Shown here piece after piece: positions 1 to 64,000 of a stretch of 64,000 bases of DNA. Within the stretch, counting starts at the first letter, position 1. Every line of letters starts with the position of its first letter. The notes below the pieces were generated by a model, which saw only the letters and a program-made list of their open reading frames with translations, was not told where the DNA came from and did no database searches. This DNA comes from Iodidimonas sp. SYSU 1G8. Its GTDB lineage: Bacteria > Pseudomonadota > Alphaproteobacteria > SMXS01. A program made the translations under genes and the position numbers. The stretch covers positions 372,001 to 436,000 of the forward strand of contig NZ_JBBYXJ010000002.1 in NCBI RefSeq assembly GCF_039655775.1, written 5' to 3'.

Positions 1-98
1 ACGCCGAGCCGCATACGCAGCATAAAAGACACAGAAGATGGCGATAAAGTGTTGACCACCCTTGGTTCTTGGGTCATTCCGCAATGCACCACATGCTT

Positions 99-115
99 CT
101 GGCACGGCTCTTGAA
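99..115 (+). promoter_or_regulatory. sigma54-like -24/-12 element upstream of the porin gene
   Basis: TGGCAC at 100-105 and TTGAA at 111-115 are separated by 5 bases, the arrangement of an RpoN promoter (TGGCAC-N5-TTGCW). The -24 box is perfect, but the -12 box has A where the conserved C is expected, so it may be weak or fortuitous. It lies about 70 bases before the porin start. No clear NtrC dyad was seen in the short upstream stretch available. Confidence 0.35.
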
Positions 116-188
116 TAGTACCAGTCAGAGCGCTGCGTGGCTCTAACGACAAAACCAACGAGCCCCCAAGGGTAAGGAAGGACACATG

Positions 189-962
189 ATGAAATTCACG
201 AAGGCACTTGCACTGGCCGGTCTGGCCGCCGGTTTCATTGCGACGAGCGCGCCCGCCATGGCGCAGGACGCCGCCGAGCCGGACTTCTCGTTCTCGGGCA
301 ACGTCGCGATCACCAACGACTACGTTTTCCGCGGCTTCACCCAGACCAATGAAGACTTCGCGATCCAGGGCGGCCTCGATCTGGCGCACTCCAGCGGCCT
401 GTACATCGGCACCTGGGCGTCCAACGTCGAATTCCCCAGCGAGCCCGTGGGCAACCGCACCTCTTTCGAAATCGACTTCTACGGCGGTTTCAAGGGCACC
501 TTCGGCAACAGCATCTTCACCTACGACATCGGCGCCATCTACTACATGTACCCGGGCGACCCGGCCGGCAGCGATTATTCCTACTGGGAATTCTACGGCA
601 AGCTCGGCGCCGATTTCGGCTTCGCCTCGGTCGGTTCGGGCCTGGTGTATTCGCCTGACTTCTTCGGCGGCGTGGGCGACATGATCCACATCCCGCTGAA
701 CGTCTCCGTGCCGATCCCGCTCGGCAGCGACCAGTTCGGCCTCAGCGTCAGCGGCCAGCTCGGCTACAACGAGTATACCAACACAGGCGTGACCTGGGAT
801 GGCTTCACCGACAACTACCTGAACTGGAACATCGGCCTCACCGTGTCGATCACCGACTGGTTCAACGTCGATGTGCGCTACCACGACACCGATCTGGACG
901 GCACCTACTGCAAGAACGTCTGCGACGAGCGCGTGACGTTCACGGTCAGCCGTTCGCTCTAA
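189..962 (+). CDS. TorF family putative outer-membrane porin
   Basis: A 257-residue secreted protein with a cleavable signal peptide (hydrophobic residues about 8-22, then A-M-A-Q). The mature part has many short aromatic-rich amphipathic beta strands and motifs such as TNDYVFRG and YDIGAIYY near the middle, typical of the TorF/TIGR02001 family of predicted outer-membrane barrels. The last residues end in the S-R-S-L pattern of a closing barrel strand. Two ATG codons are adjacent; the second (189) is better spaced from GGAAGG at 176-181. A terminator follows and a sigma54-like element precedes it, so it looks monocistronic. The transported substrate is unknown. Confidence 0.85.
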   Translation: MKFTKALALAGLAAGFIATSAPAMAQDAAEPDFSFSGNVAITNDYVFRGFTQTNEDFAIQGGLDLAHSSGLYIGTWASNVEFPSEPVGNRTSFEIDFYGGFKGTFGNSIFTYDIGAIYYMYPGDPAGSDYSYWEFYGKLGADFGFASVGSGLVYSPDFFGGVGDMIHIPLNVSVPIPLGSDQFGLSVSGQLGYNEYTNTGVTWDGFTDNYLNWNIGLTVSITDWFNVDVRYHDTDLDGTYCKNVCDERVTFTVSRSL

Positions 963-999
963 TTGTTTAGATAAGCTAGCCAGCTTCTCTCCCAACTGC

Positions 1000-1040
1000 G
1001 CCCGAGTACCGGATATCCCGGTGCTCGGGCTCTTTGTTTT
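1000..1040 (+). terminator. Rho-independent terminator of the porin gene
   Basis: GCCCGAGTACCGG pairs with CCGGTGCTCGGGC across an ATAT loop with one G-T mismatch, and is followed by TCTTTGTTTT. It starts 38 bases after the porin stop codon. Confidence 0.8.
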
Positions 1041-1068
1041 CCGGGAGGTCCCACGTGCGACGTACGGA

Positions 1069-1169
1069 CAAAAAAAGAGCCACTTCAGTTGCCTGAAGTG
1101 GCCCAAGTTTAGGGAGGAAACGCCCACGAAGGGCAGTACCTTCTCGCGAGAAATCGCGCCAAAGGTACA
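1069..1169 (-). ncRNA. AbcR/alpha-r15-like trans-acting small RNA (candidate)
   Basis: Read on the minus strand, about 100 nt fold into three hairpins. The first pairs GTACCTT with AAGGTAC (1168-1162 with 1143-1137), with inner CGCGA/TCGCG pairing. The second is GCCC-TTCGT-GGGC. An unpaired stretch follows containing UUUCCUCCCUAAACUUGGG, whose UCCUCCC is a perfect anti-Shine-Dalgarno. The third is a perfect 10-bp terminator (GCCACTTCAG/CTGAAGTGGC, 1079-1102) followed by TCTTTTTTT. This architecture is that of alphaproteobacterial AbcR (alpha-r15) Hfq-dependent RNAs, which repress ABC-transporter and other mRNAs by masking ribosome-binding sites. A CTTGAT-N17-TCATAT promoter lies just upstream. 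The family assignment is from memory of motifs; an sRNA gene itself is strongly supported. A 75-codon open frame across it has no coding features. Confidence 0.75.
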
Positions 1170-1175
1170 TCTCTA

Positions 1176-1204
1176 ATATGAGAGCCCGGGCGCCGGTAAT
1201 CAAG
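1176..1204 (-). promoter_or_regulatory. promoter of the small RNA
   Basis: On the minus strand CTTGAT (1204-1199), 17 bases, then TCATAT (1181-1176). This resembles the CTTGAC-N17-CTATAT vegetative promoters of alphaproteobacteria and predicts a start near 1169, exactly at the first hairpin. Confidence 0.6.
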
Positions 1205-1257
1205 GGCTTTCCGAAAATCCTTTGAAATCAGTTGGTTGTGAAGGGCGGCGGCCGAAC

Positions 1258-2232
1258 TCACGGGGTGATGACGACCTTCCCGGTCGATTTGCGCGTCACC
1301 ACCGAGTCCAGCGCCTCCACCGCGCGCTCGAGCGGAAATGTCCGGGAGACCAGCGGGCGCAATTTCCCTTCCGCCAGCCAGTCGAGCAGCTGCTCCTGGC
1401 TGCGCCGCGACACCTCGGGCGCCAGCGTGTCGTAGCTCGGCCGGTTCACGCCGATGATGTCCACGTTCTTGACCATCACGTGGTTGGCCGGGATCTGCGG
1501 CACGCGGCCGCCGGCGAAGCCGATCACCAGGATGCGGCCCTCGAACGCGACGCAGCGCAGCGAGGCGTCGAAGACGTCGCCGCCGATGGGGTCGTAGACC
1601 ACGTCCGCGCCGCGCCCGCCGGTCAGTTCCTTGACCCGCTTGCGGATGTCCTCGCTCAGATAATCGATGGTCTCGTGGGCGCCGGCGGCACGGGCGATCG
1701 CCAGCTTCTCCGGTCCTCCGGCGGTGGCGATGATGCGCGCCCCGATGATGCGGCCGATCTCCACGGCCGTCAGGCCGACGCCCCCCGCCGCGCCGTGGAC
1801 CAGCAGGGTCTCGCCCGCCTGCAGGCGCGCCCGGTGAAGCAGCGCCACATGGCTGGTGCCGTAGGTGACGGCAAAGCTGGCCGCCTGCTCATAGCTCAGG
1901 CCGTCGGGCAGCCGGGTCAGCCGGCCGGCGTCCACCGCCACCAGCTCCGCATAGCCGCCCCGCCCCGGCAGGCCCATCACCCGGTCGCCGACCGAGAAGC
2001 CCTCGACGCCCGCGCCCAGCGCCACGATGTCGCCGGCGATTTCCGAGCCGGGCGTAAAGGGCAGCTCGGGCTGGTTCTGGTACTTGCCCGCCGTCATGAT
2101 GCTGTCGGCGAAGTTGATGCCGCAGGCGCGGATGCGCACCAGCGCCTGGCCGGGTCCGGCGACCGGATCGGCGATCTCCTCCAGCTTCAGCACGGACAGG
2201 TCGCCATACGCGCGGCACATGATGGCTTTCAT
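1258..2232 (-). CDS. NADPH:quinone oxidoreductase, zinc-independent MDR family
   Basis: A 324-residue medium-chain dehydrogenase/reductase of the quinone reductase (Qor) branch. The N-terminal GroES-like domain has the family pattern [16 protein letters not shown] near residue 37 and [15 protein letters not shown] near 58. The Rossmann half carries [17 protein letters not shown] around residue 144, the NADPH-binding AAxxGVG motif. The catalytic-zinc ligands of alcohol dehydrogenases are absent, so a quinone or enone reductase role is expected. It ends with GKVVITP, usual for the family. It lies 15 bases downstream of the FAD oxidoreductase and is probably cotranscribed with it. Confidence 0.85.
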
Positions 2233-2247
2233 GGCATCTCTCTCGGT

Positions 2248-3369
2248 CTAGCGGAATCGGTCGGGGGCATAGCTGGCGGCGGCGACGTCGAAGCCGTCCA
2301 GTTCCTCCGGCATCCGTCCCGCGACGATCAGGCTTTCGGCGAGGCGTCCCATCATCGGCGCGGTCTGGATGCCGTAGCCGCCCTGGCCGACGAACCAGAA
2401 GAAGCCGGGCGCGTCGGGCTCGAAGCCCACCACCGGGGTGCGGTCGGGCGAGAAGGTGCGCAGGCCCGCCCATTTGTTCTCCACATGCCGCACCGGGATG
2501 TCGGCTGCCTGCTGGATGCGGTCGATGGCGATGGCGATGTCGAGTTCCTCGGGCTGGGCGTCGACCGGATCGCTGGGCGTCTCGTCCGCCGGCGAGGCCA
2601 GAATCCGCCCGGATTCAGGCTTGAAATAAAAGTGGTCGTCGATGTCCAGCACCACCGGCCATGTCGGCGCGAAGCCCGGCGGCGGCGGCAGGATGACGAT
2701 GGTCCGGCGCAGCGGCTGCATCCCCACGGGCGCCAGACCGGCCAGCCGCGCCACATCGTCCGCCCATGCGCCCGCCGCGTTCAGCAGCACCGGCGCGCGC
2801 CATGTCCCCGACGGCGTCTCCACCGTCCAGAGACCGTCGATGCGGGTGATCGACGAGGCGGCGGCATCGGTGACGACCCTGCCGCCGTGCTGTTTCAGGC
2901 CGCGCAGGAAGCCCTGATGCACCGCGTTCACGTCGAGGTCGGAACATTCCGGCTCGAACAGCCCGCCCGCCACGTAGTCCTCGCGCAGCACCGGGCAGAG
3001 CGCGCGGGCCGCCGGACCGTCCATCCGGCTTACATCCGGCTCCAGCACCTGCAGCGCGGCGGCGAAGGCGTCCAGCGTGGCGAGCTGGTCCTGGCGCGCG
3101 ATGTAGAGGGCGCCGCGCTCGTGCATCAGGGGACTGTCCGAAAAACCGTCCGGCGGTTGGCGCAGGAACGGGCCGGAGGCGATGGTCAGGGGCCGGATGT
3201 TGGGGCCGCCATAGGACGGCGCGTAGAACGCGGCCGAGCGGCCCGTCGTGTGATAACCGGGCGCGCTCTCGCGCTCCAGCAGCGCCACGGAACCGTGGCG
3301 GCTGAGAAAGTAACCCGCGCTGGCCCCGGCGATACCGGCGCCGATGATGAGAAAATCGCAGTCCTGCAT
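2248..3369 (-). CDS. FAD-dependent oxidoreductase, DAO (glycine oxidase / D-amino-acid dehydrogenase) family
   Basis: A 373-residue flavoprotein opening with a dinucleotide-binding fold ([20 protein letters not shown]) followed by [18 protein letters not shown], where the acidic residue binds the FAD ribose. The C-terminal half has the DAO signature [19 protein letters not shown] and [20 protein letters not shown], characteristic of the FAD-pyrophosphate region. The substrate is unresolved; amino acids, 2-hydroxy acids or sarcosine-like amines are all possible. The start at 3369 puts the FAD motif at the usual distance and has GGAAG upstream; an in-frame ATG at 3402 would add 11 atypical residues. 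Confidence 0.8.
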
Positions 3370-3449
3370 GATGCGGCGGCTTCCGGCTTCCCCTGTTGGC
3401 ATGGAGTGCCTAACCTAGGCACGGAACCAGGACGCGCAAGGGGAAATCC

Positions 3450-4256
3450 GTGACGGCTACCGACACCGGCGAACCGCTGAACACCCGACAGATCGCCGAC
3501 CTGCTCGCTTTCGCGCATCGGCTCGCCGATGTCGCCGGCAGGGTGATCCGGCCGCATTTCCGCGCCTCCGGCGCGGTCGATAACAAGCGCCTCGCTGATT
3601 TCGATCCGGTCACCGCCGCCGATCGGGATGCCGAAAGCGCCATGCGCGACCTGATCGCCGCCCACTATCCTGATCATGCCGTCTATGGCGAGGAGCACGG
3701 CGCCCAGTGGGGCGCGCGTTTCACCTGGGTGCTCGACCCCATCGATGGCACCCGCTCGTTCATCGGCGGCTTTCCCACCTGGGGCACGCTGATCGCGCTC
3801 GCCGAACATGGCCGCCCGGTAATCGGCATCATGGACCAGCCGATTATCGGCGAGCGGTTCGTCGGCGCCCCGAACGGGGCCTTCCTCGGCGACCGGAAGC
3901 TCGCGGTGCGGCCCTGCGCCGGGCTGGCCGACGCTGTACTCTACGCGACCACTCCGGACATGTTCGAGCCGGCGCGCGAGATGCCGGCATTCCAGCGGGT
4001 CGAGCGGCAGGTGAAGCTGCGCCGCTTCGGCGGCGACTGCTACGCCTATTGCATGCTGGCGCACGGCCTGCTCGACGTGATCGTCGAGGCCGCCATGCAG
4101 CCCTATGACATCCAGGCGCTGATCCCGATCGTCGAGGGCGCGGGTGGCATCGTCACCAACTGGGAAGGCGAGCCGGCCTGGAATGCCGGGCGTATCCTGG
4201 CGGCGGGCGACAGGCGGGTCCATGCCGCGGCGCTCGAGGCGCTGAACCGGGCTTAA
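3450..4256 (+). CDS. hisN: histidinol-phosphatase, inositol-monophosphatase fold
   Basis: A 268-residue metal-dependent phosphatase. It has the family motifs GEEHG (metal-binding Glu, about residue 85) and WVLDPIDGTRSFIGGFPTWG (about 93-112), whose aspartates bind the catalytic metals, plus the late motif QPYDIQALIPIVEGAGG with the third aspartate. The GFPTWGTLIAL segment and the Y-A-T-T-P-D-M-F stretch resemble HisN-type histidinol phosphatases rather than SuhB, giving histidinol from histidinol phosphate. The start is GTG with AAGGGG 8 bases upstream. It is divergent from the FAD oxidoreductase and its stop overlaps the convergent hydrolase stop by 4 bases. Confidence 0.75.
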   Translation: MTATDTGEPLNTRQIADLLAFAHRLADVAGRVIRPHFRASGAVDNKRLADFDPVTAADRDAESAMRDLIAAHYPDHAVYGEEHGAQWGARFTWVLDPIDGTRSFIGGFPTWGTLIALAEHGRPVIGIMDQPIIGERFVGAPNGAFLGDRKLAVRPCAGLADAVLYATTPDMFEPAREMPAFQRVERQVKLRRFGGDCYAYCMLAHGLLDVIVEAAMQPYDIQALIPIVEGAGGIVTNWEGEPAWNAGRILAAGDRRVHAAALEALNRA

Positions 4257-5185
4257 GCCTCGTTCAGTATCCGGCGGCTGAAGTCGTCGAAAACGCGCCA
4301 GAACTCGTCCCGAAGCGGATCGCTCTCCTTGAGCAATTCGTGGCGCGCCCCGTCGATGCGGTGCAGTTCGCAGCAGGCCACACGCGCGGCGAAGCGGTCC
4401 TGCGCCGAGTTGGACACGATCCGGTCCTCCCCGGCCTGGACAATACAGACCGGGGTACGGAAACCGTCCAGATAGGCCCGGTCCTCGAACAGCGCGATGG
4501 ACCGCAGCGCCGCCTTCAGCCAGCCATAGGTGGCGCCGCCCGAGGCCAGATCCGGATTGGCCGCGATCTGCGCATGGGTGGCGGCAAAGCGCCGCGGGTC
4601 CGATGTCAGCCTGTTGCCATCGAAGACCTGCTTGTGGGAACCATAGTCGCGGCTTCCCGGCGCGTAGGCGTCCGAAAAGCCCAGGCCGACGCCGGTGTCG
4701 ATGATCGCGCCGATCAGCCAACGCAGACGCGTCGGCAGCGCGATATCCAGCATGGGCGCCGACAGCACCGCTCCGATGATCGCCGGGGGCCGGTTATGCA
4801 GATATCGCAGCGCGATGTGCCCGCCCATGGAATGGCCCAGCAGCAGGATGGGGCCTGGCAAGGTGGGGGCGACCCGGGTCTCGATGAACTGTTCCAGATC
4901 GTCGGCATAACGCCGGAAGCTTGTGGCGTGAATTTTCTGACGGTTGGCGAGGGATCGCTGCGACAGCCCCTGGCTGCGCCAGTCCAGCGCGGCGACGGCG
5001 AAATCCCGCGACAGCAGGTCGCCGATGGTTTCGAAATGCTTTTCGATGAACTCGGTGAAGCCGCCCAGCATCACCACCGTGCCGCGCGGCGTCGGCCGGG
5101 GCCAGAAGGCATAGCGCAAAACAGCGCCGTCATCGGCCCGGAAGGTCGCGAACGTCCCGCCCGGCGGCGACGGCATCGGCGTCAC
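4253..5185 (-). CDS. alpha/beta hydrolase, monoacylglycerol lipase / lysophospholipase-like
   Basis: A 310-residue serine hydrolase of the Hydrolase_4 type. The nucleophile elbow is GHSMGGHIALRYL (about residue 127-139), the oxyanion-region motif is MLGGFTEFIEKH (about 40), and the late catalytic His is in DGARHELLKESD (about 283). The DWRSQGLSQR element is typical of PldB/monoglyceride lipase relatives. No signal peptide is seen, so it should be cytosolic. Its ATG overlaps the stop of the upstream ABC-F gene (ATGA at 5182-5185), indicating translational coupling in a two-gene unit. Confidence 0.8.
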   Translation of the reverse strand: MTPMPSPPGGTFATFRADDGAVLRYAFWPRPTPRGTVVMLGGFTEFIEKHFETIGDLLSRDFAVAALDWRSQGLSQRSLANRQKIHATSFRRYADDLEQFIETRVAPTLPGPILLLGHSMGGHIALRYLHNRPPAIIGAVLSAPMLDIALPTRLRWLIGAIIDTGVGLGFSDAYAPGSRDYGSHKQVFDGNRLTSDPRRFAATHAQIAANPDLASGGATYGWLKAALRSIALFEDRAYLDGFRTPVCIVQAGEDRIVSNSAQDRFAARVACCELHRIDGARHELLKESDPLRDEFWRVFDDFSRRILNEA

Positions 5186-7026
5186 GCGGCGCCCTCCAGG
5201 TCTTCCCGCATCATTTCCAGTTCCAGCCAGCGGTCCTGCTTGCGCTCCAGCAGCTTGCGCGCGGTGTCCAGCAGCCTGGCCAGTTTGGCGATGGCGTCCG
5301 GGTCGCGCGCCAGCTCGCGCGGGTCCGCCAGCTGTCCCTCGATCTTGGCGATGTCGCGCTCCAGCGCTTCCATCTCGCCCGGCAGGTTTTCCAGCTCGCG
5401 CTGGTCCTTGTAGGTCATCTTCGGCTTGGGCGCGGTGCGCGGCGCATCGGCGGGCCGGGCCTTTGCCGCGGCGGGCGCCGGGACACTGTCGGTCTGCATC
5501 ATCGCCTGGATACCGCCGCGCTGCATCAGCATGTCCGAATAGCCGCCGGCATATTCACGGACTTTTCCGTCCGGGTCGAAGCTGATCGTGCTGGTGACCA
5601 TGCGGTCGAGGAAGTCGCGGTCATGGCTGACCAGCAGTACCGTGCCCGCATAGGAGGCGACGATGTCCTCCAGCACGTCCAGCATGTCCATGTCGAGATC
5701 GTTGGTGGGCTCGTCCAGGATCAGCACGTTGGACTGCTTGGTGAACAGCTTGGCGAGCAGTAGCCGGTTCTTCTCGCCGCCCGACAGCGCGCCCACGGGC
5801 TGGCGCGCCTGGCTGGGGTCGAAGAGGAAATCCTTCAGGTAGCCGACCACGTGACGGACCACGCCCTGGACGTTGACCGAATCGCCGCCGCCCCCGATTT
5901 CCTTGTCGGTCAGGGTTTCCCAAAGCGTGCGCTTGGGATCGAGCCGGGCGCGGGTCTGATCGAAATAGGCGACTTCCAGGTTGGTCCCCAGCTTGATCTG
6001 GCCGGAATCCTGCCGGATTTCGCCCGTCAGCAGCTTGATCAGCGTCGTCTTGCCCGCGCCGTTCGGGCCGACGATGCCGACCCGGTCGCCGCGCATGATG
6101 CGGGTCGAGAAGCCGTCGATGATGGTCCTGCCCCCATAGGACTTGCTGATGTTGCGCGCCTCGACGATACGGCGGCCGGCGGGCGGGCCGTCCTGCAGGT
6201 CCAGCTCGATCTTGTCGGGCTGTTTCAGCTGCTTCTGGCGCTTGTCGCGCAGCGCGTGCAACTCGCGCAGCCGGCCCTGGTTGCGGCGCCGGCGCGCGGT
6301 CACGCCCTTGTGCAGCCACTCGGTCTCCTCGATCAGCTTCTTCTCAAGCCGGTTCCGGACCGCCTCCTCTTCGGCGAAAATGGTCTCCGACCACTCGTCG
6401 AACGCGCTGTAGCCCTTCTCCATCACCCGCATGTTGCCCCGGTCCAGCCAGAAGGTGCGCCGGGTGACGGCCCGCAGGAAGGCCCGGTCGTGGCTGATCA
6501 GCAGCAGCGCCATGGGCGTGCTGGCCAGGGTTTTCTCGAGCCATAGGGTGGTGGCGATGTCCAGATGGTTGGTCGGCTCGTCCAGCAGCAGCACGTCCGG
6601 GTCGCCGACAAAGGCGCGGGCGATGGCCGCCTTGCGCAGCGCGCCGCCCGACAGGGTGCCGACCAGCGCCTCCGGATCGAGGCCCAGCGTCCCGATAAGG
6701 TCGCGGACCCGGTACTGGCGCTGGTCGCGATTGTCATCGTCCAACCCCTGCGACACGTAGTCGTTGACGCTCAGCTTGGGGTCGGGCGACGGATCCTGCG
6801 GCAGATACGCCACCTTGGTCCCGGGTTGCACGAAGCGCTCGCCCTTGTCGACCTCGATGATCCCGGCCAGGGCCTTGAGCAGGGTCGATTTGCCGCTGCC
6901 GTTGCGGCCGACGAGGCACACCTTGTCACCGGGCGAGATGGCCAGTTCCACGCCGCTGAACAGCGGCGCGGTGCCATAGGTGAGGCCGGCATTCTTCAGC
7001 GCGAGGATCGGTGGGCTCATGGCCAC
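5182..7026 (-). CDS. uup: ABC-F family ATPase, Uup-like
   Basis: A 614-residue soluble protein with two ABC nucleotide-binding domains and no membrane segment. The first Walker A is GRNGSGKST (about residues 39-47), with signature LSGGALRKAAIARA and Walker B VLLLDEPTNHLD. The second has GPNGAGKTT (about 319), signature LSGGEKNRLLLAKL and LILDEPTNDLDMD. Between them lies the charged linker of ABC-F translation factors; the C-terminus (about 540-610) is a coiled coil rich in Glu/Lys/Leu, as in Uup, which binds DNA and acts in ribosome or replication maintenance. ATG codons at 7026 and 7020 are both possible starts. Confidence 0.85.
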   Translation of the reverse strand: MAMSPPILALKNAGLTYGTAPLFSGVELAISPGDKVCLVGRNGSGKSTLLKALAGIIEVDKGERFVQPGTKVAYLPQDPSPDPKLSVNDYVSQGLDDDNRDQRQYRVRDLIGTLGLDPEALVGTLSGGALRKAAIARAFVGDPDVLLLDEPTNHLDIATTLWLEKTLASTPMALLLISHDRAFLRAVTRRTFWLDRGNMRVMEKGYSAFDEWSETIFAEEEAVRNRLEKKLIEETEWLHKGVTARRRRNQGRLRELHALRDKRQKQLKQPDKIELDLQDGPPAGRRIVEARNISKSYGGRTIIDGFSTRIMRGDRVGIVGPNGAGKTTLIKLLTGEIRQDSGQIKLGTNLEVAYFDQTRARLDPKRTLWETLTDKEIGGGGDSVNVQGVVRHVVGYLKDFLFDPSQARQPVGALSGGEKNRLLLAKLFTKQSNVLILDEPTNDLDMDMLDVLEDIVASYAGTVLLVSHDRDFLDRMVTSTISFDPDGKVREYAGGYSDMLMQRGGIQAMMQTDSVPAPAAAKARPADAPRTAPKPKMTYKDQRELENLPGEMEALERDIAKIEGQLADPRELARDPDAIAKLARLLDTARKLLERKQDRWLELEMMREDLEGAA

Positions 7027-7088
7027 GATGTATCAGGTCGCGGCGCGGCAGGGAATGGCGCAGTGGCGCCCGCGCATCGCGGTGGCGC

Positions 7089-7763
7089 TCAGGCCTTTTC
7101 CGGCGTCTGGAACACACGGTGGATAATGGTGCCCATGGCATCCTCCAGCCGCTTCCAGTCCTCGGGCTCGCGCACGGGGATGCCCCAGAAGTCCGGCGTC
7201 ACCCGGCCCCGCATGGTCAGGTGCTGGAAGCCGGCCAGCAGGATGGCGTAGATCGCGTCCGCGTCGACACCTTCCGGCGCCTCGACGCCGTGCATGAACT
7301 TGCGCTGGGATTCGCGTGCCGCGTTCCGCCGGGCGCGGGCCAGCGGCTCGATCACTTCCGGCGGCGCCGTCAGCTCCGAGGCCATGATCTCCTGCATCAT
7401 GGGCCGCTGCCGCAGGATGCGCGTATAGCAGATGATGGCGAGCCGGATCAGCTCGGCATAGTCGTCGACGCGCTGGCCCTTGGTCTCGTGCTGCGCCTCG
7501 GCCGAAATGTCGGCCACCGCGAGCCAGAAATGGGCGTCCTTGCCAAATTCCTCCAGCAGCGGTCCGAGCCCGCCGAAATAGCGGTAGATCAGCGGCTTGC
7601 CGATACCCGCTTCCTTCGCGATGGCGTTGACGCCAAGGCCGGTAAAGCCGTCGCGGGACAAGACCCGGCCCACGGCCTGCAGGATGTTTTTTCTGGTTGC
7701 TTCGGCGTCTCGGTGGGCCATTTGCCGTGTGTGTAGAGGGGCACTGTTCATCTTGGGAAGCAC
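7089..7763 (-). CDS. TetR/AcrR family transcriptional regulator
   Basis: A protein of up to 224 residues with an N-terminal TetR helix-turn-helix (RKNILQAVGRVLSRDGFTGL then VNAIAKEAGIGKPLIYRYFGG, roughly residues 24-66) and a larger all-helical ligand domain of unknown specificity. Three in-frame ATGs (7763, 7751, 7721) are possible starts. It is divergent from pmbA; the shared gap contains GCACAA (7760-7765) and TTGTGC (7786-7791), a 6-bp inverted repeat that could be its operator. The ligand and targets cannot be read from the sequence. Confidence 0.85.
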   Translation of the reverse strand: MLPKMNSAPLHTRQMAHRDAEATRKNILQAVGRVLSRDGFTGLGVNAIAKEAGIGKPLIYRYFGGLGPLLEEFGKDAHFWLAVADISAEAQHETKGQRVDDYAELIRLAIICYTRILRQRPMMQEIMASELTAPPEVIEPLARARRNAARESQRKFMHGVEAPEGVDADAIYAILLAGFQHLTMRGRVTPDFWGIPVREPEDWKRLEDAMGTIIHRVFQTPEKA

Positions 7764-7921
7764 AATCTACACCACAGTTTAGGTTTTGTGCCACGGGAAC
7801 GGACGGTTGCATGACAATTGATATAGGGCGGGTTTGGCCGGAGTTGCCGGTCGGTAACCGGTGTTCACGCCGACGCAAAGCACTCTATAGTGTGCGCCGC
7901 TCAATTTCGTAAGGACGTATC

Positions 7922-9265
7922 ATGACTGAACGGGGGACTTCCCTCGATATCCTGGACACGCTGCTGACCCTGGCCCGTGACGCGGGTGCCGAGGCGGCGG
8001 ACGCGGTCCTGCTGGAAAGCGCCTCGCTGGGCGTGTCGTGCCGCCTGGGTCAGATGGAGGATCTGGAGCGCTCCGAGGGCCGGGATGTCGGTCTTCGCGT
8101 GCTCATCGGCAAGAAGCAGGCGGTCGTCTCGGGCAGCGATACGGCGCCGCGGGCGTTGGCGCTGATCGCCCAGCGCGCGGTCGACATGGCCCGTTACGCG
8201 CCGGAGGACCGCTTCGCCGGGCTCGCCGACGAAGCGCTGCTGGCGCGGCATTGGCCCGATAATCTGGACATGATCGATCCGTCCGAACCGGGCGCCGAGG
8301 AGTTGATCGAGCAGGCGCGCATCACCGAGGATGCGGCCCGCGCCGTTTCCGGCATCACCAATTCGGAAGGCGCCAGCGCCAGCTGGAGCCGGGGCCGTAT
8401 CTCCCTGGCGACCTCGCATGGCTTCGCCGGCACCTACGAAAACACCAGCTTCGCCCTGGGCGTGTCGGTGCTGGCGGGCGAAGGCACCGCCATGGAGCGC
8501 GACTACGAATATGATTCCGCGCGGCACCGCGGCGATCTGGACGATGCCGCCGACATCGGCCGCCGCGCCGCCGAACGCACGGTGCGCCGCCTCAACGCCC
8601 GCTCGCACAAGACCTGCCGCGTGCCGGTCGTCTACGAACCGCGCGTCGCCGGGGGCCTGCTGGGCCACTTGGCCGGTGCCATTTCGGGCAGCGCCATCGC
8701 CCGCGGCACCAGCTTTCTTAAGGAAAGCCTGGGCCAGCCCATTTTCGCGCCGGGCATCATGGTGATCGACGATCCGCTGCGCCCGCGCGGCCCGCGCTCC
8801 AAGCCGTTCGATGGCGAGGGCGTCGCCACCTCGCGGCGCGAGATCGTCGCCGACGGCCATCTGACCACCTGGATCATGGACAGCACGTCGGCCCGCCAGC
8901 TCGGCCTGCAAACCACCGGCCACGCTTCGCGCGGCACCGGTCTGCCGGCGCCCGGCGTGACCAATCTCTACATGGCGCCGGGCTCGGCCAGCCCCGAAGA
9001 CCTGATCGCCGACATCGAGGACGGGCTCTACATCACCGAGATGATCGGCATGGGCGTCAATGGCGTCACCGGCGACTATAGCCGCGGCGCGTCCGGATTC
9101 TGGATCGAGAACGGCAAACTGGCCTATCCGGTCAGCGGCCTTACCATCGCCGGCAATCTGAAGGACATGTACAAGGCGCTGATCCCGGCCAGCGACCTCA
9201 CCTTCAAATATGGCGTCAACGCCCCGACGGTGCGCATCGACGGGATGACCATTGCCGGAAATTGA
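7922..9265 (+). CDS. pmbA: PmbA/TldE family metalloprotease subunit
   Basis: A 447-residue member of the TldD/PmbA family. The N-terminal half has the LGVSCRLGQMEDLERSEGRD pattern seen in PmbA; the C-terminal half carries ARGTSFLKESLGQPIF and GVNGVTGDYSRGASGFWIENG, the most conserved PmbA block. In this family the TldD partner holds the zinc site and PmbA (TldE) is the partner without HEXXH, as here. Together they process small peptides and modified natural products. No tldD is in the window. The downstream cysQ gene starts inside its 3' end. Confidence 0.9.
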   Translation: MTERGTSLDILDTLLTLARDAGAEAADAVLLESASLGVSCRLGQMEDLERSEGRDVGLRVLIGKKQAVVSGSDTAPRALALIAQRAVDMARYAPEDRFAGLADEALLARHWPDNLDMIDPSEPGAEELIEQARITEDAARAVSGITNSEGASASWSRGRISLATSHGFAGTYENTSFALGVSVLAGEGTAMERDYEYDSARHRGDLDDAADIGRRAAERTVRRLNARSHKTCRVPVVYEPRVAGGLLGHLAGAISGSAIARGTSFLKESLGQPIFAPGIMVIDDPLRPRGPRSKPFDGEGVATSRREIVADGHLTTWIMDSTSARQLGLQTTGHASRGTGLPAPGVTNLYMAPGSASPEDLIADIEDGLYITEMIGMGVNGVTGDYSRGASGFWIENGKLAYPVSGLTIAGNLKDMYKALIPASDLTFKYGVNAPTVRIDGMTIAGN

Positions 9266-10064
9266 CCTCAGTCACCGCCGGCAGGTCCTGGTCGAGGCCG
9301 TCCGCGACGCGGGCGCGCTGGCCATGGATTATTTCCGCGACGGTTTCCGGAAATGGGAAAAGGCCGCGGACGATCCGGTGACCGAGGCCGACCTGGCGGT
9401 CGATGCCCTGTTGCGGGACCGGCTGTTGGGCGCTTTGCCCGGCGACGGCTGGCTCTCCGAGGAGTCCGAACGCGCGCCCCATGCCGTGGACCAGCCCTTT
9501 ACCTGGGTGGTCGATCCCATCGACGGCACGCGCGCCTTCATCGAACAGAAGCCGCATTTCACCATTTGCGCCGCGCTGGTGCATGGCGACCGGACGGTGC
9601 TCGGCGCCGTCTTCAACCCGGCCACGGACGAGTTCTTCGAAGCCAGCCTGGGCGGCGGCGCGCTGTGCAACGGCCAGCCGATTTCGGTCAGCGACAAGCA
9701 GGGTCTCGATGGCGTGCGGATGATCGGTTACCGCGCCATGTTCGATGACCGGCACTGGCGCACGCCCTGGCCGCCGGTGAAGATTCACATGGTTAATTCC
9801 ATCGCCTACCGGGTCGTGCTGGTGGCGCGCGGTGATCATGATGCCTGCATCAATCTGAAGCCGCAGAACGACTGGGACATCGCCGCCGCCGAACTGATCC
9901 TGCGCGAGGCCGGCGGCCTGTGTACCAACCGGAACGGCGAGCCGTACCGCTTTCACGGCAAGGGCGGCATGAACCAGAACGTCATCGCCGCCAATCCGGT
10001 GCTGCAGGCCAAGCTGGTCGCCAAGCTGCGCGAGTTCGAACCGCAGATGCCGAAAAAGGACTGA
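9252..10064 (+). CDS. cysQ: 3'(2'),5'-bisphosphate nucleotidase, inositol-monophosphatase family
   Basis: A 270-residue phosphatase with the metal-site motifs SEESER (about residue 69) and WVVDPIDGTRAFIEQKPHFT (about 84-103), plus NDWDIAAAELILREAGG near 200, which supplies the third metal ligand. The family member closest by pattern is CysQ, which hydrolyses 3'-phosphoadenosine 5'-phosphate from sulfate assimilation; inositol phosphates cannot be excluded. The only sensible start is a TTG at 9252, overlapping pmbA by 14 bases with GGGA 6 bases upstream. It is a second IMPase-fold gene 5 kb from hisN. Confidence 0.7.
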   Translation: MPEIDLSHRRQVLVEAVRDAGALAMDYFRDGFRKWEKAADDPVTEADLAVDALLRDRLLGALPGDGWLSEESERAPHAVDQPFTWVVDPIDGTRAFIEQKPHFTICAALVHGDRTVLGAVFNPATDEFFEASLGGGALCNGQPISVSDKQGLDGVRMIGYRAMFDDRHWRTPWPPVKIHMVNSIAYRVVLVARGDHDACINLKPQNDWDIAAAELILREAGGLCTNRNGEPYRFHGKGGMNQNVIAANPVLQAKLVAKLREFEPQMPKKD

Positions 10065-10071
10065 GGCCGCC

Positions 10072-10365
10072 TCAGCCCGCCGCCGCGTCCATGAACTGCG
10101 CCAGCGCCACATCCTTGTCCGTCACGCCGCCCGCGTCATGGGTCGTCAGGGTGACGTCGACCTTGTTCCAGACATTGAACCATTCCGGATGATGATCGGC
10201 CTTTTCCGCCGCCAGCGCCGCGCGGGTCATGAAGGCGAACGCCTCGTTGAAATCCTTGAACCGGTAGCTCTTGCAGATGGCGTCGCGCCCCGCCACCTCG
10301 GCCCAGCCCCGCAGTCCGGCCAGCGCCGTCTCGCGGGCTTTGCCTTCCAGTTTCTTCGTGCTCAT
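10072..10365 (-). CDS. phhB: 4a-hydroxytetrahydrobiopterin dehydratase (pterin-4-alpha-carbinolamine dehydratase)
   Basis: A 97-residue protein matching the whole length of the PCD/DCoH family. The family core is visible as [20 protein letters not shown] followed by [20 protein letters not shown], in which the HHPE pair and W form the active site, and the late [16 protein letters not shown] block. It dehydrates 4a-carbinolamine pterin, regenerating cofactor for aromatic amino-acid hydroxylases; some bacterial members act in molybdopterin or other pathways. The ATG at 10365 has GAGGGG 4 bases upstream; the frame stays open further up but without family similarity. Confidence 0.9.
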
Positions 10366-10507
10366 GATCCCCTCGCTCTGATCGTGCCGTCCCCATGATC
10401 GGGCCGGCCACCGTCGGGCGCAATGGTGGCGCCCCGGCATTATATACTTCAGGTTCGGCGCGCCGCTGACATACTGGCCTCTCTGCCGCCGCCGCAACGG
10501 GATCGTC

Positions 10508-10996
10508 ATGACGCCGACACGGGTACTTTTCGTCTGCCTGGGAAACATCTGCCGCTCGCCCCTGGCCGAAGGGGTTTTCCGCGACCTCGCGGCGCGCGAA
10601 GGCCTCGCCGAGGCCTTCGTCATCGACTCCGCCGGCACCGGCGACTGGCATGTGGGTGAGCGGCCGGACCGCCGCGCCATCGAGGCGGCGGCCTGGCGCG
10701 GCATCGATATTTCCGGCCAGCGTGCCCGCCAAGCAACAGTCGAGGACCTCGCCGGGTTCGACCATGTCCTGGCCATGGACGCGAAAAACCTGGATGCGCT
10801 GCAGCGACTGGCACGTGGCGGCGGGGCGCGGCCCCGGCTTTTCCTCGATCACGCCCGAGGCGTTTCCGCTCGCGAAGTGCCCGATCCCTATTTCGACGGC
10901 GGGTTCGAGGCGGCACTCGCTCTGATCGAAGCTGGCGCGCGGGATCTGTTGCTTGACCTGCGGAACGGGGCCGCACTGCAGCAAAACACAGACTAA
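10508..10996 (+). CDS. low-molecular-weight protein-tyrosine phosphatase
   Basis: A 162-residue cytosolic phosphatase. The P-loop C-L-G-N-I-C-R-S sits at residues 10-17 with the nucleophilic Cys10 and Arg16; the general acid is the aspartate of [10 protein letters not shown] (about residue 124). [18 protein letters not shown] is the typical conserved second block. Such enzymes dephosphorylate BY-kinases and other tyrosine-phosphorylated proteins in exopolysaccharide or stress control, but no kinase is nearby. It stands alone between the divergent pterin dehydratase gene and korA. Confidence 0.9.
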
Positions 10997-11027
10997 ATGT
11001 GTGATTAATTATATTTTACATTAAAGA

Positions 11028-11056
11028 TTGATTCATTAGGGGCATCAGACTACATA
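11028..11056 (+). promoter_or_regulatory. sigma70-type promoter of korAB
   Basis: TTGATT at 11028-11033, 17 bases, then TACATA at 11051-11056, in an AT-rich patch of the 201-base gap before korA. It predicts a start near 11063 and a leader of about 135 bases in which no known riboswitch was recognised. Confidence 0.55.
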
Positions 11057-11197
11057 CCGGCACAGTTATAGGTGACTGTCTTGCTGCTATGTTCGCCTTG
11101 CCGCAAGGTCCGGGTGGTAGTATGTAAGCCGTGTGACAGCGCGCATTTATGCACTGCTGCCGAAAATTCGACCCCGAAAGGATGGGGCTGGGAGAAG

Positions 11198-13075
11198 ATG
11201 GCAACCAATCTCGCAACTAAGCCGACGGCGAGCCAGGACGAACGCGTCCCCGCGAGCCTTGAATCCGTCGTCATCCGTTTTGCCGGCGATTCCGGCGACG
11301 GCATGCAGCTGACGGGCACGCAGTTCACGCATTCGACGGCGCTGATGGGCACCGATCTGGCGACTTTCCCGGACTTCCCGGCGGAAATTCGTGCGCCAAC
11401 CGGCACCACCTTTGGTGTCTCGGCCTATCAGATCAATTTCGGCGCGCGCAAGGTGATGACGGCGGGCGATCAGCCCGACGTGCTCGTCGCCATGAACCCG
11501 GCCGCCCTGAAGGTCAATCTGGACGCCCTGAAGATCGGCGGCACGCTGGTCGTCGACACGGGCTCGTTCAACGACCGCACCCTGGCGAAGGCTGGCTACA
11601 CGGCCAACCCGCTCGAGGATGGCACGATCGCCCCGTACAAGGTGATCCGCCTCGACATCACCAAGATGACCCTCGAATCCGTCAAGGAATTCGGCCTCTC
11701 CAACAAGGAGGCCATGCGCTGCAAGAACATGTGGACGCTTGGCCTGATGCTGTGGATGTATGGCCGTCAGCGACAGTCCGTCGTCGACTGGCTGCAGGGC
11801 AAGTTCGCCAAGTCGCAGCAGCTGGCCGATGCCAACATCGCCGCCGTCAACGCCGGTCACGCCTTCGGCGAGACGGCCGAGCTGGCCGGTGACCTGAGCC
11901 ATTCCACCGTCGGCCGCGCCGAAGTGGCGCCGGGCGTGTACCGCACCATCACCGGCGCGGAATCGCTGGCGCTGGGTCTGGTCGCGGGCGGCAAGCTGGC
12001 CAACCTCGACATCATGTTCGGCTCCTATCCGATCACGCCCGCCTCGACCCTGCTGCACCAGCTGGCGCGGCTGAAGGAACATGGCGTCGTGACCTTCCAG
12101 GCGGAAGACGAGATCGCGGCGATCTGCTCGGCCATCGGTGCGTCCTTCGCCGGCTCGCTGGGCGTGACGTCGTCGTCCGGTCCGGGCATCGCCCTGAAGG
12201 GCGAGGCCATGGGCCTTGCCATCGCCACCGAACTGCCGCTGGTGATTGTGAACTCGCAGCGCGGCGGTCCTTCGACCGGCCTGCCGACCAAGACCGAGCA
12301 GTCCGACTTGTACCAGGCGATCTACGGCCGCAACGGCGACGCGCCGCTGCCGGTCATCGCCTCGGCGACGCCGGGTGACTGCTTCGAGGTCGCCATCGAG
12401 GCCGTGCGCATCGCCACCAAGTACATGACCCCGGTGATCCTGCTGACCGACGGCTATCTGGCCAACGCGGCCGAGCCGTGGCCGGTGCCGGACTTCGACA
12501 GCCTGAAGCCGTTCCCGGTGCAGTTCCATACCGAGGCCGAGGGTTTCAGCCCGTCCACCCGCGACCCGGAGACGCTCGCGCGGAACTGGGCGATCCCGGG
12601 CAACCCGGGCACCGAGCACCGCATCGGCGGTATCGAGAAGGACTACAAGACCGGCAACCTGTCCTACGCGGCCGACAATCATCAGCTGATGACCGACACG
12701 CGCTGGAACAAGGTGCTCGGCATCGCCAATGATATCCCGGACCAGGAAATCGCCCAGGGCGAGGCAACCGGCGATCTCGTGGTGGTCGGCTGGGGCTCGA
12801 CCTTCGGGCCGATCTACCGGGCCGTCGAAACCGCGCGGGCGCAGGGCCTGAACGTGTCGCAGATCCACGTCCGCTACATGTGGCCGCTGCCGCGCAATCT
12901 GGGCCAGCTTCTCGGCGGGTTCAAGAAGGTGCTCGTGCCCGAGATGAACAAGGGCCAGTTCGCCACCGTCCTGCGCGACCAGTATCTGGTCGATGCCGTT
13001 CGCCTGAACCAGGTCAATGGCCAGCCCTTCAAGGTAAGCCACCTGACCCAGGTCATCAGCGACCTCGTGGGCTAA
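11198..13075 (+). CDS. korA: 2-oxoglutarate:ferredoxin oxidoreductase, alpha subunit (fused gamma-alpha)
   Basis: A 625-residue subunit of a 2-oxoacid:acceptor oxidoreductase. The N-terminal gamma-type domain begins with VVIRFAGDSGDGMQLTG (about residues 24-40), and the alpha domain contains FGSYPITPASTLLHQLA and FQAEDEIAAICSAIGASFAG, the pyrimidine-binding region for thiamine diphosphate, then TSSSGPGIALKGEAMGLA. With KorB it oxidatively decarboxylates 2-oxoglutarate to succinyl-CoA, reducing ferredoxin. The two-subunit fused form is the oxygen-tolerant type found in some alphaproteobacteria and actinobacteria. The start at 11198 has GGGAGAAG just before it; an upstream extension of 42 codons lacks similarity. 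korB follows after 11 bases. Confidence 0.9.
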   Translation: MATNLATKPTASQDERVPASLESVVIRFAGDSGDGMQLTGTQFTHSTALMGTDLATFPDFPAEIRAPTGTTFGVSAYQINFGARKVMTAGDQPDVLVAMNPAALKVNLDALKIGGTLVVDTGSFNDRTLAKAGYTANPLEDGTIAPYKVIRLDITKMTLESVKEFGLSNKEAMRCKNMWTLGLMLWMYGRQRQSVVDWLQGKFAKSQQLADANIAAVNAGHAFGETAELAGDLSHSTVGRAEVAPGVYRTITGAESLALGLVAGGKLANLDIMFGSYPITPASTLLHQLARLKEHGVVTFQAEDEIAAICSAIGASFAGSLGVTSSSGPGIALKGEAMGLAIATELPLVIVNSQRGGPSTGLPTKTEQSDLYQAIYGRNGDAPLPVIASATPGDCFEVAIEAVRIATKYMTPVILLTDGYLANAAEPWPVPDFDSLKPFPVQFHTEAEGFSPSTRDPETLARNWAIPGNPGTEHRIGGIEKDYKTGNLSYAADNHQLMTDTRWNKVLGIANDIPDQEIAQGEATGDLVVVGWGSTFGPIYRAVETARAQGLNVSQIHVRYMWPLPRNLGQLLGGFKKVLVPEMNKGQFATVLRDQYLVDAVRLNQVNGQPFKVSHLTQVISDLVG

Positions 13076-13086
13076 GGAGACCGATT

Positions 13087-14109
13087 ATGAACGAAATGGC
13101 TCCGCAGAAGCTGACCGCCAAGGATTACGCGACCGACCAGGAAGTACGCTGGTGCCCCGGTTGCGGCGATTACGCCATCCTGAAGTCGGTGCAGAAGACC
13201 CTGGCCGATCTTGAAGCCGATCCGGCGAACACCGTGTTCGTGTCGGGCATCGGCTGCAGCTCGCGCTTTCCCTACTACATGGCCACTTACGGCTTCCACA
13301 CCATCCACGGCCGCGCCCCGGCGTTCGCCACCGGCATCAAGCTGGCGAATCCCAAGCTCGACGTGTGGATGGTCACCGGTGACGGCGACGGCCTGTCCAT
13401 CGGCGGCAATCACCTGCTGCATGTGCTTCGCCGGAATGTCGACATCCAGATCCTGCTGTTCAACAACGAGATCTATGGTCTGACCAAGGGCCAGTACTCG
13501 CCCACCTCGCGGCCGGGCACGCGCTCGCCGTCGAGCCCGGGCGGCTCGATCGAACGCAATCTCAACCCCTGCAACTTCGCCCTGGCCGCCGGCGCGCGCT
13601 TCGTCGCCCGTACCGTCGACACGGACCAGAAGCACATGCCGGAGATCCTGAAGCGTGCGCACGGCCATCGCGGCGCCTCCTTCGTCGAGATCTATCAGAA
13701 CTGCATCGTGTTCAACGATGGCGTGTTCGCCGACTTCACCGAGAAGAAGGCCGCCGCCGACCGTCAGCTGCGCGCCGAGAACGGCCACAAGCTCGTCTTT
13801 GGCGCCAATGGCGAGAAGGGCCTGCGGCTCAACCCGAACAAGCTCGAACTCGAGGTCGTCACCATCGGCGAGAATGGCGTGACCCTGGACGAGATTCTGG
13901 TGCATGACGAGACCGACGCGGTGCTGGCCCAGATGCTGGTGACTCTCGATGGTCCGGATGCGCCGGTCGTCGTCGGTGTCATCTACTGCAATCCGGTGGA
14001 CACCTACGATGCGGGCGTCTCCAAGCAGGTCGAGCGTGCCAAGACCGCCAAGCCGAACGCCGACATGAAGGAACTGCTGTTCGCCGGCAGCACCTGGACC
14101 GTCGACTGA
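13087..14109 (+). CDS. korB: 2-oxoglutarate:ferredoxin oxidoreductase, beta subunit
   Basis: A 340-residue thiamine-diphosphate-binding subunit. VRWCPGCGDYAIL near residue 20 holds the CxxC that with a later Cys (GIGCSSRFPYY) ligates the single [4Fe-4S] cluster; the cofactor motif runs from VTGDGDGLSIGGNHLLH (about 98) to LLFNNEIYGLTKGQYSPTS (about 124-142). LTKGQYSPTS is typical of KorB. The gene follows korA with AAGGAGA 6 bases before its ATG and ends at a strong terminator, so korAB is a two-gene operon. No ferredoxin gene lies next to it, though a ferredoxin reductase is 1.2 kb away. Confidence 0.92.
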   Translation: MNEMAPQKLTAKDYATDQEVRWCPGCGDYAILKSVQKTLADLEADPANTVFVSGIGCSSRFPYYMATYGFHTIHGRAPAFATGIKLANPKLDVWMVTGDGDGLSIGGNHLLHVLRRNVDIQILLFNNEIYGLTKGQYSPTSRPGTRSPSSPGGSIERNLNPCNFALAAGARFVARTVDTDQKHMPEILKRAHGHRGASFVEIYQNCIVFNDGVFADFTEKKAAADRQLRAENGHKLVFGANGEKGLRLNPNKLELEVVTIGENGVTLDEILVHDETDAVLAQMLVTLDGPDAPVVVGVIYCNPVDTYDAGVSKQVERAKTAKPNADMKELLFAGSTWTVD

Positions 14110-14133
14110 TCATGGCCTGACCCATACGCGAAT

Positions 14134-14161
14134 GGGGCGCCCTCCGGCGCCCCATTTTTTT
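14134..14161 (+). terminator. terminator of korAB
   Basis: Perfect 8-bp stem GGGGCGCC/GGCGCCCC with a CTCC loop, followed by A and seven T, 24 bases after the korB stop. Confidence 0.9.
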
Positions 14162-14178
14162 GTGCGGCGGGGGGCGGC

Positions 14179-15210
14179 CTAAAGGATGCAGTCGCGGGCC
14201 ATGCCATCGAACTGCGGGTTCACGGTCCATTTGCCCTTGCGGTCGATGAAACCCCAGCTGTCTCCGAACCGGGCCAGTGCCAGGCCGTCATCGAAGGGAC
14301 CGGCATTGTCGAATTGCGGGTTGATCACCCACTTGCCCTTCTTGTCGACGTAACCCCAGCGCCCGCCAAGCTCGGCCGGCGCCAGACCGTCCTCGAAAGG
14401 CCCCGCCTGCTGGAATTGCGGGTTGATCGCCCACTTTCCGTCCTTGTCGACAAAACCCCAGCGGCCGTTCAGCGAGGCAGGCGCCAGACCGTCCTCGAAC
14501 CAGGTCGCGGCGTCGTCGAACTGCGGGTTGACGGCCCAGACACCCTTGCGGTTGATCCAGCCATAGCGGCCGTCCAGGGCGGCGAGGGCGCGGTCGTCGT
14601 CGCGGAAGGCGCCGGCGGCCGAGAACTGCGGATTGATCACCCACTTGCCGTCCTTGTCCACATAGCCCCAGCGATCGCCCTGACGGACGGCGGCGAGGCC
14701 TTCGTCGAACAGGGTGGCCTCATCGTACTGGGCCGGAATGACCCACTTTCCATTGCGGTCGATATAGCCCCACAGCCCGCCCTGCATGGCGGCGGCAAGC
14801 CCGTTGTCGGCAAAGTCGGCGGCGGCCTCGAACTGGGTGTCCATGGCCGATTGGCCCTTGGCGTCGATATAGCCGAAGCCCTGCTCGGTCTCGACCAGCG
14901 CCAGCCCGTTGTCGCCGAACATGTAGGCGGCCATGTATTGCGGCGGAATCACCCATTTGCCGGCCTTGTCCACATAACCCCACAGCTCGCCATCGCGCGC
15001 GGCGGCGAGACCGTTTTCATAGGGCCAGAGAGCATCGAACTGCGGGTTCAGCACCCACTTGCCCGTGCGGTCGATGACGCCGCAACGGCCATCGACGCGC
15101 ACGATCATGGCGGAATCGCCGACGGTCTTCGGCGCGTCGCCCCGTTCCCAGATGATCGCGCCAATCAGCACCACCACCACGGCGGCGACGGCAAGAAGCA
15201 TGTAACGCAT
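14179..15210 (-). CDS. membrane-anchored WG-repeat protein
   Basis: A 343-residue protein with one N-terminal membrane helix (about residues 4-20, MLLAVAAVVVVLIGAII) and then nine tandem WG repeats of 34-35 residues. Each repeat has the pattern W-G-(Y/F)-(V/I)-D-x-x-G-K-W-(V/A)-I-N-P-Q-F-D and then an acidic D-G-L-A segment; the first is slightly degenerate (CGVIDRTGKW) and the last is cut short at the C-terminus. WG repeats form beta-hairpin arrays of unknown function, often on the cell surface. The lack of Lys/Arg after the helix and the repeat domain suggest periplasmic exposure. It converges on korAB. Confidence 0.85.
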   Translation of the reverse strand: MRYMLLAVAAVVVVLIGAIIWERGDAPKTVGDSAMIVRVDGRCGVIDRTGKWVLNPQFDALWPYENGLAAARDGELWGYVDKAGKWVIPPQYMAAYMFGDNGLALVETEQGFGYIDAKGQSAMDTQFEAAADFADNGLAAAMQGGLWGYIDRNGKWVIPAQYDEATLFDEGLAAVRQGDRWGYVDKDGKWVINPQFSAAGAFRDDDRALAALDGRYGWINRKGVWAVNPQFDDAATWFEDGLAPASLNGRWGFVDKDGKWAINPQFQQAGPFEDGLAPAELGGRWGYVDKKGKWVINPQFDNAGPFDDGLALARFGDSWGFIDRKGKWTVNPQFDGMARDCIL

Positions 15211-15277
15211 GGTAAACCCCCGGATGGCTGTTGATCCGTACCCTTGATGGGACGGAAACGCCGGGGGCGGTAGAAAG

Positions 15278-16579
15278 TTACCCTAGCGCGGCGATCATCT
15301 CGGGAATACTGGTGAATTTGCGCCGCGGGGCGCCGTGGCTGGCGCCGGCTTCCTCGGCCGCCTCGATTCGCTTCCAGTCCTCGAACGAGACCACCCGCAC
15401 GTTCCGGTCCCGCAGCATCTGGTCCAGCCCGGCGGGGCCCTGCTTGAAGGCATCGGCAGTCTGCAGCTTGATGTGCTCGGCCACGGCGTTGCCGTCCGGG
15501 AAGTTGGTGGCGATGGTGCCGCTCGGCCCGCGCTTGGCCCAGCCGGCGACGTAGAGACCGTCCTCGATCTTGCCATCCACATTGGGGAAGCGCTGGTTCT
15601 GCTCGTCATAGGCGACCGCCTCGATCGGCGTCGACTGGGTGCCGATGCAGGCCACGACGATGTTGCAGGGCACCTCGAACGTCTCGCCCGTCGCCACCAC
15701 CTTGCCATCCTCGGTCAGCTTGGTGCGCTCCATGCGGATGGCGCTCACGCGGCCTTCCCCCATGATCGCGACAGGCATGGCATAGAACTGCAGGTGAATA
15801 CGCACCGGCTTCTCGTCGCCCTTGTTCTTGGCGTATTCGCGCAGATAACCGATGTTCTTTTCCTGGCTGCCGCGGCCCTTGTCCTCCAGCGCCACGTCAT
15901 CGCCGGGAAGCACCGCCGGATCGACCAGCGTCACCGCGTTTTCCAGTTCGCCGAATTCCTTCACCTCCTTGTGGGTGAAGGCGGCCTGGAGCGGTCCGCG
16001 CCGGGCGAACACATAGACGTCGGTCAGTGGCGCGATGTCGATGGCGTCGGCGGCATAATGGGCCATGTCGGTGGCGCGCACCTCGTCGCCCGTCTTGGCG
16101 AGCAGCCGTGCCACGTCCAGCGCCACGTTACCGGCGCCGATCACCACCGCCGTGCCGGTTTCCAGATTGGGCGCCAGCTCCTTGAAGTCGGGATGGGCAT
16201 TGTACCAGCCGACGAATTCGGACGAGCCGTAGACGCCGCCCAGATCCTCGCCGGGAATGCCCAGCCGCCGGTCCTTGGGCGCGCCGGTCGCCAGCACCAC
16301 CGCGTCATACAGCCCGCGCAGCTCGGCGATGGACACGTCGCGGCCCACTTCCACATTGCCGAGGAACCGCACCTGCGGGCTCTGGGCCGTCCGCTCGAAG
16401 ATCTTGGCGATCTTCTTGCTGCTCTGGTGATCGGGCGCCACGCCGGCCCGGATCAGCCCGAACGGCGTCGGCAGCCGGTCGATGATATCCACCTGGCAGT
16501 CCGGCAGTTCCTTGATCAGCGCGGCGGCCGAATAAAATCCGCCGGGTCCGGACCCGACAATCGCTACGGTCAGGCCCAT
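15278..16579 (-). CDS. FAD-dependent ferredoxin--NADP+ reductase, adrenodoxin-reductase (FprA) type
   Basis: A 433-residue flavoprotein. The FAD-binding fold is VAIVGSGPGGFYSAAALIKE at residues 5-24, followed by the adrenodoxin-reductase signature LPTPFGLIRAGVAPDHQSSK (about 37-56). The NADPH site is VVIGAGNVALDVARLLAK (about 145), and the C-terminus carries YVAGWAKRGPSGTIATNFPDG, the second FAD/NADP block. It transfers electrons between NADPH and ferredoxin; Kor enzymes generate reduced ferredoxin, so this reductase 1.2 kb away could recover those electrons as NADPH, an inference from location only. Confidence 0.88.
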   Translation of the reverse strand: MGLTVAIVGSGPGGFYSAAALIKELPDCQVDIIDRLPTPFGLIRAGVAPDHQSSKKIAKIFERTAQSPQVRFLGNVEVGRDVSIAELRGLYDAVVLATGAPKDRRLGIPGEDLGGVYGSSEFVGWYNAHPDFKELAPNLETGTAVVIGAGNVALDVARLLAKTGDEVRATDMAHYAADAIDIAPLTDVYVFARRGPLQAAFTHKEVKEFGELENAVTLVDPAVLPGDDVALEDKGRGSQEKNIGYLREYAKNKGDEKPVRIHLQFYAMPVAIMGEGRVSAIRMERTKLTEDGKVVATGETFEVPCNIVVACIGTQSTPIEAVAYDEQNQRFPNVDGKIEDGLYVAGWAKRGPSGTIATNFPDGNAVAEHIKLQTADAFKQGPAGLDQMLRDRNVRVVSFEDWKRIEAAEEAGASHGAPRRKFTSIPEMIAALG

Positions 16580-16744
16580 AAGCCTACCTCTCCCCTATGA
16601 CGTCTCACTCAATCCCCGTGCCCGGTTGGCCGCCCGCGCGCCTATATCGAAATATAGTCATCCGCGCCGAAGGGTTTGCCGAAGGCCCTCGTTTAATAGC
16701 CAAGAACAGGGCTTAGGGCAACGCTTGGCGATCGGATAGAGTGT

Positions 16745-17398
16745 GTGAAACCGTCCTGGGAGATGACCGCTTTGGTGACGGAGACCCTGACGACCGCGCC
16801 GCCCTCCGGCGCGGCCGGCGCCGCGGCCCTTGGCGTCCTGTCCGACGAGACCCTGATGCAACGGGTCGGCGGCGGAGACGAGGCCGCGTACCGCGTGCTG
16901 GTCGAGCGGCATCTGGGCCAGAGCCTGGGTTTCGCGACCCGCGTCCTCGGCGACCGGGCCGAGGCCGAGGAGGCCATGCAGGAGGCGTTCCTGAAGCTCT
17001 GGCGCGGCGCGCCCAACTGGCAGCCGGGCGGCGCCCGGTTCACTACCTGGTTCTACCGGGTCGTGCTGAACCTGTGCATCGACCGGCAGCGCAAGCGGCG
17101 CGGGCGGCTGGTGCCGCTCGATGACGCGGGTGATCCGGCGGACACTCGCCAGGATGCCGAGGCCGATCTGCACGAGCGGCAGGTCGGCAGCCAGATCGAT
17201 GGCGCGCTGGGCGAGTTGCCCGAGCGCCAGCGGGCGGCCATCAGCCTCTGCTACCTGCAGGGTCTGAGCAACAAGGAGGCCGCCGATGTGCTCGACGTGA
17301 ACATCAAGGCGCTGGAAAGCCTGCTGACGCGGGCGCGGGCCGCGCTGAAGCAACGCCTGGCGCCGCTCAGGAACGAGTTGATGGGGACAGAACCATGA
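16745..17398 (+). CDS. ECF-type RNA polymerase sigma factor
   Basis: A sigma70-family factor of 211-217 residues with only regions 2 and 4. Region 2 is AAYRVLVERHLGQSLGFATR through EEAMQEAFLKLWRGAPNW (about 45-88) with the WFYRVVLNLCIDRQRKRRG region 2.4 element; region 4 is LPERQRAAISLCYLQGLSNK followed by AADVLDVNIKALESLLTRAR (about 157-197). It is translationally coupled to a membrane protein and a periplasmic sensor-like gene, so it is probably released from a membrane anti-sigma on an envelope or metal signal. Start is GTG 16745 or ATG 16763; neither has a well-spaced ribosome site. Confidence 0.88.
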   Translation: MKPSWEMTALVTETLTTAPPSGAAGAAALGVLSDETLMQRVGGGDEAAYRVLVERHLGQSLGFATRVLGDRAEAEEAMQEAFLKLWRGAPNWQPGGARFTTWFYRVVLNLCIDRQRKRRGRLVPLDDAGDPADTRQDAEADLHERQVGSQIDGALGELPERQRAAISLCYLQGLSNKEAADVLDVNIKALESLLTRARAALKQRLAPLRNELMGTEP

Positions 17399-17832
17399 CC
17401 GAGAACGAGTTCAGGAACTTGGCCGAGGCCTGGGGCGGCGATCTGGATCGCTGGCCGCGTGACCGGCAGGGCGACGCGCGTCGTTTGCTGCAGCGGTCTG
17501 ACGAGGCGCGCCAGGTGCTGGCCGATGCAGCGGCGCTCGATGCCCTGATCGCGTCGGTGGCGCCCGTCACTCTCGATCCTGCCACGCTGGACAAGGTGAT
17601 GGCCCTGCCGCGCGGAGTCCGGCAGGAGCGCAAGGCGTCGGGCGGCTGGCGATTCGATTTCTCCATGGTGCTGCCGCGCTTCGCCGGTTTGGCCGCCGCC
17701 GCCGTGCTGGGTTTCTATATCGGCACCACCAGCCTGTTCACGCCCGGCCAGACCATGTCGGCACAGGCCGAGACGGTGAACATCAGCGACTATGTGTTCG
17801 GCGAGAGCCTCGACGGAGAAAGCGGATCATGA
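17395..17832 (+). CDS. probable membrane anti-sigma factor
   Basis: A 145-residue protein with a cytosolic N-terminal region of about 90 residues, one transmembrane helix (about 92-115, VLPRFAGLAAAAVLGFYIGT) and a short periplasmic tail. There is no HxxxCxxC zinc motif, so it is not a ZAS-type anti-sigma, but the LAEAWGGDLDRWP opening recurs in small proteins next to ECF factors in alphaproteobacteria. Its ATG overlaps the sigma gene stop (ATGA), which supports an anti-sigma role. The function is inferred from topology and context; no anti-sigma domain is certain. Confidence 0.65.
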   Translation: MTENEFRNLAEAWGGDLDRWPRDRQGDARRLLQRSDEARQVLADAAALDALIASVAPVTLDPATLDKVMALPRGVRQERKASGGWRFDFSMVLPRFAGLAAAAVLGFYIGTTSLFTPGQTMSAQAETVNISDYVFGESLDGESGS

Positions 17833-18329
17833 CGCGCGCGGAAAAGTGGCTGCTTGCCGGGCTGGGCATCTCGGTCGCCCTCAACGGACTGTTCGCGGCG
17901 ATGATTTTCTTCCATCCCGGACATCCTCGCGACCGTCATGGCCCGGATGTGCGGCTTGGCCGCATGGAAGAACACCTCTCCGCCAACTCTCGCGCCGTTC
18001 TGAAAGAGACCGTGCAGGCGCGGCGCGACACCCTCGCTTCGGAGTTCGGGGCCATGCGCGACGCGCGGCAGGGCGTCGCCGATGCCCTGGCCGCCGAGCC
18101 GTTCGACCAGGCCGCTCTCGAGGCGGCGCTCGCCAGGGTGCGCGAGCATCAGGATGTGATCCAGGAAACGGTTCAGGCGAGTTTCGTCGATGCCGCCTCA
18201 AAGCTGCCACGCGACGAGCGTATCAAGCTGGCCAAGGGCGGCGAGCGCTTCATGCGCCGGATGTTCGATCCACGCCGTGACGAAAAGCGGGATCGACCGC
18301 CCCCGCCCCTGCTGGAACCTCATCCCTGA
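17829..18329 (+). CDS. periplasmic heavy-metal-sensor-like protein (CnrX/CpxP-like)
   Basis: A 166-residue protein with an N-terminal membrane anchor (about 7-27) and a mostly helical periplasmic domain rich in Arg, Glu and Ala (about 40-140). The pattern matches the heavy-metal-resistance/Spy-CpxP-CnrX group, in which CnrX senses nickel or cobalt with the CnrY/CnrH sigma system. HPGHPRDRHGP after the anchor has three His residues that could bind metal. It overlaps the preceding gene by 4 bases, completing a sigma, anti-sigma, sensor trio. The metal is not determined. Confidence 0.6.
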   Translation: MTRAEKWLLAGLGISVALNGLFAAMIFFHPGHPRDRHGPDVRLGRMEEHLSANSRAVLKETVQARRDTLASEFGAMRDARQGVADALAAEPFDQAALEAALARVREHQDVIQETVQASFVDAASKLPRDERIKLAKGGERFMRRMFDPRRDEKRDRPPPPLLEPHP

Positions 18330-18496
18330 CCGGCAACGGGGGCCGCGTGGGACCCTCGAGATGGCGGTGTTTCCCGAAAGCGGCAACGTCCCGCCGCTGT
18401 CCGGCCTGATCCGGGGTTAAATTTCCCTCCACCCGTTGCGCCCACGGTCTATCCGGCGCATACAGGTGGTAGGTCAGTGGGAAACGCCCGATCCCC

Positions 18497-19420
18497 ATGC
18501 AGATTTACCTGCCCATCGCCGAACTCTCCATCAACGTCTTCCTGATCCTGGGACTGGGCGGCGGTGTGGGATTCCTGTCGGGCATGTTCGGTGTCGGCGG
18601 CGGGTTCCTGCTGACGCCACTGCTGATCTTCGTCGGCATTCCGCCGGCTGTCGCAGTCGGCACGCAGGCGAATCAGATCCTGGCCTCCTCCGTCTCCGGC
18701 GTCATCGCCCATTGGCGGCGCGGCGGCGTCGATTTCAAGATGGGCGCGGTGCTGATGTCCGGCGGCGTGCTCGGCTCGGGCGTTGGCATGGTGATCTTCG
18801 ATCTGCTGCGCTCGCTCGGGCAGGTCGAGCTGCTGATCTCGCTCAGCTACGTGATCTTCCTCGGCACCGTCGGCGGGCTGATGATGAACGAAAGCGTGCG
18901 GGCCATCCTGCGCGCCCGGCGCGGCATGCCGCTGCCCAAGCGCCGCCGGCACGATGATCTGGCGCACCGGCTGCCGTGGAAGATGCGCTTCCGCAAGTCC
19001 AAGCTCTACATCAGCGTCATCCCGCCCATCGCCATCGGCTTCTTCACCGGCGTGCTGTCGGCCATCATGGGCGTCGGCGGCGGCTTCATCATGATCCCGG
19101 CGATGATCTACATCCTTGGCATGGCGACCAGCGTCGTCATTGGCACCTCGCTATTCCAGATCATCTTCGTCACCGCCACCGTTACCCTGCTGCACGCCAC
19201 CACCACCTACACGGTCGACGTGATGCTGGCGCTAATCCTGGTGGCGGGCGGTGTCATCGGGGCTCAGTTCGGGGCGCGGGCCGGCATGAAGCTGAAGGGC
19301 GAACATTTGCGCGCCCTGCTGGCGCTGGCGGTGATCACGGTGTGCCTCGGGCTTGCCTGGGGCCTCGTGGCCACGCCCAGCCACAGATACTTCGTCTCGA
19401 CTCTGGTGGATGCCGAATGA
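18497..19420 (+). CDS. TauE/SafE family permease
   Basis: A 307-residue membrane protein with about eight helices in two repeated halves, each opening with a glycine-rich motif: GGGVGFLSGMFGVGGGFLLTP (about residues 21-41) and FFTGVLSAIMGVGGGFIMIP (about 182-201). These duplicated G-x-G-G-G motifs are the hallmark of the sulfite/organosulfonate exporter family. The central loop is basic (RARRGMPLPKRRRHDD) and cytosolic. The anion is unknown. The next gene begins in its last codons, and this pair is a recurrent arrangement, so the downstream secreted protein is probably its partner. Confidence 0.88.
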   Translation: MQIYLPIAELSINVFLILGLGGGVGFLSGMFGVGGGFLLTPLLIFVGIPPAVAVGTQANQILASSVSGVIAHWRRGGVDFKMGAVLMSGGVLGSGVGMVIFDLLRSLGQVELLISLSYVIFLGTVGGLMMNESVRAILRARRGMPLPKRRRHDDLAHRLPWKMRFRKSKLYISVIPPIAIGFFTGVLSAIMGVGGGFIMIPAMIYILGMATSVVIGTSLFQIIFVTATVTLLHATTTYTVDVMLALILVAGGVIGAQFGARAGMKLKGEHLRALLALAVITVCLGLAWGLVATPSHRYFVSTLVDAE

Positions 19421-20163
19421 TCCGCTGGCTCGCCGTCCTGCTGTTGATGCTGTCGCCGGCCCCGGCGCTCGCCGTGTCGCTCGCCACCGACCTGTCGAGC
19501 CGCGAGATCGCCATCACGTCGAGCTTCAACGGCACCAGCCTGCTGTTGTTCGGGTCGAAGAACGCCGGGCGCGGCGCGGGCGATGTCGACATCATCGCCG
19601 TGGTCCATGGCCCCGAACAGCCCATGACCATCTACCGCAAGCAGCGGGTCGCCGGCATCTGGGTCAACAGCCGGCCGGTGCGGTTCCACAACGTGCCGGG
19701 CTTCTACGCCATCGCCAGCAATCGGCCGCTCGAAGAGATCGCCGACGCCGACTATCTGCGGCGCGAGAATATAGGTCCGACCAATCTGGTGCTGCTGTCG
19801 GTCGAGGATGTGGGTCTCGATGAACTCGCCGATCTGCGCCGGGCCATCGTCGACGACCGCCGCCGCGCGGGCATGTACATCGCCGAGAATGACGCGGTCA
19901 CGTTCCCGGCGGGCGACCTGTTCCGCGCCAACATCTTCTTTCCTGCCCGCGTGCCTGTCGGCGACTACCGGGTCATCGTGCGGATGATGCGCGACGGGCG
20001 CGAGATCGGGCGCACCACCACCGTCGTCACCGTGGGCAAGCAGGGGCTGGAACAGTGGATTTACACCACGGCGCACAGCCAGCCGCTCGCCTACGGGCTG
20101 GCCGCGATCCTGATCGCCGTCGCGGCGGGCTGGACCGCGGCCCTGGTATTCCGCCCCCGCTAG
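19417..20163 (+). CDS. TIGR02186-like membrane-anchored periplasmic protein, TauE partner
   Basis: A 248-residue protein with a signal peptide (MIRWLAVLLLMLSPAPALAV), a beta-rich periplasmic domain (about 20-215) and a C-terminal membrane helix (about 222-243) ending in F-R-P-R. Blocks such as SREIAITSSFNGTSLLLFGS and VVHGPEQPMTIYRKQRVAGIW are those of the conserved family TIGR02186, found beside TauE/SafE permeases in alphaproteobacteria. Its ATG overlaps the permease stop (ATGA at 19417-19420). Biochemical function is unknown. Confidence 0.75.
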   Translation: MIRWLAVLLLMLSPAPALAVSLATDLSSREIAITSSFNGTSLLLFGSKNAGRGAGDVDIIAVVHGPEQPMTIYRKQRVAGIWVNSRPVRFHNVPGFYAIASNRPLEEIADADYLRRENIGPTNLVLLSVEDVGLDELADLRRAIVDDRRRAGMYIAENDAVTFPAGDLFRANIFFPARVPVGDYRVIVRMMRDGREIGRTTTVVTVGKQGLEQWIYTTAHSQPLAYGLAAILIAVAAGWTAALVFRPR

Positions 20164-20220
20164 GCCCCGCCAGCGCCCCGCTGAGCCCACAATTCCACTT
20201 AAAGTGATTTCTGAACAACG

Positions 20221-20245
20221 GGAACCCGACCGTTCAGGAAGCGTT
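20221..20245 (+). promoter_or_regulatory. EcfG-type general-stress promoter upstream of rpoH
   Basis: GGAAC at 20221-20225, 16 bases, then CGTT at 20242-20245. This is an exact match to the alphaproteobacterial EcfG/RpoE2 consensus GGAAC-N16/17-CGTT. It lies about 75 bases before the rpoH start codon. A short direct repeat GTTCAGG (20232 and 20243) overlaps it. Confidence 0.7.
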
Positions 20246-20319
20246 CAGGTTTCCAGCATCATTGTTCAACGTGACGAGGGCACGGAATCCCTAGGTTCCA
20301 CGATCCAATCGGGGTGACG

Positions 20320-21192
20320 ATGTCGAGAGCTACTTTTGTTGCAGACGAGAATTTGGGCCGGTTCCTGAAGGAAATGCGGCGCTTCAATGTTCTCGATGCC
20401 CAGACCGAACAGGAACTGGCCCTGGCATGGCAGCGCGAGCGCTGCCCGCACGCGGCCGAACAGCTGGTCGGCAGTCACCTTCGCCTGGTGGTGAAGGTCG
20501 CCAAGAGCTTTCGCGGCTATGGCCTGCCGCTGGGCGAGCTCGTCGCGGAGGGCAATGTTGGGCTGATGCAGGCCATCGACCGCTTCGAGCCGGAACGCGG
20601 CTTCCGCCTGTCCACCTATGCCCTCTGGTGGATCCGCGCGACCATCCAGGAATACGTGCTCCGGTCGTGGTCCATGGTCAAGCTTGGCACCACCTCGGCC
20701 CAGAAGAAGCTTTTCTTCAATTTGCGGCGCCTGAAGACCAATCTGCGCGCCATCGAGGAAGACACGCTGACGCCCGAGCAGGTCTCGTTCATCGCCCACC
20801 AGTTGCAGGTGAGCGAGGAAGACGTGATCAGCATGAACCAGCGCCTCTTTGGCCGCGACCAGTCGCTGAACGTGTCGATCTCGGACGAGGACGACACCGA
20901 ATGGCAGGACTGGCTGGAGGATGGCGAGATTTCGCAGGAGGAGATGCTGGCCGAGAACGACCAGATGTCCAAGCGCCGCGCCCTGATGAGCCGCTGCCTG
21001 ACCTTTCTCGATCAGCGCGAGCAGCACATCCTGATCAACCGCCGCCTGCGCGACGACCCGCCGACCCTCGACGCCCTCTCGCAGGAACACGGCATCTCGC
21101 GCGAGCGCGTCCGCCAGATCGAGGTTCGGGCGTTCGAGAAGCTGAAACGGATCATGCGCAGCCCCGACATGCCGGCGGCCTACGCAGCCTGA
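20320..21192 (+). CDS. rpoH: RNA polymerase sigma-32 factor
   Basis: A 290-residue group 3 sigma factor. Region 2 contains LRLVVKVAKSFRGYGLPLGE, LVAEGNVGLMQAIDRFEPER and STYALWWIRATIQEYVLRSW; the RpoH box AQKKLFFNLRRLKTNLRAIE (about 127-146) identifies a heat-shock factor; region 4.2 is LDALSQEHGISRERVRQIEV (about 250). ATG 20320 has GGGG 6 bases upstream; a GTG two codons earlier is possible. The EcfG-like promoter suggests it belongs to the general stress cascade, as described for RpoH2 proteins of other alphaproteobacteria; whether a second rpoH exists elsewhere is not visible. Confidence 0.93.
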   Translation: MSRATFVADENLGRFLKEMRRFNVLDAQTEQELALAWQRERCPHAAEQLVGSHLRLVVKVAKSFRGYGLPLGELVAEGNVGLMQAIDRFEPERGFRLSTYALWWIRATIQEYVLRSWSMVKLGTTSAQKKLFFNLRRLKTNLRAIEEDTLTPEQVSFIAHQLQVSEEDVISMNQRLFGRDQSLNVSISDEDDTEWQDWLEDGEISQEEMLAENDQMSKRRALMSRCLTFLDQREQHILINRRLRDDPPTLDALSQEHGISRERVRQIEVRAFEKLKRIMRSPDMPAAYAA

Positions 21193-21217
21193 CGGCGGCC
21201 TGCGCAGCCTAACGGCG
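21178..21217 (+). repeat. 20-bp tandem duplication across the rpoH stop codon
   Basis: GCCTACGCAGCCTGACGGCG (21178-21197) is followed directly by GCCTGCGCAGCCTAACGGCG (21198-21217), differing at two positions. The first copy contains the last codons and stop of rpoH; the second is untranslated. Confidence 0.85.
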
Positions 21218-21235
21218 GATTGAGAGCCCCTTTCG

Positions 21236-21275
21236 GAAACGGCCTCCCGTACACGGCGGGAGGCCGTTTCTTTTT
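21236..21275 (+). terminator. terminator of rpoH
   Basis: GAAACGGCCTCCCG (21236-21249) pairs perfectly with CGGGAGGCCGTTTC (21257-21270), followed by TTTTT. It serves rpoH; read in the other direction there is no T tract. Confidence 0.92.
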
Positions 21276-21278
21276 GTC

Positions 21279-22436
21279 TCAGCCCCGGCGCTGCCCTGGC
21301 AGCCACTCTTTCAGCCGCCGCGCCGCTTCCGCCATGTCGGCGCCGGTGCCGGAGAAGCACATGCGGATGAAGCGGTGGCCGTCGATCTCGTCGAAATCCG
21401 TGCCGGGCACCGTGGCGACGCCCGCGCCCTCCAGCATGTCGCGGCAGAACGCCGCGCTGTCGCCGGTGAAGGCCGACACGTCGGCGTAAAGATAGAACGC
21501 GCCCTGCGGGTCGGCGAAGCGCAGGCCCAGCGGCGCCAGCTCGGCCAGCAGCAGGTCGCGGTTCGCCCGGTACTGGTCGACGCGCGCGTCCAGTTCCTGC
21601 GTGCACTCGAACGCCGCCAGCGCCGCGTGCTGGGCGATGGTCGGCGGTGAGATGAACAGGTTCTGCGCCAGCCGCTCCACCGGGCGGATCAGCGCCTCGG
21701 GCACCACCATCCAGCCGATGCGCCAGCCGGTCATGCAGTAATATTTCGAAAAGCTGTTGATGACGATGGCGTCCGGGTTGAACGACAGCGCCGTCACCTG
21801 GTCGCCGCCGAACACCATGCGGTGATAGATCTCGTCTGAAATCAGCCGGATTCCCCGCTCGGCGCAGGCATCGCCCAGTGCCTGCATGCCGGGGCCGTCG
21901 ATCATGGTCCCGGTCGGATTGGACGGGCTGGCGACCAGCAGGCCGTCCAGCCGCTCGGCGAAGGCCAGATGCGCCGGCGTCGGCTGGAAATTGTCGGCGA
22001 GGCTGGTGCGCAGCTCCACCGCCTCGATGCCCAGCGTCCGCATGATCCGCTCATAGGGCGGATAGCAGGGACGGCCGATCGCCATCCGGTCGCCCATGTC
22101 GAAACAGGCGGTGAAGGCCAGCGTGAACGCCGCCGATGATCCGGTGGTCACCACGATCCGGCGCGGGTCCACGTCGGCGCCATACGCCTCGCCATAATGC
22201 CGGGCGATGCGCTCGCGCAGCGGCGCGATGCCCAGCGCCACCGTATAGCCGCTCCGCCCCGCCCGCATGGCCGCTTCCGCCGCCGCCACCACCGGCGCCG
22301 GCGTCGGCAGCCCGGGCTCGCCCACCTCCATGTGGATGACATGCCGCCCCTGCGCCTCCAGCGCGGCGGCCGCGGTCATCACGTCCATCACGCGAAAGGC
22401 GGGAATGTCGCTGCGGCGGGAAATCTTCGGGCTCAT
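21279..22436 (-). CDS. PLP-dependent class I/II aminotransferase
   Basis: A 385-residue fold-type I transaminase of the aspartate aminotransferase superfamily. The opening ISRRSDIPAFRVMDVMTAAA and HMEVGEPGLPTPAPVV is shared with a conserved alphaproteobacterial subgroup; SPSNPTGTMI (about 170) and ISDEIYHRMVF carry the Asn and Asp/Tyr that hold PLP; NSFSKYYCMTGWRIGWMVVP (about 220-239) has the Schiff-base lysine and phosphate-binding Arg; the substrate Arg is in RFIRMCFSGT near the end. The amino donor is not predictable. The start is set at 22436 by family alignment; an in-frame ATG lies at 22478. Confidence 0.88.
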   Translation of the reverse strand: MSPKISRRSDIPAFRVMDVMTAAAALEAQGRHVIHMEVGEPGLPTPAPVVAAAEAAMRAGRSGYTVALGIAPLRERIARHYGEAYGADVDPRRIVVTTGSSAAFTLAFTACFDMGDRMAIGRPCYPPYERIMRTLGIEAVELRTSLADNFQPTPAHLAFAERLDGLLVASPSNPTGTMIDGPGMQALGDACAERGIRLISDEIYHRMVFGGDQVTALSFNPDAIVINSFSKYYCMTGWRIGWMVVPEALIRPVERLAQNLFISPPTIAQHAALAAFECTQELDARVDQYRANRDLLLAELAPLGLRFADPQGAFYLYADVSAFTGDSAAFCRDMLEGAGVATVPGTDFDEIDGHRFIRMCFSGTGADMAEAARRLKEWLPGQRRG

Positions 22437-22540
22437 GGGCAAGGCTTTCAGCACGGACAGACCCGCCAATTCCCTCATGTGCCCGCTTCGATCAAGACAT
22501 TTCCGGTCATTCCCCCTATTTTCCCTGAGGGAGGAACCGC

Positions 22541-25003
22541 ATGACCGATCCGAAGACCGCCGCCACGCTGGCCCCCGCGCCGGACCATCTGCCGTTGCCC
22601 GGCGACGCCCTGTGCGGCCGGTGCGATTCGTCGGCGCTGGGCTTCGAGACCACCGCCGAGATCACCGAGGCCAATGGCGTCATCGGCCAGCAGCGCGCCG
22701 TCGAGGCCATCGACTTCGCGCTGGGCATGGACAAGCCGGGCTACAATCTGTTCGCCGTTGGCCCGCGCGGCACCGGCAAGCACCGGCTGGTCGCGGGCAT
22801 CGTGCAGGACACCGCCCGGCAGCGTCCCGCCGACCGCGACTGGGCCTATGTCCACAATTTCGAGGACGAGCGCCGCCCGCGCGCGCTGGCCCTGCCGGCC
22901 GGACGCGGCGCCGGGTTCGACAAGGCCATGGATCAGCTGGTGCGCGACATGCGCGCCGGCCTCGCCACCGCCTTTGGCGGCGAGGATTACCGCAACGCCG
23001 TCCAGAGCATCCAGGAGCATGTGGAGCGTCACCAGGCCGAGGCGCTGGACGCCATGCGCGCCAAGGCGGCGGAAAAGAACATCTCGCTGCTCAGCACGCC
23101 CATGGGTTTCGGCTTCGCCCCGCTGGAGAACGGCAAGGTGATGGAGCCCGAGGCCTTCAACCAGCTGCCCGAGGACGCGCGCAAGCGGATCGAGACCGAT
23201 ATCGCCGCGCTGCAGGAGGCCATGCGCGAGGCCATGCAGCAGATGCCGGCGCTGCTCAAGGACGTGCGCCGCAAGATCGAGGAACTGAACCGGGAAACGG
23301 CCGAGTTCGCCATCGGCGGCCTGATCCGCGCGGTGCGCGAGCGCTACGCCGACCTTGCCGACGTGGCCGCCTATCTGGACGCGGTGCAGGCCGACCTCAA
23401 GGACAATATCGACCAGTTCCTGAAGGGTCAGGCGCCGCAGGAAAGCGGCGAGGGCAAGCCGCCATCGCCCGCGCCGCCCGATCCGGACGTGTTCTTCCGG
23501 CGCTACAAGGTCAATCTGATCGTCGAGCATGCCGAGGGCGCCACGGCGCCCGTGGTGTTCGAGGACGAGCCGACCTATGAACGCCTGATCGGCCGCATCG
23601 AGCACCGGGCCGAGATGGGCGCGCTGGTCACCGATTTCAGCATGATCCGCGCCGGCGCGCTGCACCGGGCCAATGGCGGCTACCTGATCCTCGACGCGCG
23701 CAAGGTGCTGATGCAGCCGCTGGCGTGGGAAGGGTTGAAGCGGGCGCTGCGGGCCGGCGAAATCCGCATCGAGGCGGTGTTCACCGCCATGGGCCTGCCC
23801 GCCACCAACATGCTGGAGCCCGAGGGCATTCCCCTGTCGGTCAAGGTGCTGCTGATGGGCGAGGGCAACGTCTACTATCCGCTGCAGGCCTACGACCCGG
23901 AATTCTCCGGCCTGTTCAAGGTGCTGGCCGACTTCGACGAGCGCGTCGTGCGCACCGACGAGAACATCCTGAAGATGGCGCGCCTCGTCGCCGCCCGCGC
24001 GCGCGGCGACAATCTGAAGCCGTTTCACCGGCAGGCCGTGGCGCGGCTGATCGACGACATGTCGCGCGAGGAGGAGGATTCCGAGCGCCTGTCGGCCAAT
24101 GTGGAGCATCTGACCGACCTGATGCGCGAATCCGACTATCTCGCCGGTAAGGCGGGCCGCGAGGTCGTGATGGAAGAGGATGTGGAGGCTGCCATCGACG
24201 CCCGCCGCCGGCGGGTCAGCCGGATCGCCGAGCGCATGCAGGCCGAAACGGTCCGCCAGACCGTGCTGGTCGACACGGCCGGCGCCATGGTCGGCCAGAT
24301 CAACGGTCTCTCGGTCTACAGCATCGGCGCCGCCGCCTTCGGCAAGCCGGCGCGGATCACCGCGCGGGTCTGGCTCGGCCGCGGCGACGTCATCGACATC
24401 GAACGCGCGGTGGCGCTGGGCGGGCCGCTCCACTCCAAGGGCGTGATGATCCTGTCGGGCTATCTCGGCGCGCAATATTCCCAGGACATGCCGCTGTCCC
24501 TGTCCGCGACCCTGGTGTTCGAGCAGTCCTATGGCGGCGTCGATGGCGACAGCGCCTCCTCGGCCGAGCTCTACGCTCTGCTCTCGGCGCTTGCCGACGT
24601 GCCGATCTTCCAGCATTTCGCGGTGACCGGGTCCGTGAACCAGCGCGGCCAGGTGCAGGCCATCGGCGGCGTCAACGAGAAGGTCGAGGGCTTCTTCGAC
24701 CTGTGCGCCGCGCGCGGCCTGAACGGCAGGCAGGGCGTGCTGATCCCCACCGCCAACGTGAAGCACCTGATGCTGCACCGCCGGGTCATCGACGCGGTGC
24801 GCGCCGGCCAGTTTCATATCCATGCGGTCTCCAGCATCGACCAGGGCATCGAGATCCTGACCGGCGTCGCCGCCGGCAAGGCCGACGACACCGGCGCGTT
24901 TCCGCCCGGCACCATCAATGCCCGCGTCGCCGCCCGCCTGCATGGTTTCGCCGAGGCGCGCCAGCGCTTCGGCGCCCCGCCCCGCTGGGAAACCGACGCA
25001 TGA
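22541..25003 (+). CDS. Lon-family (S16) ATP-dependent protease, AAA_32 type
   Basis: An 820-residue protein with an N-terminal AAA-like region and a C-terminal Lon proteolytic domain. The catalytic serine is S671 in GVDGDSASSAELYALLSALA and the lysine is K714 in IGGVNEKVEGFFD; the 43-residue spacing equals that of E. coli Lon S679/K722. The Walker A is GPRGTGKH at residues 74-81, with His in place of the usual Ser/Thr, as tolerated in YcbZ-like Lon relatives. There is a long helical insert (about 190-330) and no classical Lon N-domain. It overlaps the Usp-like gene by 4 bases, suggesting a shared stress role. Confidence 0.85.
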   Translation: MTDPKTAATLAPAPDHLPLPGDALCGRCDSSALGFETTAEITEANGVIGQQRAVEAIDFALGMDKPGYNLFAVGPRGTGKHRLVAGIVQDTARQRPADRDWAYVHNFEDERRPRALALPAGRGAGFDKAMDQLVRDMRAGLATAFGGEDYRNAVQSIQEHVERHQAEALDAMRAKAAEKNISLLSTPMGFGFAPLENGKVMEPEAFNQLPEDARKRIETDIAALQEAMREAMQQMPALLKDVRRKIEELNRETAEFAIGGLIRAVRERYADLADVAAYLDAVQADLKDNIDQFLKGQAPQESGEGKPPSPAPPDPDVFFRRYKVNLIVEHAEGATAPVVFEDEPTYERLIGRIEHRAEMGALVTDFSMIRAGALHRANGGYLILDARKVLMQPLAWEGLKRALRAGEIRIEAVFTAMGLPATNMLEPEGIPLSVKVLLMGEGNVYYPLQAYDPEFSGLFKVLADFDERVVRTDENILKMARLVAARARGDNLKPFHRQAVARLIDDMSREEEDSERLSANVEHLTDLMRESDYLAGKAGREVVMEEDVEAAIDARRRRVSRIAERMQAETVRQTVLVDTAGAMVGQINGLSVYSIGAAAFGKPARITARVWLGRGDVIDIERAVALGGPLHSKGVMILSGYLGAQYSQDMPLSLSATLVFEQSYGGVDGDSASSAELYALLSALADVPIFQHFAVTGSVNQRGQVQAIGGVNEKVEGFFDLCAARGLNGRQGVLIPTANVKHLMLHRRVIDAVRAGQFHIHAVSSIDQGIEILTGVAAGKADDTGAFPPGTINARVAARLHGFAEARQRFGAPPRWETDA

Positions 25004-25848
25004 ACGCCGCGCCCGGCAATGTGGACACCGACAAGGCGGCCCCCGCGCGTCCGCGCCGAAGCCACCGGCCGCCCGCGCGCATCGTCCTGACGCTCGAGCC
25101 CGAATCCCTCGGCGGCGGCGCCATCGACACGGCCGTCAGGCTGGCCCGCGCCTACGGCGCCGAGCTGGCCGCCGTCTTCGTCAAGACCAGCGGCATGCTG
25201 GCCATGGTCTCGCTCCCCTTCGGCGGCACGGTCATCAGCCGCTCGGGCCTGTCCCTCACCATCGACCGGGGCGGGCTCGATCACCGGCTCGACCGGCTGG
25301 CGCGGCAGGCGCAGGCGACGCTGGCCCGCGCGGCGGGCGACCGGGTGCGCTGGTCGTTCCGCACCGCCACCGGCTACACCGAGCAGGTGGCCGCGCTCGA
25401 GGCGCTGCCCGGCGACCTGTTCGCCATCTGCTCGCGCACCGCCCGCCAGGTGTGCGAGGCCATGGAGACCCATGCCTGCTCGCTGCTGCTGCTCGGCGAC
25501 GGCGTGGCGCGCGACCGGCCCGTCATCGCCCTGTTCGAGGGCGACACCGCCCTGCTGGTGGCGGCGCGCGACATGGCCGAGGCGCTCGGCAAGGAATTGC
25601 TGGTGGTGCTGCCGTCCGGCCCCGCCGCGCCCCGCTGGCGGCGCAGCGTACGCGGCTGGCTGGACCGGCGCGGCCTTTCCGCCCGTGTGCTGCAATCCAG
25701 CCTCGCCGAGGGCGCCGCCCTCGCCGGCGAACTGGCGCGCCTTGCCCCCGGCCTCCTCGTGATGGGCCGGCAGGCGCCCGCCGGCGCGTCGGTGCGCGGT
25801 GTCTATGAAAGCGCCGGTCGGGGCGTGCCCCTGCTACTGGTGTCCTGA
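25000..25848 (+). CDS. universal-stress-protein-like protein of unknown function
   Basis: A 282-residue cytosolic protein not firmly recognised. After a basic, Pro-rich leader (about residues 1-27) it shows ARIVLTLEPESLGGGAIDTA and ARAYGAELAAVFVKTSG, which resemble the first strand, helix and second strand of the Usp fold, with a second half (about 165-282) that may be another divergent alpha/beta unit. The ATP-binding GxxGxxS signature of Usp proteins is not obvious, although LLVMGRQAPAGASVRGVYES near the end is reminiscent. ATGA overlap with the Lon-like gene implies translational coupling, so it may be an adaptor or regulator of that protease, which is an inference only. Confidence 0.5.
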   Translation: MNAAPGNVDTDKAAPARPRRSHRPPARIVLTLEPESLGGGAIDTAVRLARAYGAELAAVFVKTSGMLAMVSLPFGGTVISRSGLSLTIDRGGLDHRLDRLARQAQATLARAAGDRVRWSFRTATGYTEQVAALEALPGDLFAICSRTARQVCEAMETHACSLLLLGDGVARDRPVIALFEGDTALLVAARDMAEALGKELLVVLPSGPAAPRWRRSVRGWLDRRGLSARVLQSSLAEGAALAGELARLAPGLLVMGRQAPAGASVRGVYESAGRGVPLLLVS

Positions 25849-25890
25849 TACGGACATGCTATATCTCCGGCACATCCGGAGGTTGTATTC

Positions 25891-26292
25891 ATGATCTTCA
25901 TTTCCGTCACGCGGTTGCGCATCCGCTCATGGCGCGCCATGCCGGCCTTCGCCTGGCATGTGCTGCGCGTGGTGCGCCAGGCCCGCACGGCCCCCGGCAG
26001 CATCGAGGTCGAGCTGCTGGCCGATGCACGGCGCACCTTCTGGACCTGCTCGGTCTGGCGCGGCGAGGCGGCCATGCGCGATTTCATGCTGTCCGGCGCC
26101 CACCGCGCCGTCATGCCGCGGCTGGCTGGCTGGTGCGACGAAGCCTCGGTGGTGCACTGGGCGCAGATCGCCTCCGAGCTGCCCGGCTGGGACGAAATCT
26201 GGCGGCGCATGGCCGAACAGGGCCGCCCGTCGCCCGTCGATCACCCGTCGCCCGCGCACCTGGCGTTCGAGATCGCGCCGATCCGCCGCTAG
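25891..26292 (+). CDS. small protein with probable dimeric alpha/beta-barrel (monooxygenase-like) fold
   Basis: A 133-residue protein beginning MIFISVTRLRIRSWRAMPAF. The arrangement of an N-terminal strand, an Arg-rich helix (AWHVLRVVRQARTAPGS), VELLADARRTFWTCSVWRGE and then AMRDFMLSGAHRAVMPRLAGW matches small DUF3291/ABM-like proteins, in which the FWTCSVWxxxxxMxxF pattern recurs. Function is not known. A good ribosome site (GGAGG, 8 bases before ATG) is present. It is convergent with the next small gene. Confidence 0.6.
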   Translation: MIFISVTRLRIRSWRAMPAFAWHVLRVVRQARTAPGSIEVELLADARRTFWTCSVWRGEAAMRDFMLSGAHRAVMPRLAGWCDEASVVHWAQIASELPGWDEIWRRMAEQGRPSPVDHPSPAHLAFEIAPIRR

Positions 26293-26299
26293 GCCGCGC

Positions 26300-26596
26300 T
26301 CAGCGGGCGGGCGCGTCCGCCGGTGCCGCGTCCGGTTTCCCCGGCGCCGCTTCCTTGCGCTCGTGAAGGGGGTTGTGGCCGCTGCCGACAGGGGCCTCGT
26401 GCAGCGGATTGCCGGGCGCCGCCGCCGCGCCCATGTCGCTGTGCGCCTTGTAGGAATCATAGCCCTTGCGCGCCGCCGCCGCTTCGTCCGGCGGCGCGAC
26501 CGTGTTGGCATCGCGCGGCGGCGCCGCATCGGCGGCCCGGGCGGGCAGGGATCCGGCCATCACGGCCAGGCATGCGCAGACCATCAACGTTTTCAT
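26300..26596 (-). CDS. small secreted hypothetical protein
   Basis: A 98-residue protein with a signal peptide (MKTLMVCACLAVMAGSLPARAA) and a low-complexity Ala/Pro-rich, probably disordered mature part. HNPLHERKEAAPGKPDA and GNPLHEAPVG share the motif NPLHE. No family is recognised. The ATG at 26596 follows AGGGGAG at a usable distance; an upstream in-frame ATG at 26632 would precede the signal peptide by 12 residues. Confidence 0.55.
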   Translation of the reverse strand: MKTLMVCACLAVMAGSLPARAADAAPPRDANTVAPPDEAAAARKGYDSYKAHSDMGAAAAPGNPLHEAPVGSGHNPLHERKEAAPGKPDAAPADAPAR

Positions 26597-26690
26597 CGGC
26601 AGGCTCCCCTCGATCCCATGACAATGGGTCATCCAGGAGAGTAGGCTCGCGATGGAACTGCCGCAATGGCGGCTCGCGTGCTGTCACCCG

Positions 26691-27127
26691 CTAGGCGTTG
26701 TCCGGCAAGCGTTCTGCGTCGCCGACCGTCTCTTGCGGGCCATCCGCGTGGTAACAGACAAAGGCCAGCTTGTTGCCGTCAGGGTCGCGCACATCGGCGA
26801 TGTAGAAGTCCAACGCATAGTGCGGCCGCAAGCCCGGCGCGCCCTCCTCCGACCCGCCCCGCGCCAACGCGATGGCATGGAGGTGTCGACCAGTTCGACG
26901 TTCGGCGCGCGAAGCGCCAGCATCACCCCATTGTCCACGCTCGCCGGCGCGCCGTCGAATGGCCGGCCGACACAAAGCCCCGGCATGCCGTAATCGTCCA
27001 GCGATGCCCAGGAAACGCTCTTGTCCCCGGACCAGCATCGCGGCTGCCCCAGTCGCTCCATCAACGCATCATAGAAGCAGGCCGCCCGGTCCAGATCGTT
27101 GGTTCCAAGCATGGCATAGGCGAACAT
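26691..27127 (-). pseudogene. VOC (glyoxalase-like) family gene broken by a frameshift
   Basis: The first 80 codons read as a VOC protein (MFAYAMLGTNDLDRAACFYD, then KSVSWASLDDYGMPGLCVGR), but after VELVDT the frame runs into Arg-rich nonsense. The expected C-terminal half (HAIALARGGSEEGAPGLRP, then YIADVRDPDGNKLAFVCYH) continues in another frame from about 26877 to the stop at 26691. One missing C in a run near 26880 (ACC-TCC where ACC-CTC would restore the frame) explains it. The restored protein would be about 145 residues with the usual paired beta-alpha-beta-beta-beta modules. It is either a recent pseudogene or a sequencing error. Confidence 0.75.
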
Positions 27128-27263
27128 GGGACTCTCCGGAATGGGTGAGCTCGTCGCTGCAGGGGCATAGCATCTATGTTAACCAGAATATTGCATAAGG
27201 GGCCTGCTAGCCCCGGTACCTGATCAGTAACGAAGCCGTCAGGTGGGATTTGTTTCTAGGAAA

Positions 27264-27300
27264 TGCTGGTACATTGATCCAGCAAGTTGCATCTTGCTGG
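27264..27300 (+). promoter_or_regulatory. mutually exclusive hairpins in the leader of the ATPase gene
   Basis: TGCTGG (27264-27269) and CTTGCTGG (27293-27300) can both pair with the middle segment CCAGCAAG (27279-27286). The second pairing is a perfect 8-bp stem with a TTGCAT loop; the first uses 6 bp. It lies 115 bases before the likely ATG. No T tract follows, so it is not a plain terminator. The rest of the gap (27128-27414) holds no recognisable gene. Confidence 0.5.
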
Positions 27301-27414
27301 TGAAACGATCCTGTGGCGGCCAGTTATCCAGAACTGATTGATGGAAACACATCGTAGAGTCGGTGGGGGCACAGTCGCTACTCGGTGCTAGTATTTATGG
27401 ATTTGAGGGACGCT

Positions 27415-29532
27415 ATGCCTGCCTTTACGCCAAAGCAACTTGACAGTTTTCACAGTGCGGCCATCTCTCTTAAGCTGTTTAGCCGTGCTGAGCTAACAGA
27501 TGAGAAAGACCGTTCTCTTATCGAAAAGCTTTACGTTGACCCTCTTCCTAATGATCAGGTATTTAAGACATTGTTGGCGCCCAGTACTACTATCATTGTA
27601 GGCCGGAAGGGGACTGGAAAATCCACGGTCTTTCAACGTGTCCAGCATGAAGTCCGAAAAAATAAGATGAGTGCCATTTCGGCCTACATGGATATACGGA
27701 ACGTATACGAATCATCGCAAGTTGATCCAGGAGCAGCGGCAAAATTAGATATTTTCCATAATGCAATGTCTACTGAGCAGATACAAAAATTTCTTTTGTA
27801 TAAGCGGTTTTTTTATACTCTCATATCTGACATCCGGGATGAGCTAAAAAGACAAGTTGATCAGCACTTTTTAGGTAAACTTAAGCAGCGCCTAACAGGC
27901 ACCTCAGCGGAGGTATTTTCTGGCCTCGACAAAATTATTTCCCATTTAGATCACCCCAACTACGAAAACATAGATGGATTCTTATCGAAAGATAAGAAAG
28001 TGTTGTTTTCTGAAAAAACTAGCGACAAAGATATCGCGGCTTTACAAGTGGGAGCCTCTGAGCGAGGGATATCAGTAGGCGCGGACGTTAGTGCAGAATC
28101 AGGACACTCATTAGAAGAAGCAGGAGAGGAGGTTTACACCCAGATATTAATGCGAGTTGTTGGTGTTAATGAAGTATTAGATGAGATAAAGAAGATTCTC
28201 TCGGCGTTGGGAATCAAGCATTTGTATTTATTTCTTGATGATTTTTCGGAGCTTCCTAGGGAGGCGATGAACATACTCGTGGATGCTCTAATTTCTCCAC
28301 TATCTAGATGGTCTGATTTTATTAAATTCAAGATCGCCGCATATCCTGGGAGAGTATATTTGGGATCCCTTGATACTACAAAAATGGAAATAATAAATCT
28401 CGATATGTATGGTCTATATGGACAGTCTGGTGTGAATAAAATGGAAGAAAAAGCCATAGACTTTGTCCGACGCCTTGTTGAAAAGAGAGTTCAGTATTAT
28501 TGCAAATCTAGTATTGATGGATTTTTTAACCAGAGAAGTTCCGATTTATGGAGACATTTGTTTTATGCATCAATGGCAAACCCGAGAACGTTAGGGCATA
28601 TACTTCTGTACGCCCATGAGGCTAATCTAATTTATGGAAGCGCCATTGGTGTGCAGGCAATTCAGGAGGCAGCTCAACGTTATTACGAAGATAAGATTGC
28701 GCCGTTTTTCACTACAGGAAAATATAAAATGGCGTTTGAAGAGCGGTCATCAGTCTACTCGCTTAAGGAGTTGTTAGAGCGAGTTGTTTCTAGGGCCAGA
28801 AGCATCCGGCAAGAGGGCTCTAGAGATGGTGCTCATTCGCGCTCTAGACCTTTTTCTAGCCATTTCTACGTAGCTCAGGACTACGACGAGCTTTTGCTCT
28901 CGTTGGAATTGTCCTTCTTTATGACAAAGTATTTTGAGCAATCAGATCGCGCTGGCAAAAGAGTGTCGGTCTACGCTCTAAATTACGGCTTATGTATGAA
29001 GTATCAGATCGGATTCGGGCGCCCGTCAGATCGACGCGAGGATCGATTATATTTTGTGGATAGGCAATTTGACTATAATGGAATTGTTCTGGAGTACGTA
29101 AATTCGAATCAAGAGGTCAAGTGCGATAGCTGTATGACTGAGTTTGATATGTCAATGTTGAGTTCGTTAAAAACGTTTAAAATGAGATGTCCAAACTGCT
29201 TAAGGGGACAATGCAAAGTTATAAATCTTTCGAAAAAATACGGCGATGTTTTGGAGGCCATTAGTCCAGAGTTGTTGCTTCCTGATGCCGAGCTTGGGAT
29301 AATGCAGGTGTTGTATGCAGAAGACGAAACTCTAGTTGCATCGCAAATAGCAACAGAGCTTGACTGTTCCGGCCAGTTGGTCGGCAGGAGGGGGCGAAAC
29401 CTTGCCGAGCGTAAACTGGTTGAGCGAGAGCAGAAAGGGAACGTATTCAGCTACACTCTGACCAATCAAGCGAGGACTGCCTATTTTAGTGATACAAGCG
29501 GTGATTCGCTGTTATTAGAAGGCGAAGTTTAG
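27415..29532 (+). CDS. AT-rich P-loop ATPase with zinc ribbon and winged helix; candidate defence protein
   Basis: A 705-residue protein unlike its neighbours in base composition (visibly AT-rich, about 40-45% GC in sampled lines against a GC-rich background). Walker A is VGRKGTGKST (62-71) and Walker B is LYLFLDDF (270-277). A sensor-2-like NPRTLGHILLYAHE lies at 389-402. A four-Cys zinc ribbon is formed by C570, C573, C592 and C595. A winged helix (about 625-692) follows, with SQIATELDCSGQLVGRRGRN as recognition region. It resembles the P-loop ATPases seen as lone genes in genomic islands (KAP/Sll1717-like), but no named family is certain. GAGGG lies 6 bases before ATG 27415; GTG 27385 and ATG 27397 are alternatives. 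It stands alone between a broken VOC gene and tRNA-Gly. Confidence 0.8.
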   Translation: MPAFTPKQLDSFHSAAISLKLFSRAELTDEKDRSLIEKLYVDPLPNDQVFKTLLAPSTTIIVGRKGTGKSTVFQRVQHEVRKNKMSAISAYMDIRNVYESSQVDPGAAAKLDIFHNAMSTEQIQKFLLYKRFFYTLISDIRDELKRQVDQHFLGKLKQRLTGTSAEVFSGLDKIISHLDHPNYENIDGFLSKDKKVLFSEKTSDKDIAALQVGASERGISVGADVSAESGHSLEEAGEEVYTQILMRVVGVNEVLDEIKKILSALGIKHLYLFLDDFSELPREAMNILVDALISPLSRWSDFIKFKIAAYPGRVYLGSLDTTKMEIINLDMYGLYGQSGVNKMEEKAIDFVRRLVEKRVQYYCKSSIDGFFNQRSSDLWRHLFYASMANPRTLGHILLYAHEANLIYGSAIGVQAIQEAAQRYYEDKIAPFFTTGKYKMAFEERSSVYSLKELLERVVSRARSIRQEGSRDGAHSRSRPFSSHFYVAQDYDELLLSLELSFFMTKYFEQSDRAGKRVSVYALNYGLCMKYQIGFGRPSDRREDRLYFVDRQFDYNGIVLEYVNSNQEVKCDSCMTEFDMSMLSSLKTFKMRCPNCLRGQCKVINLSKKYGDVLEAISPELLLPDAELGIMQVLYAEDETLVASQIATELDCSGQLVGRRGRNLAERKLVEREQKGNVFSYTLTNQARTAYFSDTSGDSLLLEGEV

Positions 29533-29617
29533 TACTTGCGTTGGCAGGGAGTGCTCACGATTACGGATAACAGCCTTCAAAACAGGCTCGCCCGCATCTC
29601 TACCAATTACAAAAAAC

Positions 29618-29691
29618 TGGAGCGGGTGAAGGGAATCGAACCCTCGTCGTAAGCTTGGGAAGCTTCTGCTCTACCATTGAGCTACACCCGC
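29618..29691 (-). tRNA. tRNA-Gly(CCC)
   Basis: On the minus strand the gene runs from GCGGGTGTAGCTC to ACCCGCTCCA. The 7-bp acceptor stem GCGGGTG/CACCCGC, D-arm GCTC-AATGGTA-GAGC, anticodon loop TTCCCAA (anticodon CCC) and T-arm GAGGG-TTCGATT-CCCTT are all present. CCA is encoded. The AT-rich ATPase gene ends 85 bases from its 3' end, the typical side for island insertion. Confidence 0.97.
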
Positions 29692-29802
29692 GCGCGCTGT
29701 CCGTCTGAGATAGCATATCGGCGCGGCCTGTCGAGTGTTTTCACCACTCCCGCGCGGCGGCGTTTTCCCGTATTGATCCCGTCACGAGACCGGAGCCGCC
29801 GC

Positions 29803-30618
29803 ATGGACATGGAAGAGATCGTCAGGGACGTCACCGCGCTGCTGACCGCCTACGGGCTGAAGCTGGTCGGCGGCATCGTCATCCTCATCGTCGGCTGGAC
29901 GCTGTCGTCCTGGGGCGGCCGGGCGATCTCGCGCATCTCCCGGCGTACCACGCGGATCGATCCCACCATCATCACCTTCCTGTCCAGCGCCGTGCGCTAT
30001 GGCATCGTCGGCTTCACCATCCTGGCCCTGCTGGCCCAGTTCGGCGTCGAGACCACCAGCATCATCGCCGTGCTTGGCGCGGTCAGCATCGCCGTGGGCC
30101 TGGCGCTGCAGGGCACGCTCAGCCATTTCGCCTCCGGTGTCATGCTGCTGCTGTTCCGGCCGTTCAAGGTTGGCGACGATATCGAGGTGGCGGGCCAGGG
30201 CGGCACGGTCAAGGCGATCACCCTGTTCACCACCGAGCTGTCCATGGCCGACAACGTGCTGCTGATCCTGCCCAATGGCGCGGTCTGGGGCTCGGTGATC
30301 AAGAATTTCAGCGCGCACCGCACCCGCCGCGTCGATCTCACCCTGGGCATCGGCTACGACAACGACATCGACCGGGTCATGGAACTGGTGCGCCAGACCA
30401 TCGCCGCCGACCCGCGCCCGCTGGCGGCCCCCGCGCCGCAGGTCGTCACCGGCGCGCTCACCGAAATGGCGGTGCAGGTCATCGTGCGCGTCTGGGTGAA
30501 CACGTCCGACTACTGGGCCTTCCGCTTCGATCTGATCCGCGCGCTCAAGCAGCGCTTCGACGCCGAAGGGGTCGCCATCCCGCTCGCCCAGCATATGACT
30601 CATAACGGCGCCCCGTGA
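29803..30618 (+). CDS. small-conductance mechanosensitive channel (MscS family)
   Basis: A 271-residue protein of near-minimal MscS length. Three helices are visible (about 18-38, 58-80 and 85-115). The pore helix is SIIAVLGAVSIAVGLALQGT, followed by LSHFASGVMLLLFRPFKVGD, the signature beta-domain entry. The cytosolic part has ILPNGAVWGSVIKNFSAHRT and ends in a C-terminal alpha/beta domain. It should open under membrane tension during hypo-osmotic shock. The start at ATG 29803 has GGAG upstream; longer reading would run into the tRNA gene. Confidence 0.92.
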   Translation: MDMEEIVRDVTALLTAYGLKLVGGIVILIVGWTLSSWGGRAISRISRRTTRIDPTIITFLSSAVRYGIVGFTILALLAQFGVETTSIIAVLGAVSIAVGLALQGTLSHFASGVMLLLFRPFKVGDDIEVAGQGGTVKAITLFTTELSMADNVLLILPNGAVWGSVIKNFSAHRTRRVDLTLGIGYDNDIDRVMELVRQTIAADPRPLAAPAPQVVTGALTEMAVQVIVRVWVNTSDYWAFRFDLIRALKQRFDAEGVAIPLAQHMTHNGAP

Positions 30619-30661
30619 CCCTTCAGGGCGAATTGTTCACCCCTCGCCCGGGTTTTTTCGT

Positions 30662-33142
30662 ATGATGAAGGCCTTGGGGGATAACGCCTGGCGCGTTGGG
30701 GCCAGTGTCATGCGAACGTTGGAAGCGGTTTTCCCGCGAACCGGGGGCAATCTCCTGCGGCTGTTACTGCTCGCTGCGTCGTGCGCGGCCGCGGCGGCGC
30801 TCGGCCCGCTTGTCGCCATTGACGGCATGGCCTCGCCCGCCACCTGGTGGCCCATGGGCGTGGCTCTGGGCGGCGTCATCGCCTTCGGCGCCGTCGCCTT
30901 GCCCGGGGTGATTCTGGGCTGGCTGGCCGGGGCGCTGGTCGCCGGGCTCGATCCCGCCACCGCCGTGCTCAGCGTGCTCACCGGTGCCGTCTCGGCCTGG
31001 GGCGGAGGCTGGCTGTTTCGCCGCCTGGATCTCGGCCTGCCGCTGGACCGGTTCCGCGACGCGGGCTGGCTGGTCGGCGCGGTCATTCCCTTCACCGCGC
31101 TGCTGGCGGGTCTCGCTGACGGTATCGCCTTCGCGGCCGCCGGCCTCGTCCCGCTGGGGGACGGGCCGCTGCTGGCGCTCAGCCGCGCCGTCGGCTGCCT
31201 GTTCAGCGCCATGGCGCTGGTGCCCCTGATCATGGGGCTGGCGCTCGCCCAGCCCATCGCGACCCGACCGGCGCGCTGGCTGGAATTCGTCGCCTTGCTG
31301 GGCATCAAGGCCCTGTCGGCGGTGATCGTCAACCTGCCGACGCTGCCCTATCCCATCCAGCTCGCCATGGTCGTCAGCCAGTTTCCGCTGCTCGCCTGGA
31401 TGGCGGTGCGTTTCAATCTGTTGGGGCTGGGCATCCTGGTCGCCGTCTCGCTGGTCTTTGCCATGTACGGCACCACGCAGGGGGCTGGGCCGCTCCACGA
31501 ATTCACCTCGGCGGGGCAGTGGACCACCCTGACCGTGTTCTGCGCGCTGTCGACCGCGACGGCGCTGCTACTTTATACCGCCATGGAGACGGCGCGCCGC
31601 ATGCAGGCCGATCTGGCCCAGAGCGAACGGCGCCTGCGCGACATCGCCGACAGCGCCAGCGATTTCTTCTGGGAAACGGATTCCGAGGGCCGCCTCGTCT
31701 ACGTGTCCGAGCGCTTCGCCGATTTCGTCGGCAGCCAGACCGAAACGTTGCTGGGCCGCAGCACCTTCCGGGATGAGATGACGGCGCTGACCGAGGGTGA
31801 CTGGATCGAGGCCCGCGAGGCGATCCGCCACCGCCGGCCCTATCGCAATCTTCGCCTGCCCATGAACACCTTCAACGACGAACACAAGGTACTGCAGGTC
31901 AGCGGCAAGCCGGTCTTCGATCCATCTGGGGCCTTCAGCGGCTATCGAGGGGCCTGCAGTGACATCACCGAACAGATCGAATCCGCCGATGCCCTGTTCC
32001 AGGCCCAGAAAATGGAGACCGTCGGCCAGCTGACCGGTGGCCTGGCCCATGATTTCAACAATCTGCTGGCGGTCATCATCGGCAACATGGAACTGACCGA
32101 GGACGCGGTCCGCGACAATCCGGCCGCGCTCTCGACCTTGCGCAAGGCGCTCAACGCGGCCGAGCGCAGCGCCACGCTGATCCAGCGGCTGCTGGCCTTC
32201 TCGCGCCGGCAGGCGCTGTCGCCGCGCATCATCGACGTCAACACGCTGATCGTCGGTCTGGGCGACATCCTCGACCATGCGCTGGGCGACAGGATCACGG
32301 TCCGCCGCGCGCTCGAGGTCGATCCGTGGCTGATCCGCGTCGATCCGACCCAGCTCGAGGCCGCCATCCTCAACCTGGCGCTCAATGCCCGCGACGCCAT
32401 GGAGGGCGGCGGCAGTCTGACCATCGCAACGCGCAACCAGCGCCTCGAGGCCGCCGGTCAGCACAGCCCTGACCCGGCGCCGCCCGGCGACTATGTGGCC
32501 ATCGAACTGGCGGACACGGGCACCGGCATGACGCCCGAGGTCCTCGCCCACATCTTCGAGCCGTTCTTCACCACCAAGGACGCCGGCCGTGGCAGCGGTC
32601 TGGGCCTCAGCATGGCCTATGGGTTCGTGCGCCAGTCCGGCGGCGCCATCGACGTGCGCAGCGTTCCGGGTGACGGCACGGTCATGACCCTCTACCTGCC
32701 GCGCCACCTGGCCGGCGGCGAGGCCGACAGTGAACCCGCCGAACCCGATCCGGCCGTGCGCGGGCAGGGCGAGCGGGTGCTGCTGGTCGAGGACGATCCC
32801 GGCGTGCGCGAGCTCATGATCCAACGCCTCGAGCGTCTTGGCTACCGGGTCGAGGCCGCCATCCATGCCCACGAGGCGCTCGAGCGGCTGTCGGGCCCGG
32901 CGCCGGTCGATCTGCTGCTCACCGACATCGTCCTGCCGGGCGGCACCTATGGCGACGTGCTGGCGGCGCAGGCGCAGGCCGCCCGTCCGGGCCTGCGTGT
33001 CCTGTTCATGTCCGGCTACCCCAAGAAGGCGCTCGATCGGATCGCGCGGCTGGAAGGCGCCGCGACCATCCTGCGCAAGCCCTTCCGCAACCGTGACCTT
33101 GCGGCCCATTTGCGGGCGGTGCTGGATGCGCCGCCATCTTGA
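30662..33142 (+). CDS. membrane hybrid sensor histidine kinase with PAS and receiver domains
   Basis: An 826-residue protein. The first ~310 residues form eight or so membrane helices of MASE1 type (WWPMGVALGGVIAFGAVALP). A PAS domain follows (about 325-440, SASDFFWETDSEGRLVYVSE). The HisKA domain has the phospho-acceptor H463 in GGLAHDFNNLLAVIIGNMEL; the ATPase domain shows LNLALNARDAMEGGGSLTIA, ELADTGTGM and GSGLGLSMAYGFVRQSGG. A C-terminal receiver (about 705-822) has acceptor D755 in LLLTDIVLPGG and the Lys in ILRKPF. The HxFNN pattern is typical of kinases acting through their own receiver. No partner regulator is adjacent, and the signal is unknown. A metZ promoter overlaps its stop codon. 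Confidence 0.92.
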   Translation: MMKALGDNAWRVGASVMRTLEAVFPRTGGNLLRLLLLAASCAAAAALGPLVAIDGMASPATWWPMGVALGGVIAFGAVALPGVILGWLAGALVAGLDPATAVLSVLTGAVSAWGGGWLFRRLDLGLPLDRFRDAGWLVGAVIPFTALLAGLADGIAFAAAGLVPLGDGPLLALSRAVGCLFSAMALVPLIMGLALAQPIATRPARWLEFVALLGIKALSAVIVNLPTLPYPIQLAMVVSQFPLLAWMAVRFNLLGLGILVAVSLVFAMYGTTQGAGPLHEFTSAGQWTTLTVFCALSTATALLLYTAMETARRMQADLAQSERRLRDIADSASDFFWETDSEGRLVYVSERFADFVGSQTETLLGRSTFRDEMTALTEGDWIEAREAIRHRRPYRNLRLPMNTFNDEHKVLQVSGKPVFDPSGAFSGYRGACSDITEQIESADALFQAQKMETVGQLTGGLAHDFNNLLAVIIGNMELTEDAVRDNPAALSTLRKALNAAERSATLIQRLLAFSRRQALSPRIIDVNTLIVGLGDILDHALGDRITVRRALEVDPWLIRVDPTQLEAAILNLALNARDAMEGGGSLTIATRNQRLEAAGQHSPDPAPPGDYVAIELADTGTGMTPEVLAHIFEPFFTTKDAGRGSGLGLSMAYGFVRQSGGAIDVRSVPGDGTVMTLYLPRHLAGGEADSEPAEPDPAVRGQGERVLLVEDDPGVRELMIQRLERLGYRVEAAIHAHEALERLSGPAPVDLLLTDIVLPGGTYGDVLAAQAQAARPGLRVLFMSGYPKKALDRIARLEGAATILRKPFRNRDLAAHLRAVLDAPPS

Positions 33143-33167
33143 CGGGTTTGGCCAAAAAGCCTAACAC
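33139..33167 (+). promoter_or_regulatory. promoter of the SAM-II riboswitch / paiB-metZ transcript
   Basis: TTGACG (33139-33144), 17 bases, TAACAC (33162-33167). The -35 box overlaps the stop codon of the histidine-kinase gene. A start near 33174 would place the riboswitch at the very 5' end of the RNA, as usual for SAM-II. Confidence 0.5.
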
Positions 33168-33173
33168 TGAAGG

Positions 33174-33224
33174 CCGTGGTGATTTGGCGACCTGCTTGCG
33201 GCCACGTAAAACAAACAGCTAAAC
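33174..33224 (+). promoter_or_regulatory. SAM-II (metA-type) riboswitch
   Basis: The segment contains CGTGGTGATTTGG, then GCTTGCGGCCACGT, then AAACAGCTAAA, in the order and spacing of the SAM-II consensus. CGTGG (33175-33179) pairs with CCACG, and the GCTAAA 3' strand makes the pseudoknot. SAM-II senses S-adenosylmethionine and in alphaproteobacteria controls metA, metZ and related genes. Here it precedes an attenuator and the paiB-metZ operon. Confidence 0.95.
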
Positions 33225-33263
33225 GGTCGGGCGCAAACCCTGACCTGTCGGTCGGGGTTTTTT
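33225..33263 (+). terminator. attenuator: competing antiterminator and terminator hairpins
   Basis: CCCTGACC (33238-33245) can pair upstream with GGTCGGG (33225-33231) or downstream with GGTCGGGG (33250-33257). The second pairing, extended by AAA/TTT, is an intrinsic terminator ending in TTTTTT. This is a complete transcription-attenuation switch for the SAM-II aptamer just upstream. Confidence 0.85.
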
Positions 33264-33279
33264 GTTGTGGGCGTGGACG

Positions 33280-33894
33280 ATGTACACACCGGACCATTTC
33301 AGGGAGGATGACGGCGACGCGGCGCTCGACCTGATCGAACGCTACCGGTTCGGCCTGCTCGTTGCCGGCGGTGACGCGGTCCACATTCCTTTCGTGCTCG
33401 ATCGCGGCCAGCAGGTGCTGCGGTGTCATGTGGCACGCGACAATCCTGTCTGGCAGGATGCGATCGGCCAGGAAGTGCTGGCCGTGTTCTCCGGCCCGCA
33501 TGCCTATATCTCTCCCGACTGGTACGAAAAAGCCGGCGACGTACCCACCTGGAACTATCTGGCGGTCCATGTGCGGGGCAAGGCGCGCCAGCTGCCGGAG
33601 GCGGCGCTGGAGGGCCATCTGCGCGCGCTGATCGCGCAGGAGGAAGCCCATCTGGCGCCCAAGCCAGTCTGGGACCTGGGCGCCGTCGACGCGGTCAAGG
33701 TCACTTCCATGCAGCAGCACATCGTCGGCATGGAAATTCCACTCGGCCGCGTCGAGGCGAAATGGAAACTGTCGCAGAACCGGACGGCGATCGATCGCCG
33801 CAAGGTGATCGGCGCGCTGCGGGCGCGGGGCGGCGAGGACAATACGGCCATCGCCGATGCGATGGAGCAGAAGGAAAAGGAAGTCCGTTCATGA
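33280..33894 (+). CDS. PaiB family FMN-binding negative transcriptional regulator
   Basis: A 204-residue flavin-reductase-fold protein matching PaiB over its length: MYTPDHFREDD at the start, then HIPFVLDRGQQVLRCHVARD, FSGPHAYISPDWYEKAGDVP with TWNYLAVHVRGK, and the C-terminal VGMEIPLGRVEAKWKLSQNR. The last stretch and HAYISPxWY are diagnostic. PaiB of Bacillus affects sporulation and degradative enzymes; its biochemical role is unclear. Its stop overlaps the metZ ATG (ATGA) and both lie behind the SAM-II switch, an unusual placement for this family. Confidence 0.9.
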   Translation: MYTPDHFREDDGDAALDLIERYRFGLLVAGGDAVHIPFVLDRGQQVLRCHVARDNPVWQDAIGQEVLAVFSGPHAYISPDWYEKAGDVPTWNYLAVHVRGKARQLPEAALEGHLRALIAQEEAHLAPKPVWDLGAVDAVKVTSMQQHIVGMEIPLGRVEAKWKLSQNRTAIDRRKVIGALRARGGEDNTAIADAMEQKEKEVRS

Positions 33895-35084
33895 CCAACA
33901 AGAAAACTCCCGCCGACTGGCGCCTCGCGACCAAACTGGTGCGCGGCGGCCTGAAACGCTCGCAGTTCGGCGAAACCTCCGAGGCCATCTTCATGACCTC
34001 GGGTTTCCGCTACGACGCGGCCGAAGTCGCCGCCGACCGGTTCGCGGGCGCGGCCGAGGGCTTCACCTATTCGCGTCTGTCCAACCCGACCGTGGCCATG
34101 TTCGAGGAACGCATGTCGATCCTCGAAGGCCTGCCGGTCGCCAAGGCGACAGCCACGGGCATGGCCGCCGTCAACGCGGCGCTGACCTGCCAGCTCCGGG
34201 CCGGCGACAAGGTCGTCGGCGCCCGGGCGCTGTTCGGCTCGTGCCGTTATATCCTCGACGAGATCCTGCCGCGCTACGGCATCACCACCGAACTGGTGAA
34301 CGGCGCCGACAACGACGCCTGGGCGCGGGCGATCACGCCGGGGACCAAGACCGTGTTCGTCGAAACCCCTGCCAATCCCACCCTCGACGTGGTCGACCTG
34401 CAAGTGGTCTGCGACCTGGCGCACGCGGTCGGCGCCACCGTGGTCGTCGACAACGTGTTCGCCACGCCGCTTTTGCAGCGGCCGACCGAATACGGCGCCG
34501 ACGTGGTGGTCTATTCCGGCACCAAGCACATCGACGGCCAAGGCCGAGCGCTCGGCGGCGTCATCCTGTGCCAGCAGCAGTTCTTCGACGATCACCTGAA
34601 CCAGTATCTGCGCCACACCGGGCCGACCATGAGCCCGTTCAACGCCTGGATCCTGCTCAAGGGCCTGGAGACGCTGGACCTGCGCGTGACGCGCATGTGC
34701 GAGAACGCGGCCAAGGTCGCCGACTTCCTCGCCGATAGTGGCAAGCTGTCCCGTGTGCTGTATCCGGGCCGCAAGGATCACCCCCAGCACGAACTGGCCA
34801 TGCGCCAGATGGCCGCCGGCGGCACCGTCATCACCATGGACGTGCCCGGCGGGCGCGACGGCGCGTTCCATCTGCTGAACGCGCTGGAGATCATCGATAT
34901 CTCCAACAATCTGGGCGACGCCAAGAGCCTGATGACCCATCCGGCCAGCACCACGCACCGCTCGCTGGCCGAAGCGGCGCGCCTCGAACTCGGCATCGGC
35001 GAGGGAACTCTCCGTCTGTCGGTGGGCCTCGAGGACGCGGACGATCTGATCGAGGACCTGGCCGAGGCGCTGACCAGGATCTAG
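33891..35084 (+). CDS. metZ: O-succinylhomoserine sulfhydrylase
   Basis: A 397-residue PLP enzyme of the Cys/Met metabolism family. The PLP lysine is in [20 protein letters not shown] (about residues 203-222). The opening [41 protein letters not shown] and [18 protein letters not shown] are typical of MetZ, which makes homocysteine from O-succinylhomoserine and sulfide. The late motif [12 protein letters not shown] and [19 protein letters not shown] are complete. Regulation by S-adenosylmethionine through the upstream SAM-II element is a direct fit to its pathway. Confidence 0.93.
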
Positions 35085-35215
35085 CGCGCCGCGGGCGGCG
35101 TAGAACGGCCGCGGCGGCGGTCTCCTGGGGAAACCGCGCCGCCGGTGTGGACAAACCGCGCGCCACGGTTAGAGTACCCCCATGCCGCCCGCATCGACGT
35201 AACGAAGGGTTGACC

Positions 35216-35608
35216 ATGTACAACGCCGTGACCCGGCAGATCAGCGTGACCGTCACGCCCTACTTCATCGAGGAGCAATCCGATCCCGATGACAATCATT
35301 TCGTGTGGGCCTATCAGGTCAACATCGAGAACCAGGGCAGTGAAACTGTTCAGCTGCTGAGCCGTTTCTGGCACATCACCGACGCCCATGGCCAGGTTCA
35401 GGAGGTGCGCGGCGAAGGCGTCGTCGGCGAACAGCCGGTCCTGCATCCCGGCGAAAGCTTCGAGTACACCAGCGGTACGCCGCTGTCGACGCCATCGGGG
35501 ATCATGGTTGGGCGCTATCAGATGGAAACAAGGGGCGGCGAGGGTTTCGAGATCGAGATTCCCGCCTTTTCGCTGGACAGTCCGTACCAGCGGACAAGCC
35601 TGAACTGA
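35216..35608 (+). CDS. apaG: ApaG domain protein
   Basis: A 130-residue protein covering the whole ApaG family: [60 protein letters not shown] with [20 protein letters not shown] and the closing MVGRYQM. It has an immunoglobulin-like fold and was linked genetically to Co2+/Mg2+ efflux. The ATG at 35216 follows GAAGGG. The gene precedes folE by 13 bases and is probably cotranscribed. The 130-base gap before it has a GC-rich inverted repeat (GGCGGCGGT/ACCGCGCCGCC) without a T tract. Confidence 0.93.
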
Positions 35609-35621
35609 CGGGGAGCAGAAA

Positions 35622-36227
35622 ATGGACAAGCGAGTGGCTCGGGCACCGACCCGTGAAGAGGCCGAGGAAGCGATGCGGGTCATGCTCCGCTGGGCGGGCG
35701 ACGACCCCGACCGCGAGGGCTTGGTGGATACGCCGGCGCGCGTCGTGCGCGCCTACGAGGAATATTTCGCCGGTTATCGGGAAGACCCCAATCAGTATCT
35801 CGAGCGGACGTTCGAGGAAGTCGCGGGCTATGACGAGATGGTCGTGCTGCGCGACATCCCGTTCGAATCCCATTGCGAGCATCATCTGGCGCCGATCATC
35901 GGCCGGGCGCACGTCGCCTACCTGCCGACCAACCGGGTCGTCGGCATCTCCAAGCTGGCCCGCGTGGTCAACGCCTTCGCCAAGCGGCTGCAGGTGCAGG
36001 AAAAGATGACGGCCCAGATCGCCGAATGCATCAACAGCGCGCTGAAGCCCGATGGCGTCGCCGTGGTGATCGAGGCGGCGCATCACTGCATGACCACCCG
36101 CGGCGTGCACAAGCACGGCGTCTCCATGGTCACCAGCACGTTGCTCGGCGCGTTCAAGGAGAACATCCACACCCGGGCCGAGTTCATGGCCATGATCGGT
36201 AGTCCCGCCAGCCGGGTCTACGGCTAA
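35622..36227 (+). CDS. folE: GTP cyclohydrolase I
   Basis: A 201-residue type IA enzyme making 7,8-dihydroneopterin triphosphate from GTP, the first step to folate. Zinc and catalytic residues are seen in [20 protein letters not shown] (about residues 85-104) and [16 protein letters not shown] (about 150-165); [23 protein letters not shown] and the C-terminal TRAEFMAMI are typical. GGGGAG lies 8 bases upstream of the start. The argE gene follows 4 bases later. Confidence 0.96.
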
Positions 36228-36231
36228 GCCG

Positions 36232-37395
36232 ATGCGCCCGAATGCCCGCCGTGCCGTCGAGATCCTGGGCCACCTGATCGCCTTCGACACGGTCAGCCGC
36301 AACTCCAACCTGGCGCTGATCGACTATGTCTCGGCGCGGCTTGCGGCGCTGGGCATCGAGAGCGAGCTGATCCGCGACGACACCGGCGGCAAGGCCAACC
36401 TGTTCGCCACCATCGGCGGCCCGGCCGGCCGGCCTGGCATCGTCCTGTCCGGCCACACCGACGTGGTGCCGGTCGAGGGCCAGGACTGGGACAGCGATCC
36501 GTTCGGCATGGTCGAACGGGATGGCAAGCTGTTCGGGCGCGGCACCTGCGACATGAAGGGCTTCATCGCCATCTGCCTTGCCATGGCGCCCACCATCGCC
36601 GCGGCACGGCTGCGCGAGCCGATCCATTTCGCCTTTTCCTATGACGAGGAAGTCGGCTGCCGCGGCGTCGCCGGCATGATCGAGCGGATCAGCGGCCGCC
36701 GCCCGCTCCCGCGCGCGTGCATCATCGGCGAACCCACTTCCATGCGCGCGGTGACCGCGCACAAGGGGATCCGCGCGTTCGAGACGGTCATCGTCGGCCG
36801 CGAATCCCACTCCAGCAACACCGAGTTCGGCGTCAGCGCCATCCTGGCGGCGGCGCGGCTCATCGAGTTCCTGCGCGGCCTGCTGGCGGAGATGAAGCAG
36901 CGCGGCGACGCGACCGGCCGCTTCGATCCGCCCTACACGTCGCTCAACGTAGGCACTATCAATGGCGGCACGGCGCTCAACATCACGCCCAACCATTGCC
37001 GCTTCGTCTGGGAATACCGGTCGCTGCCGCAGGCCGACGAGAACGAGATCATCGACCGGTTCGAGGCGTTCTCGGCCGAAGTGCTGGCGGAAATGCGCGC
37101 CCGGTTCGACGGCGCGTCCATCGTCACCACCCAGATCGCCCGCGCGCCGGCCCTGCTGCGCCGCGAGAATTCGGCCGCCGAGGAACTGGTGCTGGCGCTG
37201 ACCGGCCACAACGAGACGCTGACCGCCGCCTATGTCACCGAAGCCGGCCTGTTCCAGCAGGCCGACATTCCCACGGTCGTGTGCGGTCCGGGTTCGATTG
37301 ACCAGGCGCACCGGCCCAACGAGTTCATCGAACTGAGCCAGATGGACGAGGGCACGGAATTCGTCGAAAAGCTGGTCGCGGCGCTGTCGGCCTGA
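36232..37395 (+). CDS. argE: acetylornithine deacetylase
   Basis: A 387-residue M20 metallohydrolase. The metal-binding blocks are LSGHTDVVPVEGQDWDSDPF (His and catalytic Asp, about 79), LFGRGTCDMKGFIAICLA (bridging Asp, about 102), SYDEEVGCRG (Glu pair, about 137) and GPGSIDQAHRPNEFIEL (late His). The lid-domain dimer His is in HKGIRAFETVIVGRESHSS. SLNVGTINGGTALNITPNHC is typical of ArgE. It releases acetate from N-acetylornithine to give ornithine for ArgF, whose gene is on the opposite strand just downstream. Confidence 0.92.
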   Translation: MRPNARRAVEILGHLIAFDTVSRNSNLALIDYVSARLAALGIESELIRDDTGGKANLFATIGGPAGRPGIVLSGHTDVVPVEGQDWDSDPFGMVERDGKLFGRGTCDMKGFIAICLAMAPTIAAARLREPIHFAFSYDEEVGCRGVAGMIERISGRRPLPRACIIGEPTSMRAVTAHKGIRAFETVIVGRESHSSNTEFGVSAILAAARLIEFLRGLLAEMKQRGDATGRFDPPYTSLNVGTINGGTALNITPNHCRFVWEYRSLPQADENEIIDRFEAFSAEVLAEMRARFDGASIVTTQIARAPALLRRENSAAEELVLALTGHNETLTAAYVTEAGLFQQADIPTVVCGPGSIDQAHRPNEFIELSQMDEGTEFVEKLVAALSA

Positions 37396-37398
37396 GGG

Positions 37399-38316
37399 TT
37401 ACGCCGACGCGGTCGGCGGATCGAAATCATAGCGGGTGCTGCAGAACTCGCAGGTCACCTCGATCTTGCCATTGACCACCATGTCGGCCATCTCCTCGGC
37501 CGAGAACTGGCTCAGCACGCCCTCGATGCGCTCGCGGCTGCACTGGCAGAACACGTTCAGCGGAATCGTCTCGAACACCCGCACGCCGCGCTCGTGATAG
37601 AGGCGGAACAGTAGCTGTTCCGAGGTCACGTCGGCGGCGACCAGTTCGGCGTCGCTGGTGCTGGCCATCAGGATCGCGGCCTCGCGCCAGGTATCGTCGT
37701 CGTCATCGTCGCCGTGCTGGCGGCCGGCCGAGGCCAGGTGCTGCACCATGATGCCGCCCGCGCGCCAGTGGCCGTCTACCCGGGCCGCGCTCAGCTTCAC
37801 CGCCGATGGCAGTTGCTCGCTGTCGTCCAGATAGCGCTGGGCGCACTCTGCCAGCGTCCCGCCTTCCAGGCCGACGATGCCCTGATAGCGCTCCGTGTCC
37901 GGGCCCTGGTCGATGGTGAAGGCCAGATAGCCGCCGCCCAGCAATTGCGGCACCTCGCGGCCCGGGTCGACGCCGCGTTCGACCGCCGCGGCATACAGCT
38001 CGGCGTCGAACGCCACCCAGCCGCGCAGCTCGCCCGGCGTGCGGTAATCGACCACGATGGTCTTCACCGCGCCGTCGCCCTTGGCCTGCATGGTCAGCTT
38101 GCCCTCGAACTTGATCGAGCTGCCCAGCAGCGCCGTCAAGGTCAGCGCATGGGCCAGCAGGCTGCCGATGCCCTCGGGATAATCGTGCTTGCCCAGGATA
38201 TCGGCGACCACCGGTCCCAGCCGCACCACGCGCCCGCGCACATCCTGCCCCTCGATCTGGAACGGCAGGATGAGGTCGTCGCCGCGCGGCGCGGGCGCAA
38301 GAGGCATGCTCGACAT
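37399..38316 (-). CDS. hslO: redox-regulated chaperone Hsp33
   Basis: A 305-residue Hsp33 homologue. The C-terminal redox switch has all four zinc cysteines: the CxC pair in NVFCQCSRERIEGVL and the CxxC pair in VTCEFCSTRYDF. The N-terminal part shows the family pattern LTALLGSSIKFEGKLTMQAK and DGAVKTIVVDYRTPGELRGW. A run of aspartates (HGDDDDDDTW, about 213) is a local oddity in the linker. It holds unfolded proteins during oxidative stress. It starts 5 bases after the argF stop and is the third gene of the argD-argF-hslO unit. The start at 38316 avoids reading into argF. Confidence 0.95.
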   Translation of the reverse strand: MSSMPLAPAPRGDDLILPFQIEGQDVRGRVVRLGPVVADILGKHDYPEGIGSLLAHALTLTALLGSSIKFEGKLTMQAKGDGAVKTIVVDYRTPGELRGWVAFDAELYAAAVERGVDPGREVPQLLGGGYLAFTIDQGPDTERYQGIVGLEGGTLAECAQRYLDDSEQLPSAVKLSAARVDGHWRAGGIMVQHLASAGRQHGDDDDDDTWREAAILMASTSDAELVAADVTSEQLLFRLYHERGVRVFETIPLNVFCQCSRERIEGVLSQFSAEEMADMVVNGKIEVTCEFCSTRYDFDPPTASA

Positions 38317-38320
38317 AGAA

Positions 38321-39256
38321 TTACTTTCCCAGGCACCAGAGCAGGATGGCCTTCTGGACATGCAGGCGGTTCTCCGCCTCGTCCCAGACCACCGACTGCG
38401 GGCCGTCGATCACGGCCTCGTCCACTTCCTCGCCCCGGTGCGCGGGCAGGCAGTGCAGGAACAGGGCATCGGGCTTCGCCGTCGCCATGACCGCCTCGCT
38501 GATCCGGTAAGGGTCCAGTCGCTCCAGCCGCTGCTCGCGGCCGGTCTGGCCCATGGACACGAACGTGTCGGTGAAGACGAAATCCGCGTCCTTCACCGCC
38601 GCGTGCGGGTCTTCGGTGGCGCTGACGCGGCCGCCCTGGGCGGCCGCCCAGTCCAGCACGTCCTGACGCAGGGCATATTCCGGCGGCGTGGCGATGCGCA
38701 GCTCGAAGTCGAACTTCACCGCGGCATGCACCAGGCTGGCGCAGACATTGTTGCCGTCGCCTGTCCAGGCCGCGACCTTGCCCGCGACCGGCCCCCGGTG
38801 TTCTTCCATGGTCATGACGTCGGCCATCAGCTGACACGGATGGGTCAGCTGGGTCAGGCCGTTGATCACCGGAATGGTGGCGTGCTCGGCCAGCTCCAGC
38901 AGATAGTCGTGGCGCAGCGTGCGCAGCATCAGCACGTCGACGAAGCGGGACAGCACGCGGGCCGTGTCGGCCACGGTCTCGCCCCGGCCCAGCTGCGTCT
39001 CGTCGCCGGTCAGCACCATTGTCTGGCCGCCGAGCTGGCGCATGCCCACGTCGAAGGACACGCGGGTCCGCGTGGATTCGCGCTCGAAGATGGCCGCGAG
39101 GATTTCGCCGTTCAGCGGCTTGGCCGGGTCGGCGGCGCCCTTCGGCAGCCCGGCGCGGGCGTTCTTGATCGCCTTGGCGCGGTCGATGATCTGCCGGAGG
39201 TCGCTGGCGTCGATCTGGTCGAGGTCGAGGAAGTGCCGGTACGCGCCGCCGGTCAT
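38321..39256 (-). CDS. argF: ornithine carbamoyltransferase
   Basis: A 311-residue enzyme forming citrulline from ornithine and carbamoyl phosphate. Carbamoyl-phosphate binding is by [20 protein letters not shown] (about 50-69) and [11 protein letters not shown] (about 131); the ornithine site is DTFVSMGQ and [20 protein letters not shown] (catalytic Cys, about 270). Length and motifs are complete. The ATG overlaps the argD stop (ATGA at 39253-39256). Confidence 0.96.
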
Positions 39257-40443
39257 GACGCTGGACTCAGCTGGGCGGCCACCGCCGCGCAGGCGCCGTC
39301 CAGCGCGTCGATGGCTTCGTCGATCTCGTCCTCGGTCACCGTCAGCGGCGGCAGCAGGCGTACCTGGTTGTCGCCCGCGCCCACCGTCAGCACATGGCGG
39401 TCGCGCAGCGCGTTGACGATGTCCGTGTTCGGCACCTTGCAGCGCAGGCCGCGCATCAGGCCGAGGCCCTGCACGCCGTCCAGCACGTCCGGATGACGGG
39501 CGACCAGCGCGCCCAGCTTCTGGCCCATGTAGCCGCCCAGATCCTGCACCCGGTCGAGGAAGCCCGGCGCCAGGATGACGTCGAGCACCGCGTTCGCCAC
39601 CGCGCAGGCCATGGGATTGCCGCCGAAGGTCGAACCGTGGCTGCCGGCGACCATGCCCTTGGCGGCCCGTTCCGTCGCCAGGCAGGCGCCGATGGGAAAG
39701 CCGCCGCCCAGGCCCTTGGCCGTCGCCAGGATGTCCGGCTCGATGCCGGACCACTGATAGGCGAACAGCTTGCCGCTGCGGCCCACGCCCGACTGCACCT
39801 CATCGAGCACCAGCAGGATCCCGTGTGCGTCGCACAGCTTGCGGATCGCGGCCATCAGCTCGACCGGCACGGCGTTGACGCCGCCCTCGCCGCGCACCGG
39901 CTCGAACAGGATACCGGCGGTTTCAGGACCGATGGCCGCCTTCAGCGCCTCGAGGTCGCCGAACGGCACCTGGTCGAAACCTTCGACCTTGGGGCCGAAG
40001 CCTTCAAGATGCTTGGCCTGACCGCCGGCGGCGATGGTCGCCAGCGTGCGGCCATGAAAGGCGCCTTCCATGGTGATGATGCGATAGCGCTCGGGCGCGC
40101 CATTGGCATAGTGATATTTGCGCGTGGTCTTGATCGCGCATTCCAGCGCCTCGGCGCCTGAATTGCAGAAGAACACCGTGTCGGCGAAGGTTGCCTCGAC
40201 CAGACGCGCGGCCAGCTTTTCCTGCTGCGGAATTCGGTACAGATTGGACGTGTGCCACAGCGCCTCGGCCTGCGCCTTCAGCGCCTCGACCAGATGAGGA
40301 TGGGCATGGCCCAGACTGGTCACGGCGATGCCGCCGCAGAAGTCCAGGAACTTGTCGCCAGTGGTGGTATAGAGGTACGAGCCCTTGCCCTTGTCGAAGG
40401 CAAGATCGGCCCGTCCATAGGTCGGCATCACAGCCGTGATCAT
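39253..40443 (-). CDS. argD: acetylornithine aminotransferase
   Basis: A 396-residue class III PLP aminotransferase. [20 protein letters not shown] (about 100-119) binds cofactor phosphate; [19 protein letters not shown] and [20 protein letters not shown] (Schiff-base Lys, about 245) follow; the second-subunit Thr lies in [13 protein letters not shown]. The short N-terminus [19 protein letters not shown] matches alphaproteobacterial ArgD, so ATG 40443 is taken as the start. It heads the argD-argF-hslO operon. Confidence 0.94.
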
Positions 40444-40514
40444 CGGAATCCCCGTCCGCGTGAGGGTCTGGAAAAAGCCGTGGAGTATCGGGAGGCCCCC
40501 ACGGCGAGTCAACG

Positions 40515-40538
40515 AAAAAGGCAGACGCGCGGTCTGCC
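40515..40538 (-). terminator. terminator of the ABC-2 permease gene
   Basis: On the minus strand GGCAGAC pairs with GTCTGCC around a CGCGC loop and is followed by TTTTT; it begins at the stop codon of the permease gene. Confidence 0.88.
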
Positions 40539-41350
40539 TAATCCTTGAGCCGGTACCCTCGTCGGAAGACCCAGTAGCAGATCGCGTAGAAGATCACGTT
40601 CAGCGCCGCCATGACGACGGCGCCCAGCACGATCGACCCGTCCGCATGGCCGGTGAATGCATAGCGCAGCCCGTCGATGGCATAGAAGAACGGGTTGAAG
40701 TGGCTGATCGTCTGCCAGACGCCGGGCAGACGCTCGATGGAATAGAACGTACCCGACAGAAATGACAAAGGCATGATGACGAAGTTGGTCACCGCCGCCA
40801 TATGATCGAACTTGGTCGCCCAGATGCCGCCCAAGAGGCCGATCAGCGACAGCAGCATGGACGCGGACAGCGCGTAATAGAGCGCCACCAACGGATGCGG
40901 CAGCGCCACGTGCACGAACGGCAGCAGCGGCAGCACCACCACGACGGCGACCAGCAGGCCGCGCGTGATGCCGCCCAGCACGAAGGCCAGCGTCATCTCG
41001 CCGGCGCTCAGCGGCGGCATCAGCAGGTCGACGATGTTGCCCTGCACCTTGGCGATCAGCAGCGACGAGGAGGTGTTGGCGAAACTGTTCTGGACGATGC
41101 CCATCATCACCAGGCCCGGCACCAGGAACTCGCCGAACGGCATGCCGTCGACCACGCGGTGATCGCCGCCCAGCGCCACCATGAAGATGGCGAAGAACAG
41201 GATGGTGGTGACCGCCGGCGCGAACACCGTCTGCATGCCGACCTTCATGAAGCGCTGTACTTCCTTGCAGTACAGCGTCCACAGGCCGATCCAGTTGACC
41301 CGGCCCATCGGGCGCACGTCGTAGGCGGGCTTTTCGATGATCTGGTGCAT
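40538..41350 (-). CDS. ABC-2 type transporter permease
   Basis: A 270-residue membrane protein with six helices (first about 42-62). [20 protein letters not shown] and [18 protein letters not shown] at the start, [20 protein letters not shown] mid-way, and [20 protein letters not shown] with [18 protein letters not shown] near the end are the ABC-2 permease signature. The closest pattern is the YadH-like group of unknown export function. No ATPase gene is adjacent, so its partner must be encoded elsewhere. It ends directly at its own terminator. Confidence 0.9.
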
Positions 41351-41497
41351 GGCCGCGGTTCTACTCCCTGCCCGCCATCATGGGCAAGTCCCGCACGCGT
41401 GCCGCCGCGCACGCGCGCCGTGCGGCGATTGACGGCGCCGCCCCGCGCCCCATATCAGGGTCCTGAACGCCGCCGGTGCCGCCGAAACCGGCGGAGA

Positions 41498-41526
41498 TTG
41501 ACCAAAACCGGCGTTTTTTGTAGTGT
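41498..41526 (+). promoter_or_regulatory. sigma70-type promoter of gcrA
   Basis: TTGACC (41498-41503), 17 bases, TAGTGT (41521-41526), 35 bases before the gcrA ATG. No GANTC methylation site was noticed in this short region. Confidence 0.5.
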
Positions 41527-41560
41527 GCGCCGCCACACCTCCGGACAGGACGTTTAAAGC

Positions 41561-42001
41561 ATGACCATGGGTTGGACCGAAGATCGGGTCGAGCTGCTCA
41601 GGAACCTTTGGAAGAAGGGTCTCAGCGCCAGTCAGATCGCCGAGGAACTCGGCGGCGACGTCACGCGCAACGCCGTCATCGGCAAGGCCCACCGCCTTGG
41701 CCTGTCCTCGCGCCCGTCGCCGGTGAAGAAGCCGGTCGAGGAAGCGGCCGAGCCCGCCGCCAAGCCGGTCAAGAAGGCGCCCAAGGTCGAAAAGCCGGCA
41801 CCCAAGGCCGAGCCCGAGATCATCAGCATCCTGACCCTGACCGACCGCATGTGCAAATGGCCGCTCGGCCATCCCGGCGACGCGGATTTCCGCTTCTGCG
41901 GCCGCAAGTCCACGCCGGGCCAGCCCTATTGCGCTCACCACGCCGCCATGGCTTACCAGGCCCCCCAACCCCGCAAGGACCGCCGCCGCGGCAACCGCTG
42001 A
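41561..42001 (+). CDS. gcrA: GcrA cell-cycle regulator
   Basis: A 146-residue GcrA family protein. The N-terminal helix-turn-helix MGWTEDRVELLRNLWKKGLS followed by ASQIAEELGGDVTRNAVIGK and AHRLGL is essentially the family consensus; the middle (about 50-90) is a Lys/Pro/Ala-rich linker; the C-terminal sigma-70-binding part has CKWPLGHPGDADFRFCGRKS and PYCAHHAAMAYQ. GcrA acts with sigma70 at CcrM-methylated promoters to drive S-phase genes and is confined to Alphaproteobacteria, which fixes the class of the organism. ATG 41567 is an alternative start two codons in. Confidence 0.96.
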   Translation: MTMGWTEDRVELLRNLWKKGLSASQIAEELGGDVTRNAVIGKAHRLGLSSRPSPVKKPVEEAAEPAAKPVKKAPKVEKPAPKAEPEIISILTLTDRMCKWPLGHPGDADFRFCGRKSTPGQPYCAHHAAMAYQAPQPRKDRRRGNR

Positions 42002-42053
42002 AAGGGTTCTCGCGCCCGGAACGAACAGGGGCGGCCCGCAGCCCCCCTGACGT

Positions 42054-42184
42054 GTCACCCCGGATTCATTCCGGGGCCCGCCTCTCCACGCGATGGCCGC
42101 AAGAGACTGGCGCCAGCGCGGACGCTATTCCCACCCCGATGCCCCTCGCGCGCCCACAGGCCCCGGAATAAATCCGGGGTAACG
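42054..42184. repeat. pair of inverted REP-like elements
   Basis: CCCCGGA-TTCAT-TCCGGGG (42058-42076) and CCCCGGA-ATAAA-TCCGGGG (42161-42179) are palindromes in opposite orientation: the first is flanked by GTCA on its left, the second by TAAC on its right. Such GTCACCCCGGATT elements are common intergenic repeats in alphaproteobacterial genomes. The rest of the 362-base gap after gcrA shows only the parvulin terminator. Confidence 0.7.
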
Positions 42185-42274
42185 GTATAGGTGCGGGGCA
42201 AGGCAGCGGCTTCCCAGACACCACCCTTTGCGGCGGGCGGAATCACTCACCACGCCCTCTGGGAGTTTGCCGCA

Positions 42275-42305
42275 AAAAGGGCGGCCGCGCATGCGGGCCG
42301 CCCTT
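42275..42305 (-). terminator. terminator of the parvulin gene
   Basis: On the minus strand GGGCGGCCC and GGCCGCCC pair around GCATGCGC, followed by TTTTT (A tract at 42275-42279), about 60 bases past the stop codon. Confidence 0.85.
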
Positions 42306-42363
42306 CACGTGTCTCGTTACCCCGCCCGGCCAAAAAGCCAGGAACGACGGCTGCCGCGCTACC

Positions 42364-43284
42364 TTACTTGGTTTCCGCCGGGGCCTCCGGAGCCGGAGCG
42401 GGCGCCGGGGCCGCCGGCGCGTCGTGGCCTTCATGGCCGGTGGTTTCGCCCTCGGGCTTCGGCTTCTCGATCTTCGCCTTGCCGCGCAGCTCGCTGATGA
42501 TTTCCTCCACGACCTTGTCGCGCTCGGATTCCTTGATCTGGGCTTCCACGTCGGCCTGCGCCGGCGGGGTGCTCTGGCGGGTCTCCATCACCTTGATCAC
42601 GTGCCAGCCATACTGGCTCTTGACCGGGGTCTTGGACACTTCGCCCGGCTTCAGGGCGGTCACCGCCTGCGAGAATTCCGGCACCATCTTGTCCGGCGAG
42701 AAGAAGTCGCCCAGATCGCCGCCCGCCGCGCCCGAACCCGGGTCCAGCGATTTTTCCTTGGCCAGGGCGGCGAAATCGGCGCCCTTGTTCAGCGCGTCGA
42801 TGATCGCCTTGCCCTCTTCCTCGGTCTTCACCAGGATGTGGCTGGCCTTGTATTCGGTGGCGGGCTTGAACGACGCGACCATCTCGTCATAGGCCTTCTT
42901 CAGCCGCTCGGGCGTCAGCTTGGCGTCGATCTGCTTGGTGATCCAGACTTCCTCGAGCGCCGTTTCCTTGGCCAGCTCGAGCCGCTCCTTGTACTTCTCG
43001 TCCTTCTCGATGCCGTCGGCCTTGGCCTGCTCGACCATCAGCTTCTGCTCGATGAGGCGCGACACCAGCTGTTCCTGCAGGAACTCGATCGGCAGCTGTC
43101 GGTACTGGGGCGGCAGGTTGTTGTACAGCGCGTCGACGTCCGACTGGTGGATGTCGTCGCCATTGACCGTGGCGACGACGACGCTGGCCGTGCCCGCGTC
43201 CTTTTCCGGCGCCTTCTGGTCGCAGGCTGTCAGCGCGACGCAGGCGAGGGCGATGCCCACCGCGGGTCCGAGTGCGAATTTCAT
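42364..43284 (-). CDS. parvulin-type peptidyl-prolyl isomerase lipoprotein
   Basis: A 306-residue exported PPIase. The signal sequence MKFALGPAVGIALACVALTA ends with a lipobox L-T-A-C at Cys21, so it should be a lipoprotein facing the periplasm. A SurA/PrsA-like helical N-domain (about 40-130) precedes the parvulin domain (about 145-245): EYKASHILVKTEEEGKAIID, GGDLGDFFSPDKMVPEFSQA and YGWHVIKV. The C-terminus is a low-complexity Pro/Ala/Glu tail. It should assist folding of exported proteins. ATG 43284 is the start that gives a proper signal peptide. Confidence 0.92.
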   Translation of the reverse strand: MKFALGPAVGIALACVALTACDQKAPEKDAGTASVVVATVNGDDIHQSDVDALYNNLPPQYRQLPIEFLQEQLVSRLIEQKLMVEQAKADGIEKDEKYKERLELAKETALEEVWITKQIDAKLTPERLKKAYDEMVASFKPATEYKASHILVKTEEEGKAIIDALNKGADFAALAKEKSLDPGSGAAGGDLGDFFSPDKMVPEFSQAVTALKPGEVSKTPVKSQYGWHVIKVMETRQSTPPAQADVEAQIKESERDKVVEEIISELRGKAKIEKPKPEGETTGHEGHDAPAAPAPAPAPEAPAETK

Positions 43285-43441
43285 GGTGAACAGGCCTTCC
43301 CTGGGGTTGGAGGGCCGCTGTGGATGAGGCAGCGGCATGACGCAATACGGACCATGCCTTTAGCAATGTGCCGCGACAAAAGGAAGATGTAACTCCGGTG
43401 CGCGCGGCGGCAACCGTATGGATCGGGATTTTCCGTCCGCG

Positions 43442-44062
43442 TCAGTGGCCGTGCCCGGCATGTCCATGGCTGTGGCCGTGACGCAGCCGGTGATAGGTCA
43501 GGTGCAGCAGCGAGCCGGCGACGAAGGCCTGCAGCCAGGCGAATTCGGCCTCGCTGGCCACGTCCGCCACCGCCGATGCCGCCACATAGCCGGCGATGGT
43601 CGCGATGACCAGCAACGCCAGCACGATGGCCGCCGCGCGGGTGCCGAAATTGGTCTGGACCAGCCACCAGATCGCCAGTCCGGCGGGGAAATTGTGCAGC
43701 ACCACCGCCACCGACAGGGTCTCGTGATGGCCGTGGTGCCCGGCCAGCAGTGCGGCGCCGTCCGCCGCGCTGTGCAGCACCAGGCCGATCACGCCGACCG
43801 CCAGCGTGGCGATGTGCACGCCGCGCTCCTTGTGGTGCAGCAGCGCCTCCGCCACCAGCGGCCCGGCCAGGCCGGCCAGCGCGAACGGCACGGCGAGCCA
43901 GCCGCCGGCCCCGGCGGTGTCGACCAGGATCAGCACCGCGAGGACGGTGATCACGCCGGTCACGACCAGGTCGAGAACGCGCCGCAGCCCTGCCATCTCC
44001 CGCAGAAGCTGGTAGGCGAGTGGCCCGAGGAGCAGGGCGGTGATGCCGGCGGCGAGATACAT
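43442..44062 (-). CDS. ZIP family metal transporter
   Basis: A 206-residue membrane protein with about seven helices. The paired metal-binding helices of ZIP transporters are visible: LVLHSAADGAALLAGHHGHH (HSxxDG, about 112) and VVLHNFPAGLAIWWLV (HNxPxG, about 138). The C-terminus is His-rich (HLTYHRLRHGHSHGHAGHGH), a likely metal-buffering tail. Zinc is the most probable substrate, supported by a Zur-like box between its start and the divergent gene. The start at 44062 lies 8 bases from that box and lacks a ribosome site, so the transcript may be leaderless. Confidence 0.82.
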   Translation of the reverse strand: MYLAAGITALLLGPLAYQLLREMAGLRRVLDLVVTGVITVLAVLILVDTAGAGGWLAVPFALAGLAGPLVAEALLHHKERGVHIATLAVGVIGLVLHSAADGAALLAGHHGHHETLSVAVVLHNFPAGLAIWWLVQTNFGTRAAAIVLALLVIATIAGYVAASAVADVASEAEFAWLQAFVAGSLLHLTYHRLRHGHSHGHAGHGH

Positions 44063-44065
44063 GGA

Positions 44066-44083
44066 GCGCGTTATAACATAACG
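44066..44083 (-). promoter_or_regulatory. Zur-like box at the ZIP gene promoter
   Basis: On the minus strand TTATGTTATAACGCG contains the ATGTTATAAC core of alphaproteobacterial Zur sites (consensus about GNNATGTTATAACATNNC); the left half fits well, the right half less so. GTTATAAC (44070-44077) is itself a perfect palindrome and includes a possible -10 element TATAAC. Confidence 0.5.
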
Positions 44084-44086
44084 GTT

Positions 44087-44101
44087 AATCCAGTCTGGAT
44101 T
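44087..44101. repeat. 15-bp perfect palindrome between divergent genes
   Basis: AATCCAG-T-CTGGATT is a perfect 7-bp inverted repeat with one central base, next to the Zur-like box. It could be an operator for either divergent gene. Confidence 0.45.
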
Positions 44102-44198
44102 TATGTGCCACTCCCGGCGGCGGCGCAAGCGCCGCATGGTGGACGTCGGACTTGCAAACAATGCCGGGCGCGGGCTTATGATGCGGCGGGAGAACGCC

Positions 44199-45116
44199 AT
44201 GCCGCTCAGAGTACCGCCCGCAGTCCTCGCCCTGTTCGTCGCCGCCGCGCTGGCGGGACCCGCGCATGCGGCCGAGGCCGATTTGTCCAACGCCAGTCCG
44301 GCCGAGCTGGAGGCGCTGATCCAGCAGAGCCCGGCGCGCGGCGCCCCCAGCGACGCCTCGCTGCGGCGGATCGAGGCCATGTATCGGTTGGGTGATCTGC
44401 GCGGCGACACGACCATGATCCGCGCGGGGGCCGACGCGGCCAGCGCGGCGCTCTCGGCGCTGGAAGCGGGCGGGCGCGGCGCGTTGTGGGTGACCGCCAA
44501 CAAGCATCTGGGCACCGCGCTCGTCATGCTGGCGCGGCGCGGCAACGACCGGACCCGGCTCGACGAGGCGATCGCCGCCTTCGAGTCGGCGACCCTGTTC
44601 GCCCGTGATTCGGTGCCGGAACAATGGCCGGGCCTGATGAACAGCATGGGCATCGCCCAGTGGACCAAGGGCAATCTGGCGCGCGATCCGTCGCAGGTGC
44701 GCCAGGCCGCGGCCACGTTTCGTTCGGCGCTGGACAATGGCGCGGTCCCCGTCTCCGACCGCGAGAAGATCCGCCTGCAGGTGAACCTGGCCAGCGCGCT
44801 GGTCGATCTGGCGACCATGGCCAGCGAGGAGGCGCCGCTGGACGAGGCCATCGAGCGCTACAACGCCGCGCTGGCCTCGGCGGCGGCCATGGGCGGCGGC
44901 ACGCAGCAGGCCATCCTGCAGGGCAATCTGGCCCAGGCCCTGACCATCCGCGGCTCGAACCGCCGGTCCATCGACGATCTTGAACAGGCCGTGAAGCTGA
45001 CCAAGACGGCCATCGCCTACTGGACCTCCATCGGCGCCACCGACGCGCTGAACGAGGCGGACGCCAATCTGCGCCAGACGCTGGCCCTTCTGACGGAACT
45101 CTATAACGCGCGCTGA
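44199..45116 (+). CDS. secreted helical-repeat (TPR-like) protein of unknown function
   Basis: A 305-residue protein with a signal peptide (MPLRVPPAVLALFVAAALAG then PAHA, cut near residue 24). The mature part is almost all helix, with repeated units of about 50 residues holding A-x-x-x-F/Y and L-G-x-A patterns (WVTANKHLGTALVMLARRG, LNSMGIAQW-like MNSMGIAQWTKGNL, and QAILQGNLAQALTIRGSNRR), similar to degenerate tetratricopeptide repeats. GGGAG lies 7 bases before this ATG; earlier in-frame ATGs (44103, 44178, 44181) would add a basic stretch before the signal peptide. It probably binds a partner protein in the periplasm; nothing more can be said. Confidence 0.65.
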   Translation: MPLRVPPAVLALFVAAALAGPAHAAEADLSNASPAELEALIQQSPARGAPSDASLRRIEAMYRLGDLRGDTTMIRAGADAASAALSALEAGGRGALWVTANKHLGTALVMLARRGNDRTRLDEAIAAFESATLFARDSVPEQWPGLMNSMGIAQWTKGNLARDPSQVRQAAATFRSALDNGAVPVSDREKIRLQVNLASALVDLATMASEEAPLDEAIERYNAALASAAAMGGGTQQAILQGNLAQALTIRGSNRRSIDDLEQAVKLTKTAIAYWTSIGATDALNEADANLRQTLALLTELYNAR

Positions 45117-45137
45117 ACTGTAAAAACGGGGGATGAC

Positions 45138-46226
45138 ATGGTTGCCTTGGACCACTACCGGACGCTGGGGCGTTCGGGCCTGCGTGTGTCGCCGCTCTGT
45201 CTGGGGGCGATGACCTTCGGCGAGGATTGGGGCTGGGGCGCCAACGCCCAGGACAGCCGCCGCATGTTCGACATGTATGCCGACCGGGGCGGCAATTTCA
45301 TCGACACCGCCGACGGCTATACCCAGGGCACCAGCGAGACCCTGGTCGGCGAGTTCATCGGCCCGGCGCGCGACCGCTGGGTGATCGGCACCAAGTTCAC
45401 CATGAACACCTCGCCCGGCGATCCCAATGCCGGCGGCAACGCGCGCAAGAACATGATGCGCTCGCTCGAGGGGTCGTTGAAGCGGCTGGGCACCGACTAC
45501 ATCGATCTCTACTGGGTCCACGTCTGGGAATTCCGTACCCCGGTCGACGAGGTGATGCGCGCGCTCGACGATGCGGTGCGCCAGGGCAAGATCCTCTATG
45601 CCGGCGCGTCCAACACGCCGGCGTGGATCGTCAGCCAGGCCAACACCATGGCCGAACTGCGCGGCTGGACGCCGTTCGCCGCCATGCAGCTGGAATACAA
45701 TCTCCTCGAGCGCACGCCCGAGCGCGACCTGCTGCCCATGTGCCGCCAGCTCGGCCTCGCCACCGTGCCGTGGTCGCCGCTCGCCGCCGGGCTCCTGACC
45801 GGCAAGTACGGGCGCCAGCACATCGCCGCGCCGGGCGCGGGCGACAACCGGTCGCTGGGCGGCGGCGGCGGCACGCGCGAGGAGATGGTCGCCGCCTCCG
45901 GCCGCGTTACCGAGAAGGTGCTGGACATCAATGACGGCCTGCGCGCCGTCGCTGGCGAAGTCGGCGCGACCCCGGCGCAGGTGGCGCTCGCCTGGGTGCT
46001 CGCCAAGGGCGTCACCAGTCCGATCCTCGGCGCCCGCACCCCGGCGCAGCTCGAGGACAATCTGGGCAGTCTCGACGTGACCCTGTCACCGGTGCAGATC
46101 GACCGGCTCGACGCGCTGACCGCGATCGAGCTCGGCTATCCCCACGATCTGATCCAGGGCCGATTCATTCAGGACGTGGCCGATGGCGGAACGGTCATCG
46201 ACAAGCCGTTCGGTCGTCCCGCCTGA
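45138..46226 (+). CDS. aldo/keto reductase
   Basis: A 362-residue NADP(H)-dependent oxidoreductase with a TIM barrel. YRTLGRSGLRVSPLCLGAMT opens the protein; the active-site Asp and Tyr lie in NFIDTADGYTQGTSETLVGE (about 53-72), the Lys in WVIGTKFTMN (about 85), and YIDLYWVHVWEFRTPVDEVM holds the catalytic His. The cofactor-binding end is PILGARTPAQLEDNLGSLDV. Substrates are probably aldehydes or ketones but are not predictable. It begins 21 bases after the secreted protein gene. Confidence 0.9.
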   Translation: MVALDHYRTLGRSGLRVSPLCLGAMTFGEDWGWGANAQDSRRMFDMYADRGGNFIDTADGYTQGTSETLVGEFIGPARDRWVIGTKFTMNTSPGDPNAGGNARKNMMRSLEGSLKRLGTDYIDLYWVHVWEFRTPVDEVMRALDDAVRQGKILYAGASNTPAWIVSQANTMAELRGWTPFAAMQLEYNLLERTPERDLLPMCRQLGLATVPWSPLAAGLLTGKYGRQHIAAPGAGDNRSLGGGGGTREEMVAASGRVTEKVLDINDGLRAVAGEVGATPAQVALAWVLAKGVTSPILGARTPAQLEDNLGSLDVTLSPVQIDRLDALTAIELGYPHDLIQGRFIQDVADGGTVIDKPFGRPA

Positions 46227-46235
46227 GGCCAGTCC

Positions 46236-47174
46236 TCAGCCGGCCGGCGGGCGTGGCTTGTTGGTCAGCTTCCACTCCTGCCGGGCGGCCCATTCCCGCA
46301 TGGTTTCCAGCTTGATCGGAATGCGGTCGAGCACCGGCTTCACGTCGACGCAGAACGGCTTGGTCTCGGCGAAGTTGTTGTAGATGTAGAACTCCTCCAT
46401 CCGCTTCACGATGGCCGCGTGCTCGTCGGGGCCGATGGTGTTGCCGAAGGCATCGGCCAGCGCCTTGCCGAAATCGGCGGGAAAACGCGGCACGAACTTC
46501 ACCGGACGGCCGGTCGCTTCGGTCAGGATCTGGGCCACGTCGTCGGGCACGAGACGCTCGGGACCGCCGATGTTCATCCACGCGCCTTCCAGGTCGGGGC
46601 GGTCGATGGACGCGATCATGAACTTGGCCACGTCGTCCAGGCTGATCCAGTTGGCCTGCAGGAACGGGTTGTGCGGATAGGTATAGACGCCGTCGCGCAC
46701 GATGGACTCGAACGCCCAGCTGGTCAGCAGATTGTCCATGAACAGCACCGAGCCGAACACGGTCGCCGGACAGCCGGTGCGCCACAGCCGGTTGATGGCG
46801 ATGGTGTTCAGGCCATAGCGGCCCGGATCGCCGGCGCGGTCCGGAATCCACATGGACGTGTTCCAGACCATGCGCTTGACCCCAGCCTTCACGCAGGCCT
46901 TGCCGACGCGCTCGACCCACTCCACGCGGTCGCCATAGCGAACCGGATGGGTGTAGAACACGGCATCGACGCCGTTCACGGCGTTCTGCAGCGACGCATC
47001 GTCGGCCGTGTCCGCCGGCACGACAGTGATGTTGCCCGACCCCTCGAAAACCTCGCCATAGAACGGGTCCGCGCTGCGCGACAGCGCCCGCACGTCATGA
47101 CCCGCCTTCACCAGCTGGCGCACCTGCGCCAGGCCTTGCCGGCCGCTCGCGCCGAAAACCGCTACCAATGCCAT
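46236..47174 (-). CDS. NmrA-like NAD(P)-binding protein
   Basis: A 312-residue atypical short-chain dehydrogenase. The N-terminal VAVFGASGRQGLAQVRQLVK (about 4-23) is the NmrA-type dinucleotide motif; VRALSRS supplies the Arg typical of NADP preference; the mid-domain shows AVFYTHPVRYGDRVEWVERV and VKRMVWNTSMWIPDRAGDPG. Catalytic Tyr-x-x-x-Lys is not evident, as in NmrA regulators and NADPH-sensing redox proteins. It is divergent from a TetR gene with a clear operator in the shared promoter and is therefore the likely target of that regulator. GGGAGG precedes ATG 47174. Confidence 0.85.
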   Translation of the reverse strand: MALVAVFGASGRQGLAQVRQLVKAGHDVRALSRSADPFYGEVFEGSGNITVVPADTADDASLQNAVNGVDAVFYTHPVRYGDRVEWVERVGKACVKAGVKRMVWNTSMWIPDRAGDPGRYGLNTIAINRLWRTGCPATVFGSVLFMDNLLTSWAFESIVRDGVYTYPHNPFLQANWISLDDVAKFMIASIDRPDLEGAWMNIGGPERLVPDDVAQILTEATGRPVKFVPRFPADFGKALADAFGNTIGPDEHAAIVKRMEEFYIYNNFAETKPFCVDVKPVLDRIPIKLETMREWAARQEWKLTNKPRPPAG

Positions 47175-47224
47175 CCTGTCCTCCCTCGGTGACTGCATCT
47201 GCCGAGGGATAGAACCACACTCCA

Positions 47225-47252
47225 AAAGACCGATCAAGGATGATCGGTCTTT
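47225..47252. promoter_or_regulatory. 28-bp operator palindrome in a divergent promoter
   Basis: AAAGACCGATCA (47225-47236) and TGATCGGTCTTT (47241-47252) are perfect 12-bp inverted repeats with a 4-base AGGA centre, between the NmrA-like gene and the TetR gene. Size and symmetry are those of a TetR dimer site. Confidence 0.8.
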
Positions 47253-47292
47253 ATCATGGACAGGCCGCGCCATCTTTGGAACACTCCCAGCC

Positions 47293-47997
47293 ATGGCAGA
47301 AGAAACCGTCCATGAATCAGCGCGTCCGCGCCGCCGCTGGCTGACCCAGCGCGGGGAACGCGTGCGCGGTGTGATCCTCCGTGCCGCGGTGCAGTGCTTC
47401 GTCGAGGTCGGCTATGGCCGCACGACCATGAGCGAGGTGGCCAAGCAGGCCGGCGTCACCCGGGGCCAGGTGCAGCATCATTTCGCCACCACGCCTGATC
47501 TTCTGGCGGCGGCGGTGCGCTGGCTGCACGCCGAGATCGGGCGGGAACTGGACGCCGGCCTCGCGGCGCGGGATGGCGCGCGGGGCAGTCTGGCCGAGAC
47601 GGCGGTCTCGGTGCTGTGGGCGCATGCCTCGGGCTCGTTGCAGACGGCCGCGCGCGAGCTGACGGCGGCGGCGCGCACCGATCCGGAACTGCGCCGGGTG
47701 CTGGATGAAAGCCGCGCCGAGATCGAGGCGGAGCGCAACGGTCGGCTCCGGCATCTCTACCGGGAATTGCTGGAGCTCGATCCGCCGGGCTTCGCCATGC
47801 TGGCGGATTACATGCAGGTGTTCCTGCACGGGCTGGCCGAAACCTCCTTTGCCAGCGACGACGAAGCGCGCAAGGCGGCGCTGCTGGATTTCTTCGTCAG
47901 CAACATCCGCCGCTTCTGGACCGACCGGGGCAAATCGCCCGATGCCGTCAGCACCGGCCAGGTCCGCGACCGAGCCGCGATCCCGCGCGGCGGCTGA
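47293..47997 (+). CDS. TetR/AcrR family transcriptional regulator
   Basis: A 234-residue repressor. The DNA-binding domain is ILRAAVQCFVEVGYGRTTMS followed by EVAKQAGVTRGQVQHHFATT (about 28-67); the C-terminal domain (about 80-215) is all helical with no recognised ligand motif. A basic tail follows. It most likely binds the 28-bp palindrome 40 bases upstream, controlling itself and the NmrA-like gene, and may also affect the aldo/keto reductase behind that gene's convergent partner. Confidence 0.9.
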   Translation: MAEETVHESARPRRRWLTQRGERVRGVILRAAVQCFVEVGYGRTTMSEVAKQAGVTRGQVQHHFATTPDLLAAAVRWLHAEIGRELDAGLAARDGARGSLAETAVSVLWAHASGSLQTAARELTAAARTDPELRRVLDESRAEIEAERNGRLRHLYRELLELDPPGFAMLADYMQVFLHGLAETSFASDDEARKAALLDFFVSNIRRFWTDRGKSPDAVSTGQVRDRAAIPRGG

Positions 47998-48003
47998 TCC
48001 GGC

Positions 48004-48843
48004 TCAGGCGGTGCCGTCCACCCTCCGCACCACCGCCTCGGCGCTCATGCCCGCCGTCCGCAGGTCGCGCAGCGCTGGCGCGCCCTTCGACTTCGCCAGG
48101 CGGTCGCCATTGGCATCGCGGATCAGGCCATGGTGCCAGTACGCCGGCACGGGTAAATCCAGCAGCGCCTGCAGCAGCCGGTGGATATGGGTCGCATGGA
48201 ACAGGTCCTCGCCGCGCGTCACCAGCGTCACGCCCTGCAGCGCATCGTCGACGGTGACGGCGAGGTGATAGCTGGTCGGGATGTCCTTGCGCGCCAGCAC
48301 CACGTCGCCCAGCGAGGCGGGATCGGCGGCGATCTCGCCCTTCAGCTTGTCGTGCCAGGACAGCGGGCCGGTAAGGGCCAGCGCCTTTTCCACATCGAGC
48401 CGGACGGCGAATTTCTCCCCGGCGGCGATCCGCGCCGCCCTGTCCGTCCCGGAACGGTGACGGCAGATCCCCGGATACAGCGCGCCTTCCGGGCCGTGCG
48501 GCGCGGCCGGGCTGCGCGCGATCTCGGCCTCGATGTCCTTGCGGGTGCAAAAGCACGGATAGGTGAGGCCCATCCCGTCCAGCCGCGTCAGCGCGGCCTC
48601 GTAATCCCCGAAATGCTCGGACTGGCGCCGCACCGGCCTTTCCCACTCCAGCCCGAGCCACGCCAAATCCTCGTGAATGGCCTGCTCGAATTCGGGCCGT
48701 GCGCGTCCCGTGTCGATGTCTTCGATGCGCAGCAAAAACCGCCCGCCCGCCGCGTGCGCCGCGCGGAACCCGGTCAGCGCCGACAGGGCGTGGCCCAGAT
48801 GCAGGAAACCATTGGGACTGGGCGCGAAGCGGGTGACGATCAT
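48004..48843 (-). CDS. gluQ: tRNA glutamyl-Q(34) synthetase
   Basis: A 279-residue paralogue of the glutamyl-tRNA synthetase catalytic domain without an anticodon-binding domain. RFAPSPNGFLHLGHALSALT (residues 5-24) has the HIGH-type motif; the KMSKS-type loop is DRLAKSKGAPALRDLR near 253. The zinc site has YPCFCTRKDIEAEI and YPGICR cysteines. It attaches glutamate to queuosine at position 34 of tRNA-Asp. The stop/start overlap with the GNAT gene (ATGA at 48840-48843) couples them. Confidence 0.93.
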   Translation of the reverse strand: MIVTRFAPSPNGFLHLGHALSALTGFRAAHAAGGRFLLRIEDIDTGRARPEFEQAIHEDLAWLGLEWERPVRRQSEHFGDYEAALTRLDGMGLTYPCFCTRKDIEAEIARSPAAPHGPEGALYPGICRHRSGTDRAARIAAGEKFAVRLDVEKALALTGPLSWHDKLKGEIAADPASLGDVVLARKDIPTSYHLAVTVDDALQGVTLVTRGEDLFHATHIHRLLQALLDLPVPAYWHHGLIRDANGDRLAKSKGAPALRDLRTAGMSAEAVVRRVDGTA

Positions 48844-49328
48844 CGCAGCATCAGAACCCGATATTCCTGATCCACGTCGATACCCGCGACGCGCAGGCTG
48901 GCTTTCTCCAGGCCATAGACCTCGAAGCCGAAGCGGTCATAGAGCTTCCTGGCCGGTTCATTGAGAGCGGCAACCTTCAGCCAGACCAGATCGACCAGGG
49001 GTCGGGCGTGCGTGAGCACCGCATCGACCAGCTTGTCGGCGAGGCCGGTGCCATGCGCCGCCGGGCGCACATACATGGCGTACAGCACACCCCTGTGGCG
49101 TTCCTTGGCGCGGGGCATGACATAGAATCCGACGATTCCGGACAGGCGACCCTCGAGGAAACCGCCCCAGAACTGGTGGTCCTGCAGCATCCGTTCGAAA
49201 TGGCTGTCGGGCTGCTCCCGCTCGACTTCCCACACCGTACCGAACGCATCAGGATGCAGCCGCAGGCACTCCAGCCTGATCTCCCGGAATGCCTCGGTTT
49301 CGGACGACCCGATCCGCCTGATCTCCAT
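48840..49328 (-). CDS. GNAT family N-acetyltransferase
   Basis: A 162-residue acyltransferase. The acetyl-CoA motif A is VLYAMYVRPAAHGTGLADKL (about 81-100) with the R/Q-x-x-G-x-G/A pattern written as RPAAHGTGLA, followed by VDAVLTHARPLVDLVWLKVA and NEPARKLYDRFGFEVYG, the motif B segment. The acceptor is unknown. ATG 49328 has GGGAGGG upstream; an ATG 18 codons earlier is less likely. Confidence 0.88.
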   Translation of the reverse strand: MEIRRIGSSETEAFREIRLECLRLHPDAFGTVWEVEREQPDSHFERMLQDHQFWGGFLEGRLSGIVGFYVMPRAKERHRGVLYAMYVRPAAHGTGLADKLVDAVLTHARPLVDLVWLKVAALNEPARKLYDRFGFEVYGLEKASLRVAGIDVDQEYRVLMLR

Positions 49329-49433
49329 CACCGGTTTCCCTCCCTTCCCTTGACCGCTATCTTTGCGCGAGCCGGGCTCCATTTCATGTCAAAACCACCC
49401 GTTCGCCTGATCCCTTTGTTTCAAGGAACCGCC

Positions 49434-50114
49434 ATGTCCGATCTGCCGAAACTGTCCGGTCCCAGCCTGCCGCCTTTCGCCGGCGGCCGACCGCGCAAGA
49501 TCGTCGTGCTGGCCCATGGCTTCGGCGCCAGCGGGCAGGACCTGAACGGGCTGGCGCTCGGCTGGCGGGCGAATTTCCCGCACACGGCCTTCTACGCGCC
49601 GGACGGGCCGGACAAGGTGCCGGGCATGGAGGAAGGCTATCAGATGGGCTACCAGTGGTGGACCATCCGCAATTTCTCGGCGGCGGAAAGCGAAGCCGGC
49701 CTGCGCTATGCCGCGCCGATCTTCGACGCGTTCCTCGACCGAATCCTCGACCATGCGGGGCTGACCGAGGCCGATCTGGCGCTGGTCGGGTTCTCGCAGG
49801 GCACCATGCTGGCGCTGCATGTCGGGCTCAGCCGGGCCCATCCGGTAGCGGGTATCCTGGGCTATTCCGGCGCCATCGCGTCGCAGAAGCTGCTGGAGCC
49901 GGCGATCCGCTCGCGCCCGCCCGTGCAACTGGTGCATGGCGATCTCGATCACATGATCCCGCCCATGGCCATGGACACGGCCGCCAGCTTCCTGCGCCGC
50001 AACGACGTGCCCGTCGAAACCCACGTCTCGCCGCAGGTCGGCCACGGCATCGGTCCCGACGGCGTCGATCTGGGCGAAGCGTTCCTGTCGCGGGTGCTGG
50101 GCGGCGAAAAATAG
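49434..50114 (+). CDS. phospholipase/carboxylesterase family hydrolase
   Basis: A 226-residue serine hydrolase of the acyl-protein-thioesterase/EstB type. VVLAHGFGASGQDLNGLALG (about 24-43) carries the oxyanion region; the nucleophile is in ALVGFSQGTMLALHVGLS (about 115); the acid is in VHGDLDHMIPPMAMDTA and the His in VSPQVGHGIGPDGVDL. QWWTIRNFS is typical of the family. AAGGA is 6 bases before ATG 49434; ATG 49386 in the same frame is an alternative. Confidence 0.9.
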   Translation: MSDLPKLSGPSLPPFAGGRPRKIVVLAHGFGASGQDLNGLALGWRANFPHTAFYAPDGPDKVPGMEEGYQMGYQWWTIRNFSAAESEAGLRYAAPIFDAFLDRILDHAGLTEADLALVGFSQGTMLALHVGLSRAHPVAGILGYSGAIASQKLLEPAIRSRPPVQLVHGDLDHMIPPMAMDTAASFLRRNDVPVETHVSPQVGHGIGPDGVDLGEAFLSRVLGGEK

Positions 50115-50209
50115 CGCGCTGACAGCGCGGTTTGCAAAACTTGGTGGTGTCATAAAGAGGTCATACCCCATATAGTATAAGAGCGTGACTAAGGGAGCAG
50201 GAAACACCT

Positions 50210-50770
50210 GTGGAAGCTGCCTTACCATCACTGGAGAGTTGCCCGGCGCTGGTCCTCAACGCGGACTATCGGCCGCTCAGCTACTACCCTCTGTCCGTCT
50301 GGTGCTGGCAGGACGCGGTCAAGGCCGTGTTCATGGATCGGGTGAACATCGTCGCCGAATATGACCGGGTCATCCATTCGCCCAGCTTCGAATTCCGTCT
50401 GCCCAGCGTCATCTCGCTCAAGCGCTACGTGAAGCCGGCGCCGTTCCCGGCCTTCACCCGCTTCAACCTGTTCCTGCGCGACGAGTTCGCCTGCCAGTAT
50501 TGCGGCAACCGCCACGATCTCACCTTCGACCATCTGGTGCCGCGCGCCTATGGCGGCATCACCACCTGGGAAAACGTCATCACCGCCTGCGCGCCCTGCA
50601 ATCTGCGCAAGGGCGGCCGGACGCCGGGCGAGGCGGGCATGACGCCCCGATCCATGCCGTTCCGCCCGACCCAGTTCGACCTGCAGGAACGCGGCCGCCG
50701 CTTTCCGCCCAACTACCTGCACGAAAGCTGGCGGGATTACCTTTACTGGGACGCGGAACTGGAGCCGTAA
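50210..50770 (+). CDS. HNH endonuclease domain protein
   Basis: A 186-residue protein. The central HNH module has two CxxC pairs and the active-site His: FACQYCGNRHDLTFDHLVPR (about 96-115) and NVITACAPCNLRKGGRTPGE. The flanks ALVLNADYRPLSYYPLSVWC and RVIHSPSFEFRLPSVISLKR are conserved in a widespread housekeeping-like HNH family of alphaproteobacteria and cyanobacteria that is not part of restriction systems. Function is unknown. The start is a GTG at 50210, with GGAGCAGG upstream. Confidence 0.9.
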   Translation: MEAALPSLESCPALVLNADYRPLSYYPLSVWCWQDAVKAVFMDRVNIVAEYDRVIHSPSFEFRLPSVISLKRYVKPAPFPAFTRFNLFLRDEFACQYCGNRHDLTFDHLVPRAYGGITTWENVITACAPCNLRKGGRTPGEAGMTPRSMPFRPTQFDLQERGRRFPPNYLHESWRDYLYWDAELEP

Positions 50771-50771
50771 G

Positions 50772-51080
50772 TCAGGCGGCGCTGGGGAGCGGACGGGCGC
50801 GCTCGATGCGGCTGCGCTCGGCGGGCGAGTTCATGGCGTCCCAGAGGTCGGTGCGGCGCTGGACGTTCAGCCAGAAATCCGCGCTGTTGCCGAACACCCG
50901 CGCCAGGATCAGCGCGGTCGGCGCGGTCACCGAGCGGCGGTCGTTGCACAACTCGTTGACGTGCTTGCGCGGCACACCCATCGCCTCGGCCAGCGCACCC
51001 TGCGTCAGGCCCAGCGGCTTCATGAATTCCTCGATCAGCATCTCGCCCACGGTCACGGGCTTACGTTTTGTGGTCAGCAT
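50772..51080 (-). CDS. higA: HigA family antitoxin
   Basis: A 102-residue DNA-binding antitoxin. The XRE-type helix-turn-helix is in MKPLGLTQGALAEAMGVPRK followed by HVNELCNDRRSVTAPTALIL, and ARVFGNSADFWLNVQRRTDL is the near-invariant HigA C-terminal block. As usual for hig loci, the toxin gene comes first; higA starts 4 bases after it. ATG 51080 is chosen; the open frame continues into higB in another frame. Confidence 0.93.
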   Translation of the reverse strand: MLTTKRKPVTVGEMLIEEFMKPLGLTQGALAEAMGVPRKHVNELCNDRRSVTAPTALILARVFGNSADFWLNVQRRTDLWDAMNSPAERSRIERARPLPSAA

Positions 51081-51084
51081 GGCG

Positions 51085-51381
51085 TCACCTGTAGCTGTGG
51101 TCGTCCAGATAAACCTCGTCCGCTTCCCCCTTGGTCCCATCCCATCGGAAGACCAGCCGCCACTGCTGGTTGACCCGGATGGAATGGAAGCCATTCAGAT
51201 TCCCGCGCAGCTTCTCGAAGTGATTGCTCGGCGGGACTCGCAGGTCCTGATCCGTCATCGCGTCATCGAGCAGCTGCAGTTTGCGAAATAATCGATCCTC
51301 AATGTCTGGCGGGATACGGCGCGACCGGACATCGTCGATGTAGAAATCCCGCAGCCAATCGTCCCGAAACCCAACAATCAT
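51085..51381 (-). CDS. higB: HigB family RelE-fold toxin
   Basis: A 98-residue toxin of the RelE superfamily. MIVGFRDDWLRDFYIDD opens the protein and FRKLQLLDDAMTDQDLRVPP with NHFEKLRGNLNGFHSIRVNQ and QWRLVFRW cover the HigB core; these enzymes cut mRNA on the ribosome. The C-terminal V-Y-L-D-D-H-S-Y matches. AGTG-TAC-CACT (51400-51410), a small palindrome just upstream, may be the HigA operator. Confidence 0.93.
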   Translation of the reverse strand: MIVGFRDDWLRDFYIDDVRSRRIPPDIEDRLFRKLQLLDDAMTDQDLRVPPSNHFEKLRGNLNGFHSIRVNQQWRLVFRWDGTKGEADEVYLDDHSYR

Positions 51382-51424
51382 AGGCGCCTATAGTGAGTTA
51401 GTGTACCACTCTATGGGTCAAACT

Positions 51425-51961
51425 TCAATCGCTACTGTGTTGGTGCTCTCGAAACCAGCGATTGGCCGATGGTGTGAACAGGAGAGCTAGTCCCACGGTC
51501 AGCAAGACCCCCTGACTCGCTAGGAGTAAATTGATCACGAGCTTCCCTCCCAGCCAGTCTGGATCTGGGAGCGCGCAAGCTGGACAATGAATTACGGTTG
51601 TTCCGTTCTCTTCAATGCTCCAGCTACGAGGTTCCTCATCGCCCATCTGACGGGTCCCTTCCTCGGTGAGAATCAGGTCGCGATGAAGCTTGGGCAATTC
51701 CTGCGCGGCGATGTAGCCGCTGAACAGACTGACAACCATGATCCCGAGGTAGATATAGCGCGCCCAATTGCCGCCATCGGCGAGGTTCTTCAACAGCACT
51801 GCGATAAGCGCCAGAACGAGTGCGATTATTATGACTTTCAACGGACTATAAATTGCGAGTAAGCCGAGGGAAGCCACGGCGAGAAGACAAAAATTTACCA
51901 CCAGCAGGAGTAGTCCGACCAATACGGTGCGGGGCCTTTGCAGGATGGGCGTATCGTTCAT
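51425..51961 (-). CDS. hypothetical membrane protein with three or four helices
   Basis: A 178-residue protein not recognised as a family. Helices are visible at about 12-36 (VLVGLLLLVVNFCLLAVASL), 39-58 (PLKVIIIALVLALIAVLL), 68-88 and 143-163 (LVINLLLASQGVLLTVGLAL); the loop at about 90-140 has HCPACALPDPDWLGG with a CxxC pair. Its base composition is somewhat less GC-rich than its neighbours, and with higBA beside it the segment 50.8-52.0 kb may be a small acquired patch. No function is proposed. Confidence 0.6.
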   Translation of the reverse strand: MNDTPILQRPRTVLVGLLLLVVNFCLLAVASLGLLAIYSPLKVIIIALVLALIAVLLKNLADGGNWARYIYLGIMVVSLFSGYIAAQELPKLHRDLILTEEGTRQMGDEEPRSWSIEENGTTVIHCPACALPDPDWLGGKLVINLLLASQGVLLTVGLALLFTPSANRWFREHQHSSD

Positions 51962-51964
51962 CTG

Positions 51965-52717
51965 CTACCTAGCCATGTACCCGCCATCCACCACCAGGGA
52001 CGAACCAGTGATGAAGCTGGCCTTGTCGGACATCAAGAAGATCACCGAATCGGCCACGTCCTGGGCGCTGCCGAAGCGGCCCAGCGGGTGCAGGTCGCGC
52101 AGCATCTTCTGGAACTCCTCGGGCAGCGGGTTGGCGCCCAGCCGGCCCTCGGCGATCACGCCGGGCGACACCGCGTTCACGCGGATGCCCTGGGCCGCGT
52201 ATTCCAGCGCCGCCATCTTGGTATAACCCTCGACCGCGTGCTTGGTCGCCGGATAATGGCCTGAGCCGGCGATGGTCACATGCGCCTGGATCGAGCTGCA
52301 ATTGACGATGGCGCCGCCCGTGCCCTGTTTCAGGAACTGGCGGATCTCGTGCTTCATGGACAGGAACACGCCGCGCACGTTGATGTTGAACATGTCGTCG
52401 AAGGTGTCGGCGTCCATGTCGGCGAGCAGCCCGCCCGCCGCGCCGATGCCGGCATTGTTGAAGGCGACGTCCAGCCGGCCGAAGCGGGCCGCGGTTTCGC
52501 CCACCATGCGCTCCACGTCTGCTTCCCGCGACACGTCGCCCTGGATGAACAGCGCCTCGCCGCCTGCCGCCTCGATCATGCGGACGGTCTCATGGCCTTC
52601 CTCGGCGCGCCGCCCAGTGATGCCCACCTTGGCGCCGGCCCTGGCGATGGCGAGCGCGGTGGTCTGCCCGATCCCGCTGGTGCCGCCGGTGACGAGCGCG
52701 ATTTTCCCCTGAAGCAT
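51965..52717 (-). CDS. short-chain dehydrogenase/reductase
   Basis: A 250-residue classical SDR. VTGGTSGIGQTTALAIARAG (about 10-29) is the cofactor motif; VAFNNAGIGAAGG (about 87) the NNAG motif; the catalytic Ser is in IVNCSSIQAHVTIAGSGHYP and the Tyr/Lys in YPATKHAVEGYTKM (about 155). DGGYMAR is the usual C-terminus. Its loop IAEGRLGANPLPEEFQK departs from the common form, and the substrate is unknown. ATG 52717 follows GGGGGAGG; an earlier ATG exists at 52756. Confidence 0.92.
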   Translation of the reverse strand: MLQGKIALVTGGTSGIGQTTALAIARAGAKVGITGRRAEEGHETVRMIEAAGGEALFIQGDVSREADVERMVGETAARFGRLDVAFNNAGIGAAGGLLADMDADTFDDMFNINVRGVFLSMKHEIRQFLKQGTGGAIVNCSSIQAHVTIAGSGHYPATKHAVEGYTKMAALEYAAQGIRVNAVSPGVIAEGRLGANPLPEEFQKMLRDLHPLGRFGSAQDVADSVIFLMSDKASFITGSSLVVDGGYMAR

Positions 52718-52790
52718 GGATGTCCTCCCCCTGTTGGGAAGGGAGTGTAGGGACAAAGTCCCCGGCCGTCACCCGGCCCTTGCGCCGTGC

Positions 52791-53339
52791 TCAGACCCGG
52801 CTCGACAGCCAGATGGCAAGGCGCGCGCCGGTCTTGATGGCGCCCGACAGCACGGGATAGCCCGGTGCCTCGCGCGCGCCGGCCTGCTCGGCCTCGTGCT
52901 TGTGCTCGATCTCCTCGGCGCGGCATTCCTCGATCAGGCCCTTCAGCGCCGGATCGTCACCCTCCAGCCGCTCGGCCTGGCGGGCATAATGCTCGTCGAT
53001 CACTTCCTCGACGGCGACGGTACAGGCCATGGCCGCCTTCTCGCCCATCAGCGCCGTCGCCGCGCCCAGCGCGAAACCGGCCATGTGCCAGACGGGCGAC
53101 AGCAGGGTCGGGCGCACGCGCCGCTCGTTCATCAGCCGGTCGAACTTTTGCAGGTGCACCGCTTCCTGCGCCGCCATCCGGCGGATGGCGTTGCCCGCTG
53201 GGCGCGCGCCCAGCACGGCGATCTGGCCTTCATAGATGCGGACGGCGCCATATTCGCCGGCCTGGTTGACGCGGATCATCCGCTCGGTTTCCTGCGCCTG
53301 GGTCATCTCGCCCGGCAGCCGTTTGGGGGCGTCGGTCAT
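52791..53339 (-). CDS. coq7: demethoxyubiquinone hydroxylase
   Basis: A 182-residue di-iron hydroxylase of ubiquinone biosynthesis. The iron-binding Glu/His motifs are all present: RVNQAGEYGAVRIYEGQ (about 24-40), AAQEAVHLQKFDRLM (ExxH), VEEVIDEHYARQ and RAEEIEHKHEAE (ExxH). It hydroxylates 2-methoxy-5-methyl-6-polyprenyl benzoquinol intermediates. Its ATG abuts the dsbB stop (ATGA-like overlap at 53339), so the two genes are coupled. Confidence 0.94.
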   Translation of the reverse strand: MTDAPKRLPGEMTQAQETERMIRVNQAGEYGAVRIYEGQIAVLGARPAGNAIRRMAAQEAVHLQKFDRLMNERRVRPTLLSPVWHMAGFALGAATALMGEKAAMACTVAVEEVIDEHYARQAERLEGDDPALKGLIEECRAEEIEHKHEAEQAGAREAPGYPVLSGAIKTGARLAIWLSSRV

Positions 53340-53854
53340 CAGCGTCCTTTCACCGCGAGCCGGAAGGCGACCAGTGCCAACAGGCCCGATATCAGGAAGT
53401 TGTATCCCGCCATGGAGATGCCCAGCAGCGACCACGGCGTTTCGTCGCAGCGGACCAGACCCTGCCGCATCACCGCGTCGAGGATGTTGCCGGGGCCGCT
53501 CAGGTCCGGCACCGAGCAGGTGTCCGGGCCGGGCCACCAGTGATATTCCACCCCGGCGTGATAGCCCGCGATCCCCATGCCCGCCAGCAGGGCGAGCCCG
53601 GTCAGCAGCAGCGGTATCCGCGCCGCGCTGAGGCCGCCGCGCGTGGCCATGGCGGTGGCGAGCGCCGCCAGCGGGATCGCCACGTAATAGGCATAGCGCT
53701 GCCAGTAGCACAGCTTGCACGGCGCCAGGCCGCCGATGTACTGGAAGCCATAGGCGCCCAGGATCATGGCGAGGCAGGCCAGCAGCAGAAACACCGGGCC
53801 GGTGATGGATGATGTCGCCGATGGGCGCATGCGCGTGGCTCTTCCTCGTGGCAT
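53339..53854 (-). CDS. dsbB: disulfide bond formation protein B
   Basis: A 171-residue membrane protein with four helices. The two redox pairs are C-K-L-C in LAPCKLCYWQRYAYYVAIPL (about residue 46), and the second periplasmic pair in PGPDTCSVPDLSG and GLVRCDETPW (about 112 and 136). It reoxidises DsbA using ubiquinone, a link to coq7 immediately downstream. Starts at 53854 or 53830 (better ribosome site) are both possible; the former is listed. Confidence 0.9.
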   Translation of the reverse strand: MPRGRATRMRPSATSSITGPVFLLLACLAMILGAYGFQYIGGLAPCKLCYWQRYAYYVAIPLAALATAMATRGGLSAARIPLLLTGLALLAGMGIAGYHAGVEYHWWPGPDTCSVPDLSGPGNILDAVMRQGLVRCDETPWSLLGISMAGYNFLISGLLALVAFRLAVKGR

Positions 53855-54004
53855 CGACAATCCGGTGTAACAGGCCGGCCCGCGCCGGGCAACCGGCCCG
53901 ATCCTGCTTTGGCCGCAAGGCACGGAGTTCGCCGCCGGCCGTTGTTCCCTAGATATGGGTTGATCGCCGCCCAGTGGCGCGGCTCAATCCATCGGAGCAG
54001 GATG

Positions 54005-55051
54005 ATGAACCGGATGAGTCCCTTGCAAGACACCGACCCGCGCTGGCAGGCCGTGCTCGACCGCGACCCGGCGGCGGCGTTCGTCTATGGCGTCACCAGC
54101 ACCGGCATCTATTGCCGCCCCGCCTGCCCGTCCCGCCGCCCCAGCTCCGCCAACGCGCGGTTCTTCGATGATGCCGCCGCCGCCGAGGCCGCCGGTTTCC
54201 GCGCCTGCCTGCGCTGCCGTCCCGATCAGGCGGACCGTCATGCCGCGTTGGTGGCCCAGGCCTGCCGCGCCATCGAGGATGCCGACGAGGTCATCGGGCT
54301 CGACGCGCTGGCCGGCGCCGCCGGGCTCAGCCCCTTCCATTTTCATCGCCTGTTCAAGGCGCGCACCGGCGTGACGCCGAAGGCCTATGCCGATGCCTGC
54401 CGCGCGCGGCGCGCCAGCCAGGCGCTGGACGGATCGGCCAGTGTGACCGAGGCGCTCTACGAGGCCGGCTACGGCTCCAGCGGCCGCTTCTACGCCCGGA
54501 GCAACGACAGGCTCGGCATGATCCCGACCCGCTACCGCGCCGGTGGGGCGGGTGAGACCCTCCGGTTCGCGCTGGGCCAGTGTTCGCTCGGCGCGATCCT
54601 CATAGCGGCGACGCCAAGGGGAATCTGCGCCATCACCCTGGGCGACGATCCCCACGTCCTGCTGCACGACCTGCAGGCGCGGTTCCACAAGGCCGAGCTA
54701 ATTGGCGGCGATGCCGAATTCGAGCGCTGGGTCGCCCAGGTGATCGGCTTCGTCGAGGCGCCGCGCCTCGGCCTCGACCTGCCGCTCGACATTCGCGGCA
54801 CCGCGTTTCAGCAGCGTGTCTGGCAGGCGCTGCGCGAGATACCGCCTGGAGAGACCATCAGCTATGCCGAGGTGGCGCGGCGACTCGGCATGCCCAAGGC
54901 GGTCCGCGCGGTGGCCGGTGCCTGCGCCGCCAACCAGATCGCGGTCGCCATTCCCTGCCACCGGGTCCGGCGCATGGGCGGCGCGCTCGCCGGCTACCGC
55001 TGGGGCCTCGCCCGCAAGCAGGCGCTTCTGGCGCGGGAGACGGCGGGATGA
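54005..55051 (+). CDS. ada: bifunctional Ada: methylphosphotriester/O6-methylguanine-DNA methyltransferase and activator
   Basis: A 348-residue protein. The N-terminal zinc domain has the four cysteines Cys37, Cys41, Cys68 and Cys71 (GIYCRPACPSRRP and ACLRCRP); Cys37 would accept methyl groups from phosphotriesters and turn the protein into an activator. An AraC-type helix-turn-helix follows (about 92-175, LAGAAGLSPFHFHRLFKART). The C-terminal methyltransferase domain carries the active Cys318 in VAIPCHRVRRMGGALAGYRW. The alkB gene overlaps its stop, giving an adaptive-response operon. ATG 54002 or 54005 are the start. Confidence 0.95.
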   Translation: MNRMSPLQDTDPRWQAVLDRDPAAAFVYGVTSTGIYCRPACPSRRPSSANARFFDDAAAAEAAGFRACLRCRPDQADRHAALVAQACRAIEDADEVIGLDALAGAAGLSPFHFHRLFKARTGVTPKAYADACRARRASQALDGSASVTEALYEAGYGSSGRFYARSNDRLGMIPTRYRAGGAGETLRFALGQCSLGAILIAATPRGICAITLGDDPHVLLHDLQARFHKAELIGGDAEFERWVAQVIGFVEAPRLGLDLPLDIRGTAFQQRVWQALREIPPGETISYAEVARRLGMPKAVRAVAGACAANQIAVAIPCHRVRRMGGALAGYRWGLARKQALLARETAG

Positions 55052-55695
55052 CGGGCGACCTGTTCGCCGGCATGGCGCCGTCGGCCATCGAGACGCTGGC
55101 CGACGGCGCGCTGATCCTGCGCGGCTTCGCCTTGGAGGAAGCGCCCGCGCTGCTCGCCGCGATCGACGCCGTCGCCGCCGCCGCGCCGTTCCGGCATCTG
55201 GTCACGCCCGGCGGCTTCCGCATGTCCGTCGCCATGACCAATTGCGGCGCGGTGGGCTGGATCAGCGACCGGCGCGGCTACCGCTATGGCCCGGACGATC
55301 CCGAAACCGGGCGGCCTTGGCCCGCCATGCCGGCGCTGTTCCAGGCGCTGGCGGCGCGCGCGGCGCGGGCCGCCGGTTTCCCGGATTTCGCGCCCGAAGC
55401 CTGCCTCGTCAACCGCTACACCCCGGGCACGCGCCTGACCCTGCATCAGGACCGGGACGAGGGAAACCTCTCCCATCCCATCGTCTCGATCTCGCTCGGC
55501 GTGCCCGCCACCTTCCTGTTCGGCGGGCTCGAGCGCAAGGACAGGCCGCGCCGCGTTCGGCTCGAGCATGGCGACGTCGCCGTCTGGGGCGGCCCCTCCC
55601 GGCTCGCCTTCCACGGCATCGACACGCTGAAGGACGGACCGCACCCGCTGACGGGCGCGGTCCGCTACAATCTCACCTTCCGGAAGGCGCTCTAG
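55048..55695 (+). CDS. alkB: alpha-ketoglutarate-dependent DNA dioxygenase AlkB
   Basis: A 215-residue Fe(II)/2-oxoglutarate enzyme. The iron ligands are His and Asp in RLTLHQDRDEGNLSHPIVSI (about 130-149) and His in PSRLAFHGIDTLKDG; the 2-oxoglutarate Arg is in VRYNLTFR at the end. ATNCGAVGW-like MTNCGAVGWISDRRGYRYGP is the substrate-lid region of AlkB. It demethylates 1-methyladenine and 3-methylcytosine. ATGA overlap with ada. Confidence 0.95.
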   Translation: MTGDLFAGMAPSAIETLADGALILRGFALEEAPALLAAIDAVAAAAPFRHLVTPGGFRMSVAMTNCGAVGWISDRRGYRYGPDDPETGRPWPAMPALFQALAARAARAAGFPDFAPEACLVNRYTPGTRLTLHQDRDEGNLSHPIVSISLGVPATFLFGGLERKDRPRRVRLEHGDVAVWGGPSRLAFHGIDTLKDGPHPLTGAVRYNLTFRKAL

Positions 55696-55702
55696 CTGTC
55701 GG

Positions 55703-55730
55703 TTGACCGGCGGCGCGCGCTCGCTATGAT
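55703..55730 (+). promoter_or_regulatory. promoter of tRNA-Leu
   Basis: TTGACC (55703-55708), 16 bases, TATGAT (55725-55730), a near-consensus sigma70 promoter whose start would be about 9 bases before the tRNA. It lies only 8 bases past the alkB stop. Confidence 0.75.
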
Positions 55731-55745
55731 GCGCGCTGCCTCCGC

Positions 55746-55832
55746 GCGGGCGTGGCGGAATTGGTAGACGCGCCGGACTCAAAATCCGGTTCTAGCGATA
55801 GAGTGTCGGTTCGAGTCCGACCGCCCGCACCA
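55746..55832 (+). tRNA. tRNA-Leu(CAA)
   Basis: Acceptor stem GCGGGCG/CGCCCGC, D-arm GCGGAATTGGTAGACGC, anticodon arm CCGGA-CTCAAAA-TCCGG with anticodon CAA, a long variable arm typical of leucine tRNAs, T-arm TCGG-TTCGAGT-CCGA and encoded CCA. Confidence 0.97.
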
Positions 55833-55855
55833 GCGCATCGGCCTCTGGGGCCAGC

Positions 55856-56335
55856 ATGAGGATCTTCGTGACGATCCGTACTCCGCTTATCGCCGCCCTC
55901 GCGCTGCTCCTGTCGGCCTCGCCCGTGCTCGCGGCCCGGCTCGAGCCGATCCAGGACTATGTGAATTCCCGCGACTATGGCGAGCGCGATCATTCCTATC
56001 CGCTCTTGCGCTGCGGCGCGCTCTACCTGGCGTCGCTGAAGCTGACAGGCGACACGCTCGAGCCGGAGCGGGCCGGGCAGATCGCCGAGACCGCCACCAA
56101 GATGGTGGCCGTCGCCACCCATTTCCGCGTCCAGCCCGGCATGGACCCGGAAGCCGAGGCCAATCGGACCATGGACCAGGTGGAAGTGCTGGTCGCCGAC
56201 TACATGGGCCGGGCGACCGGCGGCCGGGGCAAGGCCTTCGGCGCCGATTCGCTGGTCAAGAAGGACTTCAAGTACTGCCGCACGGTGACCGAGCCCTTCG
56301 TGCGCAATTACGACTTCAATCCGCCGCCCCGGTAG
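55856..56335 (+). CDS. secreted hypothetical protein
   Basis: A 159-residue protein with a signal peptide (MRIFVTIRTPLIAALALLLS, cut after SPVLAA). The mature part is alpha-helical with two cysteines, in YPLLRCGALYLASLKLTGDT and DFKYCRTVTEP, which might form a disulfide. No family is recognised, though small proteins with a CGALYL segment occur widely in alphaproteobacteria. It starts 24 bases after tRNA-Leu and may share its transcript. Confidence 0.7.
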   Translation: MRIFVTIRTPLIAALALLLSASPVLAARLEPIQDYVNSRDYGERDHSYPLLRCGALYLASLKLTGDTLEPERAGQIAETATKMVAVATHFRVQPGMDPEAEANRTMDQVEVLVADYMGRATGGRGKAFGADSLVKKDFKYCRTVTEPFVRNYDFNPPPR

Positions 56336-56349
56336 CGCGCCTGCGCCAT

Positions 56350-56979
56350 TCAGGCCGCTGCGCTGGGCCGCGACTCGATCCGGTCCCACCAGCGGCGCAG
56401 GTTCCCGTGCCGCTCGGCGAAGTTAAGGCCCGCGCCCATGCCGGTGCCCAGACGGGCATAGGCGGTAATGTCGACCACGGTGAAGTCATCGCCCGCGATA
56501 TAGTCGCGGCCCGCCAGTTCCTCGTTCAGCCAGTCGAACTTCTTCAGGGCGTCGATGCGGCAGGCCTCGACATATTCCGGCACCTGGGTCAGCACCTCGG
56601 CGAAGAACGGTCCCTGATGCTTGACGAAATTGGTGACGTAGCTCGCCACGTCCAGCTCGATGCGCCGGTTCCACATCTCGATGAGCGCGCGCTCCTTCGG
56701 CGTCGCGCCGAACAGGGAAGGCTCCGGATACAGCTCTTCCAGATAGCGGCAGATGGCATAGGACTCGCTCAGATAGGTGCCGTCTTCCAGTTGCAGCACC
56801 GGCAGCGCCGCCATGGGGTTGATCTTGCGAAACTCGGGCGACCGGTGCTCCATGGTCATGAAATCCACGGCCCGCTTTGGGATCTCCAGGCCCTTTTCGG
56901 CCAGGTACATGCGCACCCGCTTGGTGTTCGAGCCGCGTGGATTGTCGAAAAGCGTCAGGCCGTCGAGGCGCTGGGTCAT
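56350..56979 (-). CDS. glutathione S-transferase family protein
   Basis: A 209-residue GST. The thioredoxin-like N-domain has TLFDNPRGSNTKRVRMYLAE (about 9-28) with the catalytic Ser/Asn region, NPMAALPVLQLEDGTYLSES (cis-Pro at about 60) and YAICRYLEELYP; the helical C-domain has AGRDYIAGDDFTVVDITAYA (about 161-180), the conserved N-capping box. GGAGACC lies upstream of ATG 56979. Substrate unknown. Confidence 0.92.
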   Translation of the reverse strand: MTQRLDGLTLFDNPRGSNTKRVRMYLAEKGLEIPKRAVDFMTMEHRSPEFRKINPMAALPVLQLEDGTYLSESYAICRYLEELYPEPSLFGATPKERALIEMWNRRIELDVASYVTNFVKHQGPFFAEVLTQVPEYVEACRIDALKKFDWLNEELAGRDYIAGDDFTVVDITAYARLGTGMGAGLNFAERHGNLRRWWDRIESRPSAAA

Positions 56980-57064
56980 GATGGTCTCCTCCCCGCCGGT
57001 CCGTCTTGGACCGGATCGCGGGCAGACTATATCCAGCGGAAGGCACGGCATAGGGAGGGAATGC

Positions 57065-57739
57065 ATGCGGAGACTCTTGACGCTGCTGTTCGGACTGGCA
57101 GTCCTGCCGCTCGGCGCCTGTGCCGGGACGCAGGCCGACGCGGACAGCGCTGATCCCGCCGCGCTGACGGGACGGACCTGGCAGGTCGAGGATATCGCCG
57201 CCGCCGGCATCATCGACCGTTCGCACATGACGCTGACTCTCGGGCCCGATGGACGCGCTTCGGGCGACACCGGCTGCAACCGGTTCGGTGGTCCCTATAA
57301 CTTGTCGGGCGCGGCCTTGTCGTTCGGCGACATGATGTCGACCCGGCGCGGCTGCGCTCCCGCGCTGATGGAACAGGAACGGCGGTATCTCGATGCGCTC
57401 AAGGGCGTTTCCTCCTGGTCGCTCCGGCCCGATGGGGCGTTGCTGCTGCAGGGCGCGGGCGGGCCAATTCTTTACCGCCTCGAAGCCGAAAGCAGCGGCG
57501 GGGCATCGCCCGGCGAGACGCGCTTCGTGTGCGAGGACGGCTCGGAGTTGAGCGTCTTCTTCGACAGCGCGGCCGGGACGGCGACCATTGCCAGCGGCGG
57601 CGGTCCCATCGTTTTGCCGCAAGCGCCCAGCGGCTCCGGATTCCGCTATGAGACGCCGACCCATTCGCTGACAGGCAAGGGCCGGGACATCACCTGGACC
57701 ATCGGCCGGATGGTGCCGCGCCGCTGTACCGCTTCCTAA
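57065..57739 (+). CDS. META-MliC fusion lipoprotein
   Basis: A 224-residue lipoprotein: signal peptide MRRLLTLLFGLAVLPLGA with lipobox L-G-A-C at Cys19. Residues about 32-140 are a META (HslJ) domain: LTGRTWQVEDIAAAG, MTLTLGPDGRASGDTGCNRF and GGPYNLSGAALSFGDMMSTR. Residues about 150-222 look like an MliC domain: TRFVCEDGSELSVFFDSAAG, VLPQAPSGSGFRYETPTHSL and VPRRC, including the two cysteines and the SGxGxRY stretch of membrane-bound c-type lysozyme inhibitors. Together it could protect the periplasm against host lysozyme or envelope stress. AGGGAGGG precedes ATG 57065. Confidence 0.8.
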   Translation: MRRLLTLLFGLAVLPLGACAGTQADADSADPAALTGRTWQVEDIAAAGIIDRSHMTLTLGPDGRASGDTGCNRFGGPYNLSGAALSFGDMMSTRRGCAPALMEQERRYLDALKGVSSWSLRPDGALLLQGAGGPILYRLEAESSGGASPGETRFVCEDGSELSVFFDSAAGTATIASGGGPIVLPQAPSGSGFRYETPTHSLTGKGRDITWTIGRMVPRRCTAS

Positions 57740-59151
57740 TCCGGCGCGACAACGGCCTCCGGCTTGCGCCTCTGCCAGGCCACATGCACCAGCCAGCCGG
57801 CCAGCATGCCGGGCATGCCTTCGTAGACGGCGTTGTGCCAGTCGAGGCCGCGCCAGGCCAGCGCGACGCCGACACCGACGGCCATCATCGCCAGGGCCTG
57901 CGCTTCGCCGGGCCGGCCGCCCCGGGCATAGACCAGCATCAGCGGCGCGAAGGCCGAGGCCAGCACCGACCAGGCCAGAATCACCAGGCTGAACACGCTC
58001 TGCACCTGGAACAGCGCAATGGCGAGGGCGAAGGCCACGACCATGGCCGTGGCCGCCTTCAGCATCCATTTGTTCTCGATCTGCCGGCTCGGCAGATCCT
58101 GGGTGATGGCGGAGGAACAGCTGAGCACCAGCGAATCGGCGGTGGAAATGGTGGCGGCGAAGATCCCGGCGAGCACGATGCCCACCAGGAACGACGGCAG
58201 CAGGGCCTGCGCCATGCTCGGCAGGGCAAGCTCCGGATCGCCGGCGCCCAGATCGGGCAGATAAAGGCGCGACAGCATGCCGACCAGGGTGGCGGCGGCA
58301 TAGAACAGGATGAAGAACCCGTAGTACCAGAGGCGGGCGCGCCAGAGGTTCCCGGGCGTGTCGAGCGCCATGAAGCGCACCATGATGTGCGGCTGCCCCA
58401 CCACGCTGAAGCCCGCGAACAGCCAGCCGATCACGAACAGGGCGAGGCCGGAGACGCCGGGCCAGGCATCGGGCGGCGCGGCCATGCTGAGAAAACCGGG
58501 GATGGCCTCGAAAGCGCTCATGGTGGCGCCGATGCCGCCCAGTTCCGCGATGGCGACCCAGGCCAGGATCGCCATCGCGATCATCATCACCGCCGATTGC
58601 GCCGCGTCGGTCCAGATGGACGCGCGGATGCCGCCGGCCAGGCAATAGGCGATCACCATGGCCGCGCCGACCCAGGCGCCGGCGGACGGATGCCAGCCCA
58701 GCAGCGCCTGCAGCGCCTTGCCGCCGGCCGTCAGCTGGGCCGCCGTATAGGCGCCCAGGAAGATGATGGAAACCAGCGCCGCGACGCGCCGGTAGATGCG
58801 GAAATCCTGGCCGTACCAGCGTGACAGGATGCCGCCGAAGGTCGCCTCGTCCAGCGCCTCGGTCTGCACGCGCAACTTGTGGTGGATCAGCAGCGAGGCG
58901 ATCAGGTCGCCGACGATCCAGCCGATCATCAGCCATGCCGCGGCGAGACCGGTGGCGTAGGTGTAGCCGATGACGCCGATGAACATGTAGCCGCTGTTGT
59001 TGGTCGCCACCGCCGACAGGCCGACCAGCGAGGGCGCGACGCCGCTGCTCGCCACATAGTAATCCTGCCGCGTGCCCCGGCTCCTGAGAGCCGACAGCAG
59101 GCCGACGCCCAGGATCAGGGCAAGCGTGCCGAGAAAGGCGGCGAGGGCCAA
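57736..59151 (-). CDS. sodium:solute symporter family protein
   Basis: A protein of about 471 residues with 12-13 membrane helices of the SSS (PutP/OpuE-like) family. GLSAVATNNSGYMFIGVIGY with TYATGLAAAWLMIGWIVGDL (about 48-87) and GWLFAGFSVVGQPHIMVRFM (about 240) are the family sodium/substrate regions; ISTADSLVLSCSSAITQDLP is the SSS signature (about 335). Being the last gene of the ectoine operon, it may import ectoine, hydroxyectoine or proline, by context only. The best start is TTG 59151, overlapping the ectD stop; no ATG is near the first helix. Confidence 0.85.
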   Translation of the reverse strand: MALAAFLGTLALILGVGLLSALRSRGTRQDYYVASSGVAPSLVGLSAVATNNSGYMFIGVIGYTYATGLAAAWLMIGWIVGDLIASLLIHHKLRVQTEALDEATFGGILSRWYGQDFRIYRRVAALVSIIFLGAYTAAQLTAGGKALQALLGWHPSAGAWVGAAMVIAYCLAGGIRASIWTDAAQSAVMMIAMAILAWVAIAELGGIGATMSAFEAIPGFLSMAAPPDAWPGVSGLALFVIGWLFAGFSVVGQPHIMVRFMALDTPGNLWRARLWYYGFFILFYAAATLVGMLSRLYLPDLGAGDPELALPSMAQALLPSFLVGIVLAGIFAATISTADSLVLSCSSAITQDLPSRQIENKWMLKAATAMVVAFALAIALFQVQSVFSLVILAWSVLASAFAPLMLVYARGGRPGEAQALAMMAVGVGVALAWRGLDWHNAVYEGMPGMLAGWLVHVAWQRRKPEAVVAPD

Positions 59152-59155
59152 GGCC

Positions 59156-60058
59156 TCAGCCGTTCCGGGCGTCGAGCGGGGCGATCGTCTCGCGGGACGC
59201 GACGAACTCCGGCCGGGGCCGTTTGCCGCCGTAAGGCTCGGTGACCTTGTTGGACAGCGCGTTGTACACCATGAAGGCGTTGCTGCGGGCAAACGGCGTG
59301 ATGTTGCTGCTCGAGCCATGCATCGTGTTGCAGTCGAACAGCAGCACCGATCCCGGCTGCACCAGCGGCGCCTCGATGCCGCCCAGTTCCACCAGCGTGC
59401 GCAGGCTGTCGTCGTCCGGCGTGCCGGTTTCCTGCACGCGCAGGGACTGCTTGTAGTTGTCGTCCGGGGTGTCGCCGACGCAGGCGACGAAGTGCCTGTG
59501 CGATCCGGGCACCAGCATCAGCGGGCCGTTATGGGCCGTGTTCACCGTCAGCGGAATGGAACACGACACCGCGCGCATGGCGGGCATGCCGTCCTCGACG
59601 TGCCAGGTCTCGAAATCCGAGTGCCAGTAGAAGTCCTTGCCCTTGAAGGCCGGCTTCAGATTGATCCGCGACTGGTGGATGTAGACGTCGTCGTCGAGAA
59701 TCTGCTGGACCAGCGACATGATCCGCGGGTGCGCCGCCAAGCCGGCGAAGGTCTGGTTGATCTGGTGCACCATGAACACCGACCGGATGTCGCCGCTGCC
59801 CGGTTCGCTGATGACGACGGGATCGTCCTTGCCCCTCAGCGACTGGCAGGTCTGCTCCAGTTCCTGGCGCAGCACATCGATCTCGTGCGGGTTGAGAACA
59901 TTGTCGACGACGAGGAAGCCGTCATGCTCGAAACGGCGCAGGTCCGTCGCCGACAGCGGGCCGGAAACCGCCGCGCCGCCATGCAGCACGGGCTCGCGCC
60001 GTTCCAGGATGGCAGGCCTGTCGGCCTGCCGTGAAGGATATGGGTCTGTGTTGTGCAT
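59156..60058 (-). CDS. ectD: ectoine hydroxylase
   Basis: A 300-residue Fe(II)/2-oxoglutarate dioxygenase making 5-hydroxyectoine. Iron ligands are in FYWHSDFETWHVEDGMPAMR (His and Asp, about 143-162), the EctD signature, and NTMHGSSSNITPFARSNAFM (His, about 245); SNAFMVYN supplies the 2-oxoglutarate Arg region. Length and motifs are standard. The gene lies 7 bases after ectC in the ectABCD order. Confidence 0.96.
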   Translation of the reverse strand: MHNTDPYPSRQADRPAILERREPVLHGGAAVSGPLSATDLRRFEHDGFLVVDNVLNPHEIDVLRQELEQTCQSLRGKDDPVVISEPGSGDIRSVFMVHQINQTFAGLAAHPRIMSLVQQILDDDVYIHQSRINLKPAFKGKDFYWHSDFETWHVEDGMPAMRAVSCSIPLTVNTAHNGPLMLVPGSHRHFVACVGDTPDDNYKQSLRVQETGTPDDDSLRTLVELGGIEAPLVQPGSVLLFDCNTMHGSSSNITPFARSNAFMVYNALSNKVTEPYGGKRPRPEFVASRETIAPLDARNG

Positions 60059-60065
60059 GGCGGCC

Positions 60066-60473
60066 TCAGGCTGCCTGCACGCCATCCGTCTGGGTCACCA
60101 GGGGATAGACGCCATTTTCGTCATGGGTTTCGGTACCGGCCACCGGCGGATTAAACACGCAGATCAGCCGCAGGTCTTTCTTCACCCGCATGATGTGCTT
60201 CTCATGGCCATCCAGCGCATAGACCGTGCCCGGGGTGATCGGATAGCGCTGCCCGTCCGTCAGGTCTTCCAGCTCGCCTTCACCCTCGATGCAGTACACG
60301 GCTTCCTGATGGTTGGCGTACCACATGAAGGTCTCGGTGCCGGCGAACATGGTGGTGTCGTGCAGCGAAAAGCCCATGCCATGCTTCAGCAACAGCAGGC
60401 GGCGGCTCCGCCAGGTCTTCGACGCCACGTCGTCCTGGGTATCGGTGACGGAATCCAGTGTCTTCACAATCAT
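60066..60473 (-). CDS. ectC: L-ectoine synthase
   Basis: A 135-residue cupin that cyclises N-gamma-acetyl-2,4-diaminobutyrate to ectoine. MIVKTLDSVTDTQDDVASKT opens the protein; FSLHDTTMFAGTETFMWYAN (about 35-54) and HQEAVYCIEGEGELEDL with YALDGHEKHIMRVKKDLRLI are the cupin core with iron and substrate ligands. CVFNPPVAGTETHDENGVYP is the typical end. The spacing to ectB is 19 bases with GGAGAC before the start. Confidence 0.97.
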   Translation of the reverse strand: MIVKTLDSVTDTQDDVASKTWRSRRLLLLKHGMGFSLHDTTMFAGTETFMWYANHQEAVYCIEGEGELEDLTDGQRYPITPGTVYALDGHEKHIMRVKKDLRLICVFNPPVAGTETHDENGVYPLVTQTDGVQAA

Positions 60474-60492
60474 ATCTGTCTGTCTCCTTCGG

Positions 60493-61755
60493 TTAGGCCG
60501 CGACGCGGGGGCGTACGGCGGCCGCCACGCTCTTGCGCAGGATCTCCAGCCCTTCTTCGAGTTCTTCCTCGGTGACCACCAGCGGCGGCAGGCATTTGAT
60601 GACCTCGCCGTCGATGCCCGAGGTTTCCATCAGCATCCGGTTGCGGAAGGCTTCCGCGCAGATGGCCGAGGCCCGGTCCGGATCACGGCACTCGATGCCC
60701 TGGATCAGGCCGCGTCCCCGCGCCTCGACAAAGACGTCGGGATAGTCCTGGCAAAGCGCCTGGAGGCGCTTGCGCATCAATGCGGATTTGGCCTCGATCT
60801 CGCGCTGGAAGCTGTCGTCGCGCCAGTATTCCAGGCCTTCGGTGGCCGCGACGAAGGCCAGATTGTTGCCGCGGAACGTGCCATTGTGCTCGCCGGGCTC
60901 CCAGACGTCGTATTCGGGCTTGATCAGCGTCAGCGCCATGGGCAGGCCCATGCCGCCAATGGATTTGGACAGGCAGACCAGATCGGGCGAGATGCCCGCT
61001 TCCTCGAAGCTGAAGAACGCGCCGGTGCGACCGCAACCGGCCTGCACGTCGTCGACGATCAACAGGATCTGATGCTTGCGGCAGATCGCCTCCAGCCCCT
61101 GCAGCCATTCGCGGGTGGCGACATTGATGCCGCCCTCGGCCTGCACGGTCTCGACGATGATCGCCGCCGGCAGGTCCATGCCGCTGCCGCGATCGGTCAG
61201 GAAGGCGTTCAGGATGGCGAGTGAATCGCCATCTTCGCCCAGATAGCCATTATACGGCATGCTGGTGGCATCGCTCAGCGTGACGCCCGCGCCGCCGCGC
61301 TTGAAGCCGTTGCCGGTCACCGCCAGCGCGCCCAGCGTCATGCCGTGGAAGGCGTTGGTGAAGCTGACGACGAGCTGACGGCCCGTCACCTTGCGGGCCA
61401 GCTTCAGCGCCGCCTCCACCGAATTGGTGCCCGTCGGGCCGGGGAACTGGATCTTGTAGGACAGACCGCGCGGCTGCAGGATCACCTCGTCGAAGGTTTG
61501 CAGAAAGCGGCGCTTGGCCACCGTGTGCATGTCGAGGCTGTGGGTGATGCCGTTGGTCGCGATGTACTCGATCACCGCGCGCTTCATGGCCGGATTGTTG
61601 TGCCCATAATTGAGGGCGCCGGCGCCGCCGAAGAAATCGAGATATTCCTGGCCATTCTCATCCCACAGGCGGGAGCCGGACCCACGCTCGAAAACGACGG
61701 GGAACGAGCGGCAGTAACCGCGGACTTCTGATTCGAGACTTTCGAACACGTTCAT
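60493..61755 (-). CDS. ectB: L-2,4-diaminobutyrate--2-oxoglutarate aminotransferase
   Basis: A 420-residue class III PLP aminotransferase converting aspartate semialdehyde to 2,4-diaminobutyrate. ESEVRGYCRSFPVVFERGSG and LDFFGGAGALNYGHNNPAMK begin the protein; FPGPTGTNSVEAALKLARKV binds PLP phosphate; IVDDVQAGCGRTGAFFSFEE and LVCLSKSIGGMGLPMALTLI hold the cofactor Asp and Schiff-base Lys (about 267). Its ATG overlaps the ectA stop (ATGA). Confidence 0.97.
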   Translation of the reverse strand: MNVFESLESEVRGYCRSFPVVFERGSGSRLWDENGQEYLDFFGGAGALNYGHNNPAMKRAVIEYIATNGITHSLDMHTVAKRRFLQTFDEVILQPRGLSYKIQFPGPTGTNSVEAALKLARKVTGRQLVVSFTNAFHGMTLGALAVTGNGFKRGGAGVTLSDATSMPYNGYLGEDGDSLAILNAFLTDRGSGMDLPAAIIVETVQAEGGINVATREWLQGLEAICRKHQILLIVDDVQAGCGRTGAFFSFEEAGISPDLVCLSKSIGGMGLPMALTLIKPEYDVWEPGEHNGTFRGNNLAFVAATEGLEYWRDDSFQREIEAKSALMRKRLQALCQDYPDVFVEARGRGLIQGIECRDPDRASAICAEAFRNRMLMETSGIDGEVIKCLPPLVVTEEELEEGLEILRKSVAAAVRPRVAA

Positions 61756-62339
61756 GTGGATACTCCTTGATGGCCGGCGGCGCCAAAGGGGCCGATGCGG
61801 AGCACCAGCTCTTCTTCATGGCCGTCGCCGGGGAATAGGGTGCGGCCAAACTGGCCGATGGTGTCGCACTGGCCGCCCATGTGGCGGGCAAGGCCGTTGA
61901 ATAGCGCCAGCGACGCGGCGTTGGATGGCGTCACGGTGGTCTCGACGAAGCGGATGCCGCTCATCTCGGGCCGCCGCAACAGTGCCAGCAACATGCGGGT
62001 GGCGATCTTGCGCCCGCGTTGGTCCGGCGCCACGCCGACCTGCCAGACGAACAGTGTGTCGGGCTTCTCGGGTGCGGCGAAACCACTGATAAAGCCGGCG
62101 AGGTGGTCGCCATCTTCGGCGACGATGGACGTCTTGCCCATATAGGCGCCGACCATCAGGTAGGCATAGGGTGAGTTCATGTCGAGGCCGCCGGTCGCCT
62201 TGGCCAGGGCCCACATGGCCGCGCCGTCTTCCACGGCGGGCTGGCGGAATGTCAGCGGCTCTTCATCACCGCCGGACAGGCTGTCGGTTTGTTCATGCAC
62301 GGAAACGCAAAGCTCCCTCGGGGCCGATGGCGATGCCAT
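61752..62339 (-). CDS. ectA: L-2,4-diaminobutyrate N-acetyltransferase
   Basis: A 195-residue GNAT enzyme. MWALAKATGGLDMNSPYAYL (about 42-61) is the EctA signature; the acetyl-CoA loop is FVWQVGVAPDQRGRKIATRM (about 98-117), and TTVTPSNAASLALFNGLARH follows. It acetylates the gamma-amino group of diaminobutyrate. GGAGG lies 4 bases before ATG 62339; an ATG 16 codons further up is less likely. It is the first gene of the ectABCD-symporter operon; no aspartokinase (ask_ect) is in the operon. Confidence 0.95.
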   Translation of the reverse strand: MASPSAPRELCVSVHEQTDSLSGGDEEPLTFRQPAVEDGAAMWALAKATGGLDMNSPYAYLMVGAYMGKTSIVAEDGDHLAGFISGFAAPEKPDTLFVWQVGVAPDQRGRKIATRMLLALLRRPEMSGIRFVETTVTPSNAASLALFNGLARHMGGQCDTIGQFGRTLFPGDGHEEELVLRIGPFGAAGHQGVST

Positions 62340-62374
62340 CAGCCTCCAATCATTATTTAATTTCAGGTGGATAT

Positions 62375-62403
62375 ATAATGGTGCCAAGGATTAAGGGATT
62401 CAA
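62375..62403 (-). promoter_or_regulatory. candidate promoter of the ectoine operon
   Basis: On the minus strand TTGAAT (62403-62398), 17 bases, CATTAT (62380-62375), in an AT-rich stretch that predicts a 30-base leader. Several AT-rich alternatives exist nearby. Confidence 0.35.
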
Positions 62404-62514
62404 CCCTTGAGTCTCGCCTGTCTTTCTCGACAAAGTTTAGAATAATAAAATATATGACAGGCATTTGCGGCGCTTCTTAAGCAGCTTATTTAAAACAAAT
62501 TACTGTAAATAAAT

Positions 62515-62576
62515 TTTACTTTGATCGGAGAGTGTAGCGAAAATCGGCCCTATTTTCACTTTGTCCGGAAAGTGTA
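62515..62576. repeat. two copies of an operator-like dyad between ectA and the MFS gene
   Basis: TTTACTTTGATCGGAGAGTG (62515 on) and TTCACTTTGTCCGGAAAGTG (62555 on) are direct repeats 40 bases apart with few mismatches. Each is also a dyad: CACTTT-GTCCGG-AAAGTG in the second copy is perfect. A related half-site (ACTTTGTCGAG on the minus strand) lies at 62428-62438. No other feature was found in the 370-base gap. Confidence 0.6.
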
Positions 62577-62709
62577 TGTCATTATTTACTGCTAGGCCCG
62601 GGCAGGTTCGCCCGTGTGCCGGCGTGCGGTGCGGCCGCCCTGGCGCTATTGGTTTGCGCCTGCGCCCGTTCCACACCTATGGTTCCGTTCTGAACAAACG
62701 GTTTTCGCC

Positions 62710-64000
62710 TTGTCCGATCTCCCCTCCCATCCCGCCGCCGGCGAGCGTCCTTCCATGATCGTGCCGCTGGTGATCGCCTGCGCGCTGTTCATGGAAACCC
62801 TCGACGGAACGGTGATCGCCACCGCCATTCCGGCGATCTCCCGCAGTCTGGGCGAAAGCCCGCTGGCGCTGAACATGGCGATGACCGCCTACATGCTCAG
62901 CCTCGCGGTTTTCATTCCGCTCAGCGGCTGGCTGGCCGACCGGTTCGGGGCGCGGCGTGTGTTCTGTTCGGCCATCGCCGTGTTCACGCTCAGTTCGCTT
63001 GGCTGCGCGTTGGCACAGGATCTGAACCAGCTTTTGGTCGCGCGCGTGGTCCAGGGAATGGGCGGCGCCATGATGATGCCCGTGGGCCGCCTGATCCTGC
63101 TGCGCACCATCCCGAAGAGCGAGTTCGTGAAAGCCATGAGCTGGGTGGTCGTGCCCGCGCTGATCGGTCCCGCGGTCGGGCCGCTACTGGGCGGCTTCAT
63201 CGCCACCTACTGGTCGTGGCGCTGGATATTCCTGATCAACCTGCCCATCGGCATGCTGGGGCTTTTTCTCGCGCTGCGCTTCATCGGCCCGGTGACCGGC
63301 CCCACGCCGGGCAAGCCGGACATTGTCGGCTTTGTCCTGGTCGGCCTTGGACTGGGCGCCTTCGCGTTCGGCGTCGACAATCTGGGACGCGGCCTCGACT
63401 CCGCCGCTGTCATCATCGCGGGCTTTACCGTCTCGGCGGCGGCGCTGGGGCTCTATGTCCGGCATGCCAGGAAGGCCGAAAATCCTGCGCTGGACCTGGG
63501 ATTGCTGCGCATTGCCACGTTCCGGATCGCGCTGGTCGGCGGCAGCGTCTTCCGCATCGCCATCGGGACGATCCCGTTCCTGTTGCCGCTGATGTTCCAG
63601 CTAGGCTTCGGCATGACGCCGCTGGAATCCGGCGCGCTGACCTTCGCGACGGCCATTGGCGCCATGAGCCTCAAGACGGTCGCGCCCTGGGTGCTGCGCC
63701 GCTACGGCTTTCGCCGCCTGCTGACCTGGAATGCCCTGTTCAGCGGGGTGCTTCTCGGCATCACCGGCCTGATCCAGCCCGACACGCCCTACCTGGTGGT
63801 GCTGGGCATTCTGCTGTTCTCGGGATTCTTCCGGTCGCTGCAGTTCACCTGCGTCAATGCCGTGGGCTTCGCCGACGTGCCGCCCGAGCGGATGAGCAAC
63901 GCCACCAGCTTTTCCGGCGTGGCGCAGCAACTCAGCCTCGGCATGGGTGTCGCCTTCGCGGCGTTGATGCTCGGCCTCATGCCCAGTGCCGGCGGACATG
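62710..64000 (+). CDS. DHA2-type MFS multidrug exporter, partial (runs off the window)
   Basis: At least 430 residues of a 14-helix drug:H+ antiporter of the EmrB/QacA type; the 3' end is outside the window. MIVPLVIACALFMETLDGTV (from 62755) is helix 1 with the LDxTV pattern; SGWLADRFGARRVFC is motif A; RVVQGMGGAMMMPVGRLILL motif B; PALIGPAVGPLLGGFIATYW with SWRWIFLINLPIG is motif C and its family-specific continuation. A TTG at 62710 (MSDLPSHPAAGERPS) and the ATG at 62755 are both possible starts; neither has a good ribosome site. It is divergent from the ectoine operon. Confidence 0.88.
   Translation, partial: MSDLPSHPAAGERPSMIVPLVIACALFMETLDGTVIATAIPAISRSLGESPLALNMAMTAYMLSLAVFIPLSGWLADRFGARRVFCSAIAVFTLSSLGCALAQDLNQLLVARVVQGMGGAMMMPVGRLILLRTIPKSEFVKAMSWVVVPALIGPAVGPLLGGFIATYWSWRWIFLINLPIGMLGLFLALRFIGPVTGPTPGKPDIVGFVLVGLGLGAFAFGVDNLGRGLDSAAVIIAGFTVSAAALGLYVRHARKAENPALDLGLLRIATFRIALVGGSVFRIAIGTIPFLLPLMFQLGFGMTPLESGALTFATAIGAMSLKTVAPWVLRRYGFRRLLTWNALFSGVLLGITGLIQPDTPYLVVLGILLFSGFFRSLQFTCVNAVGFADVPPERMSNATSFSGVAQQLSLGMGVAFAALMLGLMPSAGGH

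Follow-up and report, generated by a model that had tools for sequence, protein, structure and literature searches.

The locus and its borders

The window analysed here is the whole stretch of 64,000 nt from Iodidimonas sp. SYSU 1G8, and the features of the locus under study are collected in Table 1. A single gene for a 705-residue ATPase occupies the interval between a VOC-like gene and tRNA-Gly(CCC). Its open reading frame and motif positions, first given in an earlier note made from the sequence alone, were rechecked and are correct. The ATG at 27415 is the start: the homology to the nearest relative (Mesorhizobium, locus L007) begins exactly there, and GAGGGA sits a short way 5' of it. The compositional anomaly pointed out in that note was reproduced as well. 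The GC content of the gene is 0.426 (GC3 0.42) against 0.669 in the remaining window, and its codon-usage distance of 0.457 is the largest among the 51 genes of more than 150 aa in the window, with the runner-up at 0.321 and the median at 0.13. Promoter and terminator scans around the gene gave no signal above chance, and the tRNA was the sole match of an Rfam scan at the locus.

Table 1. Features of the ATPase gene and its borders, in coordinates of the window.
Feature	Position	Strand	Remarks
VOC-like gene, left border	26684..27127	-	Frameshifted, N half and C half in different frames; high GC, outside the mobile gene
CDS, ORC/Cdc6-like AAA+ ATPase with C-terminal zinc ribbon and winged helix	27415..29532	+	705 aa
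Walker A GRKGTGKST, aa 63-71	27601..27627	+	Near-invariant in 16 homologues
G/A/S/T-rich variable insert, possible beta-hairpin, aa 195-238	27997..28128	+	Model, low confidence
Walker B region HLYLFLDDFSE, aa 269-279	28219..28251	+	D275, D276, S278, E279 invariant
Sensor-2-like block NPRTLGH, aa 389-395	28579..28599	+	P390, R391, G394 invariant
Probable first winged helix after lid, aa 441-529	28735..29001	+	Secondary structure of the models; name suggested by the ORC/Cdc6 fold match
Four-Cys zinc ribbon, C570, C573, C592, C595	29122..29199	+	Invariant in 16 homologues
C-terminal MarR/ArsR-like winged helix, aa 624-691	29284..29487	+	AlphaFold and homology
tRNA-Gly(CCC), right border	29618..29691	-	Same-genus homology resumes at 29614-29618

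The frameshift reported for the VOC-like gene was confirmed. It is a single one, between the two halves, and could represent either decay or an assembly error. The DNA of this gene matches Shinella and Burkholderia replicons, which carry no listed gene there.

The ATPase gene flanks the tRNA on its 3' side and ends 85 nt from the tRNA 3' end, an arrangement which the earlier note had taken for a classic insertion side. This part of the claim is less well supported. As the same note had stated, the DNA from the upstream core genes to the tRNA contains no integrase, transposase or partner ORF; moreover, no direct repeat of the tRNA region of at least 11 nt is found in 25501-29600, so that no scar of a site-specific insertion is seen, and the homologues in other genomes are not linked to tRNA-Gly. 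Since both the tRNA-end repeat and the integrase are missing, site-specific tRNA integration is not supported, and the interpretation as a tRNA-integrated genomic island was rejected.

When five genomes of the same genus were compared, tRNA-Gly(CCC) and mscS were syntenic in all of them and the ATPase gene was missing from all of them. The upstream core block (from the Lon-like protease gene onwards, to about 26160-26283) was also matched in four of the five, the fifth contig stopping short of it. Same-genus homology breaks off 0-4 nt past the tRNA 3' end. A clean empty site was not found in the congeners, as the interval varies in content and by our reading holds GST/cupin, GIY-YIG or VapBC-like genes. 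The tRNA-adjacent interval is therefore variable, and the ATPase gene is present only in this genome among those compared.

Protein architecture

The Walker A, Walker B and NPRTLGH motifs and the four-Cys ribbon, all named in the earlier note, are kept in 16 homologues, with K69, S70, T71, D275, D276, E279, P390, R391, G394 and the four cysteines among the invariant residues; the C-terminal winged helix is recovered in the AlphaFold model at 624-691. This model was built from a 16-row alignment (pLDDT 76, pTM 0.76) and suggests a layout of N-terminal helices, an AAA+ core at about 30-310, a lid at 340-431, a probable winged helix at 441-529, the zinc ribbon at 570-595 and the second winged helix. 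In the Foldseek search the top PDB matches were archaeal Orc1/Cdc6 bound to origin DNA, followed by ORC and TnsC, with weak whole-protein matches (TM 0.2-0.5). Placement in the ORC/Cdc6 clade, defined by Walker A and B, a sensor-2 Arg in a lid and a winged helix following it, is tentative: the motifs are invariant and Orc1/Cdc6 ranks first in the fold search, but at low TM, and the first winged helix is read from secondary structure. No nuclease, NADase or other effector domain was detected in the protein, and a nuclease-type effector was rejected for want of a Pfam match. Membership of the STAND/NACHT group was rejected too, the matches being below cut-off.

The stretch at aa 195-238, which lies between the Walker A and Walker B halves, is the least conserved of the protein. 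Its G/A/S/T content is 25-56% compared with 18-32% in the whole proteins, and its alternating pattern exceeds that of shuffled sequences with a combined p of 1e-5, a value obtained from sequences that are not independent and at an angle chosen by the analyst. In the AlphaFold model it appears as a low-confidence hairpin. The insert may serve as a sensor loop or else as a hidden effector. A specific form of the latter, rather unlikely in our estimate, is that it constitutes an amphipathic beta-hairpin which, once an AAA+ ring had formed on invader DNA, would insert into the membrane or polymerise and so kill the infected cell. If so, sensor, switch and killer would be combined in one protein. 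By eye, an alternating segment of small residues also precedes Walker B in some relatives from the Sll1717 and DS-41 families (L060, L061, L062, L064, L046), and it may be a feature of the superfamily.

Relation to known families

No specific model for the family was found in NCBIfam, Pfam or PADLOC as searched, and phmmer gave no match against PDB. Three existing models are matched in part. The Sll1717 family model NF047389 scores 48.3 bits, under its curated cut-off of 75 bits; a profile-profile comparison by hhalign with seven Sll1717 proteins is significant (E 1.6e-9) over aa 34-467, that is, the ATPase and lid, whereas the zinc ribbon and MarR-like winged helix of the window protein lie outside the matched span. 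Our literature search found no paper on Sll1717. The DS-41 model NF053860 scores 47.2 bits (E 1.5e-12) over aa 28-282 and does not reach its equivalog cut-off of 370 bits, but the homology of the ATPase domain is significant and 13 of 16 family members match. PF24389 (ORC-CDC6-like) scores 32.7 bits, above its gathering cut-off of 27, although only aa 36-83 align; it matches 9 of the 16 members at E<=0.01.

Plain membership of the Sll1717 or the DS-41 family was rejected, since the scores fall below both cut-offs; the sequence comparisons make the window protein a distant relative of both. It shares a P-loop/ORC-CDC6-like core with DS-41, and the DS41_1 protein L046, which scores above the cut-off, also matches PF24389 and by our reading likewise ends in CxxC pairs. 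However, the window protein is about 200 aa longer and carries the C-terminal winged helix, and hhalign of the window family with one DS41_1 sequence was not significant. DS-41 protects E. coli in plaque assays (DefensePredictor, PMC13092281).

Orc1/Cdc6 and TnsC, the best fold matches (2qby, 1fnn, 8fcu), are likewise AAA+ proteins with a lid and winged helix. They differ from the window protein in sequence (8-12% identity), and its gene context is neither that of a replication initiator nor that of a transposon. BrxC/BrxD and SspC, from the BREX and Ssp systems, are ATPases of the ORC/Cdc6 clade that act in defence, often with wHTH domains; PMC12839542 and PMC10853773 treat them together with related conflict systems. 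In contrast to the window gene, they are encoded in operons of several genes, alongside methyltransferase, PglZ or Ssp partners, and BREX (BrxC) membership was rejected as there are no BrxX/PglX or PglZ neighbours beside the gene.

Our literature search found no paper describing a lone gene with an ATPase, a zinc ribbon and a MarR-like winged helix. The word "undescribed" used in the earlier note calls for a restriction, since the ATPase core belongs to the known ORC/Cdc6-like, Sll1717-related superfamily.

Distribution and transfer of the family

In protein searches of 60 relatives and 397 genomes of the phylum, the window gene was the sole match. Because single-protein pattern scans of the genome and viral collections were also empty, a two-member alignment was used for the scans, and it yielded 20 genome loci and several viral contigs (sequences are numbered with the prefix L). 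About 20 homologues were found in members of Pseudomonadota, Actinomycetota and Bacillota, along with divergent forms, among them those of Hyphomonadaceae and Lokiarchaeota. Identity to the window protein is 77% in Mesorhizobium, 66-67% in Rhizobium and Sphingomonas, 45-49% in Reyranella, Mycobacteriaceae, Microbacteriaceae and two viral contigs, and 28-36% in Bacillota, Gammaproteobacteria, other viral contigs and an Enterobacter plasmid.

Within the class, the family profile matches 2 of 337 genomes, this one included, and none of six congeners; the match in the second genome agrees in contig place and score with that of the Reyranella MAG. A housekeeping gene at a fixed locus was rejected on these figures. 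The earlier note had named two outcomes that would speak against its proposal, namely homologues at a fixed syntenic locus with normal composition and a characterised housekeeping family, and neither was found.

The DNA comparisons indicate how the gene travels. Loci L012, L013 and L017 belong to different lineages and have different neighbours, and their DNA identity of 87-92% is limited to the CDS, about 45 nt before it and 10 nt after it. Similarly, the DNA match between the window and L007 is confined to the stretch from the ATG to near the stop codon. At all 19 loci compared, the GC content of the gene is lower than that of its flanks. No neighbour gene family recurs among the loci read, so that the shared unit is the CDS alone with no conserved partner gene, as expected of a lone system. 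The family moves as a lone CDS, and it is a real, well-delimited, mobile family of one gene.

Broken copies were also seen: the Caulobacter copy (L015, 9989-12108) is split by a frameshift, and those of Flavobacterium and Pedococcus (L020, 10001-10999; L022, 10001-10408) are truncated. This suggests that loss is common. In the inovirus KSF-1phi, a Vibrio phage (L003), only an N-terminal fragment of the family protein is present; it corresponds to ORF XII/XIII (6413-6900), annotated as hypothetical only, with 45% identity over about 120 aa.

Genomic contexts of the homologues

Several homologues lie in phage DNA. L026 is a fragment of a P2-like phage, in which the gene adjoins the portal gene (PF04860) and a gpP-like terminase. 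The cos-proximal region from gpA to the portal gene gpQ is a hotspot of anti-phage systems and the site of P2 old and tin (Rousset et al., PMC9122126); the homologue shares this kind of site with old and tin, but has no family match to them and is another gene. In the Mesorhizobium loci L007 and L025 the gene adjoins an S24-type repressor, at one end of a predicted provirus, and it is not certain that the gene is inside this provirus. In L024 it is near tape-measure/tail and terminase genes, at the contig end, and the copy in L043 belongs to a Bacillota-type prophage that has an Mrr_cat gene in the vicinity.

Other copies are close to defence genes. The gene is directly downstream of a Type III R-M pair in L042 and adjoins a C5 methylase and an EcoO109I endonuclease (Type II R-M) in L016. 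A Snf2-type helicase and DUF4391 are nearby in L014, and Type III R-M models were matched in the pooled neighbour set. There are ABC-3C genes near the L023 copy, with tmRNA 1 kb upstream, and a RiboL-PSP HEPN gene near that of L018. Integrases are nearby in L005 (by test) and in L006 and L008 (by reading). In L013 a patatin-like phospholipase gene and a small SLATT-like membrane protein are encoded near the homologue (4083-7863), possibly as separate defence genes. At roughly half of the chromosomal loci, L004, L011, L012 and L015 among them, no defence gene was recognised up to 5 kb away, nor does the window have one beside the ATPase gene.

As a control, PADLOC models were run at 1e-10 on the genes up to 5 kb from the homologue at 15 loci, and on 15 stretches of 10 kb from the same contigs. 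It was found that 144 PADLOC families were matched near the homologues and 36 in the control stretches, where the counts are of models and not of systems, the models cross-hit and the control is small. The single clear defence gene in the control stretches is AbiD, and the remaining matches shown look like generic cross-hits. The excess over the control is supportive only. The homologues are found at phage hotspots, on mobile elements and within defence islands, as would be expected of a single-gene anti-phage system.

Predicted function

The P2-like hotspot, the prophages, the small plasmid, the inovirus remnant, the R-M and ABC-3C neighbours and the distant homology to DS-41 support the earlier idea of a lone mobile NTPase of defence type, with a predicted anti-phage activity. 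Our preferred interpretation, with a probability of roughly 60%, is that this is an autonomous system of one gene that spreads horizontally and acts against phages or plasmids. The rarity of the family, its transfer as a lone unit, the homology to Sll1717 and the fold resemblance to Orc1/Cdc6, ORC and TnsC count in favour of it as well; the loci that have no recognised defence gene nearby, the small control and the low TM values count against it. It is credible that the family represents a new variant of the ORC/Cdc6-type defence ATPases, with a predicted function. In the mechanism we propose, the zinc ribbon and winged helices would bind invader nucleic acid, either replicating or incoming DNA; ATP would drive AAA+ assembly on this DNA, by analogy with Orc1/Cdc6 and TnsC; and the assembled complex would block the replication of the invader or shut the cell down. 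As the protein has no recognisable effector domain, the ATPase assembly itself is taken as the putative effector, possibly via the variable G/A/S-rich insert.

The alternative that carries most weight, unlikely as we consider it, is that an ORC/Cdc6 ATPase similar to an initiator or helicase loader, serving the replication or maintenance of mobile elements, was left behind in chromosomes. Besides the ORC/Cdc6-like fold, two small elements bear on it. L002 is a 6-kb MOBP Enterobacter plasmid whose copy (WP_181241462.1) starts inside the last codons of rep, and the KSF-1phi remnant directly precedes a replication gene. The overlap with rep fits a replication role and is counted against defence; carriage by a 6-kb plasmid and an inovirus, where little cargo fits, is counted for it. 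However, the plasmid has its own rep (Replicase and PriCT_1), KSF-1phi replicates with a fragment only, and the other loci, whether lone chromosomal, beside a prophage repressor or portal gene, or after R-M operons, contain no replicon genes.

It is quite unlikely that the gene belongs to a defence system of several genes, with partners located elsewhere or differing from host to host. The ORC/Cdc6 ATPases of BREX, Ssp and HerA-coupled systems do work with partners (PMC12839542, PMC10853773) and several copies adjoin R-M or ABC-3C genes, but the restriction of the shared unit to the CDS argues against it, as does the lack of a recurring neighbour family among the loci read. Less probable still is an ATP-dependent transcription regulator, responsive to metal or stress and mobile for other reasons. 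The MarR/ArsR-like winged helix is the best-resolved C-terminal homology and a zinc ribbon is present; yet there is no conserved target operon or divergent partner, the AAA+ motifs are fully kept, and defence and phage hotspots are an odd location for such regulators. Finally, the frameshifted VOC-like gene next to it and the decayed copies L015, L020 and L022 might suggest that the gene is a passenger in decay, on which no selection acts in this genome. This is very improbable, since the 705-aa frame is open with every motif retained and the identity to L007 is 77% for the protein compared with about 69% for the DNA, as under purifying selection.

ORC/Cdc6-type ATPases recur in bacterial immunity, mostly within large operons; the family reported here is a self-contained combination of ATPase, zinc ribbon and winged helix, spreading singly over three phyla. 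If a role in defence is confirmed, it would offer a minimal system for asking how an ATPase of this type recognises an invader and arrests it.

Other genes in the window

Apart from the locus, a 277-aa ORF (13072-13905, minus strand), with no Pfam match, has the third most deviant codon usage in the window. An ORF of low GC content (51425-51961, GC 0.545, no Pfam match) encodes a membrane protein. It adjoins a HigBA-like pair which, by our reading, consists of a HigB-like toxin ORF (51085-51381, minus strand) followed by a HigA-like XRE antitoxin (50772-51194, minus strand).
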